From Immundisolibacterales bacterium (GTDB taxonomy: Bacteria; Pseudomonadota; Gammaproteobacteria; HK1): a DNA stretch of 64,000 bases. The notes beneath the pieces were generated by a model. The model made no database searches and was not told the origin of the DNA. It saw nothing but the letters and a program-made list of their open reading frames with translations. Of the stretch, positions 1 through 64,000 are shown one piece after another. A program made the translations under genes and the position numbers. Position 1 is the stretch's first letter, and the number at the start of each line of letters is the position of its first letter. The stretch spans positions 1-64,000 of the forward strand of contig JAPOPW010000055.1 in the NCBI GenBank assembly GCA_026712715.1, given 5' to 3'.

Positions 1-1
1 C

Positions 2-160
2 CGGCCGCGGATCGCGGGGGAGGTGCCGAGCGCCGTCGACCCGCCGGGCGGCTGCCCGTTCCACCCGCGCTGCTCCATCGCGGAGCCCGAGTGCCGCACC
101 GTGCCGCCGCCCCTCGGCCCGCGGCCCGACGGGCGCATCCTCGCCTGCCACCTGCGCTGA
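2..160 (+). CDS. Oligopeptide/dipeptide ABC transporter ATP-binding protein, C-terminal end (5' truncated by window)
   Basis: Frame starting at base 2 reads RPRIAGEVPSAVDPPGGCPFHPRCSIAEPECRT...LACHLR*, the typical oligo_HPY C-terminal motif (GCPFHPRC). Confidence 0.85.
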   Translation, partial: RPRIAGEVPSAVDPPGGCPFHPRCSIAEPECRTVPPPLGPRPDGRILACHLR

Positions 161-283
161 GCGCGCCGCGCACCCGGAGTCCCGGCGCCGGGCGGGGAGC
201 GGGCCGTGCACCGGCTCGGGCGACGCGGATAAACTTCCCCACCCAGCCCCGCACCGCGCGAATCCCGAGGAATCCCTGCCGCG

Positions 284-1717
284 ATGAGCCAGACAGCCGA
301 TGCCACGATTGAAGCGTTCGACCGCGACCCCGCCGCCGTCGTCGACACCCTCGTCCGACGCGGGCGCGCGGCCATGGCGGCGTTCGCCGACGCGGATCAG
401 TGCCGGGTGGACGAGGCGGTGACCGCGCTCGCGTGGGCGCTCTACAAGCCGGAACACGCCGAGGACCTCGCGCGGATGGCGGTCGAGGACACCGGCATCG
501 GCAACGCCCCCGACAAGGTCACCAAGAACCAGCGCAAGACCTTCGGCACTCTCCGCGATCTGATGCGGGTGAAGAGCGTCGGGGTCATCGAGGAGAACCC
601 GGCGCTCGGGCTCGTCAAGTACGCGAAGCCGGTCGGAGTGGTGGGGGCGGTGACGCCGTCCACGACCCCCGCCGCAACCCCCGTCAACAAGGCGATGATG
701 GCGGTCAAGGGACGCAACGCGATCGTCATCGCCCCGTCGCCGGCCGGACTCGCGACGACGACCCGCACGGTGGGGCTGATGCGCGCGGAGCTCGAGAAGA
801 TCGGCGCGCCGGCGGACCTCGTCCAGGTGCTGCCGCCTCCGGTGGACAAGGCGAGCACCCGGGCGCTGATGGCGGCCTGCGACCTCGTGGTGGTCACCGG
901 CTCGCAGAACAACGTCCGCGAGGCGTACCGCAGCGGCACCCCGGCGATCGGGGTGGGGGCGGGCAACGTCCCCGTAATCATCGACGCGAGCGCGCGGCTC
1001 GACGAGGCAGCCGACAAGATCATGCGCTCCAAGTGCTTCGACAACGCGACGTCGTGCTCGTCGGAGAACTCGATCGTCATCCTCGACGAGGTGTACGAGG
1101 CGGCCATCGCCGCTCTCGAGCGCGCCGGCGGCTACCTCGCCGATCCGGCCGAGAAGGCGGCCATCGAGGACACCCTCTGGGTGAACGGCAAGCTCAACCG
1201 GGCGGTGATCGCGAAGGACCCGGATGTGTTCGCAGGGGCCTGCGGCCTCGGGGGGCGGGCGTTCGAATCGCGGTTCTTGATGGTCGAGGAGACCGGGGTC
1301 GGGCGAGACCACCCGTTCTCGGACGAGAAGCTCGCCCTCGTCCTCACCGTCTACCGCGCGAGGACCTTCGACGACGCGGTCGCGCGGGTCCGCGAGATCA
1401 TGGAATTCAAGGGCAAGGGGCACTCGGTCGGCATCCACACCGAGGAGATGGCGCACGCCCGACGGCTCGCCGAGGAGCTCGACACCGCCCGGGTCCTCGT
1501 CAACATGGCGCACACCTTCGGGAACGGGGGCGGCTTCGACAGCGGGCTCAACTTCACCCTGTCCATGGGCTGCGGGACGTGGCAGGGCAACAGCATCAGC
1601 GAGAACCTCAACTACCGCCACTTCCTCAACATCACCCACCTCGCGGTGCCGATCCCGGAGGACCGGCCGAGCGAGGAAGCGCTCTTCGGCACGCACTGGG
1701 CGAAGTACGGGAAGTAG
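284..1717 (+). CDS. Acylating aldehyde dehydrogenase, sulfoacetaldehyde dehydrogenase (SauS)-like
   Basis: ALDH fold motifs: PVGVVGAVTPSTTPAATPVNKAMMAVKGRNA, catalytic-Cys region NATSCSSENS; EutE/SauS-like. Confidence 0.75.
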   Translation: MSQTADATIEAFDRDPAAVVDTLVRRGRAAMAAFADADQCRVDEAVTALAWALYKPEHAEDLARMAVEDTGIGNAPDKVTKNQRKTFGTLRDLMRVKSVGVIEENPALGLVKYAKPVGVVGAVTPSTTPAATPVNKAMMAVKGRNAIVIAPSPAGLATTTRTVGLMRAELEKIGAPADLVQVLPPPVDKASTRALMAACDLVVVTGSQNNVREAYRSGTPAIGVGAGNVPVIIDASARLDEAADKIMRSKCFDNATSCSSENSIVILDEVYEAAIAALERAGGYLADPAEKAAIEDTLWVNGKLNRAVIAKDPDVFAGACGLGGRAFESRFLMVEETGVGRDHPFSDEKLALVLTVYRARTFDDAVARVREIMEFKGKGHSVGIHTEEMAHARRLAEELDTARVLVNMAHTFGNGGGFDSGLNFTLSMGCGTWQGNSISENLNYRHFLNITHLAVPIPEDRPSEEALFGTHWAKYGK

Positions 1718-1743
1718 GGACGGAGACGGGAACGGGAACAGGC

Positions 1744-2817
1744 ATGCCGATCCGGTCCGCCGCCGCCACCGAGTCGGGCACCGGCGCGGGCAGCGCACCG
1801 CCCCCCGTTCCGGAATGCCTGGATCTCTCGGCGGAGGCCGCGGCGGGGAGTCGGCTGACCGATCCCAAGGACGGATCCACGGCCTGGCTCGGCGCGGACG
1901 TCGACCCGAGCACCTGCGTCGTGCGGCTCGGCGACGACGCGCTCGACGAGATCCGGGCGCTCGCGGAGCGGTTCCGGGCCGCACCGCACCCCGTGTTCCT
2001 CCGGTCGCCGGACGACCACCCGCTCGATGCCGTCCGCGAGGTCTACCGCCGGGTGGAGTCATTTCTCGACCACGGCCTCGGCGTCGCGGTCATCGACCGG
2101 CTGCCCCTCGACGAGATCGGCGACGACGGCGAGACGGCGCGCGCCGTCTTCTGGACGATCGGCCGCATCCTCGCCCGACCGGTCGCCCAGAAGTGGGACG
2201 GCACGATGCTCTACGACGTGACCGACACCGGGCGAAACTTCGGCTACGGGGTGCGGGGCTCGTGGACGAATGTCGAGCTCGTCTTTCACGTCGACAACGC
2301 GTTCGGCGCTGCGGTGCCCCGTTACGTCGGGCTCATGTGCATCCGTCCCGCCCGGGAAGGGGGGACCAGCCGGTTCCTCAATCTTCACTCCCTCCACGAC
2401 CGGCTGCTGGAGCGCCATCCGCGCGCGCTCGAACGTCTCTGGCGCCCGTTGCTCTTCGACCGGCAGGCCGAGCACGCGCCGCACGCCCCCCGGGTCGCTT
2501 GGGCACCGGTGTTCTCGCTCGACGGGGGCCGGCTCCGCGCCCGCACCAACCCGAACATCATCCGCAAGGGATACGACGTCGCGGGGGTGGCGATGGACAA
2601 GGAGACGCGCACCGCGGTCGAGGCGCTGGAGGAGGCGGTGAGCGACGACGACCTCCGGTTCGAGATGCCCCTCGAGCGAGGTCAGATCCAGTACCTCGAG
2701 AACCAGCGGGTCGCCCACTACCGGAGCACGTTCACCGACGGCGACGATCCGGCCGCGAAGCGCATGCTCGTTCGCATGTGGCACCGCGAGGAGGGCCTCC
2801 CGACCTACGAGGGATAG
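1744..2817 (+). CDS. TauD/TfdA-family Fe(II)/2-oxoglutarate dioxygenase
   Basis: VELVFHVDNAFGAAVPRYVGLMCIRPAREGGTSRFLNLHSLHDRLLERHP and distal YLENQRVAHYRSTFTD; start set at ATG 1744 within the longer ORF 400-2817. Confidence 0.8.
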   Translation: MPIRSAAATESGTGAGSAPPPVPECLDLSAEAAAGSRLTDPKDGSTAWLGADVDPSTCVVRLGDDALDEIRALAERFRAAPHPVFLRSPDDHPLDAVREVYRRVESFLDHGLGVAVIDRLPLDEIGDDGETARAVFWTIGRILARPVAQKWDGTMLYDVTDTGRNFGYGVRGSWTNVELVFHVDNAFGAAVPRYVGLMCIRPAREGGTSRFLNLHSLHDRLLERHPRALERLWRPLLFDRQAEHAPHAPRVAWAPVFSLDGGRLRARTNPNIIRKGYDVAGVAMDKETRTAVEALEEAVSDDDLRFEMPLERGQIQYLENQRVAHYRSTFTDGDDPAAKRMLVRMWHREEGLPTYEG

Positions 2818-2967
2818 CCCCGCCCATCCCACCCGGTTCACGGCGTCCCGGCACCGTGCCGGTATGGCCCCCACTGCCCTTCACGGGGGTTTGCGCGCCT
2901 TTCGGAAGCCCAGCCGTGACCAGCTTCGGCAATGTCGTCATGGCGGCAAATTCGCTATGATGATGTC

Positions 2968-3216
2968 ATGATTCGGACTCAAATCCAGTTGACGGAGGAA
3001 CAGGCCAGGGCGCTCCGGGCCCAAGCGCGAGCGGAAGAACGCTCGATGTCCGAGCTGGTGCGCGAGAGCGTCGCCGAGTACCTGGCGAGGCGGCGCACTC
3101 CCGACATCAACGACCTCGCGATTCGCGCCCGCGCCCTCAGGGGGCGCTTTCGCTCGGGCCTCCCCGACCTCGCCGAGGCCCATGATCGCTATCTCGACGA
3201 CGCCTTCGACTCGTGA
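2968..3216 (+). CDS. Ribbon-helix-helix (CopG-type) antitoxin of a VapBC module
   Basis: MIRTQIQLTEEQARALRAQARAEERSMSELVRESVAEYLARR; overlaps downstream PIN gene. Confidence 0.85.
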   Translation: MIRTQIQLTEEQARALRAQARAEERSMSELVRESVAEYLARRRTPDINDLAIRARALRGRFRSGLPDLAEAHDRYLDDAFDS

Positions 3217-3626
3217 GTCTCTTCGTCGATACGTCGGCGCTTCTCGCGTTTCTGGACGCGGACGAGCCTCGGCACGGCGACGTAATCGACACATTGGATC
3301 GATCGGTTTCCGAAGCGAGGCCCCTCGTTACTTCGAACTATGTGCTGGTCGAGTCGTTCGCGCTCGTACAGCGCCGCCTCGGCCTGGAACCGTTGCGAGC
3401 CTTGTCCGACATCCTCGTTCCGATGATTCGGCCAATCTGGGTCGACGAAGAACTGCACGCGGCGGCGGTAGCCGCGCTGCTCGCCGCCAACCGCAGAAGG
3501 CTGTCGCTGGTCGATTGCACGAGCTTCGAGTTGATGCGCCGCCACGGTCTCACGGACGCCCTCGCACTGGATGATGACTTCACCCGTCAGGGATTTCGCC
3601 TGCATCCGGAGCCTCGGCCCGGATAA
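3213..3626 (+). CDS. PIN-domain toxin, VapC family
   Basis: MSLFVDTSALLAFLDADEPRH...VTSNYVLVES...LSLVDCTSFELMRRHGLTDALALDDDF; GTG start overlaps antitoxin TGA (GTGA). Confidence 0.88.
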   Translation: MSLFVDTSALLAFLDADEPRHGDVIDTLDRSVSEARPLVTSNYVLVESFALVQRRLGLEPLRALSDILVPMIRPIWVDEELHAAAVAALLAANRRRLSLVDCTSFELMRRHGLTDALALDDDFTRQGFRLHPEPRPG

Positions 3627-3641
3627 ACGCACTCGACGGTG

Positions 3642-4580
3642 ATGGCCCGCGACGAACAGATCCGGCCGCTTCATCGGCTGGCGACCGCCGCCCCCGAACG
3701 CCACGACCTCCCGCCCGGCGCCGAGGCGCACCTCGTCAGCGTCTCGGAGAACGCCATCTATCGCGTCGATTCACCCGACGGGGACGGGAAGTGGGCCCTC
3801 CGCGTCCACCGCGAGGGCTATCGCCGCCGGAACGGGATCGCCTCCTGGCTCGCGTGGCTCGCCGCCCTTCGCGAAGACGGCGCGGTGGTCACCCCGAGAA
3901 TCGAGGCACTGTTCGCGAGCACCGTCGAGGTCCTCTGCCGCCGCCTCGAGGACTTCGGCAAGTCGGCCGAACGGTTCAACCTGATCCACGGCGACACGCG
4001 GCTCGCCAATCTCCTCATCGACGGCCCGATCACGAGGGTGATCGACTTCGACGACTGCGGCTTTGGCTGGCTCATGTACGACTGTGCGACGACGGTATCG
4101 TTCTTCGAGCACAAGCCCGAGGTTCCGGAGCTCATCGCGGCATGGCTGCGCGGGTATCGCAAGGTCGTCGACCTTCCGCGCGCCGACGCGGAGGAGATCC
4201 CGACGTTCGTGATGCTGCGCCGGCTCCTCCTCGTCGCCTGGATCGGCTCCCATGCGGAGACGGAGTTCGCCCGGTCGTTGGGAGTCGGATACACCGAAGG
4301 CAGCGTGCCGCTGTGCGAGGACTACCTCGCGCGATTCGGGCAGACCGCCAAGCCCGCCTCCGGCCAGCCGGACCGGCTCGAGCGCTTGGACGCTGCCAAA
4401 GCGCCGCATTGGCTCCATCATTCAGGGGCACGGCGCCGATCCGCGCCTGACGTCAGGGCGCGTGAAGGAAGAGCGGGCGGTTCGCCCGCGCCCCGCCTCG
4501 CGCGGCCGCGGCGCTTCAGTCGGACGCGTGGAGGCGCAGATCCGGTTCGAGGGAGGTGTCCAGCACCAGGCGGGCGTTGA
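3642..4580 (+). pseudogene. Phosphotransferase (APH/SrkA-like) with apparent internal in-frame deletion
   Basis: N-lobe VSENAIYRVDSPDGDGKWALRVHREGYRRRN and C-lobe FNLIHGDTRLANLLIDGPITRVIDFDDCGFGWLMYD present, but HGD motif occurs unusually early (about residue 118). Confidence 0.55.
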
Positions 4581-5196
4581 CGAGGTCGTTCTCCTCGGTC
4601 TTCCGCTTCGCCTCCGCCGGCGGGAATCCGTGACCCAGCCAGCGATCCATCAGGCGCCGCCGGAGCTCGTCCACGGGAACATCGAGGAACACGGAGAAGT
4701 GGAGCCGGGACCGGGCTTCGCGCCACCTGTCGTCGTCCAGCAGGAGGTAGTTCCCCTCCGTGATCACGACGCAGTGGTGCGGCTCGACGACCGCCGCGGC
4801 GGCCCGCGAGAGCTCGAGGTCCCGATCAAAGACCGGGACCGCGACTGCTTCGCGGGAGGGCTCCGCGAGCCGCTCCAGCATCGCCGCGTAGCCTGCCGCG
4901 TCGAAGGTAAACGGGGCGCCCTTGCGGGGCCGGTGCCCTCGTGCATCGAGCACCGCATCGTCGAAGTGGAAGCCGTCGAGGGCTGCGATGGTCGCAACCT
5001 CGCCCTCCCCGCTTCCGGGACATCGGCCTCCGTTCAGCGCCTCGCGCAGGACTGCGGCAAGGGTGGACTTGCCCGAAGCGGGCGGCCCCGCGATGCCGAG
5101 TATGAGCCGCCGTTCTCGGGTTGCCGCATCGGGCGGGAGCGAAGCGAGCACCCGCTCGACCGCCGTCTCGATGTCCCTTGGAATGGGGCTTGCCAT
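4516..5196 (-). CDS. P-loop nucleoside/sugar kinase family protein (uridine kinase/FrcK/PanK-like)
   Basis: Walker A GIAGPPASGKSTLA; DGFHFDDAVLDARGHRPRKGAPFTFD; ITEGNYLLLDDDRW. Confidence 0.8.
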   Translation of the reverse strand: MASPIPRDIETAVERVLASLPPDAATRERRLILGIAGPPASGKSTLAAVLREALNGGRCPGSGEGEVATIAALDGFHFDDAVLDARGHRPRKGAPFTFDAAGYAAMLERLAEPSREAVAVPVFDRDLELSRAAAAVVEPHHCVVITEGNYLLLDDDRWREARSRLHFSVFLDVPVDELRRRLMDRWLGHGFPPAEAKRKTEENDLVNARLVLDTSLEPDLRLHASD

Positions 5197-5367
5197 TTCG
5201 GACTCGAGTTACTCCGCGTTCGATTGGATGCCCGGGACAGTGATTCCCGCGCCGATTCCGGAACGCGACCGAATCATCCGCTTCCCGGCTTCCATCGCGC
5301 GGAATCGAACGCGGATGCCCGCACGGCCCGCTTCACCGGCTTGGGTCGATGCCCACCCGGCAGCGGG

Positions 5368-6219
5368 CTACAGCGGGAGACCCGCCGTGGCCGCGTGCTT
5401 GTGCAGGAACGGAAGCCCCACGTCGATGACCTCCGCGGGCTCCTCGGCCACCGGCCGCCAGACCGCGAGCCCGGCCGCGATGTCCGGGTCGAGGTGGACG
5501 AAGCTCTCGAGCACCACCGGCCCCTCGAACTCCGCCTCCGCGAGACCCTGGCAAAGGCCCGCCCAATCGAGGGTGCCGCGGCCCGGCACCCCCCGGTTTG
5601 CCTCGGAGGCATGGACGTAGCCGAGGTGGGCGCCCGCGTCCGCGATCCCGCGCGCCATGCCCACCTCCTCGATGTTCATGTGGTAGCTGTCGGGGTGCAC
5701 GAAGACGTTCTCCGCCCCGACCCGCTCGACGACCTCCACCCCGTCCGCGATGGTGTTGACGAGATGGGTCTCGTAGCGGTTGCAGGGCTCGACCCCGAAG
5801 CGAAGGCCGCGCTCGCGGGCCGCGCGGGCACCGCCCTCGACGACCCGTGCCACCGCGTCCCGCTCCGCGACGGTCGGGGGCGCCCCCGATGTGCGCCCGA
5901 TCGTGCCGTAGGTCACCCCGGAGAGCGCGATGGCGTCGATGCGCGCGGTGACCTCGAGCGCCCGGGTGAGGAAGGCGATCGCCGAGTCGGGGTCGCCCGT
6001 CGAGTCGATGTAGCCGGGCAGGCCGAGCGAGCAGGAGAGCTGGATGTCGAACTCGCGGGCCACCGCCCGCGTCCCCGCGACGTCGATCTCCTCCGGGCGA
6101 AGGAGCGGCACCTCCATCAGCCCGACCCCGTACTCCTTGAGCCACGGCAGGAACCCGCGGGCCGCGGCCGGGGTCCAGGCCGGCGCCACGGCCAGGGTAT
6201 GCACGCCCAGTATCGCCAT
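5368..6219 (-). CDS. Sugar phosphate isomerase/epimerase (xylose isomerase-like TIM barrel)
   Basis: LRFGVEPCNRYETHLVNT, VHPDSYHMNIEE, YVHASEANRGVPGRGTLDW; start at MAILGVH. Confidence 0.85.
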   Translation of the reverse strand: MAILGVHTLAVAPAWTPAAARGFLPWLKEYGVGLMEVPLLRPEEIDVAGTRAVAREFDIQLSCSLGLPGYIDSTGDPDSAIAFLTRALEVTARIDAIALSGVTYGTIGRTSGAPPTVAERDAVARVVEGGARAARERGLRFGVEPCNRYETHLVNTIADGVEVVERVGAENVFVHPDSYHMNIEEVGMARGIADAGAHLGYVHASEANRGVPGRGTLDWAGLCQGLAEAEFEGPVVLESFVHLDPDIAAGLAVWRPVAEEPAEVIDVGLPFLHKHAATAGLPL

Positions 6220-6487
6220 CGTCTCGATCTCCCTGGAGTTGCTCGTCGTGTCGCGCACGCCCCGAGCGCGACGAGATTGATCGGCCGGCATCTGCCCGGG
6301 ACCGATCGCGGCGTGGAGCGAACCCCATCGAGTCCGCCACGCTCGAACCGGGCCGCACCCTAACGCAGACGCCGCTCGCCCACAACGCGCCGCCTTACTC
6401 TGCCGTACTCTGCGGGCGACCGCTTGCCCCGGACCAGGCTCATCCCGGGTGGATGCCGATCAGGTACGGTAGCATCGTGCTTGCGGA

Positions 6488-6718
6488 ATGAGTTCGATAC
6501 GTGTCCCCGATGTCGCACCGACGACCCTGTGGGCGCTGAAGCGCCTGGCCCGCAGCAATCGAGGTTCGCTGCAGGGCGAACTGTTGGCCATCCCCGATCG
6601 CGCGGCGAGCATGGCCCCGCCCGATCCACCTGTTTCACCTCTCAACTTGGTGACGGTGAGGACCGGACGCACCACGCCGCGGAACCGGGAAGAGATGTAT
6701 GGGCCTTCCGGCCGGTGA
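6488..6718 (+). pseudogene. Orphan FitA/RHH-type antitoxin with degenerate PIN remnant immediately downstream
   Basis: MSSIRVPDVAPTTLWALKRLARSNRGSLQGELLAIPDRAA; downstream bases read VRFCSSTNMSVSL* or ILFVDEYVRFLVGA in another frame, resembling a PIN N-terminus. Confidence 0.45.
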
Positions 6719-6827
6719 GATTCTGTTCGTCGACGAATATGTCCGTTTCCTTGTAGGCGCGGGTGCTCTCGAGCGAGACCGGCCGACCGCGCGCGCCGAG
6801 AGCTGGCCTCTCAACTCCTTGTCGCGC

Positions 6828-7730
6828 TCACGCCCGGTTCTGCAGGCGGGCGAGCTGTGCCGCGCCGCTGCGCCGCGCCAGCTGCCGCTCGCGATAGCGG
6901 TTGACCATCGCGGGCGATTTCCACCGACCGGCGTCGAGGATCGCCAGCATTTCGATGCCGGCCGCGATCATGTCCTGGGCCGCGCCGATCCGGGCGCTGT
7001 TCCCCGACAGGCCCTTGACCACCGCCTCGGGCAGGCCGGCGTTGCGCGCCATGGCCTTGAAGATCCGGGGCACGTGGCTCGGATCGAGCCGCTCGCCGAC
7101 CACGCCGCCCTTGCGGACCGAGCGGAACAAGGACCCCTGTTCGATCCGGGCCCGCGCCAGCCACGCGCGCACCAGCCGGACGGTCTCGGGCGCAATCCAG
7201 ACGATCTCGCCCGCGTCTTCGTCGTCGGTCCTGCCGCCGCGCACCACAAGCGTTCCGTCGCCCGCCATTTCGACGAACAGGTCGGACGCTTGCAGCGATA
7301 CGAGCTCCGAACGTCGCAGCATCGTGTCGTAGGCGACGGCGAGCAGCGCGCAGTTGCGAAGGTCGATCAGGCGCATGCCCGATGCCTCGAGCATGCGCCG
7401 TCGCAGGGGCGAGGTCAGGGGGTGAGCGTGGGGCTGGCGGCGACCCTTGCGCCGGTGCATGCGTTTGAGCGCGAGCCGGACCGGGGGGCTCTTCAGGGTC
7501 TTCTCCATGCCGATCGCGCGGTGTGCGCTGGTGATGCTGGCGACATAGCGGCGCACCGTGGCGGGCGCCCGGCGCTCGGCCATGGCATCGACGAAGGCGG
7601 CGACGGTCTCGGCCTCGGCGGGAAGCGAAGCCTCGCCGTGCTCGTCGCACCATCGCGCGAATATGCGAAGGTCGGATTTCACCGCCCGCTCGGTGTTCTC
7701 GCTGATGCGCACGGATGGCGGGAGGTTCAT
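6828..7730 (-). CDS. Tyrosine recombinase / phage-type integrase
   Basis: SAM-like N domain (SENTERAVKSDLRIFARWCDEHG) and catalytic domain (MLRRSELVSLQASDL ... LSGNSARIGAAQDM ... DAGRWKSPAMVNRY). Confidence 0.85.
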   Translation of the reverse strand: MNLPPSVRISENTERAVKSDLRIFARWCDEHGEASLPAEAETVAAFVDAMAERRAPATVRRYVASITSAHRAIGMEKTLKSPPVRLALKRMHRRKGRRQPHAHPLTSPLRRRMLEASGMRLIDLRNCALLAVAYDTMLRRSELVSLQASDLFVEMAGDGTLVVRGGRTDDEDAGEIVWIAPETVRLVRAWLARARIEQGSLFRSVRKGGVVGERLDPSHVPRIFKAMARNAGLPEAVVKGLSGNSARIGAAQDMIAAGIEMLAILDAGRWKSPAMVNRYRERQLARRSGAAQLARLQNRA

Positions 7731-7974
7731 GACCGCGATACTTGCCCTCCGGTCGACAGGGCGCGGGACGCGCTCCGCGCCCGCACCTGCGGGGTCGCTG
7801 CGTTGCCGGTGGCGAGGGTGGCGGTTGGCGCACCGGGTGGTTGCGATTGTATGAAAAGTGGTATGAACTGAGTCTGAATTATTGGTCTATGAACATGAAT
7901 TTCCCGAGAATGGTCACCGTTCGTGCGGCCGGCTCGGCCCAACCGGAACCTGGTCGGGGAAGAGGCATGACGCG

Positions 7975-10323
7975 ATGAGCGAGCGCGACGAACACGAGGC
8001 CGGCCCCAAAGCCGCCGACACTCGGCCTTCGGGCCTGGCCGCGGCGCTGCTGCGCACCGGCGCGAGCCTCGACCTGGAGACGGTGCTGAACGAGGTGGTG
8101 GAAAGCGCCCGCGCACTCAGCGGGGCGCGCTACGGCGCCATCACCACCATCGACGAGACCGGCGCGCCGCAGGACTTCGTCACCTCGGGCTTTACCGAGG
8201 AGGAACACCGCAACATGGCGGAATGGTCCGACGGGCCGAAGCTCTTCGCGTGCATCCGCGACCTCGAGGGGCCGCTGCGTATACCCGACCTGCCCGCCCA
8301 TGCGCGCGCGCTCGGCTTCTCGGCCGATCTTCTGCTCGGGAAGGCTTTCCTGGGCACGCCGATGCGCCACCGGGGGGTGCATGTCGGCAATTTCTATCTC
8401 GCCGAGAAGGAAGGCGGGGCGGCGTTCACCGATGGCGACGAGGAGGTGCTGGTGCTGTTTGCCGCCCAGGCCGCGGCGGCGATCGCCCATGCGCGCGCCT
8501 ATCGCGACGAGCGCCGCGCGCGCGCCGACCTCGAGGCGCTGGTCGAGACCTCGCCGGCCGGGGTCGCGGTGTTCGATGCGGGCTCCGGCGCAGTGCTGTC
8601 GTTCAACCGGGAGGCGCAGCGCATCGTGGAGGGTCTGCGCGATCCCGGGCAGGCGCCCGAGGACCTGTTGCAGGTGCTGATCTGCCGCCACGCGGACGGG
8701 CGCGAGATCGCGCTCGGCGAGCTCCCGATCGCGGCGGTGCTGAGCAATGCGGAGACGGTGCGCGCCGAGGAGATCGAGCTCTCGGTGGCGGACGGGCGCA
8801 GCGTGACGGTGCTGGTCAACGCCACCCCGATCCGTGCCGAGGACGGCACGGTCGCTTCGGTGGTGGTCGCGATGCAGGATCTGGCGCCGCTCCAGGAGCT
8901 CGAACGCATGCGCGCGGCGTTCCTCGGCATGGTGAGCCACGAGCTGCGCGCGCCGCTGGCCGCGATCAAGGGCTCGGCCACGACGGTGCTCGGCCGTTCG
9001 CGGGTCTACGCCGTGGCGGAGATGGAGCAGTTCTTCCGCATCATCGAGGAGCAGGCCGACCGCATGGAGGGCCTCATCGGCGACCTGCTCGACGCCGGAC
9101 GCATCGAGGCGGGCATGCTCACGGTCGCGCCGGAGCGCGCGGAGGTGGCGGACCTCGCGGATCGGGCCCGTGCGACCTTCCTGTCCGGCGGCGGGCGCCA
9201 CCGAATCGTCGTCGACCTGCCGCCGGATCTGGCGCGGGTGATGGCCGATCGCGAGCGTGTCGTGCAGGTGCTGAACAACCTGCTCGGCAACGCCGCCCGG
9301 CATGCACCCGCCTCGTCGTCCATCCGCATCGAGGGCGCGCACGAGGGCACGCATGTCGCGATTGCGGTCGTGGACGAGGGCCGGGGGATCGCGCCGGAGC
9401 GCCTGGCGCAGCTATTCCGCAAGTACGCCCCCGAGGGCGACGGGGGCCGGGGAGTCGGCGGCGGGCTCGGCCTTGCCATCTGCAAGGGGCTGGTCGAGGC
9501 GCACGGGGGGCGCATCCGCGCCGAGAGCGGCGGGCCGGGCCGAGGCGCGCGCTTCACCTTCACGCTTCCGGCGGCCGATGAGTCGGTCACCGGACCGGGT
9601 GGGTCCGCGCGAAGCCGGGCGGCGGCGGACCGCGACGACGCGCAACGGCCGCCCATCCTCACCGTCGACGACGACCCGGAGATGCTGCGCCTGGTCCGCG
9701 ACGCGCTGAGCGATGCGGGCTACGCCGCGCTCGGGACGGGCGACCCGGGGGAGCTCGCGCACCTCCTCGCGACCGAGAGACCCGCGCTGGTGCTGCTCGA
9801 CCTGGTGCTTCCGGGGACCGACGGCATCGAGCTCATGTGCCAGGTGCCCGGGCTCGCGGAGGTGCCGGTGCTCTTCATCTCGGGCTACGGGCGCGACGAG
9901 ACGGTGGCGCGCGCGCTCGAGGCGGGCGCGGAGGACTACATCGTCAAGCCCTTCTCGGCGACCGAGCTGGTGGCGCGGGTGCGCGCGGCGCTGCGCCGGC
10001 GGGCGGACCCCGAACCGTTCGTGCTGGGCGAGCTCGCGATCGACTACGACCGCCGGCGGGTGACGCTGGCGGGGCGCCCTGTCGAGCTCACCGCCACGGA
10101 GTACAAGCTGCTGCGCGCGCTGTCGCTCAATGCGGGACGGGTCTCGACCTACGACACACTGCTGCGCCAGGTCTGGGGCGGCCGCATCGGGGCCGAGGCG
10201 AACATCGTGCGGGCCTACGTCAAGCGATTGCGCAAGAGGATCGGCGACGACGCGAGGCGTCCGCTCTACATCCACACGGAGCTCCGCGTCGGCTACCGCA
10301 TGCCCCGGCCTGGGGACGCTTGA
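7975..10323 (+). CDS. GAF-PAS-histidine kinase-receiver-winged helix fusion (complete two-component system in one polypeptide)
   Basis: H-box MVSHELRAPLAAIKGS; N-box QVLNNLLGNAARHA; G-box GGGLGLAICKGLVEAHGG; REC ALVLLDLVLPGTDG...KPFSATELVARVRAALRRR; OmpR-type output VELTATEYKLLRALSLNAGRVSTYDTLLRQVWGG. Confidence 0.92.
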   Translation: MSERDEHEAGPKAADTRPSGLAAALLRTGASLDLETVLNEVVESARALSGARYGAITTIDETGAPQDFVTSGFTEEEHRNMAEWSDGPKLFACIRDLEGPLRIPDLPAHARALGFSADLLLGKAFLGTPMRHRGVHVGNFYLAEKEGGAAFTDGDEEVLVLFAAQAAAAIAHARAYRDERRARADLEALVETSPAGVAVFDAGSGAVLSFNREAQRIVEGLRDPGQAPEDLLQVLICRHADGREIALGELPIAAVLSNAETVRAEEIELSVADGRSVTVLVNATPIRAEDGTVASVVVAMQDLAPLQELERMRAAFLGMVSHELRAPLAAIKGSATTVLGRSRVYAVAEMEQFFRIIEEQADRMEGLIGDLLDAGRIEAGMLTVAPERAEVADLADRARATFLSGGGRHRIVVDLPPDLARVMADRERVVQVLNNLLGNAARHAPASSSIRIEGAHEGTHVAIAVVDEGRGIAPERLAQLFRKYAPEGDGGRGVGGGLGLAICKGLVEAHGGRIRAESGGPGRGARFTFTLPAADESVTGPGGSARSRAAADRDDAQRPPILTVDDDPEMLRLVRDALSDAGYAALGTGDPGELAHLLATERPALVLLDLVLPGTDGIELMCQVPGLAEVPVLFISGYGRDETVARALEAGAEDYIVKPFSATELVARVRAALRRRADPEPFVLGELAIDYDRRRVTLAGRPVELTATEYKLLRALSLNAGRVSTYDTLLRQVWGGRIGAEANIVRAYVKRLRKRIGDDARRPLYIHTELRVGYRMPRPGDA

Positions 10324-10769
10324 CGGCCCGATCCGCGCCGCTCGGTGTCGGGCAAGCGCGCCTGCACGACCGCGCGGACAGGGATGACGGTCGCGGGGCG
10401 AGCGGGACCGCCCCGGCGCATGCGGTAGGCCCCGCGGGCGGTGACGGTGGGCGTGCGCGGTCGGATGGAGAGCGCGGAGACGTTTGAGAAGCGCACGGGA
10501 AGCGGTGGCTCGGCCGTGTTGCACGGAGGCGGCCGTTCAGGGTTCGAAGCAGTGCGTGAAACCAGGCGGGCGTGTGGATTGCCCGGCGGTTGGACTCCGA
10601 ACCTGCCGAAGTCCTTAGACGCGCGATAACCGAAGGACATCAGGCTTCGGGAGCGGTTCCATGGACTCGAGGGGCTCCGCATGCGCGTAGGCAGGCCGGG
10701 TCACCCCTCGGAGACGAACCCCGGACGGTGCGTGCGGGCCGGAACCGATGCGACGCCGGCGCCGAGGAC

Positions 10770-11173
10770 GCGCGCGCGGCGCTGAGCGGCAACACCGAGC
10801 GCGCCATGCGCTCGGACCTCGCCATCTACCGCGCCTGGCGCGACAGCGCATGCCCCGCCGCAAAGGCAAACGCCGGGCGCAGCAGGCCGACGGGCTGACC
10901 GCCACGCTGAGCCAGCGCCTGCTCGACGCCCCGGGGGGGAGTGGCCTGACCGACACTCGCAACCGCACGCTGCTCTGGAGCGGCGAGCGGGTCGCGCTGC
11001 AAGCCGCCGACATCATGGAGGATGGGGGCGGCGCAGGACACGGTCGCCGAAGGCATCGGCAGGGCGGTCATTCTGCACGCGGTCGGTGCAAGACCACCGC
11101 GATGGTCAATCGCCATGGCAAGCGCCTCCTCGCTCGGTGCAGCGGCGCGGCTTGCCCGCTTGCAGCATGGTGA
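10770..11173 (+). pseudogene. Decayed tyrosine recombinase related to the intact copy at 6828-7730
   Basis: Fragments in shifted frames match the intact copy: LSGNTERAMRSDLAIYRAWRD; RRKGKRRAQQADGLTATLSQRLLDAPGGSGLTDTRNRTLL; GAAQDTVAEGI; KTTAMVNRHGKRLLARCSGAA. Confidence 0.75.
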
Positions 11174-11619
11174 GCAAGGGCGCGGAGGCGTGCCTTGCGG
11201 TGTGCACGCGGCGGCGCGCGCCGCCCTCCTGCCGACGGGGTTCGTGTCGATCGCGACGAGTGTCTGTGAATAGTTATCGGGCGAAAATAGCGCTCGGAAG
11301 GCGGGGCTGGCACCCGGGCGTGGGAGAGCGTCGTGGCGCAAACCCCACCCACTTGTATGAGAAAATAGGCGATAATGCAAGATAGTTTGTCCCATTTTGG
11401 TGTTTCCTGGTACCTCCCACGCGTGACGGGATCGCCCTGCGGTCACCGCCGAAGGAGATTCTGGTAGCGTAATTCTGCAAATAACACCATTATCGCACGT
11501 CAATACAAGAAGTCGGCGATGGGATTTCCCCGGTTCGGACGACCGGCGGGCGGGGGCGCGAAGAACCCATGAGGGATGGGCAGGTGAGGAGGAGTTGGGA
11601 GGCGATGAGAGCAATGGAA

Positions 11620-11862
11620 GCGGGGTCGCGGAATGCTTTCGCCGACCCTGGAGGGTTCGGGGTGACGGTCCCCGGGTCGGTTGGGGTGGTGACGCCGTAC
11701 ACGGGGATGACGCTCGGCGGGGGCGCAAGCCGCACGGTGCGCGCCGGTGCGCGTTGGCAGATGGGTGCGGATGCGCGGCTGGGGGCCGAGGGCGCCCGCG
11801 CCGAGCGCGACGGAGAGGAGGCGGTGCACGACGTGATGCTGCGCCTGCGGGTGGAGTTCTGA
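11620..11862 (+). pseudogene. C-terminal fragment of an outer-membrane beta-barrel / autotransporter-like protein
   Basis: VVTPYTGMTLGGGASRTVRAGARWQMGADARLGAEGARAERDGEEAVHDVMLRLRVEF*: alternating strands, terminal aromatic residue. Confidence 0.45.
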
Positions 11863-12152
11863 CGGGGCGTGTCCGGCACGCGCACGCGCAAGGTCGACGA
11901 CGAGCGCAGCCGCGCGCCCACCCGGAAGCGCTCGGTTCGTTTGGTTCGAGAGGGCATCGGGGGGATACGGCGAACGCCCGCAGGCAACGCGGCGGGGTCC
12001 GGATGACGGCGAACGGGACGGTGGGCAGCACAGCGCGGAACCATGGCGCGGGCCGGGTCGCACCCGGGCTCGCGGTCGAAGGGGTGGCGGGGCCGGGTAC
12101 GGTCGGCGGCGAATACGGCGCCGTGGGCATGGGCGTGAGCGGGCGTTGGAGA

Positions 12153-12863
12153 ATGCCCGCGCCGATTGCGAAGCGAATCGCCCGCCAAAGCGCACGGGTC
12201 ATGCGCGCGATATCGCGTTCGATTGCGCAGCCGGCGGCGCGGCCCCCCGATGCGTTCTTTCCCGCTCACCTCTCGGTCGCGCTCATCGACGCGGTCTCCG
12301 GGGCGCGGACGGAGGCCATCGATGGGGGTTCGCCCGCGCAACGCTACTGCCGGCACTTCGCGATAGCGCGCCGGCGTGCGGGGCGCTGGTGGTTGCCGCC
12401 GGTGTGCGCGCAGGAGCCCCTGAGCGATCTGGTCACCCGCTACGAGCGCCTCGGGGTGGAGACGATGGCGGCGGCGGTCTTTCGGGGCCCTGCCCGGCCT
12501 GCGGGCACCGGGCACGCCGGGGCGGCGACCGTCCTTGGGCTTGCGCGGGCGCTGCGGCGGCTCGGCATCGAGACGCTCCAGGACCTGGGAGCGCGGCGCC
12601 CCCGCGCGCTCGACGCCGCGCTACGGGCCGAGGCCGGGTTCGATGCGCGGACGGTGCGGTTGCTGTTGAGCTACGGCGGCGCCGACGACTTCGTGTGGGG
12701 GGACGCCGCGGTGCGCGGATTCGTCGCGCGCGCGCTCGGACGCGAGTCGGTGTCGGCGGCCCGGGCGGAGCTGCTGGTGCGCCGGGCCGCGTACGAGCTC
12801 ATCCTCTCGCCGCGCCATGTGGACTACCGGATCTGGAGTCGCGCGTACGTTGCGCCGGGATGA
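12153..12863 (+). CDS. HhH-GPD/endonuclease III-like hypothetical protein
   Basis: ORF tail AHLSVALIDAVSGARTE...LARALRRLGIETLQDLGARRP...TVRLLLSYGGADDFVWGDAAVRGFVARALGRESVSAARAELLV; start uncertain. Confidence 0.45.
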   Translation: MPAPIAKRIARQSARVMRAISRSIAQPAARPPDAFFPAHLSVALIDAVSGARTEAIDGGSPAQRYCRHFAIARRRAGRWWLPPVCAQEPLSDLVTRYERLGVETMAAAVFRGPARPAGTGHAGAATVLGLARALRRLGIETLQDLGARRPRALDAALRAEAGFDARTVRLLLSYGGADDFVWGDAAVRGFVARALGRESVSAARAELLVRRAAYELILSPRHVDYRIWSRAYVAPG

Positions 12864-12924
12864 ACGCGATGCGCCAAGGCAAGCGCGCGGCCGAGCGGAT
12901 CGCGCCGATGGGGCCGGGATGCGT

Positions 12925-13062
12925 ATTCCGGAGCAGACTGGACACCGATTCCGGTGGAAACCGATCACCCATTCCAGTCCAAACCGATCACTGATTCCGT
13001 TCCAAGCCGATCACTCATTCCGGTCGATGCCGATCACTGATTCCAGTCTCATGCCGATTAGG
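12925..13062 (+). repeat. Six direct repeats with exact 23-bp period (consensus ATTCCRGTCCAARCCGATCACTS), IS21-family terminal multiple repeats
   Basis: TATTCC/ATTCC unit starts at 12925, 12948, 12971, 12994, 13017, 13040; lie just upstream of an istA-like remnant. Confidence 0.85.
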
Positions 13063-13191
13063 CTTGGGGTCGGCACTGGAACGGTGGGAGGGGTCTGAGC
13101 AACGGAGCGAAACGACGCGGGACAACCGGCCGCGCGTGTGATCCTCCCGGCCTTTCGGGAGGGGATCGCGGTGGCACAGAGGAGGTTGTCG

Positions 13192-13735
13192 ATGCGTAGG
13201 ATTCAAGAGGTGCTGTGTCTGCACTACGACGCAGGACTGGGCATTCGGGCGATTTCTCGCAGTGTGAAGGCGTCGCCGTCGACGGTGAGGGAGCACCTCA
13301 TCCGGGCGAAGGTGCAAGGCCTGAGCTGGCCGCTGGCGGAGTCGCTCTACGATGCGAGGCTGCTCCGGCGGCTGTATCCGCTGCCGGCGCATAGCGCGAG
13401 CCGGTTCCCGCCCCCGGAGTAGAGCAAGGTGCACCGCGACTTGCGTCGCAAGGGGGTGACGCTCGCGCTGGTGTGGGAGGAGTACAAGGCGGTTCATCCC
13501 CAGGGGATGCAGTACCGCTGGTACTGCAGGCAGCACCGGGCGCAGGCCGCGAAGGTGGACGTGGTGATGCGCCAGGAGCACACCGACGCGGTGCCGGCGA
13601 GAAGCTGTTCGTCGATTACGCCGGGCACACGGTCGGTGTGGTCGACCGCGACACCGGGGAGCTTCGCGAGGCGCAGATCTTCGTCGCGGTGCTGGGGTGT
13701 CGAACTACACCTGCGCCAGCGTCAACTGTGCCTGG
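13192..13735 (+). pseudogene. IS21-family transposase IstA remnant (stop codon and frameshifts)
   Basis: MRRIQEVLCLHYDAGLGIRAISRSVKASPSTVREHLIRAKVQGLSWPL...PPPE* then [32 protein letters not shown]; frameshift to [34 protein letters not shown]. Confidence 0.85.
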
Positions 13736-13739
13736 ACCA

Positions 13740-13893
13740 CAGGCTGCACGGAAAGCGGCTCCATGACGCAAACGTCGTCGCCACGATGCTCACCCACGAG
13801 CTTCGCATTCTGGTCACTCGAAATGCAGCCGATTTCTCGCCATTCGACGAGGTCGAGGTCATCGACGTGGACGAGGCCGCCGCCCATCGGTGA
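13740..13893 (+). pseudogene. C-terminal fragment of a PIN-domain (VapC-like) toxin
   Basis: [42 protein letters not shown], typical PIN C-terminal half; no N-terminal half. Confidence 0.65.
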
Positions 13894-14120
13894 GCTTGCG
13901 ACCGGGTCGCCGGTTTTTCCTACGCGCGTGGAGAACGGCGGCCCGGGATCGGCCGACCGCACGATCTCGCCCGACCCCATTCGAGCAGGAACCGGCTTCA
14001 AGGCTCGAGGCTGCGAGCTATTGCGAGATGTCGGCCAAGTTCCATTAGACTCATGTGGTCCGATCGGAGACTCGCGTGGTCCGACCGGAACAACACCCGT
14101 AAGATACCGAGGAGAGAACC

Positions 14121-15128
14121 TTGAAATCACCTTCTTCGTTGACTCGCCGCACGTTACTTGGCGCGGCTGCCGTGCTCGGGGTGGCCCTCGTCGCCGGCCC
14201 CGCCAACGCCGAGACGCCCCGGATGGGGGTGGTCGTCAAGATCGGGGGGATCCCCTGGTTCAACGCCATGGAGGTCGGCATCAAGGCGCGGGGCGAGGAG
14301 CTCGGCTGGGATGCGTGGATGGTGGGCCCGACGAGCGCCGACCCGGCCCTCCAGGTACGCGCGGTCGAAGACCTCATCGCGCAGGGCGTCGAAGCGATCG
14401 GCGTGGTCCCGAACGACGCCGAGGTGCTGGAGCCGGTCCTCGCCAAGGCGCGCGAGCAGGGCATCCTCGTCATCACCCACGAGTCCCCTGACCAGCAGAA
14501 TGTGGACTGGAACTTCGAGCTCGCCTCCTCGACCGGATTCGGCGAGGCGCACGCGAAGATGCTGTCCGAGAAGATGGGCGGCGAGGGCAAGTACGCGGTC
14601 TACGTCGGGTCGCTCACCGTGCCCCTGCACAACGCGTGGGCGGATGCGGCCATCGCGTGGCTCGCCGCGAACCATCCCGGGATGGTCAAGGTCGCGGACC
14701 GCTTCGGCGTCGCCGAGAGCGTGGACGACTCCCGGTCGACCGCCCTCGACCTCATGCGCGCCCATCCGGACCTCGGCGGCTTCCTCGCGTTCGGCAGCCA
14801 GGGGCCGATCGGCGCCGGGCGGGCCGTGCAGGAGCGCCGCAAGACCGGTGAGGTGCACGTCCTCGGACCGTTCTCGCCGGGACAGGGGCGACGCCTCGTG
14901 CACGACGGCGTGCTGACCGGCGGCTTCATGTGGAATCCGATGGAGGCCGGGCGCGTCTTCGTCACCATGGCCGACCACCTGAAGAAGGGCATGGCGGTCG
15001 AGAAGGGGACCATGATCGAAGGTCTCGGCAAGGTCGATCCCGATTTCGACACGAACAACATCATCGTCGACCAGCTCGTCGCCCTCAACAAGGACACGGT
15101 CGACGGACTGGCCGACATGGGCCTCTAG
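14121..15128 (+). CDS. Sugar ABC transporter substrate-binding protein (RbsB/LsrB/RhaS-like)
   Basis: Tat/Sec-like leader RRTLLGAAAVLGVALVAGPANAE; VEDLIAQGVEAIGVVPNDAEVLEPVLAKAREQGILVITHES. Confidence 0.9.
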   Translation: MKSPSSLTRRTLLGAAAVLGVALVAGPANAETPRMGVVVKIGGIPWFNAMEVGIKARGEELGWDAWMVGPTSADPALQVRAVEDLIAQGVEAIGVVPNDAEVLEPVLAKAREQGILVITHESPDQQNVDWNFELASSTGFGEAHAKMLSEKMGGEGKYAVYVGSLTVPLHNAWADAAIAWLAANHPGMVKVADRFGVAESVDDSRSTALDLMRAHPDLGGFLAFGSQGPIGAGRAVQERRKTGEVHVLGPFSPGQGRRLVHDGVLTGGFMWNPMEAGRVFVTMADHLKKGMAVEKGTMIEGLGKVDPDFDTNNIIVDQLVALNKDTVDGLADMGL

Positions 15129-15175
15129 AGCCCATTTCGAGGATTCACCGGAAGGTGAATCGCAAAGCCGCGGTT

Positions 15176-15205
15176 CGAGAGCCGATCCGCCCGGATCGGC
15201 TCTCG
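15176..15205. promoter_or_regulatory. Perfect 14-bp hairpin (CGAGAGCCGATCCG-CC-CGGATCGGCTCTCG) between binding-protein and ATPase genes
   Basis: Direct reading of the sequence; intra-operon location. Confidence 0.7.
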
Positions 15206-15258
15206 GGCCTCGGCTTGGCGGCGGCGGTGCGCATTTCGACCCCGATTCGTTCGGACCG

Positions 15259-16845
15259 GTGGTGACCGCGGGCGGCGCGACCGCCGCGGGGCCGGACCGG
15301 CCCGCCGCCGGACCCCGAGGCGAGGACCCGGGGTCATCGGCCGCGGCCGCGGCCGCCCCTCCTCCCGCCCTCCGCCTCGCCGGCATCTCCAAGAACTTCG
15401 GCGGGGTCGACGCCCTCGTCGACGTCGACTTCGAGGTCTCGCCGGGCGAGATCCACTGCCTCGCGGGCGAGAACGGCTCCGGGAAGAGCACCCTCATCAA
15501 GATCGTGAGCGGGGTCTACCAGCCGAACCCGGGCGGGGTGATCGAGTTCGGCGGGCAGCGCTACGAGGGCCTCACCCCCGGCATGGCACGCCGCCTCGGG
15601 GTCCAGGTCATCTGGCAGGACCTCTCCCTCTTCCCGCACCTCGGGGTCGCCGAGAACATCGCCTTCGAGCAGAACCTCGGCCTCCTGCCGCGGCCCTCGC
15701 GCCGGTCGGCGATGCGCCGCACCGCGCGCGAGATGCTGGGGCGCCTCGGCTTCGAGCTCGACCTCGACCAGCCCGTCCGGACCCTCTCGATCGCCAACCG
15801 CCAGGTGGTCGCGATCTGCCGCGCCCTCGTCGCGGAGGCGTCCATCGTCTTCATGGACGAACCGACCGCCTCGCTCACCCAGTCCGAGACCGGTTCGCTC
15901 CTCGAAGTGGTGCGCCGGCTCTCGGCGGCCGGCATCGCGGTCGTGTTCGTCAGCCACCGGCTCGTCGAGCTCATCGAGATCGCCAAGCGAATCACCGTGC
16001 TCCGCGACAGCCGGCGGGTCGGCGTCTTCGAGGCCGGCACCATCACCCACCACCGGCTCGCCGAGCTCATGACCGGGCGGGCCATCGACACGACGGTGCA
16101 CGCGCGCGACCGCAGCGGCGAGGACGCGGTGCTCGAGGTGCGGGGCTTGCGCCGCGAGGGCGAGTACGAGGACATCTCGTGCGCCGTCCACCGGGGCGAG
16201 ATCCTCGGGATGACGGGGCTTCTCGGGGCCGGCCGCACCGAGCTTGCGCTCACCCTCTTCGGCATGACCCGCCCCGACGCGGGCGAGGTCCGCCTCGACG
16301 GGGCGCGGCTCGCCCTGCGCTCGAACCGCGACGCGATCGACGCCGGAATCGCCTACGTCTCGGAGGACCGGCTCACCCTCGGCCTCGTGCAGGCGCAGTC
16401 GATCGCGGACAACGTGGTGGTAACGGTGCTCGAGCGGCTGCGGCGCCTTCGCTGGTTCATCGACTCCGACGCCAAGGCGCGGGCGGTCGGTGACTGGGTC
16501 CGCCACCTCGCGATCCGGGTCGGGACCCCGGAGGACCCGGTGACGACGCTCTCGGGCGGCAACCAGCAGCGGGTGGTGCTCGCGAAGTGGCTCGCCACCA
16601 CCCCACGGGTGCTCATCCTCGACTCGCCGACGGTGGGGGTGGACGTCGGGGCGCGCGCCGCCATCTTCGAGATCGTGCGCGACCTTGCGGAGCGGGGGAT
16701 GGCGATCCTCCTCATCTCCGACGAGGTGCCGGAGGTCTACCACAACGCGGACCGGATCCTGCACATGCGCGGCGGGCGCATCGCCGGCGAGTACCGTCCG
16801 GACGAAACGAGCCTCGACACTCTCGAAGAGGTGATCTATGACTGA
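15259..16845 (+). CDS. Sugar ABC transporter ATP-binding protein, two ATPase domains (RbsA/LsrA-like)
   Basis: GENGSGKSTLIKIVSGVY, FMDEPTASLT, second half TLSGGNQQRVVLAKWLATTPRVLILDSPTVGVDVGA. Confidence 0.93.
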   Translation: MVTAGGATAAGPDRPAAGPRGEDPGSSAAAAAAPPPALRLAGISKNFGGVDALVDVDFEVSPGEIHCLAGENGSGKSTLIKIVSGVYQPNPGGVIEFGGQRYEGLTPGMARRLGVQVIWQDLSLFPHLGVAENIAFEQNLGLLPRPSRRSAMRRTAREMLGRLGFELDLDQPVRTLSIANRQVVAICRALVAEASIVFMDEPTASLTQSETGSLLEVVRRLSAAGIAVVFVSHRLVELIEIAKRITVLRDSRRVGVFEAGTITHHRLAELMTGRAIDTTVHARDRSGEDAVLEVRGLRREGEYEDISCAVHRGEILGMTGLLGAGRTELALTLFGMTRPDAGEVRLDGARLALRSNRDAIDAGIAYVSEDRLTLGLVQAQSIADNVVVTVLERLRRLRWFIDSDAKARAVGDWVRHLAIRVGTPEDPVTTLSGGNQQRVVLAKWLATTPRVLILDSPTVGVDVGARAAIFEIVRDLAERGMAILLISDEVPEVYHNADRILHMRGGRIAGEYRPDETSLDTLEEVIYD

Positions 16846-18028
16846 GCACGTGCCGGGCGCGGGCGGCGGCGCGGGCGGCAGCGGACCGGGGTCCGGAGCC
16901 GGATCCCGATCCGATTCCGCGTCCGGGGGCTCCTGCTCCGATTCGGGTTCCGGTTCCGGATATCGCCGCAGCGGCGGTCCCGGCCACGGCCGCGAGCGCG
17001 ACCACCCGCGCCGCCGGCGCGGGCTGCCGATGCCCGCCTCGACGGAGGGGTGGCTCCTCGTCGTCATCGTCGTCATCTGCGCGGCGCTCGGGCTCGCCAC
17101 CGACACCTTCCTCACCCTCGTCAACGTGTTCGACCTCCTCAACATCAGCGCCATCAACCTCATCTTCGCGGCGGGGCTCCTCGTGGTCCTCGTCGCGGGC
17201 GGGATCGACATCTCGTTCGCGGTCGGCGCGTCGGTCGTCCAGTACCTGACCGCGCTCGCGGTCATGTCCCTCCTCGGGGGCGGGAGCTGGGTGTCCGGAA
17301 TCGCGTTCGCGATGGCCTTCGGCTTCCTCCTCGGCGCGTTCAACGCAGCCCTCATCCACCACTTCCGGATCATCTCGATCGTGGTGACCATCGCCACCTT
17401 CAACGTGTTCTTCGGCTTCCTCATGTTCTTCACCCGGGGGGTCTCGATCTACGACCTCCCGGACTGGTGGCTCGACCGGGTGATCCTCTTCGAGTACGAG
17501 ACCGCGAGCGGGGACTTCGCGGAGATCACCCTCCCGGTCGTCGCGACGGTGGCCGTCGTGCTCGCGACCTGGGTGCTGCTCCGGCGGCTCAACGTCGGGC
17601 GGCAGCTCTTCGCGCTCGGGGACAACCCCGAGGGCGCGCGCCGCATCGGGGTCAATATCGCCGCGATGCACTACCTCGCGTACGGGTGGCTCGGTATCTG
17701 CGCCGGCATCGCGGGGCTCATGCAGGCGCACTACGTCCAGGAAGTGGTGCCGAACGCGCTCTACGGGCGCGAGCTCGACGTGCTCGCCGCCGTCGTCCTC
17801 GGCGGCGCCCGGCTCGGGGGCGGACGCGGGACGATCCTCGGGGTCATCCTCGGGGTGCTCCTCATCGCGATCACCCAGAACGGGCTCAACCTCCTCGGGA
17901 TCTCCCCCTACGCGTTCCAGATGCTCATCGGGGTCGTGCTCCTCGCCGCGATCACGACGACCAACGTCTCGTGGGAAGCGCTCCTCGGCCGCGGCGGCGT
18001 GATGCGGCGGAGCCGGGGCCGGGTGTGA
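16838..18028 (+). CDS. Sugar ABC transporter permease (RbsC/LsrC-like)
   Basis: Multi-TM; LVVLVAGGIDISFAVGASV, EGARRIGVNIAAMHYLAYGWLGICAGIAGLM; overlaps upstream gene; Gly/Ser-rich N-terminus. Confidence 0.9.
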   Translation: MTEHVPGAGGGAGGSGPGSGAGSRSDSASGGSCSDSGSGSGYRRSGGPGHGRERDHPRRRRGLPMPASTEGWLLVVIVVICAALGLATDTFLTLVNVFDLLNISAINLIFAAGLLVVLVAGGIDISFAVGASVVQYLTALAVMSLLGGGSWVSGIAFAMAFGFLLGAFNAALIHHFRIISIVVTIATFNVFFGFLMFFTRGVSIYDLPDWWLDRVILFEYETASGDFAEITLPVVATVAVVLATWVLLRRLNVGRQLFALGDNPEGARRIGVNIAAMHYLAYGWLGICAGIAGLMQAHYVQEVVPNALYGRELDVLAAVVLGGARLGGGRGTILGVILGVLLIAITQNGLNLLGISPYAFQMLIGVVLLAAITTTNVSWEALLGRGGVMRRSRGRV

Positions 18029-19077
18029 GCGGACCGGAGTCGAGCGGGCGGAACGCGGCCGGGACCGGCGCGGCCGCGCCGCGCGGGCTCAACCTCGCCG
18101 CGCTCCTTCGCACCGGGCGCGGAGAGTACGTCGGGCTCGGGTTCCTCCTCGTCGCGGTGCTCGTCCTCTTCGGCTGGACGACCCCGCGCTTCCTCTCCCT
18201 CGCGACGTTCCAGTCGATCGCGTTCCAGATGCCGGAGCTCGGAATCCTGACCCTCGCGATGCTCATCCCGATCCTCTCGGGGGGCCTCAACCTCGCGGTC
18301 ACCTTCTCGGCCAACATCTGCGGGCTCGCCGCAGCGTGGATCCTCCAGTCCCTCGGCGGCCCGGACGCAGGCGTCGTCGCCTTCGCCCTCGCCCTCGCGG
18401 GCGCCCTCGCCCTCGGCACCTTCATCGGGTGGACGATGGGGATCATCGTCGCCTACGTCGGCGCCCATCCCATCCTGGTCTCGCTCGCCTACATGATCTT
18501 CCTTCGCGGGGTGGGCGAGTTCCTCACCCGCGGCGGCGACATCTCGGGGTTCCCGGAGTTCGTCGGGGACATCGGCCACGGCACCGCGCTCGGCATCCCC
18601 ATCCCCTTCCTCATCTTCGCGGGGTGCGCGGCGTGGTGGCACGTGCTCCTCGGCCGCGCGCCGCTCGGTTTCTCCATCTACATGGTGGGGTCGAACATCG
18701 AGGCGACCCGCTACTCCGGGGTCGACACGCGGCGCACCCTTACCCTCATCTACACCCTCTCCGGGCTCATGTGCGCGGTCGCGGGGGTGGTGATGCTGAC
18801 CCGGTTCAACTCCGTCCGGGTCGGGCACGGCGAGGCATACCTCCTCATCACCGTGCTCGCCTGCTTCCTCGGCGGGGTGGATCCCTTCGGCGGGTTCGGG
18901 AGGACCGCATCGGTGGTGCTCGCCCTCGTCATCCTCCAGGTCATCTCGTCGGGGCTCAACCTCCTCGGCGCGAACCAGCACCTCGCGACCGCCCTGTGGG
19001 GGAGCTTCCTCGTGGTGGTGATGGTCGCCCGCTTCATCGTCCTGCGCATCCGGGCCGGGCCGAACCGCGACTCATGA
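18025..19077 (+). CDS. Sugar ABC transporter permease (RbsC/LsrD-like)
   Basis: ILSGGLNLAVTFSANICGLAAAW, MVGSNIEATRYSGVDTRRTLTLIYTLSG; GTG start overlapping upstream TGA. Confidence 0.9.
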   Translation: MSGPESSGRNAAGTGAAAPRGLNLAALLRTGRGEYVGLGFLLVAVLVLFGWTTPRFLSLATFQSIAFQMPELGILTLAMLIPILSGGLNLAVTFSANICGLAAAWILQSLGGPDAGVVAFALALAGALALGTFIGWTMGIIVAYVGAHPILVSLAYMIFLRGVGEFLTRGGDISGFPEFVGDIGHGTALGIPIPFLIFAGCAAWWHVLLGRAPLGFSIYMVGSNIEATRYSGVDTRRTLTLIYTLSGLMCAVAGVVMLTRFNSVRVGHGEAYLLITVLACFLGGVDPFGGFGRTASVVLALVILQVISSGLNLLGANQHLATALWGSFLVVVMVARFIVLRIRAGPNRDS

Positions 19078-20310
19078 CGTCGGGCCGGGGCCGGGACCGC
19101 CGGCCGGCGACTCCGGCGGTGGCGGCCGGCGCCGCAGCGTCTCCGGCACCAGCCACGCGGAGACCGCGGCCCCCGCGAAGCCGACCGCGCCCGCGAGCCC
19201 GAGGGTTGCGCCGAGAGCGAAGACGCCGGTCACCGCGCTGAAGACGAAGGGGCCGGCCGCGTGGCCCGTGTCGCCGAGGAGGCGCCACACCCCCAGGAAC
19301 TCCCCGCGGTTCGTGCGCGGAGACAGATCCGCCCCCAGGGCCATGATGATCCCGGTACCGAACCCGTTTCCGATCCCGGCGAGGAGCGCGACTGCAAGAT
19401 AGGTCCAGAAGGTGGAGGTGAACGGCATCAGGGCGAGGCTCGCGCCAAGAATTGCGAGCGACGGCACGAGGCTCCACTTTCGCCCCCGGAAGTCCATCAG
19501 CCGCCCCGCCGGATAGAACATCGCGGCATCGACGGCGGACGAGAGACCGAAGACGAGCCCGATGCTCGCCGCGTCGAGCCCGATCGCCTCCCCCCAGAGC
19601 GGGATGAGCACCTGGCGGGCGGAGCGCACGAACTGCATCGAGACCGACGCGATTCCGCCGCGCGTGAACTCGCGCCGATGGTCGCGGAGGATCCGGGCGA
19701 TGACTGCGCCGTGCGGCTGGGAGCCGCCCCGCGCGCGCACCCGCGAGCGCCGCACGAAGATGGCGATGAGCACCAGGCCGGCCACGTTGAGCAGCGCGGC
19801 GGCGACAAACGCGACGGGATATCCGTACACCTCGGCGACGAGGCCGCCCGCCGCCGGGCCGACGAAGAGCCCCACCCGCTGAATGCCGGCGAGCAGGGTG
19901 ATCGCGCGCCCCCGGTACGCGACCGGGCACTGCCGCGCCACGTAGTTGAGCCGCCCCAGCATGAGGGCGCCGAAGCCCGCCCCGAGGACGAGGGCGAACG
20001 CGCCGAGCATCCAGGGCGTCCCGGCAAGGGCGATGCCGGTGCAGGCGACGGCGACGAGCACGATCCCCGCCACCATCGTGATCTTGTCCCCGAGGCGGGT
20101 GACCGCGACGCCGGACGGCAGGTCGGAGATCATGGTGCCGATGCCGCGCATGCCGAGCACCGCGGCGGCGGCGGCCGGACCGCCCCCGACCTCGAGCACG
20201 AGGAGCGGCAGCAGGATGAGAGTCGCCTGGTACCCGATCGCGATGCAGACGGCCGGCGCGTAGACGGAGAAGGTCAGGCGCCGGAAGGCGGCCCGCGCTC
20301 CCGATGGCAT
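19072..20310 (-). CDS. MFS transporter
   Basis: 12-TM hydrophobic pattern; GMRGIGTMISDLPSGVAVTRLGDKITMV; LMLGRLNYVARQCPVAYRGRAITLLAGIQR. Confidence 0.85.
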   Translation of the reverse strand: MPSGARAAFRRLTFSVYAPAVCIAIGYQATLILLPLLVLEVGGGPAAAAAVLGMRGIGTMISDLPSGVAVTRLGDKITMVAGIVLVAVACTGIALAGTPWMLGAFALVLGAGFGALMLGRLNYVARQCPVAYRGRAITLLAGIQRVGLFVGPAAGGLVAEVYGYPVAFVAAALLNVAGLVLIAIFVRRSRVRARGGSQPHGAVIARILRDHRREFTRGGIASVSMQFVRSARQVLIPLWGEAIGLDAASIGLVFGLSSAVDAAMFYPAGRLMDFRGRKWSLVPSLAILGASLALMPFTSTFWTYLAVALLAGIGNGFGTGIIMALGADLSPRTNRGEFLGVWRLLGDTGHAAGPFVFSAVTGVFALGATLGLAGAVGFAGAAVSAWLVPETLRRRPPPPESPAGGPGPGPTS

Positions 20311-20522
20311 CGGTCGGGCCAGGTCAACGCCTCCCGATCCGGCGCCCTGGAGAGCGACTCGAGCGCGGGCGGCGCAGCAATCGGCGAGGCCCGAAGTTCA
20401 TGTCCTGGGAACGCCGGCTACTTCGGCGGCAATCGTGCCAATGGCGGCGAGCGCCGCGCCCTCGCGGCGAGAGGAGCGGAGCCCGCCGGTGCCGGCGGGC
20501 CGGAACCGGCTCTAGCGGGGGC

Positions 20523-21788
20523 TCAATCGGCGGCGCTCTTGCGGGCCGCCGCGAGCGCGTCGAAGGTCGCGGCCTTGACCGCCGCCGGCACCACCGGCAC
20601 GTCGTCGCGGTCGATCGGGGGCATGAACCGCTTGCGCGCCACCGCCGCCTCGATGTGGGGCGCGAGCGACGACGCCTTGCGCGCCTCGCGCGACGCCGCG
20701 TCGGCCTGGAACTTCGGCATCACCGTCCGGGCGAAGAGCTCGAGCGACTCGCAGATGTTCGAGTGGGAATTGCGCCCCGCCTGTTGCATGAAGATCACCT
20801 GGTCGACCCCCGCCTCCTGGAGCTCCCGGAGGTGGCGCTCCATGTCGGCCGGGGTCCCGATCCCCGCCCCGTCGAACTCCGCCCGCGCGAGGGCGGCCTG
20901 GATGAGGCGGTCGGACGCGTCGCCGCGCTTCTGCACGAACTCGTTCCACATGTCGCTGTAGCCGGGGACGAAGTCCTCCGCCACCAGCTTCTGCTGCGCA
21001 TAGCGGAAGAACTCGAAGTGGTCCTGGCCCCGGCGGATCGCCTCGGCGCGGTCCTCGTGCATCGAGAAGGCGGACACCATCGCGAGGTTCGCGTTGACGG
21101 TGTGCCCGAGCGGCACGCACTCCTCGCTCGCGATGATGTCGTAGTAGACCTGCGACCATGTCCGCGCCTCGTCCGGGTCGAGGAAGGAGAACGCGAGCGC
21201 GCCGACCCCGTTCCGGGCTGCGATCTTGATGGTGTCGCGATTGGTGCAGGCCATCCAGATGGGCGGATGCGGGCGCTGCAGCGGCTTCGGGAGGACGTTG
21301 CGGCAGGGCATGGAGAAGCCCTCCCCCTCGAAGCCGGGATAGGGGGTCAGCACCATCATGTTGCAGATCTGCTCGGCCGCCTCCAGGGACCGCGCCCGCT
21401 TCGTCTTGGCCTTGATGCCGAACGCGCCGAGCTCGAGCCGGGTGGCCCCCTCCCCGATGCCGAGGTCCACCCGGCCGTCCGAGAGGAGGTCGAGGGTCGC
21501 GACGCACTCGGCGGTGCGGGCGGGGTGGTTGTAGCTCGGGATCACCTGGCGGATGCCATGCCCTAGCCGGATCCCCGAGGTGCGGGCGGCGGCCGCGGCG
21601 AGGAACACCTCCGGGGCCGACGAGTGCGAGTACTCGTCCAGAAAATGGTGCTCCACCTCCCAGGCGTAGTCGAAGCCGAGGCGGTCGGCAAGGACCACCT
21701 GCTCGAGCGCCTCCTTGAACAGGCGGTGCTCGTCGCCTTCGCCCCACGGCTTGGGCAGTTGAAGCTCGTAGAAGACCCCGAAGCGCAT
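20523..21788 (-). CDS. LLM-class flavin-dependent oxidoreductase (luciferase-like monooxygenase)
   Basis: MRFGVFYELQLPKPW...LADRLGFDYAWEVEHHFLDEYSHSSAPEVFLAAAAARTSGIRLGHGI...LDLLSDGRVDLGIGEG. Confidence 0.9.
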   Translation of the reverse strand: MRFGVFYELQLPKPWGEGDEHRLFKEALEQVVLADRLGFDYAWEVEHHFLDEYSHSSAPEVFLAAAAARTSGIRLGHGIRQVIPSYNHPARTAECVATLDLLSDGRVDLGIGEGATRLELGAFGIKAKTKRARSLEAAEQICNMMVLTPYPGFEGEGFSMPCRNVLPKPLQRPHPPIWMACTNRDTIKIAARNGVGALAFSFLDPDEARTWSQVYYDIIASEECVPLGHTVNANLAMVSAFSMHEDRAEAIRRGQDHFEFFRYAQQKLVAEDFVPGYSDMWNEFVQKRGDASDRLIQAALARAEFDGAGIGTPADMERHLRELQEAGVDQVIFMQQAGRNSHSNICESLELFARTVMPKFQADAASREARKASSLAPHIEAAVARKRFMPPIDRDDVPVVPAAVKAATFDALAAARKSAAD

Positions 21789-21870
21789 GTCGAACGTCCC
21801 GATTTCATCGTGCCGAGCCCAAGAGCATGGCATTGTCGCGCGGGTTCGGCAACGATAGGGGGCTCGCCGG

Positions 21871-22065
21871 CAGGGCCATTTCACGCTGGCCGGGGCAAGG
21901 CCCCTCTCCCCCCGGGAGAGGGGTTTGGGGTGAGGGGAGGACGACCGTCGGCGCACTTGCGGGGAGGTTCCTCGGCCTCGGCCCCTCACCCCCGGCCCCT
22001 TTCCCGAGGGGAGAGGGGAGACGGCACGCACGCTCCCGGCCGATGGCCAGCGTGAAATGACCCTG
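21871..22065. mobile_element. MITE-like non-autonomous element with 21-bp TIRs and 9-bp target duplication
   Basis: Left TIR CAGGGCCATTTCACGCTGGCC (21871-21891), right TIR rc CAGGGTCATTTCACGCTGGCC (22045-22065), 20/21 match; direct repeat GCTCGCCGG at 21862-21870 and 22066-22074; internal inverted arms at 21901-21937 and 21982-22018. Confidence 0.8.
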
Positions 22066-22107
22066 GCTCGCCGGGACCGGACGAATCATCCGCGGAAAGG
22101 AAGTGCA

Positions 22108-22776
22108 TTGAGCGAAGCGAGGGGAGATCCGACCGGATTCGTGCCGCCCGTCATCGGCCTCACGGGCGGGATCGCGGCCGGGAAGTCCACGGTCTCGGAG
22201 CGGCTCGCCGCCCGCGGCGCGCACGTCGTCGACGCGGACCGGGTAGGGCACCGGGTGCTCATGCGCGGGGGCGAAGCCTACGCGAGGGTGGTTGCCTCGT
22301 TCGGGGCGGAGATCCTGGACGAGACGGAGGAGATCGTGCGCCCGCGTCTCGGACGGCTCGTGTTCGCCGACACGGCGCGCCTCGCCGAGCTCAACCGCCT
22401 GACCCACCCCCCGATGGCGGAGCGGATGCGGCGCGAGTTCGCCGAAGTCCGGAGCCGCCCGTCCCCCCCGCCGTTCATCGTCCTCGACGCGGCGGTGCTG
22501 TTCGAGGCGGGGTGGGACGCGCTCTGCGACGAGGTGTGGACGGTGAGCGCTCATCCTGCGAGGGCGCTCGAGCGCCTCGTCGCCCGCAACCGGCTCACTC
22601 CCGACGCGGCCCGCGCCCGCATCGAAGCCCAGCTCGCGAACGCGGAGCGCGAGGCGCGCGCGCACCGCGTCATCCGCAACGACGGCACCCTCGATGAGCT
22701 CGCCGCGGCCGCAGACTCCCTGGCTGCGGCAATATGCAGCGGCGCTTGTGCGTTCGCGCCGCCCCCGCTACGCTGA
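22108..22776 (+). CDS. coaE: Dephospho-CoA kinase
   Basis: VIGLTGGIAAGKSTVSERLAARGAHVVDADRVGHRVL...LDAAVLFEAGWDALCDEVWTV; start assumed at TTG 22108 because ATG 22057 lies in the TIR. Confidence 0.88.
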   Translation: MSEARGDPTGFVPPVIGLTGGIAAGKSTVSERLAARGAHVVDADRVGHRVLMRGGEAYARVVASFGAEILDETEEIVRPRLGRLVFADTARLAELNRLTHPPMAERMRREFAEVRSRPSPPPFIVLDAAVLFEAGWDALCDEVWTVSAHPARALERLVARNRLTPDAARARIEAQLANAEREARAHRVIRNDGTLDELAAAADSLAAAICSGACAFAPPPLR

Positions 22777-22817
22777 ACCGGTTCGGAGGCGAGCTAGAGA
22801 AGAGGAGAGAATCTGCG

Positions 22818-23897
22818 ATGGACCTTGGTCTGTTCACCATGCCCCTGCACCCTCCGGGGGCCAATTTCACCGAATCCCTCAAGGCGGATCTCGACCAGAT
22901 CGTCAAGCTCGACGAGCTCGGCTACTCCGAGGCGTGGATCGGTGAGCACTTCACTTCGGAGTGGGAGAACATTCCCTCGCCGGAACTGCTCATCGCGCAG
23001 GCGATCCCGCTGACGAAGCAGATTCGGCTGGGGACCGGGGTGAGCTGCATGCCCAACCACGATCCCTTCGTCCTCGCCCACCGAATCGCCCAGCTCGACC
23101 ACATGTCGGAAGGCCGGCTCAACTGGGGTGTCGGCACCGGGAGCTTCCCCGGCGACATGCGGGTATTCGGCTACTGGGGGGACAATCCGGCGGTCGACAG
23201 CCGTGTCTACACGCGGGCCGCCCTGGACACGATCCTCCAGCTCTGGACCGATCCGAAGCCCGGGGTGTACGAGAGCGAGGGATTCAGCTTCACGATTCCC
23301 GAGCCCGAGGATGACGTCGGGCTGCGTGCCCACGTCAGGCCGTACCAGCTGCCGCACCCGCCGATTGGAGTGGCGGGAGTGTCCCCGCGGTCGTCCACCC
23401 TCAAGATGGCGGCCAGCCGAGGGTGGATCCCGATGTCCATCAACCTGATTCCGCCGGTCCTGCTGAAGACCCACTGGGACGCCATCGAGGAGGGCGCTCG
23501 CGAAGCGGGGCGGGAACCGGACTGTGGCGCGTGGCGGGTGGCGCGCGAGGTACTCGTCGCCGAGTCGGGGGCCGAGGCGAGAAAACTCGCCCGCGAGGGC
23601 ATCCTCGCCCGCGATTTCAAGGACTACTTCTTCAAGCTCCTCCCGAAGGTCGGAATGCTGGGGCTCCTGAAGAACGACCCCGACATGTCCGACGCCGAGG
23701 TGACGATCGACTATCTCATCGACAACGTGTTCATCGTCGGCAGCGTGGACGAGGTGGCGCAGCAGATCAACGATCTCCGGGGCGAGATCGGCGAGTTCGG
23801 GACCCTGCTCGCGATGGGCCACGAGTGGGAGCCCTACGGCGCCTGGTACGAGTCGATGGCCCTGCTCAAGAACGAGGTGCTGCCCAAGGTCTCGTAA
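22818..23897 (+). CDS. LLM-class flavin-dependent oxidoreductase (luciferase-like)
   Basis: MDLGLFTMPLHPPGANFTESLKADLDQIVKLDELGYSEAWIGEHFTSEWENIPSPELLIAQA...AQLDHMSEGRLNWGVGTG. Confidence 0.9.
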   Translation: MDLGLFTMPLHPPGANFTESLKADLDQIVKLDELGYSEAWIGEHFTSEWENIPSPELLIAQAIPLTKQIRLGTGVSCMPNHDPFVLAHRIAQLDHMSEGRLNWGVGTGSFPGDMRVFGYWGDNPAVDSRVYTRAALDTILQLWTDPKPGVYESEGFSFTIPEPEDDVGLRAHVRPYQLPHPPIGVAGVSPRSSTLKMAASRGWIPMSINLIPPVLLKTHWDAIEEGAREAGREPDCGAWRVAREVLVAESGAEARKLAREGILARDFKDYFFKLLPKVGMLGLLKNDPDMSDAEVTIDYLIDNVFIVGSVDEVAQQINDLRGEIGEFGTLLAMGHEWEPYGAWYESMALLKNEVLPKVS

Positions 23898-24242
23898 GGC
23901 GGGCATGGCCCGGGGGACGTGGCCAAACTCGGGGGCCATATCAGGGGCCAAGCGGCGGACCCGTCCGGGGTGCATGTCGGGGGGGCAAGCCGGGCTGAAG
24001 GCTCGCAACCCCGACCTCCCCGCACCGCGACGGGATGCGCGCACCGCCCGCTCTACGGTGGGTTCGCGTACCACACCATAGGCGCCGGGGTAGTCCCGGC
24101 CGGAGCCATCGAGCGCCGACCGTGTCGGGCGGGCGGGTGCGCGCTCCCCGGTTCGTTTATCCTCCGCGGTTCCGTGGTGGCTGGCCAGCATGTATTCTGG
24201 AGGGCCATCCTTTGACCAACCGGAACACACCGGAGGACCAAC

Positions 24243-25736
24243 ATGTTCGAGATGAAACGAACCCTGGCCTTGGCCACCGTCGGCGCCGCGGCCCTCGGCG
24301 CGGCCGCGTTCGCGCCCGTCGCCGGCGCCGAAATGAAGCACGAAGGCGTCACCGTCAACATCCTGACCCGACCGGGGCCCGTTATCGCCGGCCGCCTCGA
24401 GGAGCGGGGCGAAGAGTTCAAGGCGGCGACCGGCGCGACCATCAAGGTCGCGACCGTCCCGTTCGCCGACCTCTTCCAGAAGCTGCTGACCGACTGGTCG
24501 ACCGGCACGAACTCGATCGACGTCGGGGTGTTCGCCTCCGGGTGGGCGGTCGAGCTCGCGGACAGCGGCCTCCTCGCCGACTTGAGCGACTTCGTGGCGA
24601 ACGACCCGGGCATCCAGTTCGACGACATCGCGCCCTACTTCCGGGAGTTCAACCAGAAGATCGACGGCAAGACCTACCTCATCACCGTCGACGGCGACTT
24701 CCACATGCTGTACTACCGGACCGACGTGCTGGAGAAGAACGGCCTCGAGCCGCCGGACACCTGGGACGAGTACCTCGAGGTGGCGGCCGCCGTGCACGGT
24801 CAGGACATGAACGGCGACGGCGAGGGCGACTACGGCTCGTGCCTGTTCAAGAAGCGCAACGCGCAGAGCTTCTGGCTGAGCCTGTCCGTCGCCGGGGCGT
24901 TCCTCCAGACCCAGGGCACGGGCCAGGGCATCTTCTTCGACACCGAGACGATGGAGCCGCTGGTCAGGAACGAAGGCTTCGCCGAAGCGCTCCGGATCCT
25001 CAAGGCGACCGGACAGTACGGCCCGCCCGACGAGCTCAACCTCGACGTGACGGACACCCGGCCCATCGTGCTCTCCGGGCGCTGCGCCCTCCTCCTCGAA
25101 TGGGGTGACATCGGCCCGCTCTCCATCGACGAGGAACAGTCGAAGATCAAGGGTCTCGTCGCCTCCAAGATCCTGCCGGGCTCGACCCGGGTGGTGGACC
25201 GGGCGACCGGGAAGCTCGTCGACTGCACGCCGGAGCTCTGCCCGCACGCGATCGACGGCGTCAACCACACCCCGTTCGCCGCGTTCGGCGGCTGGTCGGG
25301 AGCGGTCAACGCCAAGGCCGACTCGAAGGTCATCGCAGCCGCGTACGACTTCCTGTCCTACATGAACTCGCCGGAGCAGTCCAACTACGACGTGACCCTG
25401 GGCTGGACGGGCTACGACCCGTACCGGATCTCGCAGTTCGAGAACGTCCAGCTATGGGTCGACCAGGGCTTCTCGAAGGAAGGGGCGGAGAACTACCTCG
25501 GGGCCATCGCGCAGAGCCTCAACAGCCCGAACATGGCCTCCGACCTTCGCATCCCGGGCACCCAGCAGTACGAGGGCATCTGCCTCGACCGCGAGGTCGC
25601 CCGCTTCCTCGCCGACGAGATCTCGGTCGAGGAGACGATGGACAACATCTACGAGTGCTGGGAGGAGGTCACCGAGGACTTCGGCCGCGAGCGTCAGGCG
25701 GCGCTGTACCGCTCGTCCCTCGGTATCACAAACTAG
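24243..25736 (+). CDS. Extracellular solute-binding protein, family 1 (sugar ABC transporter)
   Basis: Signal peptide MKRTLALATVGAAALGAAAFAPVAGAE; VDGDFHMLYYRTDVLEKNGLEPPDTWDEYLEVAAAV. Confidence 0.9.
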   Translation: MFEMKRTLALATVGAAALGAAAFAPVAGAEMKHEGVTVNILTRPGPVIAGRLEERGEEFKAATGATIKVATVPFADLFQKLLTDWSTGTNSIDVGVFASGWAVELADSGLLADLSDFVANDPGIQFDDIAPYFREFNQKIDGKTYLITVDGDFHMLYYRTDVLEKNGLEPPDTWDEYLEVAAAVHGQDMNGDGEGDYGSCLFKKRNAQSFWLSLSVAGAFLQTQGTGQGIFFDTETMEPLVRNEGFAEALRILKATGQYGPPDELNLDVTDTRPIVLSGRCALLLEWGDIGPLSIDEEQSKIKGLVASKILPGSTRVVDRATGKLVDCTPELCPHAIDGVNHTPFAAFGGWSGAVNAKADSKVIAAAYDFLSYMNSPEQSNYDVTLGWTGYDPYRISQFENVQLWVDQGFSKEGAENYLGAIAQSLNSPNMASDLRIPGTQQYEGICLDREVARFLADEISVEETMDNIYECWEEVTEDFGRERQAALYRSSLGITN

Positions 25737-25786
25737 CGCAGGACCCGTCCCACCACGAGCGAGAGCGAGACCGAGCCAGGTAAATC

Positions 25787-26977
25787 GTGGCAACACGGGA
25801 CGGCACGATCGGCGGGCGGCGGCCGGGCGAGGACCCGGCCGCCGCCGTCGTCACCACGGCGGCGCTGCGCAGCGGCCGCCTGGCGGAGTGGTTCGATCGC
25901 CAGGCCCGCACCCTCTTCATCATGCCCGCCGTGGTCATGATCCTCATCTTCTCGATCTTTCCCCTCATCGCGACGTTCATCCTCTCATTGTCGCGAGTGC
26001 GGCTTCGCGGCGGCGGCTACACGATGCGGTACGTCGGCGCGCGCAACTACGAAAAGCAGATCTTCGGCTCCGAGCAGTGGCACTTTCTCGGCACGTTCGA
26101 GGAGGTGAGCGTGCTCGGATGGGTCGTGACCGCCGCGGGGGCGGGGCTCCTCGCCTGGTGGCTCGTCAAGTACTTGCGGGGACGGAGCGGGCGAGTCAGC
26201 GTGGTGGGGACGATCGGCCGGCTCATCACCGCGAGCGTCCTCTTCGGCTTGACGTTCATGTTCGCCGCGACCCTGTTCAGCGGCACGCGGCTCGGCACCC
26301 TCGGGGTGACCCTTTTCTACGTCGTGGTCGGCTGCGGCATCCAGTTCCTAATCGGCCTCGGGCTCGCCGTCCTTTGCGCGCAGCCCATCCGCGGGCGGAC
26401 CTTCTTCCGCGTCGTCTTCTTCCTTCCGATGATGGTGACCCCGATCGGCATCGGCTTCACGTTCCGCATGATGGCCGACACCGGCAAGGGCCCGTTCGCG
26501 CCGATCTGGCAGTGGATCGGCCTCGGCGACTTCGCGTGGGCGGTGAACCCCTGGACGGCGCGGGCGTTCATCATCGTGGGCGACTCCTGGCAGTGGATCC
26601 CCTTCATCTTCGTGGTCCTGCTCGCGGCGCTCGAGAACGTGCCGCGCGACCTCGTCGAGGCTGGCCACGTGGACGGGGCAGGGGGCTGGCAGATCTTCCG
26701 CGAGATCACCTGGCCGCAGATCGTGCCGGTGGCGGCCACCGTCATGCTGATCCGGGTCATCGAGGGGTTCAAGCTCGTCGACCTGCCGAACATGATGACC
26801 GGGGGCGGACCCGGGATCGCGACCGAATCGATGACCCTGCACTCCTTCTTCGCCTGGCGGGCGCTCGACCCGGCGCAGTCGGCCGCGATCTCGTACCTGC
26901 TGCTCTTCGTGACGGTGGTCCTTTGCGTCTCCTACTTCATGCTGGTGGTCCGAAAGCGGGCCGCGGTGCACGGATGA
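25787..26977 (+). CDS. Sugar ABC transporter permease (MalF/UgpA type)
   Basis: Multi-TM; ALENVPRDLVEAGHVDGAGGWQIFREITWPQIVPV (EAA loop). Confidence 0.9.
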   Translation: MATRDGTIGGRRPGEDPAAAVVTTAALRSGRLAEWFDRQARTLFIMPAVVMILIFSIFPLIATFILSLSRVRLRGGGYTMRYVGARNYEKQIFGSEQWHFLGTFEEVSVLGWVVTAAGAGLLAWWLVKYLRGRSGRVSVVGTIGRLITASVLFGLTFMFAATLFSGTRLGTLGVTLFYVVVGCGIQFLIGLGLAVLCAQPIRGRTFFRVVFFLPMMVTPIGIGFTFRMMADTGKGPFAPIWQWIGLGDFAWAVNPWTARAFIIVGDSWQWIPFIFVVLLAALENVPRDLVEAGHVDGAGGWQIFREITWPQIVPVAATVMLIRVIEGFKLVDLPNMMTGGGPGIATESMTLHSFFAWRALDPAQSAAISYLLLFVTVVLCVSYFMLVVRKRAAVHG

Positions 26978-27007
26978 GGACGAAGCGATGTTCGGAAAGT
27001 CGAGGGT

Positions 27008-28120
27008 TTGACGAGAATGGCTGAGATTCCGGCCCCGACGCCGGCCCCACTTCCGGCAAGGGCGCGCGCGCGCGGCTTGCGGCGCTGGTTCGAGCCGGCC
27101 CGCATCGGCCAGATGTCCCGGGGCGGCAGCATCGTCGTCTACGGGCTGCTCGTGCTCTGGTCGGCGTTCGTGCTGTTCCCGTTCTACTGGCTCGCGATCA
27201 CGTCGCTCAAGCTCCCGGTCGACGTCTTCGACGGGCCGTCCTTCCTCCCCTGGGTCGACTTCACTCCGAACCTCCACGCGTGGGCGGACCTCCTCGACTT
27301 CAGCGCGAAGTCGCCCCTCGCGGAGACGCTCACGCCGTACCGCAATTCCGTCATCATCGCCTTCTGCTCGACCGCGCTCTGCGTGCTGATCGGAGCCATG
27401 GCGGCGTACGCCCTCGCGCGGATCGAGTACAAGCCCCGATTAGGCAACATCCTCGTCTTCGTCGTCCTCATGGTCGTGACGGCGGTCGCGGTCGGCGTCT
27501 ACGGCGTGGACCTCTGGATCGCGGCGGCGGTCGGGGGAGCCCTCTTCGTGCTGCTCGCCCGATCGGTCGGCCGCTACTTCAAGCGCAGCGTCGGCAACGC
27601 GGACATCCTGTTCTGGATGATCTCCCAGCGCATCCTGCCGCCGGTGGTCGCGGTGGTGCCGATCTACATGATGTTCCAGAAGGTGGGGATGCTCGACACC
27701 CACCTCGCGATCATCCTCACCTACACCGTCGTCAACCTTCCCATAGTGGTGTGGCTGATGCACGACTTCTTCGCCTCGATCCCCATCGACCTCGAGGAGA
27801 GCGCACAGCTCGACGGCGCCTCGCGGCTGATGACGTTCTTCGAGATCGTGGTTCCGCTCGCGCGGGCGGGGCTCGCGGCCACCACCCTGCTGGTGCTGAT
27901 CCTCTCCTGGAACGAGTACCTGGTCGCCCTCTTCCTCTCGACCACCCAGGCGCAGACCCTGCCGATCCTCGTCGCAGGGATGAACGGCGGCGAGAAGGGC
28001 ATCCTTTGGTGGACGATGGCGGTGGTCATCATCATCATGATCATCCCCGTGATCGCGATGGCGCTCCTGTTGCAGCGCTTCATCTCGAAGGGGATCCTGC
28101 TCGGAGCGGTAAAGGGATGA
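27008..28120 (+). CDS. Carbohydrate ABC transporter permease (MalG/UgpE type)
   Basis: IPIDLEESAQLDGASRLMTFFEIVVPLARAGLAATTLLVLILSWNEYLVALFL. Confidence 0.9.
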   Translation: MTRMAEIPAPTPAPLPARARARGLRRWFEPARIGQMSRGGSIVVYGLLVLWSAFVLFPFYWLAITSLKLPVDVFDGPSFLPWVDFTPNLHAWADLLDFSAKSPLAETLTPYRNSVIIAFCSTALCVLIGAMAAYALARIEYKPRLGNILVFVVLMVVTAVAVGVYGVDLWIAAAVGGALFVLLARSVGRYFKRSVGNADILFWMISQRILPPVVAVVPIYMMFQKVGMLDTHLAIILTYTVVNLPIVVWLMHDFFASIPIDLEESAQLDGASRLMTFFEIVVPLARAGLAATTLLVLILSWNEYLVALFLSTTQAQTLPILVAGMNGGEKGILWWTMAVVIIIMIIPVIAMALLLQRFISKGILLGAVKG

Positions 28121-29277
28121 GCGAGGCCGGAACGATGGCGGACGACGGGGCGGCGATCGGCGGCGGGCGGGCGCACTCGCGCGCGCGGCGGCTGTCGATC
28201 GAGGGGCTGAACAAGTGGTTCGGCTCGAATCACGTCGTCAAGGACCTCAGCATCTCCGTCGAGCCGAGCGAGTTCCTGGTGCTGCTCGGCCCGTCCGGAT
28301 GCGGGAAGACGACCGCGCTGCGAATCATCGCGGGGCTCGAGCAGGCGGATTCCGGGCAGGTGCTCCTCGGCGACACCGACGTGACGAACGAGCTGCCGAA
28401 GTACCGCGACATCGCGATGGTGTTCCAGTCCTACGCGCTCTATCCCCACAAGACGGTCGCCGAGAACATCGGCTTCCCGCTCAAGGTGCGGGGGCTCAAG
28501 CCGGACGAGCGGGCGGAGGCGGTGCGCGATGCGGCCGCCCAGGTCCACATGGAAGAGCTTCTCGAGCGCTACCCGCGCCAGCTCTCCGGGGGGCAGCGCC
28601 AGCGGGTGGCCCTTGCGCGCGCGATCGTTCGCCGCCCCTCCGCGTTCCTGATGGACGAGCCGCTCTCGAACCTCGACGCGAAGCTGCGCGGCTACATGCG
28701 CGCGGAGCTCAAGCACATGCAGCACGAGCTCGGGGTCACCACGGTCTACGTGACCCACGACCAGGTCGAGGCGATGACCCTCGCGCACCGGGTCGCGATC
28801 ATGGACGAGGGGGCGCTTCAGCAGATAGGCACCCCGCGCGAGGTGTACGACAATCCCGCAAACCTCTTCGTGGCCGGCTTCATGGGCTCGCCGCCGATGA
28901 ACTTCATCCGCGGGAGCATCGAGAACGGCCGCTTCGAGAGCGGCGGCGGGGTCGGCGTCCCGCTCGAGGGGGAGGGTGTCGGGGGCGGAACGGCGGCGGT
29001 GATGGGCTTCCGGCCGGAGGACGCCGAGGTCGCCGACCCGGGCACCGGACTCTTCGACACGACCGTGTACGCGGCCGAGCTGACCGGCGACGTGACCCTG
29101 GTCACGGTGGCTCTCGGCGGCGACACGAGCCTCGCGATCAAGATGCCGAAGGAGTACGACGTCGACTTCGACCGCAACGTGGCGGTCCGATTCCCGCTCG
29201 AGCGGGGCTTTCTCTTCGACGCGGCGTCGGGCGAGCGCCTGTCCGCCCGCTTCGCCGTCCCGCCGGGCGCCGCCTGA
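28117..29277 (+). CDS. Sugar ABC transporter ATP-binding protein (MalK/UgpC type)
   Basis: [56 protein letters not shown]; start ATG 28117 overlaps upstream TGA. Confidence 0.93.
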
Positions 29278-29280
29278 GGA

Positions 29281-29547
29281 ACGGATTCCGCGTCCGCGCG
29301 CCGGTTCGGCGACAAGACCGCGCTCGTGGCCGGCGGCCCGCAGCCGGACGAGATGAAGGACGAGATCGCCAAGGCCTACGTGGTGCCGAAGCCGGGGGAG
29401 GAGGCGGACGAGGAGAGCATCGTCGCCCATTGCCGCGAGCACCTGGCCGCCTACAAGGTCCCGCGCGCGATCCAGTTCGTGGACGACGTGCCGGGGACCA
29501 GCACCGGCAAGATCATGCGCCGCGAGCTGAAGACCCTCGACGCCTGA
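29281..29547 (+). pseudogene. AMP-dependent acyl-CoA synthetase/ligase remnant
   Basis: In frame: ARRFGDKTALV (N-terminal-like) joined to DEIAKAYVVPKPGEEADEESIVAHCREHLAAYKVPRAIQFVDDVPGTSTGKIMRRELK (C-terminal domain). Confidence 0.75.
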
Positions 29548-29682
29548 GCCCGCTGCGACTTTGCGCCGAGGACCAGGACGCCGGCGGGCAGGCGGCGACC
29601 GCGGCAGCGGCCGCGTCCCCGCCCACGCGCCGCTGCCTCGTGAGCGGGGCCCCGGAGGGATGTCTCACCGAGATCGCAAACG

Positions 29683-30714
29683 ATGCGCGCGAGTCACGTC
29701 ATCCATGTAGTGAGCTGCCACGCCGAGGGCGAGGTGGGGGACGTGATTGTCGGCGGGGTCGCGCCGCCGCCCGGCGCGACGCTCTGGGAGCAGAGCCGCT
29801 TCATCGCGACCGACGGCTGGCTCCGCGACGTGGTTCTCAACGAGCCGCGGGGCGGCGTCTTCCGCCACGTGAACCTGCTCGTCCCGGCGGTGAACCCGGC
29901 CGCGTGCATGGGTTTCGTGATCATGGAGCCCGCCGACACCCCGCCCATGTCCGGCTCCAACAGCCTGTGCGTGGCGACCGTGCTGCTCGAGACGGGGATC
30001 GTTCCGATGACGGAGCCCGAGACGCGGATCGTGCTCGAGGCGCCGGGCGGGATCATCGAGGCGGCCGCCACCTGCCGCGAAGGAAAGGTCGAGAAGGTCA
30101 GGATCCGGAACGTCCCGTCCTTCGCGGACCGCCTGGGCGCACCGATCGAGGTGGAAGGTCTCGGCACCCTCGAGGTGGATACCGCCTACGGCGGAGACAG
30201 CTTCGTCATCGTGGACGCCCCCACCCTCGGCTTCGCGCTCGCCCCCGACGAAGCGCGCGACCTCGCCATGACCGGCGTTCGCATCACCCGTGCCGCGAAC
30301 GAGCAGCTCGGCTTCCGCCACCCCGAGCAGCCGGAGTGGGCGCACATCTCCTTTTGCCAGTTCGCGGCGCCGCTCGAGTACCGGGACGGACTCGCCCACG
30401 GTCGGAACGCGGTCGCGATCCGGCCGGGCAAGATCGACCGATCGCCCTGCGGCACCGGCTGCTCCGCGCGGCTCGCGGTGCTGCACGCACGGGGGGTGCT
30501 CGCCGCCGGCGACCCCTTCATCGGGGTCTCGCCGATCGACTCGCGCTTCGAGTGCCGGATCGAGAGCGAGGCGACGGTCGGCGACCACCCTGCCGTCGTG
30601 CCCTCGCTCGCGGGGCGCGCGTGGCTGACGGGAACGCATCAGCACACCGTCGACCCGTCCGATCCCTGGCCGCGCGGCTACCGCCTGAGCGACACCTGGC
30701 CCCGGTACTCGTGA
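29683..30714 (+). CDS. Proline racemase family protein (hydroxyproline epimerase / 3-hydroxyproline dehydratase family)
   Basis: [52 protein letters not shown]. Confidence 0.88.
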
Positions 30715-30884
30715 GCGAAGTTCGGGCCGGATAGCGCCCCCGCTTCCGGACCTCCTGCGGGCGGGCGCACTTCCGTGCGCCCCCTGCCCGAACCCGACCG
30801 GGAGCCCCCCGGCGACGCGGCGCGCGGCCGTCTTCCCTCGGGCGCGGGAACGCCTCCGGACGTTTCCCGCAACCCGCAGGCGAG

Positions 30885-32546
30885 TCAGAACAGGCTGCCG
30901 TCCATCGTCAGGGGACACCAGCGCGCGATCTTGAGGAAGCGGATGAGGGCCCGATCCGCCTCGCGGGTGCCGATGCGCTCCAGCGCCTCGACCGCGTAGC
31001 CCATGGTGTAGCGGTTCCCGTCCCGGAGCGCCTCGACGAGCGCGCCGGTCGCGGGGGCGGCGGCCGGACCGAGGCGTGCGAGGGCGAACGAGGCGTTGAA
31101 CCGCACCTCGTCGTCCTTGTCGAAGAGCGCGCCGGCGAGGGCCTCGGCAGCCGCCGGCGTGCCCTTCTTGAGGCCGAGCCCTTCGACCGCATTCAGGCGA
31201 ACGGCCGGGTCCTCGTCGCGGCATCCGTCGACCAGGGCGTCGATGACCTCCGGGGCATCGGTATCGAGCTCGCCGAGGGCGAAGAGGGCGTACTTTCGAA
31301 CCCGCGGACCGCCTTCGCGGGCGCCTTCGAGGATGCCTGGCAGGGCGGGCAGCCCGGCCGCGACCAGGCCGTGCGCGGCGTTTCGCGCCACCATCTCGAG
31401 CTCGCTCTTCTGGCCTTCGTCGATGAAGCAGCGGGCGTCGTCGACGTTTTCACCATCGTCCGCGCGCAGGGCCGCGACGAGCGGCGCGACCCCCGCCTCG
31501 CCGACATGGGCGAGCGCATACGCCGCGTTGAGGCCGACGGCCTCGTTCTCGTCGCCCAGCAGCTCGACGAGGGACGCGGCCGCAGGCGCCGCGCGGGAGC
31601 CTAGGCGCGCGATGGCGGCGACCGCCTCGGCCCGTGCGTGATGGTCCACGCCACCCGTGCGGTCCAGCGCGGCCTCGAGGGCGTCTTCCAGACTCACACC
31701 GGAGTCCGGTGTGAGGGCCGGAAGCGGTCGCCCGCCGAGCCAGTGCCAGGTGGAGCGCCACACCGGCTCCATCCGGTAGGCCGGAAGCTCGGACGGGTTG
31801 CGCCACCTGGCGCCCGCGCTATCCCAGGTGACGCCCTCGGGGCGACGCATCCGCATGAACTCGAACTTCACCATGAACCGCTTGAGGTCCGTGAAGTTCT
31901 TCATTTTCCGGTGCCAGATGTCGTAGTGGATCATCACGCACCCCCCGCCCTTGCCTCGCGTATGGCTACCGAGCTGGTCGATGTCCGCGAGCTTCTGGGC
32001 GATGTACTGGCTGCCCGGGATGACCCCGGTCGGGCCGATGCGTTCGTAGATGTCCTGGGGGTAGTACATGATCATCACCCACCACGGGTGATGGTTGTGG
32101 ACCTTGCGCTTGTACCCCCAGTAGCTGTCGTGGTGCCAGACCTGCTGGTCGCTCCCCGGCGGGTTGTCGTGCAGCACCCGGTGGGGGTGCATCATGTAGT
32201 CCTCGCCGAGCACGCTCGTGAGGGCGCCCTTGATCACGGGGTCGTCGAACACGAGCTGCAGCTCCGGCACCACCGGGAGGAGGTTGTTGCCGGGGTTGTG
32301 GTCGTTGTCGTCCCCGATGAGCTCGACGAAGCGGTCGAACATCTCGCGGTGAAACTGCGCGGGGAGCTCGGGCTGCAGCGCGAGATGGCCGTTCGCGAGA
32401 AACGATCGCACCTGCTCGTCGGAGAGAAGCTTCGGGGCGGTGTCGCGCAGCAGGCTCGGTCGCTGCTCCAGGGTCGTGACGCCCTGCGCATGGTCGAATT
32501 GCCGCTGGTACTTCCAGACCGGCGCATTCGCCGCGGCGATTTCCAT
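30885..32546 (-). CDS. Phytanoyl-CoA dioxygenase (PhyH)-like domain fused to C-terminal HEAT repeats
   Basis: Metal-site motifs VWHHDSYWG and distal CVMIHYDIWHR; from about residue 310 tandem HEAT units (AAPAAASLVELLGDENEAVGLNAAYALAHVGEAGVAPLVAAL...). Confidence 0.85.
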   Translation of the reverse strand: MEIAAANAPVWKYQRQFDHAQGVTTLEQRPSLLRDTAPKLLSDEQVRSFLANGHLALQPELPAQFHREMFDRFVELIGDDNDHNPGNNLLPVVPELQLVFDDPVIKGALTSVLGEDYMMHPHRVLHDNPPGSDQQVWHHDSYWGYKRKVHNHHPWWVMIMYYPQDIYERIGPTGVIPGSQYIAQKLADIDQLGSHTRGKGGGCVMIHYDIWHRKMKNFTDLKRFMVKFEFMRMRRPEGVTWDSAGARWRNPSELPAYRMEPVWRSTWHWLGGRPLPALTPDSGVSLEDALEAALDRTGGVDHHARAEAVAAIARLGSRAAPAAASLVELLGDENEAVGLNAAYALAHVGEAGVAPLVAALRADDGENVDDARCFIDEGQKSELEMVARNAAHGLVAAGLPALPGILEGAREGGPRVRKYALFALGELDTDAPEVIDALVDGCRDEDPAVRLNAVEGLGLKKGTPAAAEALAGALFDKDDEVRFNASFALARLGPAAAPATGALVEALRDGNRYTMGYAVEALERIGTREADRALIRFLKIARWCPLTMDGSLF

Positions 32547-32810
32547 CGTGCTACCTCCTTCGTTCGTCTCGCCATTCCGGGCGGCAGGGGTCGGCCGCGC
32601 GGGAAACCGGCCGGCCACCGACGGCGGCACCGCCGGACCGTGCGCTCCGGGAGCGGAGAGGATAGGTACTTCGATTGTTCGGGTCGAGGGCGATCGCGCC
32701 CGGATTTCCGGTCCTGCACCGACCTGCGGCGGGCCTCGCCGCGGCGCTCCGCACCGGGGTGCGCCGGCGGCGGGCAGGACGACGGGAGGCCGCCGGCGCG
32801 CGGCGGAATG

Positions 32811-34229
32811 CTACCCGCCGTTCGCCTTGGCGTGGTGGGCGGCGATCACCTCCGCGACGCAGCAGGTGAGCCGCTTGCCCGTAGGCACGTGCAGGAACTC
32901 GTTCGGACCGTGGGCGTTGGACTCGGGGCCGAGCACGCCGGTGATGAGGAACTGGGCGTCGGGGAACTTCTCGCCCAGCATGCCCATGAACGGGATGGTG
33001 CCTCCTTCGCCCATGTACACCGCCTCCGGGCCGAAGTACGCGGCGGACGCGCGCCGCACCGCGCGGTCGAGCCACCGCGCGACCGGCGGCGCCTCCCAGC
33101 CGGGCGCCGCATGGTCGGCGCAGAACCGAACCCGCGCCCCGTGCGGCGGGTCGTGCTCGAAGAGCGCGCGCATCGTCTCGGCCGCCGCGGCCGGATCGCA
33201 GGTCGGCGGAAGGCGCAGCGACAGCTTGGCATCGGTACGGGGGCGGGCGACGTTCCCCGCATTGCCGATCTCGGGAATTCCGGCGGCGCCGGTAATCTCG
33301 AGCGCCGGGCGCCAGGTGCGGCTCAGCACGAGCTCGACCGGGTCGGTGGTCGCGGGGCCCGCGCCGTCCACGAACGGGAATCGCTCGTGGAGCCGGCTCC
33401 CGAGGACGGCCGCCGCCTCCTCGGCCTGCGACCGCCGCTCGGGCGGGATCTGCGCGTGCAGGGCGTCGATCAGGATCCGTCCGTCGCGCTCGTCCTCGAG
33501 GCGCGAGAGCAGCCGGCGAAGGATCCGGAACGTGGAGGGAACGATCCCGCCGGCGTCCCCGGAGTGGACGCCCTCCTCCAGCACCTCGACTTCGAGTGTC
33601 CCGCCCGCCAGGCCGCGGAGCGAGGTGGTGCACCAGAGCCGTTCGTAGTCGCCGCAGCCCGAATCCAGGCACACGACCAGGCTCGGGGTCCCGATTCGCG
33701 CCCGCAGGGCGTCGATGTAGTGGGGAAGGTCGTAGCTCCCGCTCTCCTCGCACGCCTCGATGATCACCACGCAACGCGCGTGCGGCACGCCCTGCTCCGC
33801 GAGCGCTCCGAGGGCCGCGAGCGAACCGTAGATTGCATAGCCGTCGTCCGCGCCGCCGCGCCCGTAGAGACGATCGCCGTCCACCTTGGGCGTCCACGGT
33901 CCGAGCCCGTCGCGCCAGCCCGTCATCTCGGGCTGCTTGTCGAGGTGGCCGTAGAGGAGGAGGCAGTCGTCGCCCTCCCCGGGGACCTCGATGAAGATGA
34001 GCGGGGTGCGTCCCGGGAGACGGACCACCTCGAGCTGCATCCCGCGCGGGGCGTTGGCTTCGCACCACCTGACCATGTGCGCGACGGCGGCCTCCATGTA
34101 GCCGTGCTCGGCCCAATCCGGGTCGAACTGCGGCGACTTGTTCGGGATGCGGATGTACTCGGCGAGCTCGGGCACGATGGAATCGTCCCAGAGCTCCTCG
34201 ACGTGCTGGCGAATTCGGTTGGCGTCCAC
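32811..34229 (-). CDS. M20-family dipeptidase/peptidase
   Basis: LLLYGHLDKQPEMTGWRDGLGPWTPKVDGDRLYGRGGADDGYAIYG; IEACEESGSYDLPHYI; probable GTG start at 34229 (ORF open to 34271). Confidence 0.88.
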   Translation of the reverse strand: MDANRIRQHVEELWDDSIVPELAEYIRIPNKSPQFDPDWAEHGYMEAAVAHMVRWCEANAPRGMQLEVVRLPGRTPLIFIEVPGEGDDCLLLYGHLDKQPEMTGWRDGLGPWTPKVDGDRLYGRGGADDGYAIYGSLAALGALAEQGVPHARCVVIIEACEESGSYDLPHYIDALRARIGTPSLVVCLDSGCGDYERLWCTTSLRGLAGGTLEVEVLEEGVHSGDAGGIVPSTFRILRRLLSRLEDERDGRILIDALHAQIPPERRSQAEEAAAVLGSRLHERFPFVDGAGPATTDPVELVLSRTWRPALEITGAAGIPEIGNAGNVARPRTDAKLSLRLPPTCDPAAAAETMRALFEHDPPHGARVRFCADHAAPGWEAPPVARWLDRAVRRASAAYFGPEAVYMGEGGTIPFMGMLGEKFPDAQFLITGVLGPESNAHGPNEFLHVPTGKRLTCCVAEVIAAHHAKANGG

Positions 34230-34334
34230 GGGTGCCTCCTTCGGTGCAACGGAGCGGGTTGCCCATACCATGCGCGACGCGACGGCGGCTGTCGACTTTC
34301 GTCGGCCCGGAAGGCCGCGTTCGCCGCCGACCGG

Positions 34335-35429
34335 TCAGACGTTGAAGCGGAAACGGATGACGTCTCCCTCCGCGATGACGTAGTCGCGCCCCTCGAGGCG
34401 CCACCTGCCGGCGTCCTTCGCGCCCTGCTCGCCGCCGTTCGCCACGAAGTCGTCGTAGGCGACGACCTCGGCCCGGATGAAGCCCCGTTCGAAATCGGTG
34501 TGGATCCTGCCCGCCCCCTCGGGTGCGGCCGACCCCGTTCGCACGGTCCAGGCGCGCGCCTCCTTGGCATCCGCGGTGAAGAAGGTGCGAAGGCCGAGGA
34601 GCTCGTAGCCTGCCTGGACGAACCGGCCGAGCCCCGGCTCCTCGAGTCCGAGGTCCGCGAGAAACTCGCGCTGCCCCTCGGGATCGAGCGTGACCAGCTC
34701 CGCTTCGATGGCGGCGCAGATCGGAACGACCCGCGCGTCTTCGCCCGCGGCCGCGGCCCGGACCGCGTCCAGTAGCGGGTTGTCCTCGAAGCCGTCCTCC
34801 TCGCCGACGTTCGCGACGAGCATGACCGGCTTCGCAGTGAGGAGCGAGAGCTCGCGCACCACGCCCGCCTCCTTCGGTTCGAGCGCGAGGGTGCGGGCAG
34901 GCCGCCCCTCTCCCAAGTGCCGCGCGACCCGACGAAATGCCGCCGCGCGCTCCCGCACCTCGCGTCCCCCGGCCCTGGCGCTCTTCTCCACCCGCTCGAG
35001 GTGCCGCTCGACCACGTCGATGTCCGCAAGCATGAGCTCGGTGTCGATCGTCTCGATGTCGGCGGCCGGGTCCACCCGCCCTCCGACGTGAGCGACCCCT
35101 TCCGACTCGAAGCAACGCACCACGTGCGCGATCGCCTCCACTTCGCGGATATGTCCGAGAAAGCGGTTGCCGAGCCCCTCGCCCCGCGACGCACCGGCCA
35201 CCAGGCCGGCGACGTCCACGAACGTCACCCCGGCCGGGACCACCCGTGCCGGCCGCGCGATGGCCGCGAGGGCCTCGAGGCGCGGGTCCGGCACCGGGAC
35301 CATCCCGACGTTCGGCTCGATGGTGCAGAAGGGATAGCTCTGCGCCGCGACCGCGGTCCGGGCAAGCGCGTTGAACAGCGTGGACTTGCCGGCGTTCGGC
35401 AGCCCGACGATGCCGCATCGGAATCCCAT
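34335..35429 (-). CDS. ychF: Redox-regulated ATPase YchF
   Basis: MGFRCGIVGLPNAGKSTLFNALARTAVAAQSYPFCTIEPNVGMVPVPDPRL; C-terminal FIRAEVVAYDDFVANGGEQGAKDAGRWRLEGRDYVIAEGDVIRFRFNV. Confidence 0.97.
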   Translation of the reverse strand: MGFRCGIVGLPNAGKSTLFNALARTAVAAQSYPFCTIEPNVGMVPVPDPRLEALAAIARPARVVPAGVTFVDVAGLVAGASRGEGLGNRFLGHIREVEAIAHVVRCFESEGVAHVGGRVDPAADIETIDTELMLADIDVVERHLERVEKSARAGGREVRERAAAFRRVARHLGEGRPARTLALEPKEAGVVRELSLLTAKPVMLVANVGEEDGFEDNPLLDAVRAAAAGEDARVVPICAAIEAELVTLDPEGQREFLADLGLEEPGLGRFVQAGYELLGLRTFFTADAKEARAWTVRTGSAAPEGAGRIHTDFERGFIRAEVVAYDDFVANGGEQGAKDAGRWRLEGRDYVIAEGDVIRFRFNV

Positions 35430-35457
35430 CCGTGCGCGCCGCCCTGATGGCGGAGGA

Positions 35458-36153
35458 TCAGGCGGCGGAGCCGGGACGCGCGGGTGGAACGCGCGCCGGG
35501 GAGCTATCCCGATCCGGCGCCCGCTCGCGTCCGCGGCCGCAACCGGCCGCTTCGTCCGCCGGACCCGCCTCGTCCCGTTTCGTGTGCAGGGCCTTCATGA
35601 CCCGCTGCAGGTCGCCTTCGAAGATGACTTCGGACCAATCGAGCACCTCGTCGATCGATTCCTCGATGAGTCTCCGGTCCTCCGCCCCCGGTCGCTGCAA
35701 CACGTAGTCGATCGGGTCCATGCCGCGTCCCGGGCGGCCGATGCCGAGCCGGACCCGAACGAAGTCCCGGGTCCCGAGGTGAGCCACGATGTCACGCAGA
35801 CCGTTGTGTCCACCGTGGCCCCCGCCTTCCTTGAGTCGGACGGTACCGGGCGGCAAATCGAGCTCGTCGTGCACCACGAGGATCGCCGACGGAGCGATGC
35901 GGAAGTACTCCGCGATCGCCCTCACCGCCTGTCCGCTGCGGTTCATGTAGGTCGTCGGCTTGACGAGGCGCACCCGGCCCGCCGGTGTCGTCGCCTCGCA
36001 GGCGTCCAGCCCGAAGCGGCTGATCGGCCGGACCCCCACGCCGAGCCGTGCCGCCAGCCGGTCGGCGAGCCAGAACCCCGCATTGTGCCGGGTCGACTCG
36101 TACTTCGGCCCCGGGTTGCCGAGCCCGACGACGAGCTGCGGACGCACCGCCAC
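35458..36153 (-). CDS. pth: Peptidyl-tRNA hydrolase
   Basis: LVVGLGNPGPKYESTRHNAGFWLADRLA; KPTTYMNRSGQAV; VVHDELDLPPGTVRLKEGGGHGGHNGLRDI. Confidence 0.97.
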   Translation of the reverse strand: MAVRPQLVVGLGNPGPKYESTRHNAGFWLADRLAARLGVGVRPISRFGLDACEATTPAGRVRLVKPTTYMNRSGQAVRAIAEYFRIAPSAILVVHDELDLPPGTVRLKEGGGHGGHNGLRDIVAHLGTRDFVRVRLGIGRPGRGMDPIDYVLQRPGAEDRRLIEESIDEVLDWSEVIFEGDLQRVMKALHTKRDEAGPADEAAGCGRGRERAPDRDSSPARVPPARPGSAA

Positions 36154-36207
36154 CGCGCACCGCCCCTTTCGAGAATCGCGTTCCGTCCCGATCCGGGCCG
36201 CCCGGGG

Positions 36208-36891
36208 TCAGCCGTCGGCGCCCGACGGCGACTCGGAGCCGCCGTCGGCGCCCGCTTCGGGGGTTTCGGGAAGCTCGAAGTCCTCCCCGGCCTCGGTGAC
36301 CTCCTCGACCTCGGTGACCCGGGACACCTGGATGCTGATCACCGGCTGGTCGTGCTCGGAACCATGGATGAGGGCCGGAACCTCCACCCCCTCGGGGAGC
36401 GGGACCTGGCTGAGGTGGATGCTGTCCCCGATGTCCATGTCCACGGTGTTGACCGCGAGGTACTCCGGCAGGTCTCCCGGCAGGCAGGAGATCTCCACCT
36501 CGGTCATGTGGTGCGAGATCGATCCGCCGGCGCGCCGCCCCGGCGAGTCCTCCTCGTTCTCGAAATGAATCGGCACGAGCATGGTGATCTTCTGCGTCTC
36601 GCTCACCCGCAGGAGGTCGAGGTGCAGGATCCGTTCGGTGGCCGGGTGCCGCTGCAGGCTCTTGATCACCGCCTTCTCCTCGCGGCCGTCGACCTTCACG
36701 GTCAGCACGTGCGAGAACCAGGCTTCGTTGGAGAGCTGCCGCCGGAGCACGTTCTCGGCGAGATCGAGGGGCAATGGATCCTGCCCCGCGCCGTACATGA
36801 TTGCGGGTATCCGTCCCGTGCGGCGGAGCCGCCGCACCGCGCCCTTGCCGTGCCCGGATCGGACGTCCGCTTGAAGTTCGAACTCGGCCAT
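36208..36891 (-). CDS. rplY: 50S ribosomal protein L25/general stress protein Ctc
   Basis: MAEFELQADVRSGHGKGAVRRLRRTGRIPAIMYGAGQDPLPLDL...; C-terminal CTC domain; acidic tail. Confidence 0.93.
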   Translation of the reverse strand: MAEFELQADVRSGHGKGAVRRLRRTGRIPAIMYGAGQDPLPLDLAENVLRRQLSNEAWFSHVLTVKVDGREEKAVIKSLQRHPATERILHLDLLRVSETQKITMLVPIHFENEEDSPGRRAGGSISHHMTEVEISCLPGDLPEYLAVNTVDMDIGDSIHLSQVPLPEGVEVPALIHGSEHDQPVISIQVSRVTEVEEVTEAGEDFELPETPEAGADGGSESPSGADG

Positions 36892-37014
36892 GAATCGAAT
36901 TCTCCGTGGTGGTTCGTTGCTGGTTGTAAGGAAACAGGTGAGGGATCGGTGCCGCAACTCGTGGAAGCGATGCGCGCTCGTTCCGCGCAACCGTTGGCAG
37001 CCCTGCCTGCCGGC

Positions 37015-38061
37015 CTACTCCATGAAGAGCTCCCCGACCGACCGGCCGGTGCAGATCCGAAGGATGCTCTCCGCGAGCAGCTCGGCGATGCCGAGCCGGC
37101 GGATCCGGGGGCTGCTCTCCGCCCGGTCGTCGAGGGGGATGGTGTCGGTGACGACGAGCTCGTCGAGATCCGACGCTTCGATGTTTTCCACCGCGGGCTC
37201 CGACAGAACCGCATGCGTGCAGTAGGCGAACACCCGCTCCGCGCCGCGCTGCTTCAGCGCGCGCGCGCCCTGGCAGAGCGTGCCCGCGGTGTCGGCGATG
37301 TCGTCGACGATGACGCACGTGCGACCCTTGACCCGGCCGATGATGTTCATCACCTGGGCTTCGTTCGCGCGCGGCCGGCGCTTGTCGATGATCGCGAGCT
37401 CCGCGTCGTCGAGCTGCTTCGCGATCGCCCGCGCGCGGACCACCCCTCCCACGTCCGGAGAGACGACGATGGGGTCGGTCAGCTCCCGGCGCCAGATGTC
37501 TCCGATGAGGATCGGCGAAGCGTAGATGTTGTCGACCGGAATGTCGAAGAAGCCCTGAATCTGATCCGCGTGGAGGTCGACCGTCAACGCCCGGTGCGCC
37601 CCCGCCGTCGAGATCATGTTCGCCACCACCTTGGCCGAGATGGGAACCCGGACCGAGCGCGGGCGGCGGTCCTGCCGGGCATAGCCGAAATAGGGAATGA
37701 CGGCGGTGATGCGTGCGGCCGACGCCCGTCGCACTGCATCCATCATGATGATGAGCTCCACCAGGTTCTCGTTGGCCGGCCGGCAGGTGGAGTTGACGAT
37801 GAAGATGTCCTTGCCGCGGACCGAGTCGTTGATCTCGACGTTGACCTCGCCGTCGCGGAACCGGCTGACGGTGGCGCGGCCGGGCGGAACGCCAAGACGC
37901 GCGCAGACGTTCTCCACCAGGCGCTCGCTCGACGACCCGGCGAAGATCATCAGCGAGTCGGGATCGATTTGCGGGTCCCCGTACGACGGCGCCAGCGGCG
38001 AATCGCCGAACGACGGCGAAAGCTGTGGATCCACGAACCGCCCGAATCGGTTTTCGTTCAT
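37015..38061 (-). CDS. prs: Ribose-phosphate pyrophosphokinase
   Basis: [85 protein letters not shown]; alternative start at 37950. Confidence 0.96.
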
Positions 38062-38149
38062 CGAGTCTGGCTCCAGGAAATCAACTCGGGTGGACGGCCG
38101 CGGGCCGGTCCGTTGCCACCGGCTCTCCCCCCGCCGCCCCGCCGAGGTA

Positions 38150-38224
38150 TGGCTGGGGTGCCAGGATTCGAACCTGGGAATGCTGGGATCAAAACCCAGT
38201 GCCTTACCGCTTGGCTACACCCCA
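38150..38224 (-). tRNA. tRNA-Gln (anticodon TTG), CCA encoded
   Basis: TGGGGTGTAGCCAAGCGGTAAGGCACTGGGTTTTGATCCCAGCATTCCCAGGTTCGAATCCTGGCACCCCAGCCA folds as a cloverleaf; canonical ispE-tRNA-Gln-prs context. Confidence 0.95.
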
Positions 38225-39181
38225 AGAGCTGCCGGCGCCACCGGTGGCCACGGAACCGCACGCGACCCCCGGCACTGAACCTCCGAACCCCTTCGCTCCG
38301 CCGGCCGGCGGGCGCCCGCGGGCCCCGCGCAACGGCGAATTGGCGATGCCTCGTGCGACCCAGCCGTCCCATTCCTCCGGCATTTCCCGCAATGCCCGGC
38401 GCGCGGACCCCTCCGTGCGGAACACGCCGAATACCGCCGAGCCCGTGCCGGTCATCCTTGCCTGGTCGGGCCCGTCAACGTGCTCCAGGAGCCACTCGAG
38501 CGCGGCATCCACCGCCGGGTAGCGGCGGCGCACGACCGGCTCGCAGTCGTTGCCGGCCGCGGCGAGCAGGGCATCGATGTCGACCGGTTCGTCCGTTGAA
38601 CGGCGGGGCATTTTGAGCGGAGGCGAATCCCGTGTCAAACCGGGTTCGGCAAACACCGCGGCGGTCGAAACGGGGATCCGCGGATGAACGACGAGATACC
38701 ACCGGAGCGGGAGCGGCATGGCGCGGATGCGCTCCCCGACCCCCTCCGCCCAGCCGCTTCGACCGTGCACGAAGACCGGAACGTCCGCACCGAGCTCGAG
38801 CCCTAGGTCGGCAAGGCGATGCTCGTCGAGTCCGGTCCCCCAGATCCGGTTGAGCGCGACGAGGGTGGTGGCGGCGTCGGAGCTGCCGCCGCCGAGTCCC
38901 GCCCCTTGCGGGATCCGCTTGTCGAGCCGGATGGTCGCGCCCGGCCGGGCCGAGGTTCTCGCCCGCAGCAAGTGCGCGGCGCGGACCGAGAGCTCGTCCT
39001 CCTCATCGAGCCCCGGCGGCGGGTCCTCGAGGACGATTCGCCCGTCGCGTCGCGCGGCGATCTCCACTTCGTCGCCGAAGTCGAGGAGCTGGAAAACGGT
39101 CTGAAGGTCGTGCCGGCCGTCCGTTCGCCGACCCGTGACGCGAAGAAACAGGTTGAGCTTGGCGGGAGCGGGCCAGCGCAC
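38204..39181 (-). CDS. ispE: 4-diphosphocytidyl-2-C-methyl-D-erythritol kinase
   Basis: [73 protein letters not shown] start at 39181. Confidence 0.95.
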
Positions 39182-39840
39182 TACTCGAGCCGCCAGTCGC
39201 GGACCACCACCCGAACGGTGGCCCGCTCCCCGCGCAAGGTGACCCGGTCCGGAAGGTCCGGCGGCCCGGCCGATTCCGAAGGAAATCGGTACTCGATTCG
39301 CCAGCCCTGCTGGGTGAGCGTCGAGAGCCGTCCGTCCTCGTCCAGCGTCCAGTCTCCGACCGCGGTCCCGGGCCGTGCCCGGGCGGTGATCCAGTGCCGG
39401 AGGGAGGACGCGGGCAGGTCCCAGCCGATCCGGCGGCCGAACAACTCTTCGGGGGTGCGGGCGGTCCGGCGTTCCCCCTTTGCGGTCTTCAGCTCGACCG
39501 CGCCCGGGCGCCCCTTCACCTCGAGCGCACCCTGTCCGAACGGTCCGCTCAGCCGCAGACGGAAATCCTCCTGGCGCTGGCGCCAGTCGAAGGCGGCGCT
39601 CCAGCTCCGGTACCCTTCCCCGTCCTCGTCGCGGACCCGCACCGCGAGCTTTCCCGTCGCCCGCCAGCGCTCGACGACGTCGTCCGGCGGACGGGCCTCG
39701 GGGGCCGGTACCGGGGTCTCCGCCCGCCACGGCACCAGGGCGCAGCCCGGCAGGGCGAGGGCCCCGGCCAGCGGGACGAGCGCGAAGGCCGCGGTGAGCC
39801 GCCGGCGCCCCGGTTCGAGGCGGCCCGGCGCGCCGCTCAG
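39181..39840 (-). CDS. lolB: Outer membrane lipoprotein LolB
   Basis: Lipobox LAGALALPGC; WRATGKLAVRVRDEDGEGYRSWSAAFDWRQRQEDFRLRLSGPFGQGALEVKG; start uncertain (CTG 39840 overlapping upstream TGA, or further upstream). Confidence 0.85.
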   Translation of the reverse strand: MSGAPGRLEPGRRRLTAAFALVPLAGALALPGCALVPWRAETPVPAPEARPPDDVVERWRATGKLAVRVRDEDGEGYRSWSAAFDWRQRQEDFRLRLSGPFGQGALEVKGRPGAVELKTAKGERRTARTPEELFGRRIGWDLPASSLRHWITARARPGTAVGDWTLDEDGRLSTLTQQGWRIEYRFPSESAGPPDLPDRVTLRGERATVRVVVRDWRLE

Positions 39841-41543
39841 GACCCGAAGCGCTCGATTGTCTCGAGCAGCACTTCGTTTTCCGGATCGTCCTCGAGCGCG
39901 GACTCCCATATCTCCCGTGCCTCGTCGTGGCGCCCCAGGACCCAGAGCGCCTCTCCCAAATGGGCGGCGACCACCGGATCCGCCTCCATCTCGTGCGAGC
40001 GTCGCAGCCAGTCGGCCGCCTCTTCGTGGCGGCCGAGGCGGAAGAGCACCCACCCCATGCTGTCGACGATATAGGATCGGTTTGGATCCAGAGCGAGGGC
40101 CCGTTCCACTAGGTCCAGCGCCTCCTCGAAGCGATCGGTGCGGTCCGCAAGGGTGTATCCGAGCGCGTTGAGCGCGTCAATGTGCTCCGGATCGCGGGCG
40201 ATGATCGACCGCAGGTCCCGCTCCAGGACATCGAGCCGGTCGAGCCGCTCCGCGACCATCGCGCGCGAGTAGAGCAGGTCGTCGTCGTCGGGATAGGCGG
40301 CAAGCCCGCGGTCGAGGACGCCCATTGCCTCGGCCGGGAGTTCCGCGCGAACGAGCAGGCCGCTCTCCGCCCGGTACAGCCGGACGTCGTCGCCCCGGGC
40401 GTAGCGCGGGGTGGCGGCGAGATGTCGTCGCGCCCATTCGAGCTGCCCCGAGTCGGTCATGATCTCGGCCGTGCGGATCCGTGCGCTCACGTAGTAGACC
40501 CCGCCGCGCACCCTCCGATAGGCGCGCAGGGCGCGGTCGAACGCTTCCTGCGTCTGGTCGATGAGCCCGGTGAAGTACCACGCCCCGTCCCGCCATTCAC
40601 CCGCGCGATAGAGCATCTCGAAGTGCGGGCGCGCGTCGTCGAGGCGCTCCATCCTCGTCAGCAGCCGGCCGAGCTCCCACCGCGCGACGTGGTCGTGCGG
40701 GCGTCGCTCGACGAGGGTCGCGTACCGGTCGCTCGCCTCCTCGTGCCGCCCCGCCGAGTCGAGCAGCCGCGCGTAGGTGCGAAGGAGCGCGTCGCTGCCG
40801 CCATCCTCCGCTTCCCGGTGGGCGAGGACCTCCAGCGCGGCGTCCCGATCGCCGCGATCGTGCAGCAGCATCGCATGGGTCACCGAGAACCGATCCTCGC
40901 GCGGCGCTTCACGCGTGAGGACTTCCAGGATTCCGACCGCACGCTCGAGCCGGCCCGAGCCGGCCAGCACGCGTGCGAGCGCATACCGCGATTCGGGGTC
41001 CGCGTCCGCGACCGATTCCATGATCCCGATCCGCCGGTCGACGTCCGGTTCCTGGCGGAGCAGCCTGACGACGGTTTCGAGGCCGCCCGGGTCCGACGCG
41101 TCCCCGGGTCTCGCGATGCGCCGCAGCGCCGCGGCGGCTTCGGCGGGACGGCCCGCGCGCGAGAGCATGAGCGCGAGCATCCGGTGCGCCGCCGGGTCGT
41201 CGGGATCGAGCTCGTGCCACAGGCCCGAGGCATCGACGGCGAGGGGGAAGCGTGCCGCGCGCGCCGCGATCCTGGCCGCCCGACGGGCGAAGGCCGAGCT
41301 GCGGTGCGCCCGGGCGGCGTCCATGTAGCTGTGCACCGCGCGATCCGTATCCACATCGTCCCCCGCCCGTGCGGCGAGCTCGGCGAGGAGCAGCGGCGCG
41401 AGCGTTCCGGGGAGCAGCTCGGCCGGCGGGGGTGCGTCGCCGGGAGGGGCGCCCGAGGCGGAGGCCGGTCGCAGGGCGAGCACGATCGCTACCGCGGCGG
41501 CCGCGAGCAGAACGACATGCGGGCGCAGGGTGCTCATCGGCAT
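39837..41543 (-). CDS. Tetratricopeptide repeat protein
   Basis: Multiple TPR units (e.g. DALNALGYTLADRTDRFEEALDLVERALALDPNRSYIVDSMGWVLFRLGRHEEAADWLRRS); usual neighbour of lolB. Confidence 0.9.
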   Translation of the reverse strand: MPMSTLRPHVVLLAAAAVAIVLALRPASASGAPPGDAPPPAELLPGTLAPLLLAELAARAGDDVDTDRAVHSYMDAARAHRSSAFARRAARIAARAARFPLAVDASGLWHELDPDDPAAHRMLALMLSRAGRPAEAAAALRRIARPGDASDPGGLETVVRLLRQEPDVDRRIGIMESVADADPESRYALARVLAGSGRLERAVGILEVLTREAPREDRFSVTHAMLLHDRGDRDAALEVLAHREAEDGGSDALLRTYARLLDSAGRHEEASDRYATLVERRPHDHVARWELGRLLTRMERLDDARPHFEMLYRAGEWRDGAWYFTGLIDQTQEAFDRALRAYRRVRGGVYYVSARIRTAEIMTDSGQLEWARRHLAATPRYARGDDVRLYRAESGLLVRAELPAEAMGVLDRGLAAYPDDDDLLYSRAMVAERLDRLDVLERDLRSIIARDPEHIDALNALGYTLADRTDRFEEALDLVERALALDPNRSYIVDSMGWVLFRLGRHEEAADWLRRSHEMEADPVVAAHLGEALWVLGRHDEAREIWESALEDDPENEVLLETIERFGS

Positions 41544-41715
41544 CCAGACTCCTCGAGGGGCCCCGATCTGTTCAGATGAGTCACGTTTGCAAAGCGATTT
41601 CAGGAACGAAACGTACGAGGCTGCTACCACTGCGCAGCGGCCGGGTCGCGAACAAGCATGGATGGCTTCGAACATGTCTCGTCGGTCCGAGGCGCAGCCT
41701 CGCTAGAATAGCCCA

Positions 41716-42804
41716 ATGCACGCTTCCGTAGTTGAAAAGCTGGACGCGATCGCGGGTCGTGGGGACGAGCTCAGCGGCCTGCTCGCCGATCCCGAAGTGA
41801 TTGCGGACCAGCCTCGATTCCGTTCCCTCGCGAAGGAGCTCTCGGATCTTCAGCCGGTGACCGCCTGCTACCGGCGCTATCGCGAGGCGCTCGACGCGGC
41901 CGAGGCGGCGCGCGAGATGCTGGGGGACTCCGACCCCGGCATCCGCGAGCTCGCCCGGGACGAGCTCGGCGAGGCGGAGGCCGCGCGCGAGGCGGTCGAG
42001 GCGGAGCTTCGGACCCTGCTGATTCCGGTGGACCCGGCCGACGACAGCAACACCTTTCTCGAGATCCGGGCCGGCGCGGGGGGTGAGGAGGCGGCGCTCT
42101 TCGCGGGCGAGCTCCTGCGGATGTATCTCCGGTACGCGGAGGCGCGGCGCTGGACCCCGGAAGTGATGAGCGAGAGCCACAGCGAGCAGGGAGGGTACCG
42201 CGAGGTGGTCGTCCGGGTGGTCGGCCGCAAGGCGTACTCGCGCCTCAAGTTCGAATCGGGCGGGCATCGCGTGCAGCGCGTGCCGGAGACCGAGTCGCAG
42301 GGCCGCATCCACACCTCCGCGTGCACGGTGGCGGTGCTGCCGGAGCTCGAGGACGTGAGCGAGGTCGAGATCGACCCGGGCGACATCAGGGTGGACACGT
42401 TTCGGGCGTCGGGGGCGGGCGGCCAGCACATCAACAAGACCGACTCCGCGATCCGCATGACGCACCTGCCGTCCGGGATGGTGGTGGAGTGCCAGGACGA
42501 ACGGTCGCAGCACAAGACCCGGGCCCGGGCGCTGTCCCTGCTCCGCGCCCGCCTGCTCGCGGCGGAGCGCGACCGGCAGCAGGCGGAACGGGCCGCGGAG
42601 CGGCGGCTCCTCGTCGGGAGCGGGGATCGCTCGCAGCGGGGGCGCACCTACAACTTCCCCCCGGGACGCATCACCGACCATCGGATCCATCTCACCTTGT
42701 ACAAGCTCGACGCGGTGCTCGCAGGAGACCTCGATCCGCTCATCGAGCCGCTGATGAGCGCGTACCAGGCCGACCAGCTCGCTGCGATGGGGGTCGACGG
42801 GTGA
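41716..42804 (+). CDS. prfA: Peptide chain release factor 1
   Basis: [62 protein letters not shown]. Confidence 0.98.
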
Positions 42805-43670
42805 CCCCGGGCGCTCGGACGGGCACCGCGGGCGAGGCCCTCGCCGAGGCGCGCGGCGTGCTCGCCACCCTGGACCATCCCGGGCTCGACGCTTCCGTCC
42901 TCCTCGCACGAACGCTCGATCTCCCCCGCACGGCGCTCATTGCCCGCCCCGAGATTCCGATCGACCCGGCCGCGAAGAGGCGGTTCGGCGAGCTCGTCGG
43001 GCGGCGGGCGGCGGGCGAGCCGCTCGCGTGGCTCACCGGGCGGCGCGAGTTCTGGTCGTTCGAGCTCGAGGTCGACCGCTCCACCCTCGTTCCGCGTCCG
43101 GAGACGGAACGGCTGGTGGAGGCGGTGCTCGAGGCGGTGGGGGAGGCGGTCTCGGGAGACGAAGGGGGGCGGGTCGCGGACCTCGGCACGGGGTGCGGGG
43201 CCGTCGCCATCGCGGTCGCGCGCGAAGCGGCCGGGCAACCAGAGGTCGTCGCCACCGACATCGACGCGGGCGCGCTCGAAGTCGCGCGCCGCAACGTGCG
43301 GCGCCTCGCCCCGGGCCGGGTCGAGCTCCGGCGCGGGTCGTGGTGCGAGCCGCTCGAAGCGGGCGCGTACGCGGTCATCGCGAGCAATCCCCCGTATCTG
43401 CGGGCGGACGATCCGCACCTGCTCGGCGACGGGGTCCGCCACGAGCCGCGCCGCGCCCTGGTCGGGGGGCGGGACGGTCTCGCCGCGATCCGGGCGATCG
43501 GGCACGGGGCGGTCCGCTGCCTCCGGCCCGGGGGCCGGCTCCTCCTCGAGCACGGAGCGGAGCAGGGGGCGGCGGCGCGCGCCGCGCTCGCGGCGGCGGG
43601 TTTCGAGCGGGTGCGGACCCTTCGGGACCTCGGCGGGCGCGACCGGGTAACGCAGGGGACGAGGCCCTGA
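42801..43670 (+). CDS. prmC: Release factor glutamine methyltransferase
   Basis: [45 protein letters not shown] start overlapping prfA stop. Confidence 0.95.
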
Positions 43671-43773
43671 CGCGAAGCGCCGTGCCGGCAGCGGATGCGG
43701 TCGGGCCGGCCCCGGCCGGGAACCGATGCCGCGGAACGCGCGCCGCGGGACGAAACCACCGAGGCGGGTGAGC

Positions 43774-44571
43774 ATGCTCAGCTCCACGCAGCGCGAACGG
43801 TACAGCCGCCACCTCCAGCTTCCGGAGATCGGCGAGGCGGGACAGGCCCGCCTCGCCGCCGCACGGGTGCTGGTGGTCGGCGCGGGCGGACTCGGCTCGC
43901 CGGCGGTGATGTTCCTCGCTGCGGCCGGCGTCGGCACCCTGGCCGTCGCCGACTACGACCGGGTGGATCTATCGAACCTGCAACGCCAGCTCCTCTTCCG
44001 GACGTCCGACATCGGCGAGGACAAGGTGACGGCTGCGCGCGCGGCGGTCGACGCGCTGAACCCGGACGTCCGGGTGGAGACCATCGCGTGGGCGATGGAC
44101 GGTCCGGACCTCGTGCGCGAGGTGGGGCGGGCGGACGTGGTGGTGGACGCGAGCGACAACTTCGAGACCCGCTTCGAGGTCAACGCCGCCTCGCGCGCCA
44201 CGGGCACTCCCCTCGTGTCCGGAGCCGCCATCCGCATGGAGGGGCAGGTCGCGGTATTCGATCCGAAGGACCCCGACTCTCCCTGCTACCGGTGCCTGTT
44301 CGACGACACCGGCGACCCCGACGAACCGTGCGCGCGGGTCGGGGTCTTCGCGCCGGTCGCCGGAATCACGGGAACGATCCAGGCCGCGGCGGCGGTAAAG
44401 CTCGTCGTCGGGCTGCCGTCCGGCCTCGAAGGAAGGCTCATGCTGATCGACGCCCTCGCGATGCGGGTGCGCACGGTGCGGGTGCGGAGGGACCCGGCCT
44501 GCCCGGCCTGCCGGGGAACGCCGAACGGCGCGGGTGGCGACGGGCGAGGCGGCGGAGCGCCGGCGCGGTGA
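43774..44571 (+). CDS. ThiF/MoeB/HesA-family adenylyltransferase
   Basis: [67 protein letters not shown]. Confidence 0.92.
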
Positions 44572-46097
44572 ATCCCTCCCCCACCCCCCGGCACCGCTAC
44601 CGGGACCTCCGCGATTTCATCGCGGGCCTCGAAGCGGCCGGCGATCTCGTGCGGGTGCGCGCCGAGGTGGACCCGCGCCTCGAGATGACCGCGGTGTGCG
44701 ACCGGACCCTTCGCGGCGGCGGCCCCGCGCTCCTCTTCGAACGGCCAACCGGACACCGCACCCCGGTGCTCGCCAACCTCTTCGGCACCCGAAGCCGGGT
44801 CGCGGCGGCCATGGGGGCGGAGAGCGTCGAGGCGCTGCGCGAGATCGGCGAGCTCCTCGCCTTCCTGCGTCAGCCGGACCCGCCCCGGGACCTCCGCGAG
44901 GCCTGGCGGTCGCTCCCCATCTTCAAGCAGGTTCTTGCGATGTCGCCGCGCGAGACCCGCTCCCCTCCCTGCCGCGAGGTGGTGCTGGAGGGAGACGCGG
45001 TGGACCTCGCGGAGTGGCCCGTCCAGACCTGCTGGCCGGAGGACGCGGGACCGCTCATCACCTGGGCCCTCGTCATCACCCGGGGCCCGGGGGGCGGCCG
45101 GCAGAACCTCGGCATCTACCGCCAGCAGGTCATCGATCGGAACCGGGTCATCATGCGGTGGCTCGCGCAACGGGGGGGCGCGCTCGACTACCGGGCGTGG
45201 CGCAAGGCCCGGCCGGGGGAGCCGTTCCCGGTCGCCGTCGCCCTCGGGGCGGACCCCGCGACGACCCTCGCCGCGGTGACCCCGATCCCGGATTCGCTCT
45301 CCGAGTACGCCTTCGCGGGCCTGCTCCGCGGCGCCCGCACCGGGGTCGCGCGCGCCCTCGGCTCCGACCTCCAGGTGCCGGCGAGCGCGGAGATCGTGCT
45401 CGAGGGCGCCATCCATCCCGGGGACGAGGCGCCGGAGGGGCCGTTCGGGGACCACACCGGGTACTACAACGACGTCGAGTCCTTCCCGGTCTTCACCATC
45501 GACCGCATCACCCACCGCCGCGACCCCATCTACCACAGCACCTACACCGGGCGGCCGCCGGACGAGCCGGCCGTCCTCGGGGCGGCCATGAACGAGCTCT
45601 TCATCCCCCTCCTTCGCCGCCAGTTTCCCGAGATCCGCGACTTCTACCTGCCGCCGGAAGGCTGCTCGTACCGGATCGGAATCGTCTCGATGGAAAAGCA
45701 GTACGCGGGACACGCGAAGCGGGTGATGTTCGGCCTGTGGTCGGTGCTCCGACAGTTCATGTACACCAAGATCATCATCGTGGTGGACGCGGACATCGAC
45801 GTCCGGGACTGGAAGGACGTCGCCTGGGCGCTCGCTACCCGGACGGACCCCGCCCGCGACGTCACCCTGGTCGAGAACACCCCGATCGACTACCTCGACT
45901 TCGCCTCTCCGGTGGCGGGTCTCGGCTCCAAGATGGGCATCGACGCGACCGGAAAATGGCCCGGCGAGACGGAGCGCGCGTGGGGGCGCCCCATCACGAT
46001 GGCGCGCGAGGTTCTCGACCGCGTCGATGCGATGTGGGAGAGCCTCCGGATCCCCCTCCCCGCCCCCGAGCCGCCGGAGGACGTGCCCGGCGCCTGA
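44568..46097 (+). CDS. UbiD-family decarboxylase
   Basis: [82 protein letters not shown] start overlapping upstream stop. Confidence 0.93.
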
Positions 46098-46811
46098 TCA
46101 ATAAAGGAGCGCGACGTTGCAGTCCTGGCTGTCGCTCGCGATGTCGTAGATCTGCGAGCCTCCTCCGCCCGTCGCGACGCAGCTCGCTTCGCCCTGCGCC
46201 GCTTCGCCGAAGGTTGCGCCGCTGCTCACGGTGAGGCGCAGCCCGCCGGTGTCCGGCACGCCGTCGTCGATCTTGATGTCGAGCTCGCGCGCGAGATCGA
46301 CCGGCAGTCCCCGGCCGAGGACGAGATTGAGACGCACCGGGGGCGCACCGCCGGAGTGGAGATAGTCGTCCGTCCTGCCGAGCACCATGACCCGGTTGAA
46401 CGGATTGAGCGGGGCGCGCTGGTTGGCCGGCGTGGGCTCGACCGCATCGCCCGCAAACTCTCCCTTCAGGAATCCCGCCTTCGCGAGCTGTTCCCAGAGG
46501 GCGTTCGGCTCGGCCCACACGCTTCCCGAGTCGTTGTCGATCCGGCCGTTGTCGTTTCCGCCGCCGGTCACCGCGACGCCGAGGGCCTCGCCCGCTTCGG
46601 TCGCGTTCCAGTCGCCGGGAACGCGCCGGTAGCGATCGACGAAGGCGAAGTACGCGGACTGGATCCCGGCGCTCGTGGAGGCGAGGTTGCGCACCCGGGC
46701 GCTGCCGATGAGCTCCTGGCCGGTCAGAACCGCGCCGACGAGCAGCCCGACCACGACCAGCACCACGGCGATCTCGATGAGGGTGAAGCCGGCGTCTTTC
46801 CGTGCTTGCAT
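46098..46811 (-). CDS. Type IV prepilin-like protein
   Basis: MQARKDAGFTLIEIAVVLVVVGLLVGAVLTGQELIGSARVRNLAS (GFTLIE cleavage motif and TM helix). Confidence 0.88.
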   Translation of the reverse strand: MQARKDAGFTLIEIAVVLVVVGLLVGAVLTGQELIGSARVRNLASTSAGIQSAYFAFVDRYRRVPGDWNATEAGEALGVAVTGGGNDNGRIDNDSGSVWAEPNALWEQLAKAGFLKGEFAGDAVEPTPANQRAPLNPFNRVMVLGRTDDYLHSGGAPPVRLNLVLGRGLPVDLARELDIKIDDGVPDTGGLRLTVSSGATFGEAAQGEASCVATGGGGSQIYDIASDSQDCNVALLY

Positions 46812-47065
46812 TCGATTTTCTCCGGCGCAGCGATGTCCGTGGCGCCTCGGGTGAGTGAGAGTGAGATTGATGGAATCACGCGGCCCGACCGGGACCCGTG
46901 GGAATGCCGGCGGGCGGGAGCGGCGGAAGCCGGTGATCGCGATGTCGAGCCCCGTTCGAGCGGTGTTCCGTCCGGTTCTCCCGGGTGCACCGAACCAGCG
47001 CACCCCGGCGCCTTCGCTGCCCTGGAGCCGGCGGCGGCCGGCGGCCGGGACGTTCGGGGCCACGA

Positions 47066-47734
47066 TCACGGCCACGTTCCGGCCCGCACCAGCCGGCCGA
47101 GGAGGACGTTCTTGGACAGCCAGACGACGACATCGTCGAAGCCGCCGGAACCGGCCCGCCCCGGTACGGAGCGGGCGTAGCGGGGATCGGGGCGGGACGG
47201 ATTGACGCAGCCCGCGGAGCCGCCGCCGGTTCCGTCGTTCTCTCCGTCCGGACGACCGTTCGCGCCGCAGGAGAAGAGGATCGCGGCCGGCGCCTCCGGA
47301 TCGCCCACCGTCAGGCGTTCGGCCGTCCGCGGATCGTCTATCCGAAGGCCGCCCCGGGTGTTCGGCGGACGCGGCATGCCGTCCGGACCCGTAACGGCAT
47401 CGTTGCCCCGATACCGCAGTGGCCGCCCCCAGCCGTCCACCCCCGGGATTCCCAGGGTCGCGCGCGGAAGCTCGCCCTCGATCCCTCGGCAGGGCGCCTC
47501 CGGCGAGCCGGGAAGGTCTTCCGCCCCATCGCCGTCGATGTCCGGGCAGGGCAGCCGGTTGCCGTGCGATGCCGCATACCCGATCAGCGCCTCCAGCCCC
47601 TGGTGAAGCGCGGCTTCGGTCTCGCGCAGCCGAAACCGGTCGACCTGGGCGGCGAGCGGGATCATCAGCCCCCCGAGCAGAAGCGCGCTCACCGCAAGGG
47701 CGATGGCCACCTCGATCAGTGAGAGTCCTTCCAT
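47066..47734 (-). CDS. Type IV prepilin-like minor pilin with Cys-rich LPCPDxxGxG module
   Basis: MEGLSLIEVAIALAVSALLLGGLMIPLAAQVDRFRLRETEAALHQGLEALIGYAASHGNRLPCPDIDGDGAEDLPGSPEAPC. Confidence 0.8.
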   Translation of the reverse strand: MEGLSLIEVAIALAVSALLLGGLMIPLAAQVDRFRLRETEAALHQGLEALIGYAASHGNRLPCPDIDGDGAEDLPGSPEAPCRGIEGELPRATLGIPGVDGWGRPLRYRGNDAVTGPDGMPRPPNTRGGLRIDDPRTAERLTVGDPEAPAAILFSCGANGRPDGENDGTGGGSAGCVNPSRPDPRYARSVPGRAGSGGFDDVVVWLSKNVLLGRLVRAGTWP

Positions 47735-47943
47735 GCCCTTTGCCGGTCGCGGAGCCCGCGTCGCACCATCCCGATCGACGAGTACGGTCCCGCCCGTCGT
47801 TTCCGTCCATCCCCGAATGCCCAATGACGGATTGACGGACGGTCGGGCTGCCCGAGGGGACGGGAGATCGCCGCGCGCAGCTACCCGACCGTGGCCACGA
47901 TCGGGCCGACGTTCGGTACCGGACGTGGTGTGTCGACCACGGG

Positions 47944-49767
47944 TCACGGGTTGAAGACTCCCGGTGCGGGCGCGATGACCGAAATCCGATCGTTGAACGA
48001 TTCGTTCGAACTGCGGATCTCGTAACGGTAGTTGGCGGGATTCGCGTTTTCCCCTTCCAGCCATTGGAAGAGTCCCGGGCTCTCGCGCCGCTGGTGCGCG
48101 AGCTCCGGCCCGGCGTAGAGGGCAATCGCGACTGCGGAGTTCGTGTTCCTTCGCCCGTCGAAGGAGACACGAACGACCTCCAGGCAACGCCCCGGCGTGT
48201 CGCAGGTCTTCTCCCCACCGGCTGCGAAGGACGGCGCGATCGCGAACATGAGCAAGTGGTGCCATCGGTTCTCGTACAGCCAGCCGGGGACCGCTTCGCC
48301 GACTCCGAGCGCGTATGCGACCCCTTCCACGGCGAGCGCACCGTCGACCGGCCCCGGCTCGAATTCCAACCGGCCGCGCCCGGTCTCCACGCCGCGGGTT
48401 ACATCGACGACCTCGACGTGCGACGCTTCGACCCACTCGGTGCCGCTAATCGAGCGCCGGCGCACGTCGGTGGGAGACGGCGGTGAAATCGTGATGTCTC
48501 CAGCCAGGTGAAGGTCGACGCGGAACACCCATTCCCGCCCGGGACCCGGGACGTGCCGGCCCTCGCCGGTGCAGTCGATTCGGATCGCTTCCGTCCATAC
48601 GCACTCTCCGTGCGCGACCGTCGCGGCGCGGGCGAGCGAGCGGACATCGGCCGGGTCGACCGTTCCCGATGCGGTGACGGCCCCGCCGGGGAGAGATCCC
48701 GCAATCCGGAACGATGTGGCAATCGAGCCGCCGGCCGGAACGATCGGGAGACGCCCCGACATCACGCCGGGCACGGGCACGGCAGCGTCGGGTGGGTCGT
48801 CCCACGGGGCGAGCCAGGGGAACGCCCCCGTGTTCCACGGTGCGTCCCGGTATCGTTCCAGCCCCGCCCGCACCGCGGCCAGCGCGCGCCTCGCGGCGGC
48901 GGCCATCAGCTCGTCGCGAGAAATCGCCACCACCCGATCGTTCAGGCGGTCATGCGAGGCGAGCGCGGCGGGGAGCGATGCTCCACGCGAGACGAATGTG
49001 TCATCGCGCGGGATCTCGTTTCCCGCCTCGAGGTATTGACCCACATCGCGCCGGCTCCGGCTTCGATCCTGGAACGCGAGCGGCTCGCCCGGGGCGAGGA
49101 CGACCGCGGCGATCCTGCTTCGTCCGTCGACGACGAGCTCCGCATCCGTCTCGCCGTTCATCGGTCGGTACTTGTAGCCATTGGCTCGAAACCGGTCGGC
49201 GAGGGCATACCAGAGCCGTTCGCCCGAGCCGTCTCGCGGGTCGTGCAGTCCGAGGCGGCGCCAGGGCAACCGGCCGATCGAATTCGCACGACAGGGCGTG
49301 TTCGGTGATCCGTTGCCGCTCGTATCCGGGCACGGGAGATAGCCGGGTCCGTTGCGTCCGCCATGCTGATCCGGATAGGAGACGGCGTACCCGATGAGCC
49401 CTTCGCGGGCTGCCGCAAGGGCCGCCTCGGTCCGAAGCGCCTTGTGGTGGGAACGCGCCGTCGCCTCCAGCCACTCGATGCTCACGAGCCCCGACCCGAG
49501 AGCGAGGGCAAGCACCAGCGCGATGAGGGCCGCTCCGCGCTGAGAGCGAAGCGGACCTGACGAGTAGCGAGCGCAACGGCATGCTCCGGCTGCTTCGATC
49601 GGCACGCGTTCGAGCTCATCCAGTTTCGATTCCGTTTTAGCTGGCCCGGCCGCGCGCGCGAAGGTGCGCCGAGCCGCGGGACGACCGATCCGTAGCGTGA
49701 CCGTCCGTGGAGGCCGAACCCCCGTCCCCGCGCTCGCGCCCGCTCCACGGCACGACCGGGGACTCAA
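47944..49767 (-). CDS. PilX/MshP-like pilus assembly protein with LPCPDxxGxG module
   Basis: SQRGAALIALVLALALGSGLVSIEWLEATARSHHKALRTEAALAAAREGLIGYAVSY...GYLPCPDTSGNGSPNTPC; start uncertain. Confidence 0.65.
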   Translation of the reverse strand: MSPRSCRGAGASAGTGVRPPRTVTLRIGRPAARRTFARAAGPAKTESKLDELERVPIEAAGACRCARYSSGPLRSQRGAALIALVLALALGSGLVSIEWLEATARSHHKALRTEAALAAAREGLIGYAVSYPDQHGGRNGPGYLPCPDTSGNGSPNTPCRANSIGRLPWRRLGLHDPRDGSGERLWYALADRFRANGYKYRPMNGETDAELVVDGRSRIAAVVLAPGEPLAFQDRSRSRRDVGQYLEAGNEIPRDDTFVSRGASLPAALASHDRLNDRVVAISRDELMAAAARRALAAVRAGLERYRDAPWNTGAFPWLAPWDDPPDAAVPVPGVMSGRLPIVPAGGSIATSFRIAGSLPGGAVTASGTVDPADVRSLARAATVAHGECVWTEAIRIDCTGEGRHVPGPGREWVFRVDLHLAGDITISPPSPTDVRRRSISGTEWVEASHVEVVDVTRGVETGRGRLEFEPGPVDGALAVEGVAYALGVGEAVPGWLYENRWHHLLMFAIAPSFAAGGEKTCDTPGRCLEVVRVSFDGRRNTNSAVAIALYAGPELAHQRRESPGLFQWLEGENANPANYRYEIRSSNESFNDRISVIAPAPGVFNP

Positions 49768-50915
49768 TTCTCGTCGGGTGCCGGTGGATCGGTGAGAGGC
49801 ACGCGGGAGAACGTGCGTAGGGAATGCGCCCGCTCTGATCGGAATGCACTCCTACGGACCGGATCGCGGACGGGATCGGTGATGCGGCCGGTCGCCGGAT
49901 CGAATCGCTGTCCCGGCCGGACCGCGAACCATCTCCCTCCGGCCTCGAGACGAACCCCCGGCGGCAGGGCGCGGGACGGGGTTGTGGGGTGGATGGACCG
50001 GTCGCGGTAGTCGACTCTCTTTCCGTCGATCCATGCGAAGACCGATTGGCCCGATCGGGCGACCAGCCCTTCGACATCCACCCACTGGACCGGAAGGGAC
50101 GAAGGGGCGGGGCGGGGCGGGCGCCTGACCGTTCTCTCGTGAGCGCCTGCCTCTGCGATGCGAACGGCGGCGGCGGCGGACGAGTCGATTCGAGCTCGCT
50201 CGGCGGCCGTCATGAAGAGCCTTCCGAACCCTTCCGGCGGCGGGAAGCCGGAAGCGGGCAACGTCGCCGCAGCGCCGGCCATGGAATCGCCGTCAACGCC
50301 GTCCGTGGCAGGAGGCATCCAGCCTGCCTCGACTCCCGCGAGCGTCACCGTCTTCCATCGGAGCCGGCACGAAGCATCGATGGCCGCATGCTTCGGGGAC
50401 CCGGTCCCCCCGGAACCCGATCGCACGAGCCGACAGCCCGATACGACGAACAGCCCGCGAGCCTCCCGTTCGAGGACCGAGAGGAAATCCGGAAGCTCGC
50501 CTTCGTGCCGCATGCCGAGCTCGACCGACATGTCGGAGACCTGAACCTCGACACTGCCGTCGTGCCCCGCGCCGCGCGCCATCGCCACGCGATGATGCGC
50601 GCTCGGGACTTCGGCGGCCGCGACCCCCATCGCCTCCGCCCACTGCGTCGTGTCCCCGTTGCCAATCCGGCCGTGCGCCGCCCACAGGCGGTACAGGCGT
50701 CCGAAGTGGCGCCGCTGCCTCCGTTCGTCTTCGAGCGCGGCATGGCGCCGGCGGACCTCGGTGAGCCGCGCCTCGGCTTCGTTCGACCGCCCTGCAACGG
50801 ACAGCTCATGCCACCACGCCGCGCCAGTGGAGCCCGCACCGGCGAGCGCCGTCACGGCGAATACCGCGAGCGGTACCCTGAGGCAACGCCACGGACTCTC
50901 AGCCGCTTCCCGCAT
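49764..50915 (-). CDS. Hypothetical membrane protein in MSHA-like operon (MshJ/MshK positional equivalent)
   Basis: Single N-terminal TM plus coiled region; overlaps both neighbours (ATGA at 49764-49767). Confidence 0.6.
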   Translation of the reverse strand: MREAAESPWRCLRVPLAVFAVTALAGAGSTGAAWWHELSVAGRSNEAEARLTEVRRRHAALEDERRQRRHFGRLYRLWAAHGRIGNGDTTQWAEAMGVAAAEVPSAHHRVAMARGAGHDGSVEVQVSDMSVELGMRHEGELPDFLSVLEREARGLFVVSGCRLVRSGSGGTGSPKHAAIDASCRLRWKTVTLAGVEAGWMPPATDGVDGDSMAGAAATLPASGFPPPEGFGRLFMTAAERARIDSSAAAAVRIAEAGAHERTVRRPPRPAPSSLPVQWVDVEGLVARSGQSVFAWIDGKRVDYRDRSIHPTTPSRALPPGVRLEAGGRWFAVRPGQRFDPATGRITDPVRDPVRRSAFRSERAHSLRTFSRVPLTDPPAPDEN

Positions 50916-52443
50916 TTACCACCATCCGCACCTCGAACTCGGCAACCCGCCCCGGCCGGTAGCCGCTTCCCCCGGGGTCCTCCGGGATTTCCAAGACCTC
51001 GACACGGCTCATCCGCGGCAAGGCTTCGAGCCTCTCCACGAACCGGAACACCTCTTCGGTCGCCGCCCGATAGTGCCCGCCGAAGCGCTCGACCCTTCCC
51101 CGCAATCGGACATTTCGAAACTGCTCGCGCGGGGCGTCCTCGTCCGCCAGGTCCGGCCACCCCTCCCGCTCGGAAACCTCGAACCACTCGAGGCTGTCGA
51201 GCTCGAGGTCGGGAGAATCCGCGAGCGCTTCGCTCAGCGACTGCAGAACAGGGAGGGCCCGGACCCGATTCGCGTCGAGGCGCTGCGCCGTTTCCACCGC
51301 GAGCCGAAGGTCATGCAGCGCCACCTCCGCTTCCGGCGGCCGTTCCATGCGATAGCGCTCCTCCCGGGAATGCGCCTCCCGGACCAGGGTCTCGGTGGTT
51401 GCGACGATCCCCGCGGAGCGCTGCCACGAGAATCCGCTCCATGCGGCACCCACGAGGAGAATCGACACCCCGGCCACCCAGAGCACGCGGGCGACTTGCG
51501 TCGAACGGTGAACCGCGAGAACAGCGGCCGGGCCATAGTGGTCGGGCGGCGGCGCGCTCAGCGCGAGACGAACGAACAAGCGGTCGCAGGCCAGACCCGA
51601 TTCGCCGGTGAGCGCGTCGGATCGCCCGCGACCGCGGCGCGCGAGCACCCGCTCGACGGCATCCGCGTCGACGAGCCCTTCGACGAGCTTTCCCGGATGC
51701 GCCGTCTTCCGGATCGCGGTCAGCAGGCGCGCGTCCGCGACGAGCCGGATCTCGAGCTCCTGCCCTGCGTCGGCCGTACGATCGAGGTGGTGCACGAATC
51801 GGTCGATCTCCGTCAGGATGCCGTGAACCCGTTCGCTCGAATCGGCGGGAGGAAGGGCCGCAAGACGGCTCGACGAGAAGCGTCCGTCCTCGAAGCAGGT
51901 CTGTCGAAGGCCTCGTTCGCCGCTCTCGGTGACGAGGAGAACCCGTGCTGCTTCGACACGAAGCACCGGGAGCAGCCGCGCGCTCGCGAGGGGCAACGAA
52001 TGGACTCCGACGATTCTCTGCCCGCGAAGCGCGTCGAGCCAGGGCTCGATCCGTTCCGGACGGACGATGGCGGAGAACAGGATTCGGTCATCGCGCCGTC
52101 CCTCCGCCATCCGGCCCTCGCGCCGGGCCGATACGTAGGGCGTGCCGTGGAACAGCCGGGCGCTCCGGGTCGTGGTGACTTCCCGCCGGGCACGGCCGAA
52201 TACGTGAGGGACCGCTTCGCGCTGGAAGTCCTCTTCGACCACGTCGACGAGGAGGTGGATCGGGGGCGGCGAAGTGCGAGCCAGCAACCGCCGGAGATCG
52301 GCGTATCCCGTCGCGTCCGCTGCGAAGTCCAGCGCCGGCGCGCTCGCCGGCCGCAGCCCGCGAAACAGCCGCGCGCCGCCCGCTCGGACGATGAGCACCC
52401 AGCGGCCAGGCCGCCTAGAGAGAAATTCCGGCGACCATTTCAT
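50899..52443 (-). CDS. PilM/PilN-like (MshI-like) pilus biogenesis protein
   Basis: PilM-like N half, TM VLWVAGVSILLVGAAWSGFSW, PilN-like C half RGRVERFGGHYRAATEEVFRFVERLEALPRMSRVEVLEIP; operon position. Confidence 0.6.
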   Translation of the reverse strand: MKWSPEFLSRRPGRWVLIVRAGGARLFRGLRPASAPALDFAADATGYADLRRLLARTSPPPIHLLVDVVEEDFQREAVPHVFGRARREVTTTRSARLFHGTPYVSARREGRMAEGRRDDRILFSAIVRPERIEPWLDALRGQRIVGVHSLPLASARLLPVLRVEAARVLLVTESGERGLRQTCFEDGRFSSSRLAALPPADSSERVHGILTEIDRFVHHLDRTADAGQELEIRLVADARLLTAIRKTAHPGKLVEGLVDADAVERVLARRGRGRSDALTGESGLACDRLFVRLALSAPPPDHYGPAAVLAVHRSTQVARVLWVAGVSILLVGAAWSGFSWQRSAGIVATTETLVREAHSREERYRMERPPEAEVALHDLRLAVETAQRLDANRVRALPVLQSLSEALADSPDLELDSLEWFEVSEREGWPDLADEDAPREQFRNVRLRGRVERFGGHYRAATEEVFRFVERLEALPRMSRVEVLEIPEDPGGSGYRPGRVAEFEVRMVVNAGSG

Positions 52444-53626
52444 AGATCGGCCCCATGACCGAGATCACCACCCACAGCAGCATCGCCCCGAGCACCAGGG
52501 TGGACGCGGGGCCGATGAGGGCCTGGACCCGCTCGGCCGCGTCACGCACGTCGCGCTCGTAGAAGTAGCCGATGTTCGACAGCGCCGTGTCGAGGGCGCC
52601 GGTGCTCTCCCCGACCCGCAGCATCCTGAGCACTAGCGGAGGGAACAGTCCCGCCTGCTCGAAGCCTTCGCTGATGCTCGCGCCTTCCGCAATCCGGTTC
52701 GCCGCGGTTCGGGCCGCCTCCTCCACCGCCCGATTGGCGAGCAGGCCCTCACCGATCCGGATGCTCTCGAGCACGGATATTCCCGATGCGTACATGAGCG
52801 CAAAGCAGTTGACGAACCGGGCGAGGATGAGCTTCTTGCGGAGGGGGCCGATGAACCAGACCCGGAGACGAAGCGCATCCACGGTGCGGCGAAGGCGCCG
52901 GCTCATCCGGGCCCCCGCCGCGAGCAGCAACCAGGGGGCGGCGACCGCGGGAGCCAGGTACCACCAATCCACGGCGAACCGCGAAACCGCAATGAGGGCG
53001 CGAGCATGGATCGGGAGCTCCTCGCCCATGGTCTCGATGAAGGCGGCGAGGCGCGGGACGAGATAGAGCATGAGGAACACGATCACGGCGCCGATGACCA
53101 CGGCGACGAGAATCGGGGCGACGAGCACCTTCCTGAACCGCATTGCGTGCTCGTCGTGCCAGCGAAGGCTCTCGGTGAGACGCCTCAGCACCACGGGAAG
53201 CTGCCCGCTCGTTTCCCCGGCGCGCACCAGGTTCACGATCATCGAGTCGAAGGTCCGCGGATGCCGGGCCATCGCCTCGGAAAGGCTCGCGCCGCCATGG
53301 ATCGCCTCCACCATGCCCGCGATCACCTCGCGGAGGTGGAAACCCTTGACCGAGTCGCGAAGATCCGCGAGCGCATCGGGAATCGGAACCGAGGCGGTGA
53401 GGAGCTGTTCGAGGTGAAAGCAGAAATTGATGAGCTGGCCGCGGCGAACCGGCGGGTGCAGCGCCCAGGCTCGGGCGCTGCGCGCCGGGGCGCAGGCGAC
53501 GAGATCCAGGCCGAGGCGGCGAAGTCGCGCCTCGAGATCCAGCTCGTGCGCCGCTTCCATCCGGCCGCGGCGGATGCGCCCGTGCGCGTCCATCGCCCGA
53601 TACCGCATCGGGACGAGCGGGGTCAC
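52415..53626 (-). CDS. mshG: Type II secretion/pilus inner-membrane protein F (MshG/PilC-like)
   Basis: FCFHLEQLLTASVPIPDALADLRDS...ETSGQLPVVLRRLTESL; second GspF half FEQAGLFPPLVLRMLRVGESTGALDTALSNIGYFYERDV; GTG start overlapping upstream TGA. Confidence 0.92.
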   Translation of the reverse strand: MTPLVPMRYRAMDAHGRIRRGRMEAAHELDLEARLRRLGLDLVACAPARSARAWALHPPVRRGQLINFCFHLEQLLTASVPIPDALADLRDSVKGFHLREVIAGMVEAIHGGASLSEAMARHPRTFDSMIVNLVRAGETSGQLPVVLRRLTESLRWHDEHAMRFRKVLVAPILVAVVIGAVIVFLMLYLVPRLAAFIETMGEELPIHARALIAVSRFAVDWWYLAPAVAAPWLLLAAGARMSRRLRRTVDALRLRVWFIGPLRKKLILARFVNCFALMYASGISVLESIRIGEGLLANRAVEEAARTAANRIAEGASISEGFEQAGLFPPLVLRMLRVGESTGALDTALSNIGYFYERDVRDAAERVQALIGPASTLVLGAMLLWVVISVMGPIYEMVAGISL

Positions 53627-55473
53627 GAGCCGTCTCGCGGAGGCTCCTGCGGCGCCGCGGCAGTCCGGCCGCGCCGGCGGGGAGCCTGCTCCGCGATCGC
53701 ACCGGAAGGCCCGGACGCGAGGCTCGTGAGGTCCACGACCCGCGCGACCTCCTCGGTGGTCGTGGAGCCGTCGGCGACCCGCCGCATCGCATCCTGCGCA
53801 AGGGTGACGAACCCCCGGCGCTCCACGGCCGCAAGGAGCTCGTGAGCGGGCGCGCGGCGGGCCACCAGGGCGTCGAGCCCGGCATCGAAGCGAAGCACCT
53901 CCGTCAGCGCGATGCGGCCCCGGTAGCCTTGGTGATCGCAGTCGGAACAACCCACCGGGCGAAAGGGGTGATGCACCATGCCGCGGTCCACCGACGGGCT
54001 TGCATCGGCCGGGGTCGGGGTCGCCGCGCCGGCGGGCACCGGCTCCCGGCAGGCGGGACAGAGGCGGCGCACGAGCCTCTGGGCGACGATTCCGATGATG
54101 TTTCCGGCGAGCACGCCCGGGGTGACGCCGATGTCGAGAAGCCGCGCAATTGCGCCGACTGCGGAGTTCGTGTGCACGGTGGAGTAGACCTGATGACCCG
54201 TCATGGCCGCCTGGAAGGTCATTGCCGCGGTTTCGGCGTCTCGGATCTCGCCCACCAGGATGATGTCCGGGTCCTGGCGCATCAGGCTCCGCACGCCGTT
54301 GGCGAAGTCGAGCTTGACCGCTTCGTTGACCGAGGTCTGCCGAATCCGGGTCATGGGGTATTCGACCGGGTCCTCGAGAGTCATGACGTTGACCGCTTCG
54401 CGGTCGAGTCGGGACAGGATCGAGTAGAGGGTGGTCGTCTTGCCGCTTCCGGTGGGTCCGGTCACCAGGATCACACCCTCGGGACGTCTCATCATCCGGC
54501 CCAGCTCGGCGAGCGAGTCGTCCGACATTCCGAGCGCGTCGAGGGCGACGATTCCCCGGCCGCGATCGAGCACCCGCAGCACGATGTTCTCGCCGTGCGT
54601 GGTCGGCAGGGAAGACACCCGGAAATCGATGTCGTGGCCGGCCACCCCGAGGCTCATCCGGCCGTCCTGGGGCGCCCGGGTCTCGGCGATGTTCATGCCG
54701 CACATCACCTTGAGGCGCACCGCCATGGCGGACCAGTAGCTTCGATGGAGGCTGCGTACCTGCCGCAGCACCCCGTCGATGCGATAGCGCACGCGAAGGA
54801 AGCCCGCCTCGGGCTCGAAGTGGATATCCGATGCCCCTCGCCTTACCGCGTCGGAAAGCAGCATGTCGACGAGGCGCACCGTCGGCTGGCTGTACTCGTC
54901 GCCGGCCGCCGCGACCGTGGCCGGAACCGATTCCCCCGTCTCGAGTTCGCGCAGGATGCCGGCGACGGAGAGATCGTGGTGATAGACGCGCTCGAGAAAC
55001 CGTTCGATGTCGGTGCGACCGGCGAGCAGCGGGACGACCTCCACATCGCCCCCGAGGAGCGAACGCAGGTGATCGAGCGCAATCACGTCGAACGGATCGG
55101 CCATGGCGACGGTGAGCCGCCGGGGAACGCCATCCGGATCGGTCTCGAGGGTCAGCCCGGCCGCGAGGAACCGTCGCGCGACGGATTCCGGAATCGCTTC
55201 CGTGGCATCGGGTTCCGCCACCGCCCGGCCGAGGTCGATGCTCTCGACCCCGAGCGCCCCGCCTACCGCGTCGCGGATGATCGCCTCGGTGACGAATCCG
55301 AGCTTCGTGAGGATCCCGGCGAAACGCTCGCCGCTCTTGCGCTGCTCCGTACGGGCGATTCGCGCCTGATCCTCGCTGATCGCTCCGGAGCCGACGAGGA
55401 GGGCTTCGACCCGATCGCGAGGTTCCGTGCGCAGGGAGGCGCACGCGCCGTCCCCCGAGGTGGCGCGCGGCAT
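53623..55473 (-). CDS. mshE: Pilus assembly ATPase (MshE/GspE/PilB-like) with N-terminal MshEN-like region
   Basis: VTGPTGSGKTTTLYSILSRLDREAVNVMTLEDPVEYPMTRIRQTSVNEAVKLDFANGVRSLMRQDPDIILVGEIRDAETA; metal-site Cys tetrad CPAC...CSDC. Confidence 0.95.
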   Translation of the reverse strand: MPRATSGDGACASLRTEPRDRVEALLVGSGAISEDQARIARTEQRKSGERFAGILTKLGFVTEAIIRDAVGGALGVESIDLGRAVAEPDATEAIPESVARRFLAAGLTLETDPDGVPRRLTVAMADPFDVIALDHLRSLLGGDVEVVPLLAGRTDIERFLERVYHHDLSVAGILRELETGESVPATVAAAGDEYSQPTVRLVDMLLSDAVRRGASDIHFEPEAGFLRVRYRIDGVLRQVRSLHRSYWSAMAVRLKVMCGMNIAETRAPQDGRMSLGVAGHDIDFRVSSLPTTHGENIVLRVLDRGRGIVALDALGMSDDSLAELGRMMRRPEGVILVTGPTGSGKTTTLYSILSRLDREAVNVMTLEDPVEYPMTRIRQTSVNEAVKLDFANGVRSLMRQDPDIILVGEIRDAETAAMTFQAAMTGHQVYSTVHTNSAVGAIARLLDIGVTPGVLAGNIIGIVAQRLVRRLCPACREPVPAGAATPTPADASPSVDRGMVHHPFRPVGCSDCDHQGYRGRIALTEVLRFDAGLDALVARRAPAHELLAAVERRGFVTLAQDAMRRVADGSTTTEEVARVVDLTSLASGPSGAIAEQAPRRRGRTAAAPQEPPRDGS

Positions 55474-57695
55474 CACCGTTGCAGCTCGAGCCGCCGTTCG
55501 AGCGCCTCGGCCCGGTCGCGGACTGCGGCCAGCTCGAAAGCGGGAGGAGACAGCTCCGCGAGCTCGAGCGCATCGCGATAGCCGGCGAGGGCCCGCCGGG
55601 GCAGCGCCCGCCGGTCCGAAGCGACCGCGAGGTTGTATGCGGCGTCCGGGTTCGACGGGGCCAGCCGGCGGGCGGCCCGGTAGGCATTCGCCGCTTCGTC
55701 CCAGTCGCCCCTTCCGGCGAGCAGGTTGCCGAGCGCCACCTGGAGCCACGCCGCCTCGGGGGCACGTGCGATCCGACGCGCGACCGCGCGCTCACGCGCC
55801 GCCGTGTTTCCCCCCTCCTCGAGCACGATCGACATCGTTCCGGCGGTTTCGTCTTCGGGGGCGAGCTCGACGAGGCGCCCGTACCACGCCCTTGCCTCCG
55901 CGGTCCTTCGATCGCGGAGGGCGACCGCTCCAAGGCCGGCGAGGGCCGCGGCCGGGTGTGCGTCCAGCGCTTCGAGGTAGGCCGTGCGCGCCTCCCGGTG
56001 ATCACCGCGCCGCAAGGCGGCCCAGGCCCGCCGGAGAACATCGTTCGCGGGCGGCGCAGTCCATGATCGTCCGATTCGAAGCCGCGCCGGCGCGTCGCCG
56101 GCCGATGGCAGGGCCGCCGTCCCCGCCGCGGCCGGATTCGGTTCCGGTCCCCGGGCGCGATCGGCGTCAGCTTCGTTCGCGCCGAACGGGCCGTCCGCCG
56201 ACGGCCACCAGCGACGGTACTTCCGGAGCCCGCCGGCGAGACGCGGCTCGCGGACCACCGTCGGACGCAGGAACACGACGAGCTCCGTCTTGTCCTGCTG
56301 CCGATCCCGGTAGCGGAACGCCGAGCCGATTCCTGGCAGGCGCGAGAGCAGCGGGACCCCCGCGGTGTCCTCGCGCGACTCCTCGCGCATGAGCCCCCCG
56401 AGCACCGCGACCTCCCCGCTTCGCAGGCGCAGCACCGACTCGATCTCCCGGATCGCGATCTCCGGAATCCGGCTCACCACGCCGGCCGCCGCGAGCTCGG
56501 GGTTCGGGTCGACCGCGAACCCGATCTCGCGGGTGACGGTGGGGCGAATCTTCAGGATGACCTCGTCGCCGGCCGCGACCGAAGGCGTGACGAGGAGGAT
56601 GAGCCCGACCGGAACGGTATGGAGATTCGTCTGCACGTTCCGCTCGACCGTCGTCTCGTTCGTCTCGGTCCGGACCTCGGAGGTGAAGAACACCCGGTTT
56701 TCGGCGATCTTCACGAGCGCGGTCTGGTTGTTGAGGGTCATGACGAGGGGCGTCGAGAGCACCCGCACGTCCCCGAACTCGCTGAGGAGCCGCACGGTCA
56801 GCGAGAGGTCCGGGATCGAGAGCCGGGCAACGGGCGGGTTGGCGAGGTTCCCGCCGAGCAGGCCGGCCTCGAGCTCGACTGCACCGAGCACACGCGAGAA
56901 GTCCACTCCGCTGCGGAAGCGATCGTCGAGATCGACCTCGACGATCGTCGCCTCGATCAACACCTGGCGGTGGGCGCTCGCGAGGATGCGATCGAGCAGC
57001 AGCGCCACCTCGCGATGGCCGCCCGCCCGCGCCCGCACCGCGATGAGACTGGTCTCGCGATGCGCGAACACGTGCGCGGCGCCGTCCGGTTCCTCGCCGA
57101 GCACGGCCCGCAGCGACTCCACCAGAGCGTCCCAGAACCGATGCTCCGTCCGCGCCGTCACGTTTGCGGCGGAGCCGTTCTCGTCGGCGGCATCCGCACC
57201 GATTCCGCTCCCGATTCCGGTCCCCATCTCGTTCACGGTCAGCGTCTCCCGGGCGAACGGGACGTAGTCGATCGCGTAGGTGCGAAGCACCGGTTCGTCA
57301 CGGCGCGCGACGAGGGTGCCGCCTTCCGCGTCGACCCTGATCCCGGCGTGCCGGGAGATGCGCTCGAGGAGGAGGGGAAGCGGCTGTTCGACCGCGTTCA
57401 TGGTCACCCGCCCGTCTATCCCGGGGTCGATGTCCATGTCGACACCCGCATCGCGGGCCAGGGCGAACAGGAGCTCGGCGACCGGAACGTCCTCGACCGC
57501 GACCGACCAGGTTTCCTCCGGGGGCGGCGACGCGGGCTCGGGCACCGGCGGCGGGGTCAGTACCGGAGGGGGGATGCGGGCATCGTCGCGAACGGGGGGC
57601 GGGTGCACGCCCCCCGCGCAGCCCACCGCGATGGAGAGGGCGACGACCGGGACCGAGAGGCGGAGGACGAGACGCGTCCCCGCCGGACGGGGCAT
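55473..57695 (-). CDS. MshL-like secretin fused to C-terminal TPR (MshN-like) domain
   Basis: Lipoprotein leader IAVGC; secretin core VPVGLILLVTPSVAAGDEVILKIRPTVTREIG...IPEIAIREIESVLRLRSGEVAVLGGLMREE; then ANDVLRRAWAALRRGDHREARTAYLEALDAHPAAALAGLGAVAL... TPRs to the stop. Confidence 0.9.
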   Translation of the reverse strand: MPRPAGTRLVLRLSVPVVALSIAVGCAGGVHPPPVRDDARIPPPVLTPPPVPEPASPPPEETWSVAVEDVPVAELLFALARDAGVDMDIDPGIDGRVTMNAVEQPLPLLLERISRHAGIRVDAEGGTLVARRDEPVLRTYAIDYVPFARETLTVNEMGTGIGSGIGADAADENGSAANVTARTEHRFWDALVESLRAVLGEEPDGAAHVFAHRETSLIAVRARAGGHREVALLLDRILASAHRQVLIEATIVEVDLDDRFRSGVDFSRVLGAVELEAGLLGGNLANPPVARLSIPDLSLTVRLLSEFGDVRVLSTPLVMTLNNQTALVKIAENRVFFTSEVRTETNETTVERNVQTNLHTVPVGLILLVTPSVAAGDEVILKIRPTVTREIGFAVDPNPELAAAGVVSRIPEIAIREIESVLRLRSGEVAVLGGLMREESREDTAGVPLLSRLPGIGSAFRYRDRQQDKTELVVFLRPTVVREPRLAGGLRKYRRWWPSADGPFGANEADADRARGPEPNPAAAGTAALPSAGDAPARLRIGRSWTAPPANDVLRRAWAALRRGDHREARTAYLEALDAHPAAALAGLGAVALRDRRTAEARAWYGRLVELAPEDETAGTMSIVLEEGGNTAARERAVARRIARAPEAAWLQVALGNLLAGRGDWDEAANAYRAARRLAPSNPDAAYNLAVASDRRALPRRALAGYRDALELAELSPPAFELAAVRDRAEALERRLELQR

Positions 57696-58170
57696 CGTTC
57701 CCGGCAAGGACACCGCTCCGAGATGAAGGTTCCGGGCCCGAGTCCGGGCTCGGCTCTTCGGCCCGGCCCCAGTTCCGATTCCGGTCCCGGTCCCGATGTC
57801 CGACCCGGACTCTTCCGGCGGAGCCCCCTCCGGGTCGGTCGAACGAAGCCGGGCCGGCCGGCACGGCTCGGGCCGTGTCGCGCTCGGCTCCACCCGCGAC
57901 CCGCACGGTGACCCGCTCCGCACGGTGGCCGGCGAAGTGGTCGCGGGCCTGCTCCGCTCCCTGTCCATGGGGTGAAGATTCTGCGAACGAGAGGGCGGCC
58001 GGAACAGGGGCGAACGGCGCGTCCGGCCCGGAAAATCGGACCATCGTGCGTAGGAATTGCGGGCGCTCTTCGTAGGCGCGCGGCGCGAGGCTCCCGCGCA
58101 TGCGCGTTACGCCATAGAATGCGCTGACGGATCGCAACGGACCGGCCGCCCTCGACCCGAGGGGAACTGC

Positions 58171-58662
58171 GTGGAAATTGACTGGACGGCACTCCTCGTA
58201 TCGCTCGGCCTGCTCGGAGCCGCCGCCGCGCTGGCCGTGCTCGAGGTCTTCGTGGTTTCCTTCGGGCTGCTGCTCATCGCGGCCGTCGCCTGCGCGGTCG
58301 GCTCGATCCGGTACGCGTTCGACGCGCACGAGGCAGTGGGCTGGACGAGCGTCGTCATCATCCCCGTCGCGGCGCTCTACGTTGCGCGATGGGGGTTCGT
58401 CCGCATCCGCGCCTCGCGCTCCGCCGTGCCGAAGTCCGAGATTGTCGCCGACGCCGGCTACCGGCACCTCGCCGAACGGCTCGCCGTCGGTCCGGGCTCC
58501 GAAGGGGTGCTCGTCACCCCGGCCCGTCCGATCGGCCGGGCCCGTTTCGCCGGCGGGGAGTGTGACGTCCAGGTGCACGGCCCGGTTCTCGAGGCGGGGG
58601 CCGAGGTGGTCGTCGAACGCATCGACGGCCCCATCATTTTCGTAAACCAGGCGCCGTCCTGA
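58171..58662 (+). CDS. NfeD-family membrane protein
   Basis: TM cluster then C-terminal OB-like GSEGVLVTPARPIGRARFAGGECDVQVHGPVLEAGAEVVVERIDGPIIFV; adjacent to floA. Confidence 0.82.
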   Translation: MEIDWTALLVSLGLLGAAAALAVLEVFVVSFGLLLIAAVACAVGSIRYAFDAHEAVGWTSVVIIPVAALYVARWGFVRIRASRSAVPKSEIVADAGYRHLAERLAVGPGSEGVLVTPARPIGRARFAGGECDVQVHGPVLEAGAEVVVERIDGPIIFVNQAPS

Positions 58663-58730
58663 TCGCGGCACAACCCGTTCCGGGGCCCGTCCAGGGGACT
58701 CGTTCCGGGAACCAAGGAGACTGAACCGAC

Positions 58731-59768
58731 ATGATCATCGAACTCATCGGCATCGCGATCGGCGCGATCATCGTACTCGTCATATTCGCCCTCGTCTGGA
58801 ACTCGTTCTGGCTCTGGTGGCAATCCATCCTCTCGAACGCCCCGGTGAGCCTCGTCCAGATCATCTTCATGCGGTTCCGCAAGGTGAATCCCGGGACCAT
58901 CGTCACCGCGCGGATCACCGCCCGCAAGGCGGGGATCGAGGTGACCGGAGACGACCTCGAGGCGCACTATCTCGCGGGCGGAAACGTCGTGCGAGTGGTG
59001 CAGGCGATCATCTCCGCCAACAAGGCCAACATCGAGCTCTCCTACGACCGCTGCTGCGCGATCGACCTCGCGGGACGGGACGCCAAGGAGGCGGTCGACA
59101 CCTCCGTCAACCCCAAGGTGATCGACGTGCCGTCCGGCACGATGGCGCGCAGCACCATCGACGCGATCGCGGGGGACGGGATCCAGCTCCGGGTGAAGGC
59201 CCGGGTCACGGTGCGGACCAACCTCGAACGGCTGGTCGGCGGCGCGACCGAAGAGACGATCGTCGCCCGGGTCGGCGAGGGCATCGTGACCACCATCGGG
59301 TCGGCGGAGAACCACATGCGGGTCCTCGAGAACCCCGACCGGATATCCAAGGTGGTGCTGGAACGCGGACTCGATTCGGGGACCGCGTTCGAGATCCTCT
59401 CGATCGACATCGCCGACATCGACGTCGGCGACAACGTCGGGGCGCGACTCAAGATCGACCAGGCGGAGGCCGAGAAGCAGGTGGCCCAGGCCCAGGCCGA
59501 GCGCCAGCGGGCCCTTGCGGTGGCCCGCGAGCAGGAGATGGTCGCCCTCGTCCAGGAGAACCAGGCCAAGGTGGTGCTGGCCGAAGCGGAGGTGCCGAAG
59601 GCGATCGCGGACGCGTTCCGGAGCGGCAACCTCGGCATCATGGACTACTACGGCATGCAGAATATCCAGGCCGACACGAGGATGCGCGGAAGTCTCGCCG
59701 GCGGCGAGCGGGGCGATGACGAGGGGGCCCAGCCCGGCGCGCCGGGCGGGGCCGCCGATCCGCGCTGA
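58731..59768 (+). CDS. floA: Flotillin-like protein FloA (UPF0365/YqfA)
   Basis: [73 protein letters not shown]...[21 protein letters not shown]. Confidence 0.95.
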
Positions 59769-59810
59769 CACGGCGCGGACGCCTTGCGGGTGACGGATTG
59801 AGGGACCGAA

Positions 59811-60338
59811 ATGGCCGAATCACTGATGGCACGGCTTCGGGCGCGCCTCGAGGAAATCCAGGCGGAGATGCAGCCGGAGGCGGGCTTCGATCGCCGGGCG
59901 TACGGCTATGGGGAAGACGAGGCGGACGCCACCTTCGAGGAGGCCGACCTCGAGGAGGAGTCGCCCTGGCGGCGGCCGGGGAGCGAGCCGCCGCCGGCGG
60001 AGCGCGAACCGGAGCCGGCCCGCTCCCGCCCGAGACCGCCCGCATCGTCCCGGACCGGCGGCGCGGCCGGCCGGGGATTTAACAGGCCCTCGCCGCCCCC
60101 CGGGAATGAATCGCCGCGGCAGCCCCCCGTTCGCTCTCCGGACCCCGTTTCCGCTCGCGGGGCGGAAACCGTCGGGGAACCCGAACGCGGGAGTGCCCGC
60201 CGCCAGTCGAGCCGTCTCCGGCGTTTTCGCCGGCGGATCCGCCACCCGGACTCTCTTCGCGAGCTGTTCCTGCTCCGCGAGGTGATCGACCGCCCGGTCG
60301 CCCTGCGCACCCGCCCCCGCGGCCGCCGCCCCTCCTGA
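59811..60338 (+). CDS. Hypothetical protein, proline/arginine-rich with a C-terminal HPDSLRELFLLREVIDRPVALR segment
   Basis: ORF in line with floA; alternative frames are low complexity. Confidence 0.6.
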   Translation: MAESLMARLRARLEEIQAEMQPEAGFDRRAYGYGEDEADATFEEADLEEESPWRRPGSEPPPAEREPEPARSRPRPPASSRTGGAAGRGFNRPSPPPGNESPRQPPVRSPDPVSARGAETVGEPERGSARRQSSRLRRFRRRIRHPDSLRELFLLREVIDRPVALRTRPRGRRPS

Positions 60339-60394
60339 CGATCCGCGCCCGCGAAGCGGTCCGTGACCGGACGACTCCGCGGGGCGGGGGTGGA

Positions 60395-62242
60395 TCAGCG
60401 GCGGCGGGACGTGCGGTTCGCCGCGGTCGCCGCCGTGTCGAGGCGGTTGGCGGGGCCGATCACGACCCCGTAGTCGCGTTCCGCCGTCTTGGCGGAAATG
60501 TAGCCGTCGAGCACGTCGTCGAGAACTTGCGCCGGGTCGCGCTCGAGCGGGTCGCCGTAGCCGCCGCCCGCCGGGCCCTCGCAGACGAAGGCGTCCCCGG
60601 CCGCGACCACCGTGTGGGGCACCTTGGAGGGAAGGCCCGCGCTCGAGCCGTCCGCGCGCGCCAGCACCAGCGATGCCGGCCGTCCGTCGCCCCCGCCGCG
60701 GAAGCCCCACGGCCGGTAGCCGTGCCCTTCGCCCTCCACCGAGCCGCCTCCGTCGTCGAGGTACTCGAACTCGCGCACCGATCCGAGCCCGCCCCGCCAC
60801 CGGCCGGCTCCGCACACGTCCTCGCGCAGCTCGTAGCGGCGCACCCGGAGCGGCAGGTGCGACTCGATGTCCTCGATGGGGTTGTTGCGGGTGTTGGCGT
60901 ACAGGGTATCGACGGCATCCATGCCGTCCATCCCGTAGCGCCCTCCGTAGGAGCCCTCGAAGATCTCCATGTGGACCCAGTGGGTCTCGCCGCGAAGCCC
61001 CGAGAACGCGATGACGTTGAGGTTGCCGATGCCGGCCGAGACCTGCTCCGGGACCGCCTGCGCAAGTGCCTTCATCACCGTGTCCGCGAGCTGGTTGCCG
61101 GGGCAGAAGCGGGCGATGGTCGGGGCGGGGAACACGGGGTTCGCGAGACAGCCGCGCGGGGCGACGATCCGGATCGGGCGCACGAGCCCCGAGTTGACCG
61201 GGATGTGTCCGTGCACCGCGGTGTCGAGGAGCACCGAGCGCACGGTGAGCCAGACCGCGATGTCCACCGTGCCGACGAGCGGCATGTTGATGGGGCGATC
61301 CGGAACCTGGTTCGCGGTGCCCGTGAGGTCCACGGTCATCGCGTCGCCCTCGACGGTGACGGTGGCGACGAGGGGCAGGTTCCGCCTGGTCGGGTCGTCG
61401 CTGTCGAGGTAGCCGTCGATGTACGTCGTCGCCTGCCAGCGCCCGTCCGGAAGGGCGGCGATGGCGGAGCGCATCAGCCGCTCGGCGTGGTCCTTCGCCG
61501 CTTCCCCCGCCGACTCGACCGTCCCGGACCCGTAGCGCTCGTGCAGGGCGACGAAGCGCTCCGCCCCGATGCGCGAAGCGGCGATCTGGGCCTCCATGTC
61601 ACCGACCACGAGATCGGAGGCGCGGATGTTGTCGCGCAGGATCTGCCAGACCGGCTCGATCTTGCGTCCGGCCTCGTAGACCTTGATGGACTTGAACTGG
61701 AGCCCTTCGGCGTAGGCGTCGATCGCGTCGACGATCCCGCAGCTCCCCGGGGTGAGCGCGCCGATATCGAGATGATGGGCGGTGGTCACCGCGAAGCCCA
61801 CGAGGCGTTCCCGGTGGAACGCGGGCACGATGAATGCGACGTCCGGTCCGTGGCTCGCGCCCGCGTAGGCGTCGTTGTGCATGATGACGTCGCCGGGGCG
61901 GACCGGATCGGCGCGCTCGGCGAGCTGGCGCAGCATTCCCTGCACGTAACCCGGGATGGGCCCGGACTGGAGCGGGGTGGACTGCGCCGACTCGGCGAGC
62001 CCCTGCCCGTTCGGGTCCACGAGCCCGGCCCCGAAGTCCTCCGACTCGCGGATGATCGACGAGTAGGACATCCGCATGAGCTTGTGGCCCATCTCGGTCG
62101 CGATGTTCTCGAGCGCGCCCTGAATGACGCTCACGGTGACCGGATCCACCGGGCGGTTGGAACGGCCCGCGCCGTGGCCGTTGCCGCGACCGGTCCCGTT
62201 GCCTCCTTCGCCGCGGCCGCTCGTCGTCGGGCTGTCGCTCAT
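60395..62242 (-). CDS. Hydantoinase B/oxoprolinase family protein
   Basis: DPVTVSVIQGALENIATEMGHKLMRMSYSSIIRESEDFGAGLVDPNGQGLAES; VIMHNDAYAGASHGPDVAFIVPAF. Confidence 0.95.
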   Translation of the reverse strand: MSDSPTTSGRGEGGNGTGRGNGHGAGRSNRPVDPVTVSVIQGALENIATEMGHKLMRMSYSSIIRESEDFGAGLVDPNGQGLAESAQSTPLQSGPIPGYVQGMLRQLAERADPVRPGDVIMHNDAYAGASHGPDVAFIVPAFHRERLVGFAVTTAHHLDIGALTPGSCGIVDAIDAYAEGLQFKSIKVYEAGRKIEPVWQILRDNIRASDLVVGDMEAQIAASRIGAERFVALHERYGSGTVESAGEAAKDHAERLMRSAIAALPDGRWQATTYIDGYLDSDDPTRRNLPLVATVTVEGDAMTVDLTGTANQVPDRPINMPLVGTVDIAVWLTVRSVLLDTAVHGHIPVNSGLVRPIRIVAPRGCLANPVFPAPTIARFCPGNQLADTVMKALAQAVPEQVSAGIGNLNVIAFSGLRGETHWVHMEIFEGSYGGRYGMDGMDAVDTLYANTRNNPIEDIESHLPLRVRRYELREDVCGAGRWRGGLGSVREFEYLDDGGGSVEGEGHGYRPWGFRGGGDGRPASLVLARADGSSAGLPSKVPHTVVAAGDAFVCEGPAGGGYGDPLERDPAQVLDDVLDGYISAKTAERDYGVVIGPANRLDTAATAANRTSRRR

Positions 62243-64000
62243 GGTGAATCCTCGATGCTGATGATGAGGTTGCCCGCCTCGTCCGGGCGGGCGGTGCTGC
62301 CGGGAGGGACGACCGTCGTCGAGTCGCGCTGAAGGACCACCGCGGGGCCGGAGAACAGTTCGCCGACCGGCAGCCGATCGCGAAGATAGAACGTCATCTC
62401 GACGTCGGCGAGCGCGCCGCCCGCGGTGCGGAAGACTCCGCGCCCGCTTCGCACCCGCGCCGCCGCGAGCGACTCGCCGCGGGGCGCGCGCGGGGCTCCG
62501 ATGGTCGGGGTGTGCCCGACCCCGACCACCCGCACGTTCACGATCTCGATGGGGCTTTCCTCGAACTCGTGCCCGTACTCGGCCCGGTGCTGTTCGTGGA
62601 AACGGCGAAAGAGCTCCCCGGCCTCCGCCGTCCCGATGTCGCCGGCCGGGAACGGGACCCGGAGCTCGTAGCCCTGGCCGACGTAGCGAAGATCCCCCGA
62701 ACGTTCGAAGCCGACCTCCGCCCGGTCCACCCCGTCGTCCCGGAACTGGCTCGCCAGCCCGGACTCGACCGCCGCGAGATCGGAATTGAGCCGGGCGAGG
62801 TCGAGATCGCTGCTCACCTGGAATTCGGTCTTGACCGCATCGTAGCGAAGCTCCGTGGTCAGGAGCCCGACCGCGGAGGTGATCCCGGGGAACGGAGGGA
62901 CGATGACCTCGGGGATCCCGAGCCGTGCCGCCACCTCCACCGCGTGGAGCGGCCCCGCCCCACCGAACGCGACGAGCGAGAAGTCGCGCGGGTCGACTCC
63001 CTTTTGCACCGTGCGCGAGCTGATCGCGTTCGCCATGTTGGCGTTGACGATGGCGACCACCCCTTCCGCCGCCTCACGCTCGTCGAGCTCCAGGGCACCC
63101 GCCAGCCGGGCGACGACGGATCGTGCGGCCCCTTCGTCGAGGGCCATCTCGCCGCCGAGGAAGTAGTCGCGGTCGAGCCGGCCGAGCACCACGTTGGCGT
63201 CGGTGACGGTCGGCTCGGTGCCGCCCCGACCGTAGGCGGCCGGCCCCGGCACCGCGCCGGCGCTCTCCGGCCCCACCCGGAATCCCCCGCCCGGGTCGAC
63301 CCGGGCGATCGAGCCGCCGCCCGCCCCGATGGTGTGGATGTCGATCATCGAGACGAGCACGGGATAGCCGGCAATCCAGGTGTCGCGCGCCGTCGCCTCG
63401 GCGAAGCGGCCCTCGTCGACGATGCCGATGTCGGCGGACGTCCCCCCCATGTCGAAGGTGATGAGCTTGCGCCGCCCCGAGAGCTCGCCCGTCCATCGTC
63501 CGCCGAGGACTCCCGCCGCCGGCCCCGAGAGCAGGGTGGAGACCGGGCGCTCGGACACCGTCCGCACCGTCGCCACCCCGCCGTTCGAGCTCATGACGTG
63601 AAGCTCCGCCGCGACTCCCGCCTCGTCCATGCGAGCGCCGATCCGGCCCATGTAGTCACGCATCTTCGGCCCGATGAAGGCGTTCATCGCGGTGGTCGTG
63701 AACCGTTCGAACTCGCGGAACTGCGGAGACACCGAGGCGGAGGTGGTCACGAAACACGAAGGGTGCTCCTCGCGCACGATGGCCGCCGCCCGCTCCTCGT
63801 GAGACGGGTCGACCCAGGAGAAGAGGAAGCAGACCGCGATCGCCTCGACACCGTCGTCCCGGAGCCGGCGGGCCGCCCGGCGCACCGCCTCCTCGTCGAG
63901 GGGGACGAGCACCTCGCCCGCGGGCGGGGTGATGCGCTCCGGGACGGTGAGGCGGTGACGGCGGCGCACGAACGGGCGGTCCTGCCACGGAATCTCCTGC
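62239..64000 (-). CDS. Hydantoinase A/oxoprolinase family protein (5' end beyond window)
   Basis: SNGGVATVRTVSERPVSTLLSGPAAGVLGGRW; KLITFDMGGTSADIGIVDEG; overlaps hyuB-like gene by 4 nt. Confidence 0.95.
   Translation of the reverse strand, partial: QEIPWQDRPFVRRRHRLTVPERITPPAGEVLVPLDEEAVRRAARRLRDDGVEAIAVCFLFSWVDPSHEERAAAIVREEHPSCFVTTSASVSPQFREFERFTTTAMNAFIGPKMRDYMGRIGARMDEAGVAAELHVMSSNGGVATVRTVSERPVSTLLSGPAAGVLGGRWTGELSGRRKLITFDMGGTSADIGIVDEGRFAEATARDTWIAGYPVLVSMIDIHTIGAGGGSIARVDPGGGFRVGPESAGAVPGPAAYGRGGTEPTVTDANVVLGRLDRDYFLGGEMALDEGAARSVVARLAGALELDEREAAEGVVAIVNANMANAISSRTVQKGVDPRDFSLVAFGGAGPLHAVEVAARLGIPEVIVPPFPGITSAVGLLTTELRYDAVKTEFQVSSDLDLARLNSDLAAVESGLASQFRDDGVDRAEVGFERSGDLRYVGQGYELRVPFPAGDIGTAEAGELFRRFHEQHRAEYGHEFEESPIEIVNVRVVGVGHTPTIGAPRAPRGESLAAARVRSGRGVFRTAGGALADVEMTFYLRDRLPVGELFSGPAVVLQRDSTTVVPPGSTARPDEAGNLIISIEDSP

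Follow-up and report, generated by a model that had tools for sequence, protein, structure and literature searches.

In Vibrio cholerae the secretin MshL and the TPR protein MshN are encoded by separate genes with mshM located between them (VC0402-VC0404; PMC4624765), and MshM resembles ExeA (PMC4624765). Cells of this organism that lack mshN display no fewer MSHA pili at the surface (PMC4624765); a pilotin-like function of MshN is therefore dispensable there. The model for the MSH pilus requires mshA, mshE, mshG, mshL, and mshM (PMC6668835). MshN is distantly homologous to TadD (PMC6668835), a lipoprotein pilotin with five TPRs whose groove holds the last residues of RcpA and which is needed for RcpA assembly (PMC10499894). 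ExeB and OutB, which are GspB proteins of MshN-like layout, bind secretin N-domains directly (PMC4098917, PMC9239104).

The window analyzed here is a stretch of 64,000 nucleotides from an Immundisolibacterales bacterium (assembly GCA_026712715.1, contig JAPOPW010000055.1, positions 1 to 64,000). A preliminary description proposed that a single gene in the window carries a lipoprotein leader, secretin N-domains, the secretin domain, a linker, and four to five TPR-like units (Table 1). The gene extends from an ATG at 57695 to a TGA stop at 55475-55473 without internal stops; an 831-aa open reading frame from 57968 is a mechanical extension, as the lipoprotein signal begins at 57695. The leader is closed by a lipobox-like IAVGC motif with Cys26. 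The Pfam Secretin family matched residues 304-482 above the cut-off (131.6 bits, E 2.8e-38), and Pfam TPR families scored above their cut-offs within residues 554-692. When the fused protein alone was scored, the best NCBIfam secretin model was that for MshL (TIGR02519), whose 208.1 bits fall below the equivalog cut-off of 250.2 bits. The other hallmarks of MshL were observed: a secretin domain, N-domains, a lipoprotein leader as judged by eye, and adjoining mshE and mshG genes. In the AlphaFold model the secretin comes first, residues ~497-547 mostly have pLDDT values <50, and ten TPR helices (550-713) with a capping helix (722-739) follow with block means of pLDDT 92-98. Foldseek searches with the whole protein retrieved the secretins BfpB, PilQ, and GspD, and the last 205 residues modeled alone matched general TPR proteins, e.g., TTC0263 (TM 0.72/0.76). 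The proposed arrangement was thus borne out by the frame, Pfam, and AlphaFold, with five TPRs in the model, and the C-terminal helices are TPRs by Pfam, AlphaFold, and Foldseek alike.

Table 1. Features of the fused gene and the surrounding pilus operon (positions in the window).
Feature	Position	Strand	Remarks
Fused mshL-mshN(TPR) gene	55473..57695	minus	740 aa, heads pilus operon
Lipoprotein signal peptide	57621..57695	minus	aa 1-25; from sequence, judged by eye
MshL periplasmic N-domains	56796..57515	minus	aa 61-300; AlphaFold model and alignment to unfused MshL
Secretin domain	56250..56786	minus	aa 304-482; PF00263
Native MshL C-terminal tail and Pro/Ala-rich disordered linker (fusion joint)	56055..56249	minus	
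Five TPRs and capping helix	55479..56048	minus	aa 550-739; homologous to MshN C-terminal ~200 aa
mshE-like extension ATPase	53623..55473	minus	MshEN and T2SSE
mshG-like inner-membrane platform protein	52415..53608	minus	T2SSF
514-aa operon-conserved protein	50899..52443	minus	synteny
383-aa operon-conserved protein	49764..50915	minus	synteny
607-aa frame, prepilin-like hydrophobic stretch, operon-conserved	47944..49767	minus	
Prepilin-like protein	47066..47800	minus	weak N_methyl match
Prepilin-like protein	46098..46811	minus	N_methyl, GFxxxE

The operon headed by the fused gene encodes an MSHA-like type IV pilus, and the stop codon of the fused gene shares one base with the start of the mshE-like gene (TGATG). 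The 514-aa and 383-aa proteins produced no match in Pfam or NCBIfam; the location and length of the former point to an MshI/PilM-N role, and a PilO/MshJ role is possible for the latter. The 607-aa frame had no Pfam match. In terms of the MSH model, mshE-, mshG-, and mshL-type genes are present and mshM was not found in the genome. Searches for PilT gave no match above the cut-off in the fused genomes, and matches were recorded in G010 and G015, two unfused members of the same family.

Relationship of the C-terminal part to MshN was assessed with a profile of MshN built here, which scored 140 bits (E 2.3e-40) with the TPR region of the fused protein; the domain match therefore is no chance event, and at the level of homology the protein unites a secretin of the MshL type with the TPR domain of MshN. 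The earlier proposal of an mshL-mshN fusion holds in this respect, but the joined part consists only of the C-terminal ~200 residues of MshN, with the TPRs covering only positions 351-570 of the 574-position model. Separate MshN proteins typically comprise 390-850 residues. They begin with an N-terminal MSLLMDALKKAEKA-type helix and an acidic stretch of variable character, continue through a single hydrophobic segment and a linker rich in Pro and Ala, and end in the TPR domain. The predicted topology is a single transmembrane segment with the MSLLMDALKKAEKA-type helix in the cytosol and the linker and TPRs in the periplasm. The N-terminal MSLLMDALKKAEK-type helix and the transmembrane anchor are absent from the fusion and were not found elsewhere in the four fused genomes of the clade (G000-G003). 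Whereas unfused N-terminal parts usually contain a hydrophobic segment, with maximum 19-residue Kyte-Doolittle means mostly of 1.3-2.9, the fusion linkers possess no hydrophobic stretch and the corresponding maximum is ≤0.36. The candidate explanation that full-length MshN is encoded elsewhere in a fused genome was rejected as searches of G000-G003 with the MshN model revealed no second full copy. The fused TPR domain probably is periplasmic, in keeping with the placement originally proposed.

The same fusion, again without stops, was identified in three further, independent assemblies (G001/L089, G002/L090, and G003/L091), of which the second is one contig of 5.09 Mb and the third is Thioalkalivibrio sp. 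HK1. Two genomes of the same genus as the window show 72-74% identity to the fused protein across its full length. Pairwise comparisons within the genus gave dN/dS ranges of 0.12-0.19 (secretin), 0.33-0.49 (TPR part), and 0.45-0.77 (linker). Thus, the TPR part is under purifying selection, albeit looser than that on the pore. Such fusions were not confined to this gammaproteobacterial clade, as one was recovered in an unrelated betaproteobacterial MAG (L102).

The frequency of the fusion was gauged from the surroundings of MshL relatives in 110 stretches of DNA. Of these, 30 came from the genomes of relatives and 80 from a scan of genome contigs, and all were classified together with the window by profiles for the secretin, MshN TPR, MshM, MshE, and MshG. 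Removal of duplicates and of stretches without mshE left 79 distinct loci: 63 with a separate adjacent mshN, six with a shortened separate TPR gene, five with the fusion, and five in which no TPR gene was found. Fusions are rare (5/79 loci) and have two origins. In a wider survey, 369 genomes were sampled from the whole class and 75 of them contained a strong MshL-type match. Re-reading of the 13 loci whose frames were long or broken showed the window's own to be the sole fusion. A search across the order uncovered no further fusions because the order comprises 17 genomes, all of which already were in the comparison. No description of an MshL-MshN or secretin-TPR fusion was found in the open-access literature, although one may exist elsewhere.

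The two origins were deduced from an MshE+MshG tree, produced by a quick IQ-TREE search from which the fused gene itself was left out. The four fused genomes of the clade are set off together by a branch supported at 100% (SH-aLRT), amid relatives with separate mshN genes. L102 is placed apart and represents a second origin, albeit on a long branch whose exact position is unsure.

The preliminary description stated correctly that mshM lies between mshL and mshN in Vibrio (PMC4624765), and proposed that deletion of mshM fused the flanking genes. This origin does not apply here: mshM, where present in the surveyed loci, is upstream of mshL and in this clade was not situated between mshL and mshN, so the fusion needed no removal of an intervening gene and deletion of mshM as the route was discarded. 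The ancestral order in the clade, as read from gene order in relatives, is mshM - mshL - mshN - mshE - mshG. In unfused relatives the start of mshN mostly shares one base with the mshL stop or follows it after 5-25 nt. The comparison with these genes indicates that for the fusion step the stop codon of mshL had to disappear together with the initial ~260-630 codons of mshN, a range taken from the separate MshN proteins of the family; this 5' part encodes the cytosolic helix, the membrane anchor, and a portion of the Pro/Ala linker. A D[FL]xxYRxFLP-like tail motif is common in unfused MshL and still precedes the linker in the genus of the window, where it reads GLRKYRRWWP at the joint, and in L102. 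The motif is gone at the joint in the HK1 protein.

Whole-genome searches of the fused clade did not recover the mshM gene (the window assembly is about 98% complete), nor was it found in G004 or in the unfused G010, G013, G015, and G016 of the same family. As the gene is absent from unfused sisters, its loss looks earlier than, and separate from, the fusion, and in the main clade mshM loss probably came first. Moreover, L102 retains mshM upstream of the fused gene and mshM loss thus was not required for fusion. Loss of mshM is neither a requirement for the fusion nor its mechanism.

The fate of the MshN N-terminus tracks that of mshM. The N-terminal motif was evident in 51/51 readable loci with mshM and a separate mshN (47 by script, and four with GTG starts by hand), with one more masked, and was absent in 10/10 genomes that lack mshM but encode the TPR protein separately; the latter genomes belong to two clades only and hence represent few independent events. 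In a separate clade of six (100% branch support), whose genomes lack mshM, the TPR gene is short and its product starts with a sequence resembling a signal peptide. A search of the window genome for GspB (PF16537) produced no match. A GspB-like protein in another genome of the comparison (G052) starts with MSYILDALKKSELER, which resembles the MshN start, and MshM and MshN therefore look like a GspA/GspB pair, in line with the resemblance of V. cholerae MshM to ExeA (PMC4624765). On these patterns, the MshN N-terminal helix may serve MshM.

The favored interpretation, to which we assign a probability of roughly 0.6, is that the fused TPRs constitute a covalent, built-in assembly or stability module for the secretin. 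It draws on the precedents of TadD and ExeB/OutB and on the position of the TPRs just past the MshL tail. In the fused clade the codons from the MshN start to a point within the linker were deleted, which linked the whole tail of MshL with the TPR domain of MshN. The inner-membrane tether of the TPRs would thereby be exchanged for the outer-membrane secretin, with the TPRs remaining periplasmic, and each secretin subunit would carry one TPR copy. Secretin rings typically contain 12-15 subunits. The linker of about 40-60 residues would allow the TPRs to reach the MshL tail of their own or a neighboring subunit, where they may bind the secretin C-terminal tail or the base of the barrel in the manner of TadD/PilF-type pilotins. 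MshL itself is lipidated and might reach the outer membrane unaided. Against an assembly module stand the normal surface piliation of V. cholerae without mshN (PMC4624765), the faster evolution of the TPR part compared to the secretin, and the missing MshL tail motif in HK1. The fusion implies that MshN TPRs work at MshL.

The strongest competitor, although unlikely, is that the TPRs act as a docking arm for another periplasmic or inner-membrane component, such as the pilus platform or a peptidoglycan protein, in place of the inner-membrane link provided by MshM and MshN. MshN normally is membrane-anchored, and is both syntenic and co-lost with the ExeA-like ATPase MshM; OutB anchors its secretin to the inner membrane and peptidoglycan (PMC9239104); and the mshN mutants of V. 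cholerae still are piliated (PMC4624765). However, the fusion forfeits the direct inner-membrane link, the TPR protein of another clade looks soluble, and no other partner was found. Less probable again is neutral erosion: after the loss of mshM, MshN would have been deprived of its main role, and a functionless TPR remnant would ride on MshL. The apparent order of events in the main clade, with the fusion after mshM loss, the retention by G004 and G072 of mshL-mshE with no TPR gene at that location, and TPR dN/dS values about two to four times those of the secretin fit this scenario, but four divergent genomes preserve both the fold and the open frame of the TPR part, whose dN/dS is well <1, and a second lineage fused independently with mshM retained. 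Finally, joining of two genes by an assembly or sequencing error is scarcely credible even though some of the genomes are draft MAGs, as the same joint region, free of a missed frameshift or stop so far as the assemblies can show, recurs in four assemblies, including the single 5.09 Mb contig and HK1, and in the unrelated L102.

A covalent TPR module at the pore also has wider implications. Natural fusions of two origins are evidence for action of MshN TPRs at the MshL pore; V. cholerae knockouts made in the laboratory were not impaired in piliation, and the fusion makes the question of how MshM and MshN work testable. The fixed 1:1 ratio could favor cryo-EM of a pilus secretin with its TPR partner. 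On another contig of the window genome a Tad secretin also is TPR-fused in one 860-residue frame, with the order lipoprotein leader, TPRs, Pro-rich linker, T2SS-T3SS_pil_N domain (typical of RcpA/CpaC), and secretin. That contig additionally carries a T2SSE ATPase and two T2SSF proteins, and similar frames are present in G001, G015, and G016. As the TPRs are first in the Tad-type protein, TPR-secretin fusion arose in two filament systems of the family. Across lineages the TPR module of MshN occurs in membrane-anchored, soluble-looking, or secretin-fused form. A broader synthesis, offered tentatively, is that the fused protein combines a secretin and its TPR pilotin in one self-sufficient chain, that lineages have split MshN into an N-terminal helix serving MshM and a TPR module serving MshL, and that a single cell envelope may twice have exchanged separate secretin helpers for covalently attached ones.

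Compared with known systems, the locus shares secretin and C-terminal TPR homology with V. cholerae MshL and MshN (VC0402, VC0404), followed by mshE and mshG. In Vibrio the genes are separate with mshM between them, whereas here there is one polypeptide, the MshN N-terminus and anchor are gone, and mshM was not found in the genome. The NCBIfam model NF042912 (Amuc_1098-type PilQ) matched the fused protein weakly; secretins of the Amuc_1098 type also combine TPRs and secretin in one chain, but with the TPRs N-terminal and in a different family. GspA/GspB pairs (ExeA/ExeB, OutB) likewise consist of an AAA ATPase and a single-TM partner with a similar N-terminal helix that binds the secretin. However, GspB has an HR domain instead of TPRs, and reported GspAB fusions join GspB to GspA and not to the secretin (PMC9239104). 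The TadD-RcpA system similarly pairs five periplasmic TPRs with a pilus secretin, TadD gripping the secretin C-terminal tip (PMC10499894). In common with TPR pilotins (TadD, PilF/PilW) the fused protein has a TPR array, here of five repeats. Whereas TadD is a separate lipoprotein, the TPRs in the fused protein have no signal of their own and are attached covalently to a secretin that bears the lipid at its own end.

The TPR gene immediately 3′ of mshL in the clade that comprises loci L104, L106, L108, L110, L114, and L149 is short and separate, and its start resembles a signal peptide. Membrane-anchored MshN is absent from this clade and mshM was not found genome-wide. The arrangement is a second route by which a periplasmic TPR module is freed from its original anchor. 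Complete loss of the module apparently is possible as well: mshE directly follows mshL in loci L036 and L056 of two further relatives (G004 and G072, respectively), and no TPR gene was found in either locus.

The genome from which the window derives (G000) also encodes a second TPR-secretin fusion, of Tad type, in which a lipoprotein leader, TadD-like TPRs, a proline-rich linker, an RcpA/CpaC N-domain, and the secretin domain are arranged in that order. Similar frames are present in a genome of the same genus (G001) and in two relatives from the same family with unfused mshL (G015 and G016). Elsewhere on the same contig, a TPR-like stretch (EILHTHPNRPEARINLALLDAA) opens a T2SSF frame, which possibly is another TPR fusion, in the Tad locus, or else has a misplaced start.

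Coordinates of features in the window and on contig C47 of G000
Feature	Location	Strand	Remark
Second TPR-secretin fusion, 860-aa frame	C47 111011-113590 (L187:9532-12111)	minus	domain order in one frame
660-aa frame, T2SSF domain	C47 91999-93978 (L188:4000-5979)	minus	T2SSF close to C-terminus
NfeD-like and FloA (flotillin-like) genes	window 58057-59768	plus	immediately upstream of pilus operon

The NfeD-like/FloA pair is transcribed divergently from the pilus operon and occupies the position of mshM in many relatives.

No PilT-family match exceeded the cut-off in the genomes with fused mshL-mshN (G000, G001, G002, and G003); the unfused relatives G010 and G015 each possess one. Judged from these sequence matches, the fused clade may produce a pilus that lacks the usual retraction ATPase.
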